A stretch of DNA of 20,733 bases from positions 1 through 20,733 of IMG/VR virus record IMGVR_UViG_3300031245_000137; one strand, given 5' to 3'. The number at the start of each line of letters is the position of its first letter. Position 1 is the stretch's first letter. Of this stretch, positions 1 through 20,733 are shown piece by piece. The translations under genes and the position numbers were made by a program. This DNA is from a virus. The notes under the pieces are model-generated. The model ran no database searches. It saw nothing but the letters and a program-made list of their open reading frames with translations, and was not told where the DNA came from.

Positions 1-121
1 GAATAAATTCGTCAAATACCTTCCATACGCGCATAGGCGTATCCGTAAAATTGTCATCACTAATTTTATATCCTCTCTCTTCCAATAACCAACTGACAAC
101 CGCTCTAAACTCTTTTTCCAT
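1..121 (-). CDS. folE: GTP cyclohydrolase I (FolE), N-terminal part, runs off the window
   Basis: Forty codons are visible before the left edge. Residues 16-39 carry the GTP cyclohydrolase I N-terminal pattern: ERGY, then DDNFTDTPMRVWKVFDEF, which parallels the DD...ETP.R..K....E stretch of bacterial FolE. The catalytic and zinc residues lie outside the window. FolE converts GTP to dihydroneopterin triphosphate, the entry step for both folate and 7-deazaguanine (preQ0) synthesis. With queC, gat-queC and a dpdA-like gene in the same window, the preQ0 role is the likely one. The ATG at 121 follows the polymerase stop (125-127) by 3 bases, and the ribosome site AAGGAGGG lies inside the end of the polymerase gene, so translation is probably coupled. 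The assignment rests on a short segment. Confidence 0.75.
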   Translation of the reverse strand, partial: MEKEFRAVVSWLLEERGYKISDDNFTDTPMRVWKVFDEFI

Positions 122-124
122 GAC

Positions 125-2482
125 TTAGCCCTCCTTACAGTCCCCCCACGAATTTCCTATTGCTATGTCAATTTCAAAATCTAAAAACCTTTCCTCAGGC
201 AATTCAATACCTTCCACCTCCTCCTTTATTATACGACAAATGTCATCCACCTCTTCACCAGGACAATCTACAATAACAGAATCATGAACAAAATTAACTA
301 CCTTACCTCTATAACCTTCCCTCCATAACCTTTCCACTATCCTCCATGCTGTCAATGCAGCTATATCACTAGCTGCACTTTGCACAGGCGTATTCACTGC
401 CTTCTGCTTCCAACCTTCCGCATCTCCAACAGAATCTATCCACCTAAACCTACCAAACATCGACCTTACATAACCTACCCTACTGACAAATTCTCTGACA
501 TTGTCAAGCCAAACCCTTAACCCAGCAAACATCTGGAAATACCTTTCAAGCATTTTCTTGGCTTCCTCTACAGTCACCGACAAATCTCTTGATATACTCA
601 TATGGCTCATCCCATAAATCACACCAAAATTAAATGACTTCGCCCTCCTCCTATACTCCCTCCTTACCTCCTCAGAAGCATCAACAGGCATTCCATATAC
701 CTCAATCGCTACCTTCGTATGAATATCTACCCCAGATTCGAAAAACTCCTTCATCTTCCTGTCCTTCGAATACTGACATGCCACCCTCAACTCATGCTGA
801 CTAAAATCTGCCTTCACTATCCTCCCATCCTCTCCAAACCTACTCACAAACGCCTTCTCTAACACCGGCCCTAACCTCGTCGGAACATTCATCAGATTCG
901 GCTCCGACGATGCAAGCCTCCCCGTGTCCGTCGCCACCAATGAAAACTTTGAATGTATACAACCATCACTCCTCACCCACTCCTCCAGAAACGGCTCCAC
1001 ATACGTCCCCAACATCTTCTCCACTACCCTATACTCCAGCAAACTCTCTATCCTTCTTCTCGCTTCCTCCGATAACCTACTCCCCTCTGACTTTAATACC
1101 TCTTCCAATACCTCCTTCCTCGTAGAACTTACCTCTACCCCAACTTCCCTCAACCACTCCATCACTTGCTTAGGCGAATTCAAATTTACTCTACCAACTT
1201 CCCTCAACCACTCTCCCTTCCTATCCTCTAACTCTCTCTTCAACTTCACTAAATAATCAATATCTACATACATCCCATTCAACTGCAACTCAATACATAA
1301 ACCTAAAACCTTCTTCACCACCTTCTCATAAGCATCATAAAGACTCTGCGGCTCCCCTCCAAATACCTTACTCCAACCTAAAGGCGCCTTCGCTAACCTC
1401 TCCCTAAACATCTCATATAACCTCAAAGTCGCATACGCATCCATCGCATTATATTCGTATAACCTGTCCCGTGGCACATCCTTCATACTTACCTTCTTCC
1501 AGTCAATTCCATACTGCCCTAAATCTAAATAATCCAACACCAACCTCTTCAATGATACACTTGGCACACTCTTCCCACTCAATACATAATACATCACCTG
1601 AACATCCTCTATACTCTCTACCCTATCATACAACTCCCAACCATAATCCCTTACCCCTACCGCTACATCAAACCCTGCATTATATACCACCACCTTCTTT
1701 ACCCTGTTAAATAACTCACCCATAAACTCCCTTGCCCTCTCCTCACCCAACCTCTCCAAATCCACAACATAACAACCACCACCATCAACAGCCAACCCGA
1801 CAGTTGACACTCTAAAGTCTCCACTCCATATATCACTACCAACTGTCTCAAAATCCAAACTAACCACCTTCCCTGCCACAACAGATAATACATCATCCAA
1901 TTCACTACCTTCCACTACTCTGAAATCCACTTTCCTATACATCCTACCACTTTCAATATAAACATAACCTCTTGCTAAATCCTTTACAAATTGCTCATAC
2001 GGACTCAGCCCAAGAACACCATCCCTATGAAACATCAACCTATAAGCAGGATGCCAGGTCACAAGCACTTTCCCATGCTTAGTCTCTACTATATTACCTC
2101 GAACGTCCCCTACTGCACCAGGCACATTAAAAAACTCCTTCGCCGTAGAACCTAACGCAATAATTAACTTCTTCTTCCTTAACCTCATTAACTCTTGCTC
2201 CAACTTCACTTTACAACACTTCACTACCTCCTTTGACAACTGATTGTTTGTCGGTCTGCACTTCACTACATTCGTAACATACACCCCTGATCCATTTAAA
2301 CCTAACCCCTCCAATACAGCTCTTAACACTTTCCCCGAATAACCTACAAACGGTCGCCCCTGCCTCTCCTCTTCCTCACCAGGAGCTTCCCCCACCACAA
2401 CTACCTCAGCATCCAAATTCCCCTCAGGCTCCACCCTCCTCTTGCCTCTCAAAGGACAAGACAAACACATAATGTCCGACAT
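125..2482 (-). CDS. polA: Family A DNA polymerase with N-terminal uracil-DNA glycosylase domain
   Basis: This 785-residue replicative polymerase has three parts. Residues 1-175 form a family-4-like uracil-DNA glycosylase: C6 and C9 (CLSC), GEAPG at 31-35, C75, C89/C90 and HPAYRL at 144-149, so all Fe-S cluster cysteines and the HPxxxL motif are kept. Residues 200-360 form a 3'-5' exonuclease with DFET at 210-213, YNAGFD at 267-272 and YNAMD at 344-348. Residues 390-785 are the Pol I polymerase domain with motif A DFSQHELR (559-566), motif B RRRAKSFNFGVIYG (611-624) and motif C HDS (733-735). F619 sits where E. coli Pol I has F762. There is no 5'-3' exonuclease domain. The ATG at 2482 is preceded by GAGGTGG. 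UDG-polymerase fusions are, to my recollection, known from SPO1-like phages. All active sites look intact. Confidence 0.97.
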   Translation of the reverse strand: MSDIMCLSCPLRGKRRVEPEGNLDAEVVVVGEAPGEEEERQGRPFVGYSGKVLRAVLEGLGLNGSGVYVTNVVKCRPTNNQLSKEVVKCCKVKLEQELMRLRKKKLIIALGSTAKEFFNVPGAVGDVRGNIVETKHGKVLVTWHPAYRLMFHRDGVLGLSPYEQFVKDLARGYVYIESGRMYRKVDFRVVEGSELDDVLSVVAGKVVSLDFETVGSDIWSGDFRVSTVGLAVDGGGCYVVDLERLGEERAREFMGELFNRVKKVVVYNAGFDVAVGVRDYGWELYDRVESIEDVQVMYYVLSGKSVPSVSLKRLVLDYLDLGQYGIDWKKVSMKDVPRDRLYEYNAMDAYATLRLYEMFRERLAKAPLGWSKVFGGEPQSLYDAYEKVVKKVLGLCIELQLNGMYVDIDYLVKLKRELEDRKGEWLREVGRVNLNSPKQVMEWLREVGVEVSSTRKEVLEEVLKSEGSRLSEEARRRIESLLEYRVVEKMLGTYVEPFLEEWVRSDGCIHSKFSLVATDTGRLASSEPNLMNVPTRLGPVLEKAFVSRFGEDGRIVKADFSQHELRVACQYSKDRKMKEFFESGVDIHTKVAIEVYGMPVDASEEVRREYRRRAKSFNFGVIYGMSHMSISRDLSVTVEEAKKMLERYFQMFAGLRVWLDNVREFVSRVGYVRSMFGRFRWIDSVGDAEGWKQKAVNTPVQSAASDIAALTAWRIVERLWREGYRGKVVNFVHDSVIVDCPGEEVDDICRIIKEEVEGIELPEERFLDFEIDIAIGNSWGDCKEG

Positions 2483-2514
2483 ACTACCACCTCAACACAT
2501 CTTCAACACAACCT

Positions 2515-3360
2515 TTACTTTAATTGGTCAGCTACTTTCTTAGCAAACTTAATTATTTCATCAAGATCCATCTGACCACCCTGCCCTTGAACATTCATAA
2601 CAGTACCCTGCACTGCTTCCTTACTACTGTCCCTCTTGTCTACCTTCACTTGGTCATCACTACCTCCCGAAGACATACTGGAATACTTCTCCATTAGCTC
2701 CTCAACACCTAAATCCTCATCACTACCATACAATACTGCCTTCAATTCGTGATACCCCTTCATCCTCCTCCTGACAAATTCATTCAAATCCGGAATCTCC
2801 TCCATCCTTAACTGCCTGCCTAAAACTTCCCTTACTGACGTCTCCCTCGGCTTAGCTCTTACAGAATAATTCACAAACCCACCACTTGCCTGAACTTTCT
2901 CAATAACTATATTCCTGCCTCTTTCCAAATCCGTTACATCCCCATAGTCAGGATCAAGCACTATCTTCAATAACGCTAACCTCACTGTCTTCGGTGCCAA
3001 ATACTGCCTTATCATCTTCTCTTCGCCTTCCTTTAACGGAACAACATTCATTAAATACCTTTCAACAACTGCTAACCTGTTCACTAACTGCATCGCCACT
3101 GGCGTACCCATCTTCCTCAACTGGTCAACCACCTCACATACAGGACAAGACGCACCCTCCGTCAACTTTGGACAAAACTCCATACCTGACCCTACCAGCC
3201 TATAATGCACTCCAACTTTCTTATAGAACAATGTCCCATCAACAGGCGGTAACACCCTCACAAGATTCTCACCAAAATCTGGCACCCAATACTCATCCAC
3301 TGCCTGCTGCGCAACCGCTTCCTGATACTCCCTCCGTAACAACTCAAAATCCAATGCCAT
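2515..3360 (-). CDS. gp32-like single-stranded DNA-binding protein
   Basis: This 281-residue protein resembles the T4 gp32 group of single-strand binding proteins, which coat DNA at the fork and recruit replication partners. The clue is a zinc site with H52, C63, C72 and C75 (HY...CP...CPVC), close to the His-Cys-Cys-Cys spacing of gp32 (H64, C77, C87, C90). The N terminus is basic and aromatic. Residues from about 215 to 262 are a Ser/Gly/Gln-rich, probably disordered linker, and the last 17 residues form a short amphipathic helix that could contact partners. A GTG nine bases upstream (3369) is also in frame but overlaps the AGGAGGTG ribosome site, so I chose the ATG at 3360. The gene lies directly upstream of the polymerase gene, with a 32-base gap. 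The family call rests mainly on the zinc pattern and context. Confidence 0.83.
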   Translation of the reverse strand: MALDFELLRREYQEAVAQQAVDEYWVPDFGENLVRVLPPVDGTLFYKKVGVHYRLVGSGMEFCPKLTEGASCPVCEVVDQLRKMGTPVAMQLVNRLAVVERYLMNVVPLKEGEEKMIRQYLAPKTVRLALLKIVLDPDYGDVTDLERGRNIVIEKVQASGGFVNYSVRAKPRETSVREVLGRQLRMEEIPDLNEFVRRRMKGYHELKAVLYGSDEDLGVEELMEKYSSMSSGGSDDQVKVDKRDSSKEAVQGTVMNVQGQGGQMDLDEIIKFAKKVADQLK

Positions 3361-3397
3361 AGCTCCCACCTCCTATCTTATTTTATTTTACACTAGT

Positions 3398-3937
3398 TCA
3401 TACAACGACAACCTCCTCTTCACACCTGTCCATTACTTCCATTATACTCATCCAATTCCATTCACTTGTCAACTCCATTACATCCATTACATACCTGCCC
3501 CTAATACTATCCCCCTCCGGTAACTCCACCCATCTAACCCAAGACAATAAACAGTCCGCTACCTCTTCCTTAACATCACATACATAAAATGAATACTCTT
3601 CCAAAAACTCCTTCGTTAAATATACCCAAAACGGAAGACACGCTGCCACATTCCTACCATTTATCCTTAACCAAGGAACATTATCAGCAAAATCCGCTAA
3701 ACAAACATCCTCCGTAAACAATAACACCGTATATAATCCAACCTCTACCAATCCTCTCTCCCCTTCCAACACCAACAGCCAATAGTCAGGCACGGAACAT
3801 GACAACATCCTCAACTGATAAGGCTTAACCTCTACCCTCTTCCCTTCCTCAACAGGAATCAACTTGAACTCCTTCAACTTCTCTCTAAACAACTTATATA
3901 CCTCTTCCAAATTTACTACATCCCTTGCCTCTACCAT
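3398..3937 (-). CDS. Unknown protein between primase and SSB genes
   Basis: I do not recognise this protein of about 179 residues. It is acidic, rich in aromatic and branched residues, with seven scattered cysteines and no zinc-finger spacing, and ends in an EEE-VVVV tail. No signal peptide or clear membrane helix is seen, although the middle third is hydrophobic. The chosen start is the ATG at 3937, preceded by GGGAGG at very short spacing and by AAGGAAGG further up. An in-frame GTG at 3973 would add 12 residues but has no ribosome site. Its place between primase and single-strand binding protein suggests a replication accessory role, which is inference only. The 3' end is TGA at 3398-3400. 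Confidence 0.75.
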   Translation of the reverse strand: MVEARDVVNLEEVYKLFREKLKEFKLIPVEEGKRVEVKPYQLRMLSCSVPDYWLLVLEGERGLVEVGLYTVLLFTEDVCLADFADNVPWLRINGRNVAACLPFWVYLTKEFLEEYSFYVCDVKEEVADCLLSWVRWVELPEGDSIRGRYVMDVMELTSEWNWMSIMEVMDRCEEEVVVV

Positions 3938-3979
3938 AACCTCCCACCCCCTTCCTTCCTTTTTCCCATCCACAATATT

Positions 3980-3985
3980 ATTATA
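3980..3985 (-). promoter_or_regulatory. Possible -10 element (TATAAT) after the primase gene
   Basis: TATAAT lies on the minus strand just after the primase stop (3992-3994), 43 bases before the preferred start of the unknown gene at 3937. The region where a -35 box would lie is G-rich and has no TTGACA-like hexamer. Weak call. Confidence 0.2.
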
Positions 3986-3991
3986 CTCTAC

Positions 3992-4954
3992 CTACCCCAC
4001 ACCTCCTCCCCTTAACACCCCTAACCCACTCCCCATCTTCCGTATCATTAACTCCCTCACCACTTCTACCAGCCTACTAACCCCATCACTTAACCCAAAA
4101 AATACTGACTTACTTAATACTTCCTCCTTGTCCCTACCTTCACCCGGATCCTTTAAACCGTCCAAAAAACCCACCTCCACTCTGTCATACCCCAATACCC
4201 TGCCTACCCTCATACCTACTACTACACCCTCTCGCCACGCATCCCTATCCAATAATACTCTCACAACCTTACCTTCCCCTATCCTCTTTATCACCTCCAC
4301 TTGCTCGTCACTTACCTCCTTCCCTAGCAATGCCACACCCCTCATCTTATACGCATCCTTCCACCCCTCACACACATACAAATACCCATCACTCACATCA
4401 TACCAGTCAATACCCCATACAACCCCCTTCTTCGGAACAGAACAATTCAGATACTTCGGCTCCACATCCTTCACTGCTCTCGCTACCCAATACCATAACT
4501 CCTTCCTACCTCTATCCCTCCAACACGGTATAACCAACCTACCATTCCACCACCTACACCCCATCTCCACTAAATCCTCATACCTCACATTACTCTCCTT
4601 ACACCACTCCCTAACCAACCACTCCACACCTTTACCTACCTTCCCTAACACCACACACCCAGCTGGAAATTCTACTCTCTCCACCTTCCCCTTATCTGCC
4701 ACTACATTACCCGTAAACCTCCTATAAGACCTAACCAAATCCCTCACATCCTTAAACGATAAACCAAACCCATCCACCAATATCTCCTCAACCTTCCCTG
4801 AATACCCACACCTAAAACAATGCCCCACCCCTAACTCAGGATTAATGTACAAATGCCCCTTCACATCACCACACTTCGGACAATTCATACAATACTCCTG
4901 ACCACCCCTGCGAACCCTAGCTCCCCAACTTAAAAGCCACTCAATAAGGTCCAT
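3992..4954 (-). CDS. DNA primase, zinc-finger plus TOPRIM type
   Basis: This 320-residue protein makes RNA primers for the lagging strand. An N-terminal zinc ribbon (C25, C28, C46, C49, in the form CPKC...CFRC) reads the initiation site in DnaG and T7 gp4 relatives. A TOPRIM core follows with the conserved Glu in CEG (195-197) and DRD at 236-238, which bind catalytic metal. No helicase domain is attached; the DnaB-like helicase is a separate gene upstream (5670-6893). The protein is much shorter than cellular DnaG (about 600 residues) and has no recognisable C-terminal helicase-binding domain. Start is the ATG at 4954 with GGGGGGTGG upstream, 26 bases after the nuclease stop. The gene contains the longest C-free sense-strand run I noticed (4529-4661). 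Confidence 0.9.
   Translation of the reverse strand: MDLIEWLLSWGARVRRGGQEYCMNCPKCGDVKGHLYINPELGVGHCFRCGYSGKVEEILVDGFGLSFKDVRDLVRSYRRFTGNVVADKGKVERVEFPAGCVVLGKVGKGVEWLVREWCKESNVRYEDLVEMGCRWWNGRLVIPCWRDRGRKELWYWVARAVKDVEPKYLNCSVPKKGVVWGIDWYDVSDGYLYVCEGWKDAYKMRGVALLGKEVSDEQVEVIKRIGEGKVVRVLLDRDAWREGVVVGMRVGRVLGYDRVEVGFLDGLKDPGEGRDKEEVLSKSVFFGLSDGVSRLVEVVRELMIRKMGSGLGVLRGGGVG
4529..4661. other. 133-base run with no G on the + strand (no C on the sense strand)
   Basis: Direct reading shows no G at any position from the base after the GG at 4527-4528 up to the G at 4662. The run lies inside the primase gene, so about 44 consecutive codons use no cytosine. It is the sharpest local example I noticed of the base skew that affects the whole window. 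Confidence 0.95.
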
Positions 4955-4980
4955 CTGCTACCCACCCCCCAATCACTACT

Positions 4981-5616
4981 CTACTTTCCATTACATACTA
5001 ATCCAGCAAACTGGCACTTGCTACATTCATTCGGATTCATCCTTAAACTCTTAACATCTTTCGCACCGAATACCTCAACAGCTTTCTTTACCGCTTCCTC
5101 AAAAACCGCTAAATCTGGATCTCTTACTACTTCCACCGTCTTACCAGTCTCCTTATACACTCCCAAAATACCTACCTTCCTCACACTCCCAACGAGATCC
5201 TTTATATCATCCCGAACACATGCCAACTTCAACCCAAAAAAGTATACATTAACTTGCACTAACCAACTCTTAGAAATGCATCCCTCTAACAATTCAGCAA
5301 ATCTATTCAAATTACATGTCTTCACATCCACTAAAATCTCCCTGTCAAAAATTGCGTCAAACCTCCCCACTACAACACCATTACCCAACCTCAGAACAAA
5401 ATCAGGATCATCCTCGTGAGACTTAGCATTATAATAAACCTCCCTCCCTTTACGAATCTCCCACTCTATTGCCACAGGCTCCAATGCTATCCCAATGTCA
5501 AATATCCTTCTAGTCCATTCATCAAACCCCTTCCCCTCATACCCATGCGCTATATACCATAACCTCCTCAAACAATTCACACCTAATACACTTGCTGAAA
5601 GACTTAACTCCTTCAT
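4981..5616 (-). CDS. Cas4-like PD-(D/E)XK nuclease with Fe-S cluster
   Basis: This 211-residue protein has the layout of Cas4 and the nuclease domain of AddB. C15 sits in CLRRLWY, E46 lies in the first core helix, D87 is in GRFD, D97 and K99 form the DVK motif, Q121-Y125 gives the QxxxY motif, and a C-terminal C198xxC201x6C208 completes a four-cysteine 4Fe-4S site with C15. Such enzymes cut or resect DNA ends. No CRISPR array or other cas gene is present, and it sits between helicase and primase, so a role in replication, recombination or end processing is more likely than spacer acquisition. Start is the ATG at 5616; the nearest good ribosome site (GGGAGG) is a rather long 12 bases away. All predicted catalytic residues are present. 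Confidence 0.85.
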   Translation of the reverse strand: MKELSLSASVLGVNCLRRLWYIAHGYEGKGFDEWTRRIFDIGIALEPVAIEWEIRKGREVYYNAKSHEDDPDFVLRLGNGVVVGRFDAIFDREILVDVKTCNLNRFAELLEGCISKSWLVQVNVYFFGLKLACVRDDIKDLVGSVRKVGILGVYKETGKTVEVVRDPDLAVFEEAVKKAVEVFGAKDVKSLRMNPNECSKCQFAGLVCNGK

Positions 5617-5669
5617 ACAGAAATAAAACCTCCCTATACCAACATTTCAAACAAAAATATAAAACTACC

Positions 5670-6893
5670 TCATACCAATTCCTCCCTAAAATACCCACAC
5701 TCCCTTACCACTTTCAACGATATCACATCCCCTCTCTTACCAAACTTATTCTTCAATACCACCAACCTTATCAATCCCTGCTGCTCCTCCTCCTTCGTCT
5801 GAGACAAAGCTATCACATAATCTGCTACCTGCACTTTCCGAAAACTCCTACCTACATTCCCTAACGATAACACCTTCCTGTCCACTGCCTCCCTATTCGC
5901 CTGAGATGCCGTCACTACCCATTTGTCATACTTGTCAGCTAACCTCATCATCCTCTCAAATACTTCACCCTGCTCTACCCAGTCTGCTTCCTTGCTTCCC
6001 TTCCCCGTACTCAACAGATCACCATAGTCCGCTACCAATACATCTACACTGTCCACTAACCCTTCCACTAACCCCTCTAACTCGTCTATCGTCATCCGAG
6101 ATGCATACGCTACCTCCACCTTCCCCATACACTTCAATAGCTCAATCCTATTCCTTAACCTCACAGGATCATTCCTCACATTCGAAAACAACAATCTGTC
6201 AAACCTCTCCAATACCACATCCCTACTATCTTCCAATGATATAAACAAAACATTCTTTCCCTGCAATGCAAACATCACTGACTCAAATACTAACATCATC
6301 GTCTTCCCCACACTTGTCGCACCTATCCATACCGTCATTGACCCTTGCCTAAAACCACCACCGAGCACAGCATCTAACTGCGTAAACCCAGACAACAACC
6401 TTCTCTCTAACTTCCCTTCCAATACATAACTTACCATCCTGTCCAGTACACCATCTAATACCTCTTCCCTTAAACCTCTCTTCACTATTGACTTGACAAC
6501 TACAGTCCTATACACATTACCTAACTCCTTTACTATACTGTCTATATCCACCCCCTTCAATAACTTCTCCTCTACCTTCTTCACCCCATCCACTACTACC
6601 TTCTCTTTCCATAACCTATCCACCGTGTCCAATACCAACTCCGAAGACAAATCCACATCACTCTCCCTATACCATAACACCCTATACAACACATCATCAC
6701 TTACACCTTCCCTCAATGCAAAAACATACAAATCATCCCAATTCCTTACCAACCTGCCTCTCTCTAATGCCTTCTTCAACAAACTCCATACCTTCCTGTC
6801 CACATCCTCACTAAAAAACGATAACTCTACATCATCCACTACAGCCTTCCCTACTAAACCATCCACTACAGCCTTAATCAAAAACCACTCCAT
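5670..6893 (-). CDS. dnaB: DnaB-like replicative DNA helicase
   Basis: This 407-residue RecA-fold helicase unwinds the fork as a hexamer. Residues 1-130 are a mostly helical N-terminal domain. The motor domain begins with the DnaB signature SGFTQLD (168-174), then Walker A GATSVGKT (191-198), the catalytic Glu in SLED (219-222), Walker B VLVADYGD (285-292), SQANR (330-334) and a basic KNKFGKRG stretch (381-388). It is a little shorter than cellular DnaB (about 470 residues), with the shortening in the N-terminal domain. The ATG at 6893 directly abuts the stop of the loader gene (TAG at 6894-6896), so translation of loader and helicase is probably coupled. The three neighbouring genes (loader, helicase, primase) supply a primosome. 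Confidence 0.92.
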   Translation of the reverse strand: MEWFLIKAVVDGLVGKAVVDDVELSFFSEDVDRKVWSLLKKALERGRLVRNWDDLYVFALREGVSDDVLYRVLWYRESDVDLSSELVLDTVDRLWKEKVVVDGVKKVEEKLLKGVDIDSIVKELGNVYRTVVVKSIVKRGLREEVLDGVLDRMVSYVLEGKLERRLLSGFTQLDAVLGGGFRQGSMTVWIGATSVGKTMMLVFESVMFALQGKNVLFISLEDSRDVVLERFDRLLFSNVRNDPVRLRNRIELLKCMGKVEVAYASRMTIDELEGLVEGLVDSVDVLVADYGDLLSTGKGSKEADWVEQGEVFERMMRLADKYDKWVVTASQANREAVDRKVLSLGNVGRSFRKVQVADYVIALSQTKEEEQQGLIRLVVLKNKFGKRGDVISLKVVRECGYFREELV

Positions 6894-7439
6894 CTACACA
6901 CCCCTAAACGAAGACCCAACAAGTTCTACCTCAATACACATTTCCCTTAACCTGTCTTTCACTCTTTCATCCACATCCCACCTCTCATAACTCCAATTCG
7001 CCGTATAACATAACACCTTCCTACCATCATAACACCTCAACACCAATTCCCTAAGCAAATTCTTCTCCTCAGACGAAGCACCTACACTCCATAGGTCATC
7101 AACAAAAATCAAATCATACATCTCAAGCAACTCCTTCACTACCTTTCTATTCTCCCTATACTCCATCACTAAATCAAAAAAGCTCAACCAAAACGGAACA
7201 CCACCACCTTGAAATACTGATACCCATGCCCTATTCTTATACAATGCCGATAATAAATGAGTCTTACCCACTCCCACATCCCCTACCAATCCTACCCCCC
7301 TATCCCATACCTTCCTCTCCACCAAATCATAAAAGAAATCCTTCAATGCACCACTACTTTCATTACTCCAGACAAAATTCTCAAGCGTCTTTTCCGCAAA
7401 CCTATGCCCAGCTAATTGCCCCAATAAATACTTGCTCAT
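6894..7439 (-). CDS. DnaC-like AAA+ helicase loader
   Basis: This 181-residue AAA+ ATPase resembles DnaC/DnaI and IstB. Walker A is GDVGVGKT (53-60), Walker B is LIFVDD (110-115), sensor I is near TANWS (146-150), and KDRLRE (161-166) fits the arginine-finger region of DnaC-type loaders. IstB proteins share this fold but no transposase gene is nearby, and the helicase gene follows with no gap, so helicase loading is the natural reading. The N-terminal helicase-binding part is short (about 45 residues). The ATG at 7439 lies 6 bases after the stop of the 270-residue unknown gene. Confidence is high for the fold and good for the role. Confidence 0.9.
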   Translation of the reverse strand: MSKYLLGQLAGHRFAEKTLENFVWSNESSGALKDFFYDLVERKVWDRGVGLVGDVGVGKTHLLSALYKNRAWVSVFQGGGVPFWLSFFDLVMEYRENRKVVKELLEMYDLIFVDDLWSVGASSEEKNLLRELVLRCYDGRKVLCYTANWSYERWDVDERVKDRLREMCIEVELVGSSFRGV

Positions 7440-7445
7440 CCCCTG

Positions 7446-8258
7446 CTACTCCAACAAATCCTTTGGACAACCTTCTGCCTTCCACCGCTTAACCACATTC
7501 TCCACTGAATACTCTAACTTCAACTCATTCCTCCTGACCATGTCTACATCTCTTAACTTCTCCCAATACTCCCTCGCTACATCAGCAAGCCACCCTTTCT
7601 TCCTAACATAAAACATCACACCGACAGACAAAATATTCTTCCAATACCTCGCTACTACCTCTTCCAAATCCCCACGACCACCCTTGCTACCATGTTCATT
7701 CTTAACTACAACACCTTGTCTCTTGTCTTCGTCCATCTTCACCTTTATCCTCCTTTTTACCAAGTCTGCATCAGCCATCCTCTGAAAAACGAGAGGCTCC
7801 CTTATCTCTTCCCAACACTCATGCTGATACTTTATCACATCATATATACTCATACCCAACTCCTTCGATACCTTGTCAATCACTTTGGCTGCCTTCACTA
7901 CCTCCACATCCGACAGATCAACACATATGTCTTTACCAAACCTCTCCCTCACGTACCTCCCGTACTCCTCTACGACCCTCCTTACACCATCCTCCACCTT
8001 CATATCAATTACATACTTCGTTACATACCGCCACCCATCACCAAGCTTCTTCCCCTCCATCCATAACCATTTCAAAAAACCATTCCACCACTCTACCTTC
8101 TCTTTCAATTTCTTTAAGTGCCATCCCCTCACTTCCACTTCTACACATTTCACAAGCTTACACGCTCCTCTATAATCTAATACGTCTACCCCCGATACAT
8201 CCTGCCATACCGCCAACACTACATACACATCAGAAGGCAAATACCTAAAGTCTTTCAC
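7446..8258 (-). CDS. Unknown basic protein next to the helicase loader
   Basis: I do not recognise this 270-residue protein. It is basic, Trp-rich and predicted mostly helical. Residues 1-110 carry several Trp/Lys clusters, residues 125-170 are helical, and a Lys/Gly-rich loop around 180-195 separates a C-terminal helical part. The start is a GTG at 8256-8258 that shares GTGA with the stop of the preceding gene, with GGGAGG about 10 bases upstream inside that gene; translation is therefore coupled. Proteins of this size next to DnaC-type loaders in phages are often initiators or replisome organisers (DnaD/gp1-like), but I see no specific motif for that, so the role stays open. Confidence 0.78.
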   Translation of the reverse strand: MKDFRYLPSDVYVVLAVWQDVSGVDVLDYRGACKLVKCVEVEVRGWHLKKLKEKVEWWNGFLKWLWMEGKKLGDGWRYVTKYVIDMKVEDGVRRVVEEYGRYVRERFGKDICVDLSDVEVVKAAKVIDKVSKELGMSIYDVIKYQHECWEEIREPLVFQRMADADLVKRRIKVKMDEDKRQGVVVKNEHGSKGGRGDLEEVVARYWKNILSVGVMFYVRKKGWLADVAREYWEKLRDVDMVRRNELKLEYSVENVVKRWKAEGCPKDLLE

Positions 8259-8680
8259 TGCAATATCACCTCCCTATCTTTAACATAACTTCCCATCTTA
8301 CTTAAAACTATCTTAAATAACTTCTCTATACAACTTACTACAACATTAATCTCCCTTTCATCATATAAATCCCTTAACCCTTTCTCCGCCATCTCAATAA
8401 CATGAGACAACCCCCTTAACCCTAATCCAGCAACTATAAGTAATACCAATACATCCCTCACATCCTCTTCCCCATCAGCTAAAGACCTTACTGCCTCCGA
8501 CACAACATTTAAAAGAGCTAACCTTATCATCTGCGCTATAACTCCTTCCTGAGTCAACCCCAAAGCAGGATCAAAATTCTTAAAACATGCGTCAAAAACT
8601 AAATCTTCATCATGCTCATAACTCGCTTCTTCCAATATCTTAAACACCTTCTCTAAATCAATCTGAACACCTCCCATCAT
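8255..8680 (-). CDS. Unknown small helical protein after the UvsW-like helicase
   Basis: A protein of about 141 residues with no family I recognise. It is acidic and mainly alpha-helical, with one hydrophobic helix in the middle (around VRDVLVLLIVAGLG, residues 75-88) that could be a buried core helix rather than a membrane segment. I chose the ATG at 8680 (the first of two adjacent ATGs) because AAGGAGGGAGG lies just upstream, inside the end of the helicase gene, and only one base separates it from the helicase stop. A longer frame starting at 8734 overlaps the helicase by 53 bases without a better ribosome site. Its stop overlaps the next start as GTGA. Position suggests a replication accessory factor; that is inference. 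Confidence 0.72.
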   Translation of the reverse strand: MMGGVQIDLEKVFKILEEASYEHDEDLVFDACFKNFDPALGLTQEGVIAQMIRLALLNVVSEAVRSLADGEEDVRDVLVLLIVAGLGLRGLSHVIEMAEKGLRDLYDEREINVVVSCIEKLFKIVLSKMGSYVKDREVILQ

Positions 8681-8681
8681 T

Positions 8682-10178
8682 CTAATACCTCCCTCCTTGA
8701 AGTGCCCACTCATTACCACATAACCCCACCTCATTGATTACCCCACCCCCATTCACATCAATAAACTTACTACCAGCCCAAACTAAAAACCTCCTCTCCA
8801 ACCCCTCCTTCTCATAAAAATTTATACGCTTCTTCACATGCTCCTTCATATACCTGTTGTCCACTACAAATTCCCATATACTTACCTCGTCCTTACCATC
8901 CTCTACCCTTACCCCTCTACCTATCCTTTGCATTACCCTAGAAACACTCTTCGTACTACACCAAAATACTATACCCCCTATACCGGCTACATCTATACCT
9001 TCGTCAAAAATCGTGGTCGCTACCACCACATCATACCACTTCCTCTTCATACCTTCCAAAATACTTACCCTCTCTTCATCACGCCTCCCTCCATGTGCAA
9101 ACACTACATTCCATCCCTCCTTCCTTAACTCCGACAACAACCTCCTTCCATGCTTTATCCTTTCTACAAAAATTACTATACACTTCTTGCCACTACCTAA
9201 CTCTTGCCTCAAAACCCCTTTCAATACCTCTACCATCCTTCCGTCCCTACCATATACCTCATCAAATACCTCATCCCATTTACCCTTATACTTAAACGGC
9301 ACTACAACAATGTAAACCTGAGGCTTCGCTGCATATCCTCTGCTTACCAAATCCTTCACCTGCACCCCATACACTACATCCCCCGTCAATCCAATCAATA
9401 ACAAATCCCTCTCCTCATTATACACAAGCGGCGTCCCTGAAAATCCATACCTCCACTTCGCATTACATGACATCGCCACCTGCGACCATGTCTTACTTGG
9501 ACTATGATGACATTCGTCTATCAATAATATACCTACCTCGTCCCTTAACCACTTCACTAACTTCGGCTTCTTCATCCAGACTGATTGCACCATACCCACC
9601 ACTACCCTCTTCCCTATGTCTACCCTCCCATTACCTACCATCCCTACTTCCTCACCTAACCTCATCCGCAACCTCTCCACTGTCTGATGCAACAGCTCCA
9701 CCCTGTGCACTAATACTAATGCCCTCTCCTCAGACAATGCTTTCAATACACCTGCCATCACCTCTGTCTTCCCTGCACCTGTTCCCATCTTAACTGCTGC
9801 CCTCTTGCTTGCCAATACTTGCTTCAACACAGGCAACTGTGTCTCCTTCCACCTTGCCTCGTCTATACCATTCAATACTATACCTTCCACATCACCATGC
9901 CAACCACCAAATACATTCTCTGCCCCGTTTACCTCAACCTTAAACCCCTTCTCCATTAACCCTACTACTACCTTCGATAAAAAACCCGTCAAAAACCTAC
10001 ACCTCAACCTGTCATAAAAACGCCTATACCCATCCCAAAAACCCACCCTATACGCCTGACTCCAAAAAGCCCAAGGCACTTTCACTGACAACAACCTGTC
10101 TATCTCACCGTGAACTTCTTCATTTCCATCCTTTACATACACATACACTACATCCACATCTAATACTACATCTGCCAT
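8682..10178 (-). CDS. UvsW-like SF2 DNA helicase
   Basis: This 498-residue superfamily 2 helicase has motif I GTGAGKT (132-138), motif II DECH (221-224), motif III SGTP (247-250), motif V around VVVATTIFDEGIDV (384-397) and motif VI QRIGRGVR (417-424). The N-terminal 100 residues match in layout the small substrate-binding domain of T4 UvsW, which reshapes branched DNA and R-loops and helps switch to recombination-driven replication. RAD25/XPB-type helicases and restriction-enzyme R subunits share the motor, but there is no nuclease domain and no partner methylase. It lies between clamp loader and primosome genes. The ATG at 10178 follows the clamp loader stop by 2 bases, with GGAGG 9 bases upstream. 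Confidence 0.9.
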   Translation of the reverse strand: MADVVLDVDVVYVYVKDGNEEVHGEIDRLLSVKVPWAFWSQAYRVGFWDGYRRFYDRLRCRFLTGFLSKVVVGLMEKGFKVEVNGAENVFGGWHGDVEGIVLNGIDEARWKETQLPVLKQVLASKRAAVKMGTGAGKTEVMAGVLKALSEERALVLVHRVELLHQTVERLRMRLGEEVGMVGNGRVDIGKRVVVGMVQSVWMKKPKLVKWLRDEVGILLIDECHHSPSKTWSQVAMSCNAKWRYGFSGTPLVYNEERDLLLIGLTGDVVYGVQVKDLVSRGYAAKPQVYIVVVPFKYKGKWDEVFDEVYGRDGRMVEVLKGVLRQELGSGKKCIVIFVERIKHGRRLLSELRKEGWNVVFAHGGRRDEERVSILEGMKRKWYDVVVATTIFDEGIDVAGIGGIVFWCSTKSVSRVMQRIGRGVRVEDGKDEVSIWEFVVDNRYMKEHVKKRINFYEKEGLERRFLVWAGSKFIDVNGGGVINEVGLCGNEWALQGGRY

Positions 10179-10180
10179 CT

Positions 10181-11182
10181 CTACCTACCTCCGCCTTCCA
10201 CATTCTTTACCCACAACGCAGCAGACAATAACTGATACAATACCTTGTCCTCCTCCCTCACAGCATATAAACCCGTAGGCAATGACATAGCATTCAATAC
10301 TCCATACAATTTGACAACATCAGCATACGACGACGCCCTCTTTATCTTCCTCGTCACTGCACTTACCACCATCGGAATCACTCCCCTTAACCCTACTTCC
10401 TTTACCACCCCGTCCATATCCCTTACAATACCCATTACATCACCACTCAATACCATATCAACAAGCGACTTCACCCTGTCTTCGTCATCCCCTACTACCT
10501 CCCCACCAAGACCTGCTCTCTCCAACAACACTAAAAACTTCCTCGGACTACCACCTGCTTCCCTAAATATACTCCTCAGCACCTCATCCCCTAACTCTAA
10601 AACCCAAGGCTCATACTTTACCACCCTTGTCAATAACTGCATCAACCCCTCGTCCGATACAGACTTAAACTCAAATTCCTGGCACCTCTGCTTCAATGGC
10701 TCAATTATACCGTCCAACTTCGTCGTACATAACACAATTACAACATTCGATGGCGGCTCCTCAAGCACTTTCAATAACAAATTCTGTGCCCCAACCGATA
10801 AATTATGCACCTCGTCCAATACCAATACCTTCCTCGCCAAATACACTGGCTTATACATTAACCAGTCAACTATACCTCTCATTGCATCTATGGTCCTGCT
10901 GTCCCCCACATTCTCTTCACGAAAGTCAGGAACACTACCATTTGACATCGCTTGACACTTCTTACACTTACAACATACATCATCTTCACCACCTTCACAA
11001 TTTACCCACATCGACACTATCCTTGCCACTGTAGTCTTACCCGTCCCAGGCGGTCCATAAAACAACAAAGTCTTCCAATCCTTCCTCTTCCTTAATACCC
11101 TTACTACATGATCTTGCCCTACTACCTCAACCCACTTCCTTGGCCTATACTTCGTAGTAAAATCTCTACCCATATTACCCAC
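10181..11182 (-). CDS. DnaX-like clamp loader ATPase
   Basis: This 333-residue AAA+ protein opens the sliding clamp and places it on primed DNA. After the N-terminal YRPRKWVEVVGQDHV (12-26), typical of DnaX, come Walker A GPPGTGKT (43-50), a zinc module (C62, C70, C73, C76), Walker B with DEVH (123-126), sensor I near TTKLD (153-157) and QRC (165-167), the counterpart of the SRC arginine finger. It is close to the gamma core without the tau extension. Two starts are possible: GTG at 11182, with AGGAGG at ideal spacing and an 8-base overlap with recA, or ATG at 11173 just after the recA stop, with only AGGTGG upstream. I favour the GTG. No delta or delta' gene is visible. Confidence 0.93.
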   Translation of the reverse strand: MGNMGRDFTTKYRPRKWVEVVGQDHVVRVLRKRKDWKTLLFYGPPGTGKTTVARIVSMWVNCEGGEDDVCCKCKKCQAMSNGSVPDFREENVGDSRTIDAMRGIVDWLMYKPVYLARKVLVLDEVHNLSVGAQNLLLKVLEEPPSNVVIVLCTTKLDGIIEPLKQRCQEFEFKSVSDEGLMQLLTRVVKYEPWVLELGDEVLRSIFREAGGSPRKFLVLLERAGLGGEVVGDDEDRVKSLVDMVLSGDVMGIVRDMDGVVKEVGLRGVIPMVVSAVTRKIKRASSYADVVKLYGVLNAMSLPTGLYAVREEDKVLYQLLSAALWVKNVEGGGR

Positions 11183-12200
11183 CTAACACCACCTCCTCTC
11201 TCAATTCAATACCAGGCAGCACTTCCACCAAATACTCATATATATCACTACCAAATACATCCTCCAACGCCGGAAGCACTCTGTTCGGCTGCGCTACTAA
11301 TATCTCCAAAAAGTCACTTGCTCTCCACTTCTTATCCTCATATACAAACCTATACCAACCACCGCTCTCCTCCACCTTCCTCTCCATCAATAATATCTCC
11401 AGCAATCCTTCCCACCATGGTACAAAATCGTCCCTGTCCCACCTTAACTGCACCGTCATCTCCCTGAACGGAACGTCTACCCTATTCTTCGTTACCGTAG
11501 CCCTTACCTTAAAACCTTTCACTACCTTGTCTTCAACTATATGCCCCTTCCTCTTCAATTCCATCTTCACTGCTACATGATAATCTATCGCTCTGCCTCC
11601 CGGCGCAAATTCACCCCCAAATGGATCCCCTATCCTTTCCCTCAACTGATTCAATAACACCAACATACTACCTGACTTGTCCAACTCCTGAACAATCAAC
11701 CTAAATCCCTTGCCTACTACCTGCGCCTTCGTCAAATCCCTCGTGTCCATTCCATCCTCTAATTCCTTCTCCGTAGGAGTAGCTGCCACACTGTCCCATA
11801 CGAATACTACAGGAACACCAGCCTTCTCCATAAGCTCAAGCATTAACTCCCACCCTCTCTCCACTGATAACTCCGAAAACACTAACAACCTGCTATTGTC
11901 TACCCCACACCTTTGACCAAAATCTCTGTCATACGCTACTTCCACATCGAATAACACAGCTAAAAACCCCTTCCTCTGCGCTCTACCCAATAACTTGTAC
12001 GCAAACATGCTCTTACCTGCTGAATAGTCCCCACATACCTCCACTACTCTACCCAAAGGAAAACCCTTACCCTTCGACACTAGCCAATCAAATGCCAATA
12101 TCCCTGACTTCAACCATGCTTTCACCTTCTTGTCATCACCCAACGAATACGATACACTCTTTAACGACTTCAATCCTTTCAATAACTCTTTAACATCCAT
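11175..12200 (-). CDS. recA: RecA/UvsX-family recombinase
   Basis: This 341-residue recombinase forms filaments on single-stranded DNA and drives strand exchange. Walker A is GDYSAGKS (57-64), a catalytic Glu is at 87, Walker B ends in D136 (VFVWDSVAA), the loop region carries NQLRERIGDPFGG (184-196) and then PGG (200-202), all in the RecA order. The C-terminal 60 residues are acidic, as in bacterial RecA. With the UvsW-like helicase, SSB and Cas4-like nuclease it supplies recombination-dependent replication and repair. The ATG at 12200 is preceded by GGGAGG, 15 bases after the sliding clamp stop. The protein is full length compared with RecA (about 350 residues). Confidence 0.95.
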   Translation of the reverse strand: MDVKELLKGLKSLKSVSYSLGDDKKVKAWLKSGILAFDWLVSKGKGFPLGRVVEVCGDYSAGKSMFAYKLLGRAQRKGFLAVLFDVEVAYDRDFGQRCGVDNSRLLVFSELSVERGWELMLELMEKAGVPVVFVWDSVAATPTEKELEDGMDTRDLTKAQVVGKGFRLIVQELDKSGSMLVLLNQLRERIGDPFGGEFAPGGRAIDYHVAVKMELKRKGHIVEDKVVKGFKVRATVTKNRVDVPFREMTVQLRWDRDDFVPWWEGLLEILLMERKVEESGGWYRFVYEDKKWRASDFLEILVAQPNRVLPALEDVFGSDIYEYLVEVLPGIELREEVVLGG

Positions 12201-12215
12201 ACCCCAGCTACCTCC

Positions 12216-13256
12216 CTAACTTATCGTCGCTACGACATACTCAATCCCCTCCACACTCCTACAATAAATTACATCGTCAGATAACCCCAGCTCAATCACT
12301 CCATCTATCACACCGTCAAGATCCCTTGCCAAGACACCAACTACATAACCACCTTCCATATTTACCTTCTGCAATTTCCTCGTCCACTCAAATCCTCTTA
12401 ACGACGATACTCTCAAACCTAACCAACCCTCATCCACTTCCAAATACACTACATCTGACGGATCCAATACCTTTACTATCCTACTTATTTCATCTGTCAC
12501 CACCAAATCCACAGCAACCTTCTTTACCTTGTCCCTATAACCTACCAATACATCCCCTAACTCAGGATAACTCATATCATAACCTAATACCCCAACATAA
12601 AACTCCCCGTCAAACTCCACATACAACCTGCCACCTATAATCCATGCACCTACTATCCTCTCCCCCTCTGCTACCTCCACAAGCTGCTTTACTCCGGAAA
12701 CTGATAACATCACCTTTTCTTCCCCTACAATAAAGGGAACAAAATAACACGCAATCCTTACTCTGTCAGTCGCAAAAATACCTCCCTTGTCAAAACATAT
12801 CACTCTATACTCAACAGAAGAACTGCCCGACGATGCAATCTCCCCTTCCTTTTTCAATACCTTCAACACCTCATCCTTCCAGTCAATTACTACCTCCCTA
12901 CCCCCTCTACCCTTCACCAAAGGAATAATCCTATTCACCGTTCCATCAACATGTATCTTACTTATCTTTACCTCAACATCATTACCTCTTATAACAAAAT
13001 ACCCCTCTTCCATACCAACACCATAAACTACTCCTGGATCCAATACCTTCACAACATCATAAAACTTCGAAGCTGGAACTACTCCCTCAAAACTTCCCCC
13101 ATACCATAACTCAAACTCAAAAAAGCCATTACTACCATACACATAACCATCCTTAAAAAAGTGCAACACTCCAAATAATCCTGTCTTTTCCAATTTTTCG
13201 TCTGCTACTAACCTCGCTAACTTAACAAGCTTTGGCATTACTATATCCCACTTCAT
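12216..13256 (-). CDS. DnaN-like sliding clamp (divergent)
   Basis: This 346-residue protein has the length and pattern of the bacterial beta clamp, which holds the polymerase on DNA. It is a string of beta-rich segments over three repeats; FATDRVRIA near residues 176-184 matches the ATDxxR turn shared by beta clamps, and the C-terminal EYVVATIS resembles the usual DnaN ending. Sequence identity to well-known clamps looks low, so the call also rests on the neighbouring clamp loader. The ATG at 13256 is preceded by GAGGAGG at good spacing, 26 bases after the stop of the DpdA-like gene. A clamp partner for a family A polymerase is less usual than for Pol III. A T4 gp45-type clamp would be shorter (about 230 residues). 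Confidence 0.75.
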   Translation of the reverse strand: MKWDIVMPKLVKLARLVADEKLEKTGLFGVLHFFKDGYVYGSNGFFEFELWYGGSFEGVVPASKFYDVVKVLDPGVVYGVGMEEGYFVIRGNDVEVKISKIHVDGTVNRIIPLVKGRGGREVVIDWKDEVLKVLKKEGEIASSGSSSVEYRVICFDKGGIFATDRVRIACYFVPFIVGEEKVMLSVSGVKQLVEVAEGERIVGAWIIGGRLYVEFDGEFYVGVLGYDMSYPELGDVLVGYRDKVKKVAVDLVVTDEISRIVKVLDPSDVVYLEVDEGWLGLRVSSLRGFEWTRKLQKVNMEGGYVVGVLARDLDGVIDGVIELGLSDDVIYCRSVEGIEYVVATIS

Positions 13257-13282
13257 AACCCCTTCCTCCTCTACCCATCTTT

Positions 13283-14263
13283 TTACACCAAATAATTTCT
13301 ACTCTTCAACCTATACACCTCCCAATCTCTAAACTGGCTCCACCACTTCTCCATTTCCCTATAATACCAAATACTCCACTTGCCCCTCTCTATACTGTCT
13401 TGCAACCTCTCCTCTACATCCTTTACATCCATCTCTTCACTAAATACTTCCTTAGCCACCTCCTTCACTACATCCTCCCCTACCATCTTTACATAATCCA
13501 AAAAATACCAACCCTTATCATCCGAAGTTCTCCTCCTTGTCACCTTCACTACAAATAATGACTCAAACGTAAACTCCCCTCCCTTACCTAATAACGGAAC
13601 AGGAACAAAACCATAAGCACAATACTTTTTCCAACCAGTCGAATCTGCCGAATACAACGGATACCTCCTAAACACTTCCGGTGTCACTGCCCCAAAAATG
13701 TGCACTTTCGGATGCGGCTCCCCACCTTCCACTTTTACAAAATTCCTAAACACTCCGTCCATCCACTGCGATATCACTTTCCTACCTCCTACTAAACCTC
13801 CCGTCCCCAAATACTCTACCCCTTCCTCTAAATACCTTTCCACAAACCTATAATCTGCCCCATAATGCACTACAGGCATCGGATTTAACCCCTCACCCCT
13901 CATCTCCTTCCATATCTCCCAAGTCCTCTCCGGATCAAAAATTACATCCAATACCACATACACATTAACGTTATCCCCAAACTCCTTCAACCACTCCACA
14001 TACTCCCTCTTATATGCCTCAAACCCCTTACTCTTACTCCAATCCGTCCCTATCACCTCCTTCACATCCGTACTAGTTCCTACATTCTTATTCCACCAAC
14101 TAAATGCACCACTATCCAACATAACCCATAAACCTCTACCCTTCAATCCCAATAACTTCCCCAAACCCCTCCTGTCATAAAAAGAACCAAGCACTGATGA
14201 CTCTACCCTTACCATTTGCTCCAATTCACCAGGCGAATTTGTCAATCCTAACAATATCCTCAT
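13283..14263 (-). CDS. dpdA: DpdA-like DNA transglycosylase (TGT fold)
   Basis: This 326-residue protein resembles DpdA, the tRNA-guanine-transglycosylase relative that swaps guanine in DNA for preQ0. Motifs follow the TGT barrel: LDSGAFS (49-55, Asp50 at the place of the TGT general acid), LDV with D106, GTGGLVGG (153-160), VHIFG (187-191) and YSADSTG (204-210), with D207 at the likely nucleophile position. The zinc-binding Cys/His set of tRNA enzymes is missing, as in phage DpdA proteins. The ATG at 14263 lies inside the end of gat-queC (38-base overlap) with GGAGG nine bases upstream, so the two proteins are translationally linked. A tRNA-modifying TGT is the alternative, but the missing zinc site and the gene company favour DNA. 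Confidence 0.8.
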   Translation of the reverse strand: MRILLGLTNSPGELEQMVRVESSVLGSFYDRRGLGKLLGLKGRGLWVMLDSGAFSWWNKNVGTSTDVKEVIGTDWSKSKGFEAYKREYVEWLKEFGDNVNVYVVLDVIFDPERTWEIWKEMRGEGLNPMPVVHYGADYRFVERYLEEGVEYLGTGGLVGGRKVISQWMDGVFRNFVKVEGGEPHPKVHIFGAVTPEVFRRYPLYSADSTGWKKYCAYGFVPVPLLGKGGEFTFESLFVVKVTRRRTSDDKGWYFLDYVKMVGEDVVKEVAKEVFSEEMDVKDVEERLQDSIERGKWSIWYYREMEKWWSQFRDWEVYRLKSRNYLV

Positions 14264-15845
14264 ACAATAACTCCTCCAACTTCTTCCTGTCCTCTTCCTT
14301 CACAAACCTTACCTTCCTTACAATACTATCAACATCAATCACTTGCCTCCCCATTGCCCTGTCTTCCTCTAACTCATACTCCACTCCCTTCCGATAAAAT
14401 AACCTCGGATCCGGGACACCTGCAATCCTTGCCGCCCACCGACTTAACATAGTCGATCCACATTCCTCACATAACACTATCCTACCATCCTCAACCTTAG
14501 GCTCGTCACATGAACAAGTCCACTCAAACGGAAACCCTAACCTATAACCTAACCACCATTCCTCCACTTTGGTCAAATTTTCAAACAAATTCACATACTC
14601 TACCCTGTCCCATATCAATAAACCATACCTTAACACTTCCCTCATCGACTTCACAAACTTTTCACTATTGTCTGGATACACCCCTGCCTCAGTCATATTG
14701 CTCCACCCCGCTACTATATACACTTTGCTATAACCCTTCCATAACTCTTGCTCCGCTAACGATGCCAACACAGCCCAAAACACTAAATTCCTACCCGATA
14801 CCCAAGCCGTCGTCGTCTTCAACATACCACACTTGCCCGTGCTCACTCCTATACCCACATCCACCAGCTCCGACCTATCCCCACCCAATACATGCCTCAA
14901 ATCAATTACCCTATACCCCATACCACCTAACTCTGCCTGCTTCTGCACTGCAAGCCTCTCCGCTTCCTCTCCCTTCTGTCCATAATCAAAATGCACTAAC
15001 TCCACATCATACCCCAACTTCCTTAACAACCACCCAGACAATCCACTATCTATACCACCAGACGCCGACACTAACACCTTCTCCTTACCTAACTTCCCCA
15101 CCTCCTCTACACACGGATGCACTACCTTCCCAACAAATTCATGCCTCCTCTGCACTCCACTGTCCAAATCCAACTCCCACCATTCCCATCCACCTACCTC
15201 ATCCACATAATAATCCTCCCATACACATACACCCGTCCTACTAAACCCCGTCAGCCTACTTACTACATCCCATACACTTTCCATTTCACTGTGCAATACA
15301 AATCCATACCCCTTCACATACGCTCTCGCTAACGGTCTAAAATTCACCCCATAATATACCCTGCCCAACTTCGTATCTACCAACACAAATGCAAACCCAC
15401 CCTCCACTCTCTCCATTAACTCTTCCATCCCATACTTAACATACCCATTCAATAACGCCTCACTGTCTACCCTGTACAACCTACCAACATCCTCTACCTC
15501 CTTTACAAACCTTTCCGACACTGATCCATTGTGCACCAGCACTAACCCTCCCTTACACAAGGGCTGAAGCACATCCTCATCAGAACTAAACTCTGTCTCC
15601 GGCCTCGCTCTACAAAAACCTAATAACAATGACCCCGCCTTCCACCTCTCCTCCACCCATAACAATACCTCCGCCCTCACCTTAGAATAACACTCTGCCC
15701 ATTTCCTTACCTCTACCTGCCTACCGTCCACTACTGCTACCCCTGTCCCGTCCACCCCCCTCCTTTCCGCACCCAACATTAACTTGTCAATTACATCCAA
15801 CGGAAACCTGCCTTCCCTATTCCATACCATTACTATTCCACACAT
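14226..15845 (-). CDS. gat-queC: GAT-QueC: class II glutamine amidotransferase fused to QueC-like domain
   Basis: This 539-residue fusion has an N-terminal class II (Ntn) glutamine amidotransferase: Cys2 becomes the nucleophile after Met removal, followed by RPETEFSS (81-88) and HNGS (105-108). From about residue 250 a QueC-type ATP pyrophosphatase follows: SGGIDS (262-267), GRN (351-353), YPDNSEKF (390-397) and zinc cysteines C444, C446, C459, C462. In crenarchaea this fusion turns preQ0 in tRNA into archaeosine; in Escherichia phage 9g it accompanies dG+ in DNA. Ammonia from glutamine is added to the nitrile. The start is fixed by the need for MCGI; AAGGTGG precedes it, 6 bases after the radical SAM stop. 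All expected active-site residues are present. Asparagine synthetase shares the architecture but lacks the YPD and zinc motifs. Confidence 0.93.
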   Translation of the reverse strand: MCGIVMVWNREGRFPLDVIDKLMLGAERRGVDGTGVAVVDGRQVEVRKWAECYSKVRAEVLLWVEERWKAGSLLLGFCRARPETEFSSDEDVLQPLCKGGLVLVHNGSVSERFVKEVEDVGRLYRVDSEALLNGYVKYGMEELMERVEGGFAFVLVDTKLGRVYYGVNFRPLARAYVKGYGFVLHSEMESVWDVVSRLTGFSRTGVCVWEDYYVDEVGGWEWWELDLDSGVQRRHEFVGKVVHPCVEEVGKLGKEKVLVSASGGIDSGLSGWLLRKLGYDVELVHFDYGQKGEEAERLAVQKQAELGGMGYRVIDLRHVLGGDRSELVDVGIGVSTGKCGMLKTTTAWVSGRNLVFWAVLASLAEQELWKGYSKVYIVAGWSNMTEAGVYPDNSEKFVKSMREVLRYGLLIWDRVEYVNLFENLTKVEEWWLGYRLGFPFEWTCSCDEPKVEDGRIVLCEECGSTMLSRWAARIAGVPDPRLFYRKGVEYELEEDRAMGRQVIDVDSIVRKVRFVKEEDRKKLEELLYEDIVRIDKFAW

Positions 15846-15851
15846 ACCACC

Positions 15852-16919
15852 TTACCCCCTACCATATTTCTCCTTCCAATAACTACTGCGAAAATCGCAT
15901 GCTTCAACCCCAACATTAGCTAACATATGAGGCCATACCCAATAACATCCTCTACACTTCATTACCTCCCTCCTCCATGCCTCCCATACCTCCTCTCCCC
16001 TATCCATAAAATCCCATACACTATAACCTACCTCCCCTACCCTATATCCACATACCCTTAACCTACCATCACATTCCACTGATAAATTCTCCACACCAAA
16101 TCCATACTCCTTCCACCACTTCACATCCTGACTCAATGCCTTGTCTATATTACTCAAATACCCCTTCACTGGCTGAACAAACGGAAACCTTCCCCACTCT
16201 TCCTCCAACCTCAATAACGACTCCTCCCATACCCCCCTGTCTCCCTCAGTTAACCACCACCCCTCACCTTCCACCTTACCTACCATAAAATCCTTGTCCC
16301 CATGATCCCATTCTACATAATTATAACTCACCTTCCACCTACTATCCTTCACTACATTTTCATCAAACCATACCACCATATCATATAACATCTCCACATT
16401 AGCTCTGCTCACCGTTATCAACGATAACACTTCCTCTACTCCATGCTCATACATCCACACCAACCCCTCTAATGCCTCTTCCGCCTTCCTCACTATCTCT
16501 CTCCCTTGACCCTCAATTAGCTTGACAGCAGTCTGAGACAACCTACCCTCTGCTTTCATCCTTTCATAAACTTCTGGAATAAAGTCAACACCGGCACTCC
16601 AATTCCTTAACCCTACATCCACTAACTTCTCCCTCCACTCCAAAAACAACATCTCCGGACTAGTAGAATACATCCCATACTCTATACCTCTTCCTAATAA
16701 CCCACCCACTACCACAACCAACTCCTTACCTAACATCAAAGGCTCATTCCCCAAAAACAGAAAAAACTCAATCCCTTGCTCCCTTAATATGTCAATCACT
16801 TCCAACCACTCCTCCCCAGACAACCTCCGCATACCAAACCTCTTGCTTCCACAATACGGACACTTCCTTGGACATTCCCTATTCAAAAATACTGACGCTA
16901 CAACTGCTTTATCACCCAT
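15852..16919 (-). CDS. Radical SAM protein with C-terminal auxiliary-cluster cysteines
   Basis: This 355-residue enzyme has the radical SAM motif CPRKCPYC (C16, C20, C23; CX3CX2C) that holds the 4Fe-4S cluster, and GNEP (57-60) in the place of GGEP, which contacts SAM. The C-terminal third has C283, C290, C322, C325 and C341, a SPASM/twitch-like set that would hold an extra cluster. It cleaves SAM to a 5'-deoxyadenosyl radical to activate an inert carbon. It sits between gat-queC and the SDR gene. A QueE role (CPH4 to CDG) is possible, but QueE is shorter (about 200-240 residues) and has no such C-terminal cysteines, so another step on the modified base is equally likely. The ATG at 16919 has GGAGG 8 bases upstream. 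Confidence 0.87.
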   Translation of the reverse strand: MGDKAVVASVFLNRECPRKCPYCGSKRFGMRRLSGEEWLEVIDILREQGIEFFLFLGNEPLMLGKELVVVVGGLLGRGIEYGMYSTSPEMLFLEWREKLVDVGLRNWSAGVDFIPEVYERMKAEGRLSQTAVKLIEGQGREIVRKAEEALEGLVWMYEHGVEEVLSLITVSRANVEMLYDMVVWFDENVVKDSRWKVSYNYVEWDHGDKDFMVGKVEGEGWWLTEGDRGVWEESLLRLEEEWGRFPFVQPVKGYLSNIDKALSQDVKWWKEYGFGVENLSVECDGRLRVCGYRVGEVGYSVWDFMDRGEEVWEAWRREVMKCRGCYWVWPHMLANVGVEACDFRSSYWKEKYGRG

Positions 16920-17000
16920 ATCCTTTACCTCCTCTCCTGCAAATGAAAATTACCTTCCCTAATTGAACACCCTACTGGGCACTCATTTCACCACTAATTC

Positions 17001-17645
17001 CTATACTAAATCCTCACCACCTGATAATACCACTTCCCCATACAAATACCTACACTCCAATAACATCCATAACATCCATTCGGCTGCTTCCTGTGGCGAT
17101 GCTATTCTCTTGGCTGGCAACCACTTCTCCACTTCCTTGACAAATTCCTCATCTGAACCTCCACCTAACTTCGTACCCTTGACATAACCAAAATGTATAC
17201 ATACTACCCTATACTTCCCTACATACTCCCTCGCATAACTTAAAGCTAACATCCTTACCGCTGCCTTCGTTGCTCTATACAACTGGATACCTGCCTGGGG
17301 CATCACCCCAGCAACAGATCCTATCACTCCAACTACCCCTCCCTCTTCCATTAACTCACCTGCCAAAGCCAACCCATAATATACTCCCAATACATTTGTC
17401 TCCAATACCTCCCTCTCATACCTACCAGGCGCCTCTTCCCAATCAGCTACCCCTGCATTCAAAATCATCAAGTCAAACTTGCCTCCCACCTGCACCACCC
17501 ATTTCCAATCTTCTAACTTCCTTACATCCAATCCGCTACTCCTACTAAAATTAAAAACTTCCCACCCCCTACTTTCCAATGCCTCTTTCAATGCTTTACC
17601 AATGCCTGAACTTGCTCCCGTTACCAATGCTCTCTTCACTACCAT
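17001..17645 (-). CDS. Short-chain dehydrogenase/reductase (SDR)
   Basis: This 214-residue NAD(P)-dependent oxidoreductase has the classical SDR set: TGASSGIG (9-16) for cofactor binding, NAG (63-65), N84, S110, and Y123xxxK127 as catalytic residues. R35 after the second strand hints at NADPH. The usual PG motif after the sixth strand is replaced by FG (152-153). At 214 residues it is slightly short for the family (about 250), mainly after the active site. It lies between queC and the radical SAM gene; the ATG at 17645 is 4 bases after the queC stop, with GGGAGG upstream inside queC. Substrate is unknown. Pterin reductases such as sepiapterin reductase and FolM are SDRs and would fit a FolE/QueD pathway, but that is a guess. 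Confidence 0.9.
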   Translation of the reverse strand: MVVKRALVTGASSGIGKALKEALESRGWEVFNFSRSSGLDVRKLEDWKWVVQVGGKFDLMILNAGVADWEEAPGRYEREVLETNVLGVYYGLALAGELMEEGGVVGVIGSVAGVMPQAGIQLYRATKAAVRMLALSYAREYVGKYRVVCIHFGYVKGTKLGGGSDEEFVKEVEKWLPAKRIASPQEAAEWMLWMLLECRYLYGEVVLSGGEDLV

Positions 17646-17649
17646 CTCC

Positions 17650-18330
17650 CTATACCTCCCATCCTAACATTTCAAAAAACTTCCTCATCTCTTCCCCTCT
17701 CCTACCTCCATACTTACCTTCCTTCCACTTCCTATAATACTCCCTTACCACCTTACTGTCCTCCACCTTCACTTCCATTTCCTCGTCCACTCCATTCAAC
17801 CTTAACGCCATTATCCGCCTGAAACAAGCTCCACATTCCCCACAAGGCTTCTCTCCTCCACCATAGCAACTCCTCGTCTTTAATAACTCATCCACAGATA
17901 AACCCTGCCTCAAATACCATTCCACCATATCCACCTTCGTCATATGCCTGAACGGCGTATCCACCACTACCTCCCTACCCAATAAAAAACTACATACCTC
18001 CGTCGCTACCTCAAAAAACCTTTCCGACCTGTCCGGTATCTCCATCTCCCCTTCCTGCACTACCAGCCATACCTTAGTCGACCCATACATCCCCGCTACC
18101 AACACAAAAAATAAATTCCTCGCCGGTATATTTGCGTCTGCCTCCTCCCAATTCCTCCCCAAATTCATCAATGTATCGTCAATCACTGTCTCAGGAATCG
18201 TCCTCTTCACTGCTTCCAATTCCATAGCCTCATACCTATGCCCTAACCTACAATACAATGTCTTCGGCTTCCCTAAATACCACCACGCCACATAACTGTC
18301 CAATCCTCCACTATACAATAATACCTCCAT
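17650..18330 (-). CDS. queC: 7-cyano-7-deazaguanine (preQ0) synthase QueC
   Basis: This 226-residue enzyme converts 7-carboxy-7-deazaguanine (CDG) to preQ0 with ATP and ammonia. It has YSGGLDS (6-12, ATP pyrophosphatase loop), IPARN (68-72) and a zinc site of C155, C163, C166 and C169 (C...CGECGAC), all typical of stand-alone QueC, and the usual family length. It is the second QueC-type domain in the operon; the other is the C-terminal half of GAT-QueC, which has different zinc spacing. The ATG at 18330 follows GGGGGAGG closely, 12 bases after the stop of the preceding gene. Supplying preQ0 to the DpdA-like enzyme is the natural role; feeding host queuosine is possible but less likely in this context. 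Confidence 0.95.
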   Translation of the reverse strand: MEVLLYSGGLDSYVAWWYLGKPKTLYCRLGHRYEAMELEAVKRTIPETVIDDTLMNLGRNWEEADANIPARNLFFVLVAGMYGSTKVWLVVQEGEMEIPDRSERFFEVATEVCSFLLGREVVVDTPFRHMTKVDMVEWYLRQGLSVDELLKTRSCYGGGEKPCGECGACFRRIMALRLNGVDEEMEVKVEDSKVVREYYRKWKEGKYGGRRGEEMRKFFEMLGWEV

Positions 18331-18342
18331 ACCCCTCCCCCA

Positions 18343-18831
18343 CTAATACTTCCCAACCAACCACCCAATCATACTTGCCTTCACCCTCTCTTCCACTTCC
18401 TTAGTACATCCACCAGCTAACCATTCCCTCACCCATCCCCTCAACACATTCAATAAATCCGCAGGGGGCTTGCCCTCAAATACCAAACTCAACCCCCTTA
18501 AATACCAAATAAACATAGCCTGCAACGGCATAAACCTATACTCCAATACCAACGGATACAATACCTCATAAAATGCCTTCCTACGAAACTTCCTCTCGTC
18601 TTCCCCATACATCTTCACTACCCTTAACCTGATACCAGAACCACCGCCAACCCCCTCCTCTACCCCTTCCTCTAACCTCTTCAAATGCTCCTCCACTTCC
18701 TTCCACTTGCTATAACTTGCCCTTACCTGTATCTCATTCAATACTGCCGCCATCTGCGGACTTAACTCCTGCCGCCACCACCAGTCCTCTACCTTCTTCT
18801 TCAATACAGACCCCTTCCTCTTCCCACCCAT
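18343..18831 (-). CDS. Unknown basic protein upstream of queC
   Basis: I do not recognise this 162-residue protein. The first 15 residues are strongly basic (MGGKRKGSVLKKK), then WWW at 18-20, a charged, helix-prone stretch (about 40-60, Lys/Glu-rich), a Gly-rich break (60-66) and a C-terminal helical part rich in Trp and Leu. No signal peptide or zinc pattern is seen. A nucleic-acid contact is plausible from the basic N terminus, nothing more. The ATG at 18831 has GAGGAG about 9 bases upstream, and the gene sits 14 bases after the DUF932-like gene and 12 bases before queC, so it belongs to the same transcript. Confidence 0.75.
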   Translation of the reverse strand: MGGKRKGSVLKKKVEDWWWRQELSPQMAAVLNEIQVRASYSKWKEVEEHLKRLEEGVEEGVGGGSGIRLRVVKMYGEDERKFRRKAFYEVLYPLVLEYRFMPLQAMFIWYLRGLSLVFEGKPPADLLNVLRGWVREWLAGGCTKEVEERVKASMIGWLVGKY

Positions 18832-18845
18832 ACCTGACTACTCCT

Positions 18846-19826
18846 CTACTGAACTACTCTTAACTCTGGTACTACCTCACCCCTTTCCTTGTTAAAAACC
18901 ATCCTTGACACTTCCATATCTAATACCCTCCTCTGTGAATAATCTACTACACCTCTCTCATACAACCTACTAACACACTCTGTCAACCAGTTCCATACAT
19001 TATATAAATTCTCCCCAGGATCCACTGCCAACTTCTTCCACATCTTCGGATGCGCATCCAATATACTTACAATCCTCTCTGGCTTCTCTGATACATCCAA
19101 CCCTTCCCCAAATAATAACTTATACCTGTTCCTCACTCTAAACATCCCAGCTAAAAACATACCACTCCATTCCCCTTCACGACCCAATTCCTCCTCCCAC
19201 TTCTTAACAAACCTATAACCCGCTATATAAACCATCGCTGAAACAGAAACACTCTTCAATGCTCCCAATACAACCTTCAATACCTCAACCTCCGTCCATA
19301 CCTTCGGCTCAAAAGATAAATACCTGCCTAAACTCCGTTCATTCAATGACTCCGACCACCTGACATTTGCATCATAAGGCACTACTGCCCCATTCTGGCA
19401 AATAAGCCTATACAATCCCTCCGTCCTAAACAATGACGGAACTGGATACTTAGGCACTACACCTATCTCAATCATCACTTCAAATACATCCGAAGGAAAT
19501 ACTTCACCTAACCCCTTCCTCCTCGATACTACAATACCACCTCTGCCAACCTCCGCACCTGCATCTACCAACCTATAGACACCGTTCCTTAACTCCTCTT
19601 GCCTCTTCGAATCACTTAACACCTCTTCCCCTACAATAGAAAATACCTCCCCGTCCACAAACATAACCGGAAACCTTTTCTCTGCAAAAGATTCCTCATA
19701 GAACTCCCTCACCAATTTGTCAATGCTAGTCCCCAACCTCGATGCTAACGACCTCTTCGCCCCATAACTTAACCTACCTAAGTCTAAATCCTTCCCTCCT
19801 ATAACCTCAAACCTTACATCCACCAT
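18846..19826 (-). CDS. DUF932-like phage/plasmid protein
   Basis: A 326-residue protein that I tentatively place in the DUF932 group of phage and plasmid proteins of unknown function. Supporting signs are a central LFRTEGLYRLICQNGAVV segment (about 135-152), like the R..C.NG signature of that family, and a C-terminal NVWNWLTECV...RRVLDMEVSRM segment like its conserved ending. The N-terminal 120 residues are less clear. No catalytic motif or membrane segment is visible. I start it at the ATG at 19826, with AAGGAGG 8 bases upstream; an in-frame GTG at 19835 overlaps that ribosome site. The family's function is not established, and nothing here links it to base modification except position. Confidence 0.55.
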   Translation of the reverse strand: MVDVRFEVIGGKDLDLGRLSYGAKRSLASRLGTSIDKLVREFYEESFAEKRFPVMFVDGEVFSIVGEEVLSDSKRQEELRNGVYRLVDAGAEVGRGGIVVSRRKGLGEVFPSDVFEVMIEIGVVPKYPVPSLFRTEGLYRLICQNGAVVPYDANVRWSESLNERSLGRYLSFEPKVWTEVEVLKVVLGALKSVSVSAMVYIAGYRFVKKWEEELGREGEWSGMFLAGMFRVRNRYKLLFGEGLDVSEKPERIVSILDAHPKMWKKLAVDPGENLYNVWNWLTECVSRLYERGVVDYSQRRVLDMEVSRMVFNKERGEVVPELRVVQ

Positions 19827-19869
19827 CTTCCCCACCTCCTTCCACTTTTTTAGTCCTTTCCTTTGATAT

Positions 19870-19875
19870 ATTATA
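19870..19875 (-). promoter_or_regulatory. Possible -10 element (TATAAT) between sigma-like and DUF932-like genes
   Basis: TATAAT lies on the minus strand in the 57-base gap after the sigma-like gene, about 43 bases before the next ATG. No good -35 box is found at 16-18 bases; TTGCAC occurs at 20 bases, inside the upstream gene. In an otherwise tightly packed operon the gap itself is mildly suggestive. Weak call. Confidence 0.25.
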
Positions 19876-19883
19876 CAACTACA

Positions 19884-20429
19884 TTACAACACCTCGTGCA
19901 ATAGCTCCCTTATCTCTTGACAACACCTCCTCTCAACCTCCGTTAACTCCCTGCCCAGCCACCACTCCATCCATTCCTCCCCCTTCTTCTTGCTCACCGC
20001 AACGCTCCTCAGTGCATTACTAACATCCATATCCCCTACCACTACCTTTAAAAAATCATCACCTACTAAACCCCAATACCTTTCCACTACCCTTAATAAC
20101 CTACTGCTAAAACTCTCCTCCCTACTATCCCCTAAATACCAATCCCTTAACCCTCCCTCACCATCGTCTCTCATATCCTCCAAAGATGCTATACTCCCCT
20201 CCCGCTTCTTCACAAATAACCTATTTTTCAAACTCGTATCCACCACTGACCATAAATAAGTCGTCCACTTCACTCCCTTCGACATAGAATATAAACGCCT
20301 CAATGCATCCCATCCATACATCAATACATCCTGCACCAAATCTTCGTCAGCATACATTCCCCTCTTCCTACATTCAGTATACACCATCCGAGTAACAACA
20401 TCTACAAACTCCTTTGCTTCCACAACCAT
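19884..20429 (-). CDS. Sigma-70 region-2-like transcription factor
   Basis: A 181-residue protein whose first 80 residues follow sigma-70 region 2: DEDLVQDVLMYGWDALRRL near 28-46, then KGVKWTTYLW at 51-60 where sigma factors have G..F.TYA, and a basic stretch after it. The C-terminal part ends with ELTEVERRCCQEIRELL (about 161-177), which could be a region 4-type recognition helix, but the preceding helix is not clear. If real, it would redirect the host RNA polymerase to phage promoters or bind DNA in another way. It is near the head of the visible transcript. The ATG at 20429 has GGGGGTG 4 bases upstream and lies 14 bases after the micro-protein stop. A small ECF-like or replication-linked sigma relative are alternatives. 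Confidence 0.6.
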   Translation of the reverse strand: MVVEAKEFVDVVTRMVYTECRKRGMYADEDLVQDVLMYGWDALRRLYSMSKGVKWTTYLWSVVDTSLKNRLFVKKREGSIASLEDMRDDGEGGLRDWYLGDSREESFSSRLLRVVERYWGLVGDDFLKVVVGDMDVSNALRSVAVSKKKGEEWMEWWLGRELTEVERRCCQEIRELLHEVL

Positions 20430-20443
20430 AACTCACCCCCATT

Positions 20444-20554
20444 TTATTTATTTAAACTAAACTTCCACCTACCCTTCACCAAATCAAAATCAAACCTAAA
20501 CTTCAGCACCACTTTTCGTTTACGTTTAAAAAACAACTTAAACTTCCTCAACAT
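20444..20554 (-). CDS. 36-residue basic micro-protein
   Basis: A short frame of 36 codons with an ideal ribosome site (GAGGAGG about 6 bases before the ATG at 20554) and TAA stop at 20444-20446. It reads MLRKFKLFFKRKRKVV, then a KFRFDFD stretch and a basic end: about a third of the residues are Lys or Arg, with many Phe. Alternating charged and aromatic residues suggest beta strands or nucleic-acid binding. It fills the gap between two neighbouring genes, which supports it being real. No family is recognised. Confidence 0.55.
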   Translation of the reverse strand: MLRKFKLFFKRKRKVVLKFRFDFDLVKGRWKFSLNK

Positions 20555-20578
20555 ACCCCCACCTCCTCTTTTTTATTT

Positions 20579-20733
20579 TTACTTTACAACCCTTCTACCT
20601 CCAACATATCCAAACAATTTGTCTAACACCTCAATTACTTCTTTATCACACCCTCCACACCACACCTCCACACGAGGAACTTCACTTGGAACTACAATAA
20701 ACCTCGCATTCCCAGCATAACCAGACACCCCAA
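20579..20733 (-). CDS. Unknown gene, C-terminal 50 residues, runs off the window
   Basis: An open frame enters from the right edge and ends at TAA (20579-20581). The visible 50 residues include WCGGC, a CxxC pair, followed by a helix-prone acidic stretch (DKEVIEVLDKLFG) and a basic end (GGRRVVK). A CxxC pair could be half of a zinc site or a redox pair. The following micro-protein starts 25 bases later with its own ribosome site. Too little is visible to name a family. Confidence 0.6.
   Translation of the reverse strand, partial: GVSGYAGNARFIVVPSEVPRVEVWCGGCDKEVIEVLDKLFGYVGGRRVVK

Follow-up and report, generated by a model that had tools for sequence, protein, structure and literature searches.

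What do a radical SAM (rSAM) protein and an SDR reductase do inside a viral 7-deazaguanine operon? Deazaguanine bases in phage DNA protect against restriction, and an earlier note on this DNA had singled out the two genes as candidates for new base chemistry, proposing that a radical step plus an NAD(P)H reduction could either decorate the deazaguanine or replace a missing early step. We examined this proposal in the window, the whole 20,733-base stretch of the IMG/VR virus record IMGVR_UViG_3300031245_000137, which is a fragment, and in related loci from other viruses.

Layout of the cassette

The minus strand carries all substantial genes of the window. Their order of transcription is sigma-like ORF, 329-aa ORF, 162-aa ORF, queC, SDR, rSAM, gat-queC, dpdA, dnaN and recA, and the features of the cassette are as follows.

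19884-20429, minus strand: sigma-like ORF, first in the order of the block
18846-19835, minus strand: 329-aa ORF, function unassigned, at the 5' end of the inserted block, no family match
18343-18831, minus strand: 162-aa ORF, function unassigned, at the 5' end of the inserted block, no family match
17650-18330, minus strand: phage-type divergent QueC, 226 aa (PF06508, 4.5e-18; phrog_1550, 4.4e-26; motifs)
17001-17645, minus strand: classical SDR, 214 aa (PF00106, E 4.1e-22; TGxxxGIG, NAG and YxxxK)
15852-16919, minus strand: rSAM protein, twitch/SPASM-like, 355 aa (PF04055, E 2.8e-10)
14226-15845, minus strand: GAT-QueC, a class II glutamine amidotransferase (Cys2) plus a QueC domain with YPDN (PF06508, 3.2e-30; PF13522, 4e-9)
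13283-14263, minus strand: DpdA, DNA guanine transglycosylase (phrog_887, 8.6e-29; queuine tRNA-ribosyltransferase family match)
13257-19883, minus strand: whole cassette block, 6.6 kb, absent in the relative G003

The positions and strand given earlier for the rSAM and SDR ORFs are correct, as are the outer junction gaps of 4 bases (QueC-SDR) and 6 bases (rSAM-GAT-QueC), which we re-measured; the inner SDR-rSAM gap of 81 bases had gone unmentioned. The dpdA and gat-queC genes overlap by 38 bases. With DpdA, QueC and GAT-QueC in one operon, the window carries a viral DpdA-type 7-deazaguanine DNA modification cassette. Its dpdA adjoins the sliding-clamp gene (13256-13283), as it does in phages 9g, CAjan, ART and RHph_X3_2 (L048, L049, L053, L054), an adjacency that hints at a coupling of base exchange to replication.

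Four close relatives of the window virus were located through UDG-PolA, which in the window (125-2482) joins an N-terminal uracil-DNA glycosylase domain to a DNA polymerase A. A search of the nearest relatives did not find the cassette, and tblastn with the block proteins, including the 162-aa and 329-aa ORFs, gave no match in the four. G003 has its sigma-like gene (57% identical) directly before dnaN (54%) with nothing between them; the window virus thus carries a 6.6-kb block that G003 lacks.

FolE, QueD and QueE are absent from the 20.7-kb fragment and present in most of the relatives with an rSAM cassette. Precursor genes can sit elsewhere in the genomes of this virus group: in the close relative L004, folE (5263-5859) lies directly downstream of the UDG-PolA gene. 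The window's own folE may lie just outside the fragment, since the window stops 124 bases beyond the same polA. In the genome of L027, another virus with the rSAM, QueE and QueD are located about 12-20 kb from the cassette, so that little can be read into the lack of both genes in a fragment of 20.7 kb.

The base composition of the window is strongly asymmetric. GC skew is about -0.68 on the plus strand throughout (1-20733) and AT skew is near zero; on the coding strand G:C is near 5:1, and C occupies only 2-6% of third codon positions. This extreme asymmetry is common to all four close relatives (L003, L004, L005 and L006), including one without a deazaguanine cassette at this site.

A radical SAM family beside QueC and DpdA

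With the window rSAM as a single query sequence, neither phages nor viral contigs nor genomes gave a match, and plasmids gave one weak match to PqqE. The family emerged only when the cluster motif was used as the query, followed by an alignment (A6) of the members first obtained. The motif search gave L026 (38% identity, full length), L027 and L028/L029, and the alignment search gave 15 loci on viral contigs and a single MAG contig. QueC and DpdA were found beside the rSAM gene in 15/15 viral contigs and in the MAG contig, the typical gene order being QueD-QueE-FolE-rSAM-QueC-HAD-DpdA. A search from the QueC side, using an alignment (A9) of the adjacent QueC, added 80 loci; after merging and removal of QueC duplicates at 90%, 65 non-redundant loci remained, 55 with DpdA and 10 without. 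The rSAM gene was present in 38 of the 55 loci with DpdA versus 0 of the 10 without (Fisher p 5e-5), in a sample biased by its seeding with rSAM-linked QueCs, a bias of which the rSAM-side sample is free. In 32 of these 38 loci, the rSAM gene is on the same strand as QueC or QueC2 and within two ORFs of it. The clustering of the rSAM with deazaguanine genes is far beyond chance, and its membership in the deazaguanine pathway is strongly supported.

The earlier placing of the two genes in the deazaguanine operon is upheld by this recurrence beside QueC and DpdA. A pair widespread without deazaguanine genes had been named as the outcome that would refute it; all family members recovered adjoin QueC and DpdA. 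Four unrelated rSAMs without a cassette (L030, L031, L044 and L045) were dropped from the family. A host or MAG origin was rejected, as 505 genome stretches held one true member, on a 52-kb Sulfuricurvum MAG contig with the same cassette, and a defence role was rejected after PADLOC gave only QueC/QatC and weak viperin matches. Two further features were seen in these genomes. L042 (7809-8828), L089 (7606-8556) and L099 (1992-2954) carry, as well as the main-type rSAM, a paralogue from a second, separate clade directly beside GAT-QueC. A conserved charged protein of ~190 aa with an HTH-like C-terminal end is encoded between queE and folE in L028, L033, L035, L037-L039, L041, L043, L083 and L087.

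Could the rSAM simply be a QueE, substituting for the usual enzyme or acting as a second source of 7-carboxy-7-deazaguanine (CDG)? The window lacks a QueE, nothing in it being found with a QueE profile (A8), and the rSAM core does align to QueE. However, the alignment is confined to 91 columns of that core and is far from full length, and the new family, which shares with QueE the core and the pathway neighborhood, is ~100 aa longer and has a cysteine-bearing, twitch-like C-terminal domain that QueE lacks. Moreover, among the 38 rSAM loci, many of them on stretches cut by contig ends, FolE is found in 34, a separate true QueE in 28, QueD in 22 and HAD in 32. Since true QueE coexists with the rSAM in these loci, and outside the cassette in L027, we regard a QueE role as very improbable. 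The earlier statement that the rSAM is unlike QueE is borne out, and the suggestion that the pair replaces a missing early step fails, true QueE, usually with QueD and FolE, co-occurring with the rSAM in most relatives.

Cysteines, fold and partner enzymes

The window rSAM scores 41 bits against PF04055 (cut-off 29.5), which places it in the radical SAM superfamily, and its cluster motif CX3CX2C corresponds to C16/C20/C23. The earlier note had pointed to five extra SPASM/twitch-like cysteines, C283, C290, C322, C325 and C341. All 41 family members share C16, C20, C23, K145, C290 and C322, and 40 of them also have C325, so that three of the five stand as conserved; C283 occurs in only 17 members, and position 341, mostly Leu, Val or Ile, is not conserved. 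The GX4C and CX2C cysteines assign the window protein to the twitch/SPASM subclass. The column of the usual fourth ligand holds Cys in 39 of 41 members and Lys270 in the window protein, which thus departs from the four-ligand pattern (a Cys 9-15 residues before GX4C); the L027 protein has lost the same cysteine. C283 may stand in for it in the window. Judged by its sequence, CX(n)GX4C - CX2C is the arrangement of twitch-type auxiliary clusters, one ligand of which has been shifted or lost in the window rSAM. No PF13186 (SPASM) match above the Pfam cut-off was found in the window protein, and 5 of 39 relatives gave weak ones. Neither PHROG nor NCBIfam has a model that fits the family; the generic phrog_1802 (radical SAM domain-containing protein) matches 23 of 39 members, the window protein not among them.

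An AlphaFold2 model of the rSAM (39 sequences) reached a pLDDT of 88 and a pTM of 0.89. Among the first Foldseek hits, the best full-length match was BlsE (7vob; TM 0.61/0.66, 14% identity), a cytosylglucuronate decarboxylase that acts on a nucleoside-sugar substrate. Foldseek E-values favor SkfB and MoaA, and the list also includes AbmM, DesII and viperin. BlsE, AbmM, MoaA and viperin act on nucleosides or nucleotides, and with most of these fold matches using nucleotide, nucleoside or sugar substrates, the fold would fit a small substrate of the deazaguanine type. BlsE, MoaA, AbmM and DesII have the same overall fold as the rSAM and no known link to deazaguanine. Peptide-modifying SPASM enzymes (SkfB, SuiB and PqqE) are among the matches as well. 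The top BFVD match of the first model was A0A8S5QS09 from Myoviridae sp. ctgXL3, a protein of 571 aa annotated only as '7-cyano-7-deazaguanine synthase', whose length and name suggest an rSAM-QueC fusion.

That the best full-length match is a nucleoside-sugar decarboxylase, and that sequence matches of the rSAM reach AhbC/AhbD/NirJ, would also agree with a different route to a known base (e.g. dDG, dADG or dPreQ1), in which a radical decarboxylase or amide-level enzyme, for instance, acts on CDG. Known 7-deazaguanine derivatives number at least eight, with the predicted enzymes DpdL, DpdM and DpdN, which Cui et al. (2023) reportedly named. Nevertheless, profile searches recovered no member of the rSAM family from 26 GenBank phage records, including dADG, dPreQ0, dPreQ1 and dG+ phages, the weak matches being QueE or rSAMs far from QueC, and the known bases are made in those phages without this rSAM. 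We therefore consider this explanation quite unlikely. In 24 of the 26 records a DpdA or QueC-type protein was matched, and the other two were STSV2 and phi38:1; 9g, CAjan, nt-1, Dp-1, HVTV-1 and CP220 are included. Acinetobacter phage SH-Ab 15497 was considered as a deazaguanine phage, which its record contradicts.

The SDR of the window has the motifs TGASSGIG, NAG and YRATK of a classical SDR. It is the most diverged of a set found in seven loci (the window, L026, L083, L087, L093, L098 and L111), being 27-35% identical to the others, and TGxxxGxG and YxxxK are kept in all cassette SDRs. In 7/7 loci the SDR gene is immediately upstream of the rSAM gene, with a 4-base overlap in four, and 6/7 also contain GAT-QueC or a second QueC. 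A maximum-likelihood tree of 41 rSAMs groups all seven SDR-linked proteins in one nine-member clade (support 100/100), within which the window protein pairs with that of L026 (100/96); the remaining two members, L027 and L096, have no SDR in the sequence stretch covered. The pairing proposed earlier is thus recurrent, always with the SDR directly upstream, but confined to one rSAM clade instead of belonging to the rSAM generally. As 31 of 38 rSAM cassettes have no SDR in the stretch covered, reduction is not a step common to all of them.

The stand-alone QueC retains SGGxDS, IPxRN and the zinc cysteines CX7CXXCXXC. Unlike canonical QueC, and unlike the QueC of CAjan and of Cellulophaga phage phi3ST:2, it lacks YxQxHxxE and YPDC, having LGHRYE and IPDRSERF instead. 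E. coli QueC cannot form preQ0 without the tyrosines of the two motifs (PMC13329287), and the QueC-like ligases QatC and Cap9 have been proposed to use protein amines in place of ammonia (PMC13329287). This divergence, together with the HAD phosphatase-like gene in 32 of 38 rSAM loci, lends itself to another explanation, in which the rSAM (and SDR) makes or alters a partner molecule (an amine, an amino acid or a sugar, for example) for QueC or GAT-QueC to couple to the carboxylate of CDG, leaving the deazaguanine itself untouched. But the cassettes showed no conserved enzyme for amino acids, sugars or polyamines, and some cassettes have the divergent QueC and no rSAM, so that this QueC does not strictly depend on the rSAM. 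On balance, a role in supplying such a partner seems unlikely. In L072, L074, L075, L077, L078 and L079, divergent QueC and the HAD phosphatase-like domain are fused in single ORFs of 313-340 aa.

The window GAT-QueC is 27% identical to Gat-QueC of phage 9g and has YPDN, as in 9g. The 9g-type dG+ cassette (FolE, QueD, QueE, Gat-QueC and DpdA; PMC6884629) shares with the window this enzyme, DpdA and the dnaN-adjacent position, but lacks a second rSAM, an SDR and the additional divergent QueC. Because Gat-QueC and DpdA of 9g are enough for dG+ in E. coli, host QueC not being needed (PMC6884629), the window probably holds a 9g-like dG+ route in full, alongside a second module of divergent QueC, rSAM and SDR.

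Proposed chemistry of the second module

We favor, as the somewhat more probable reading, that the rSAM is a dedicated tailoring enzyme acting on the 7-substituent in a viral DpdA-type pathway, with the SDR reducing its product, to give a base unlike those reported. Membership of the operon, recurrence, the family's signature, its fold and its coexistence with QueE are shown by the observations above; from these we infer the substrate, reaction, order of steps, SDR role and product as follows. FolE, QueD and QueE would supply CDG, the 7-carboxyl of which would be activated and aminated by QueC and GAT-QueC. The rSAM, built like twitch enzymes for small nucleoside-like substrates, would use a 5'-deoxyadenosyl radical to alter the 7-substituent, most likely by an oxidation, a carbon-carbon bond change or a decarboxylation-type step. 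In the SDR-bearing clade, which includes the window, the SDR would reduce the resulting carbonyl or imine with NAD(P)H. DpdA would swap the base into DNA, the radical and reduction steps taking place before or after this insertion, and the product would be a 7-deazaguanine base differing from those reported.

The tailoring reading is supported by the complete co-occurrence on the rSAM side, by the distribution over loci with and without DpdA, by the SDR-rSAM adjacency within one clade and by the conserved auxiliary-cluster cysteines. The QueC-HAD fusions, the candidate rSAM-QueC fusion A0A8S5QS09, the fold matches to nucleoside and nucleotide enzymes and the SDR motifs point the same way. Counting against it are the peptide-SPASM fold matches, the absence of FolE, QueD and QueE from the window fragment, the cysteine lost in the window and L027, the cassettes without an SDR and the biased QueC-side sample. 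The usual gene order of the module is FolE-SDR-rSAM-GAT-QueC-HAD-QueC-DpdA. We give about an even chance to the proposal that uncultivated viruses use this SDR-rSAM-QueC/GAT-QueC-HAD module to make a hypermodified deazaguanine, with an unreported 7-substituent, that DpdA places in viral DNA.

An undescribed activity, as the earlier note had suspected, is borne out within the 26 phage records and the literature surveyed, a survey that stops short of the description of DpdL, DpdM and DpdN: it yielded no report of an rSAM other than QueE in DpdA cassettes, and no radical step other than QueE in deazaguanine pathways. If DpdL were this rSAM family, the novelty would fall. The pair recurs in unrelated uncultivated viruses, in every case beside deazaguanine genes and usually with QueE, and so probably builds a DNA base beyond those identified so far. 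The viruses bearing the module lie outside the cultured set, and its second radical enzyme and reductase, two QueC-type ligases and phosphatase-like partner point to a branch of base modification that studies of isolated phages would have missed.
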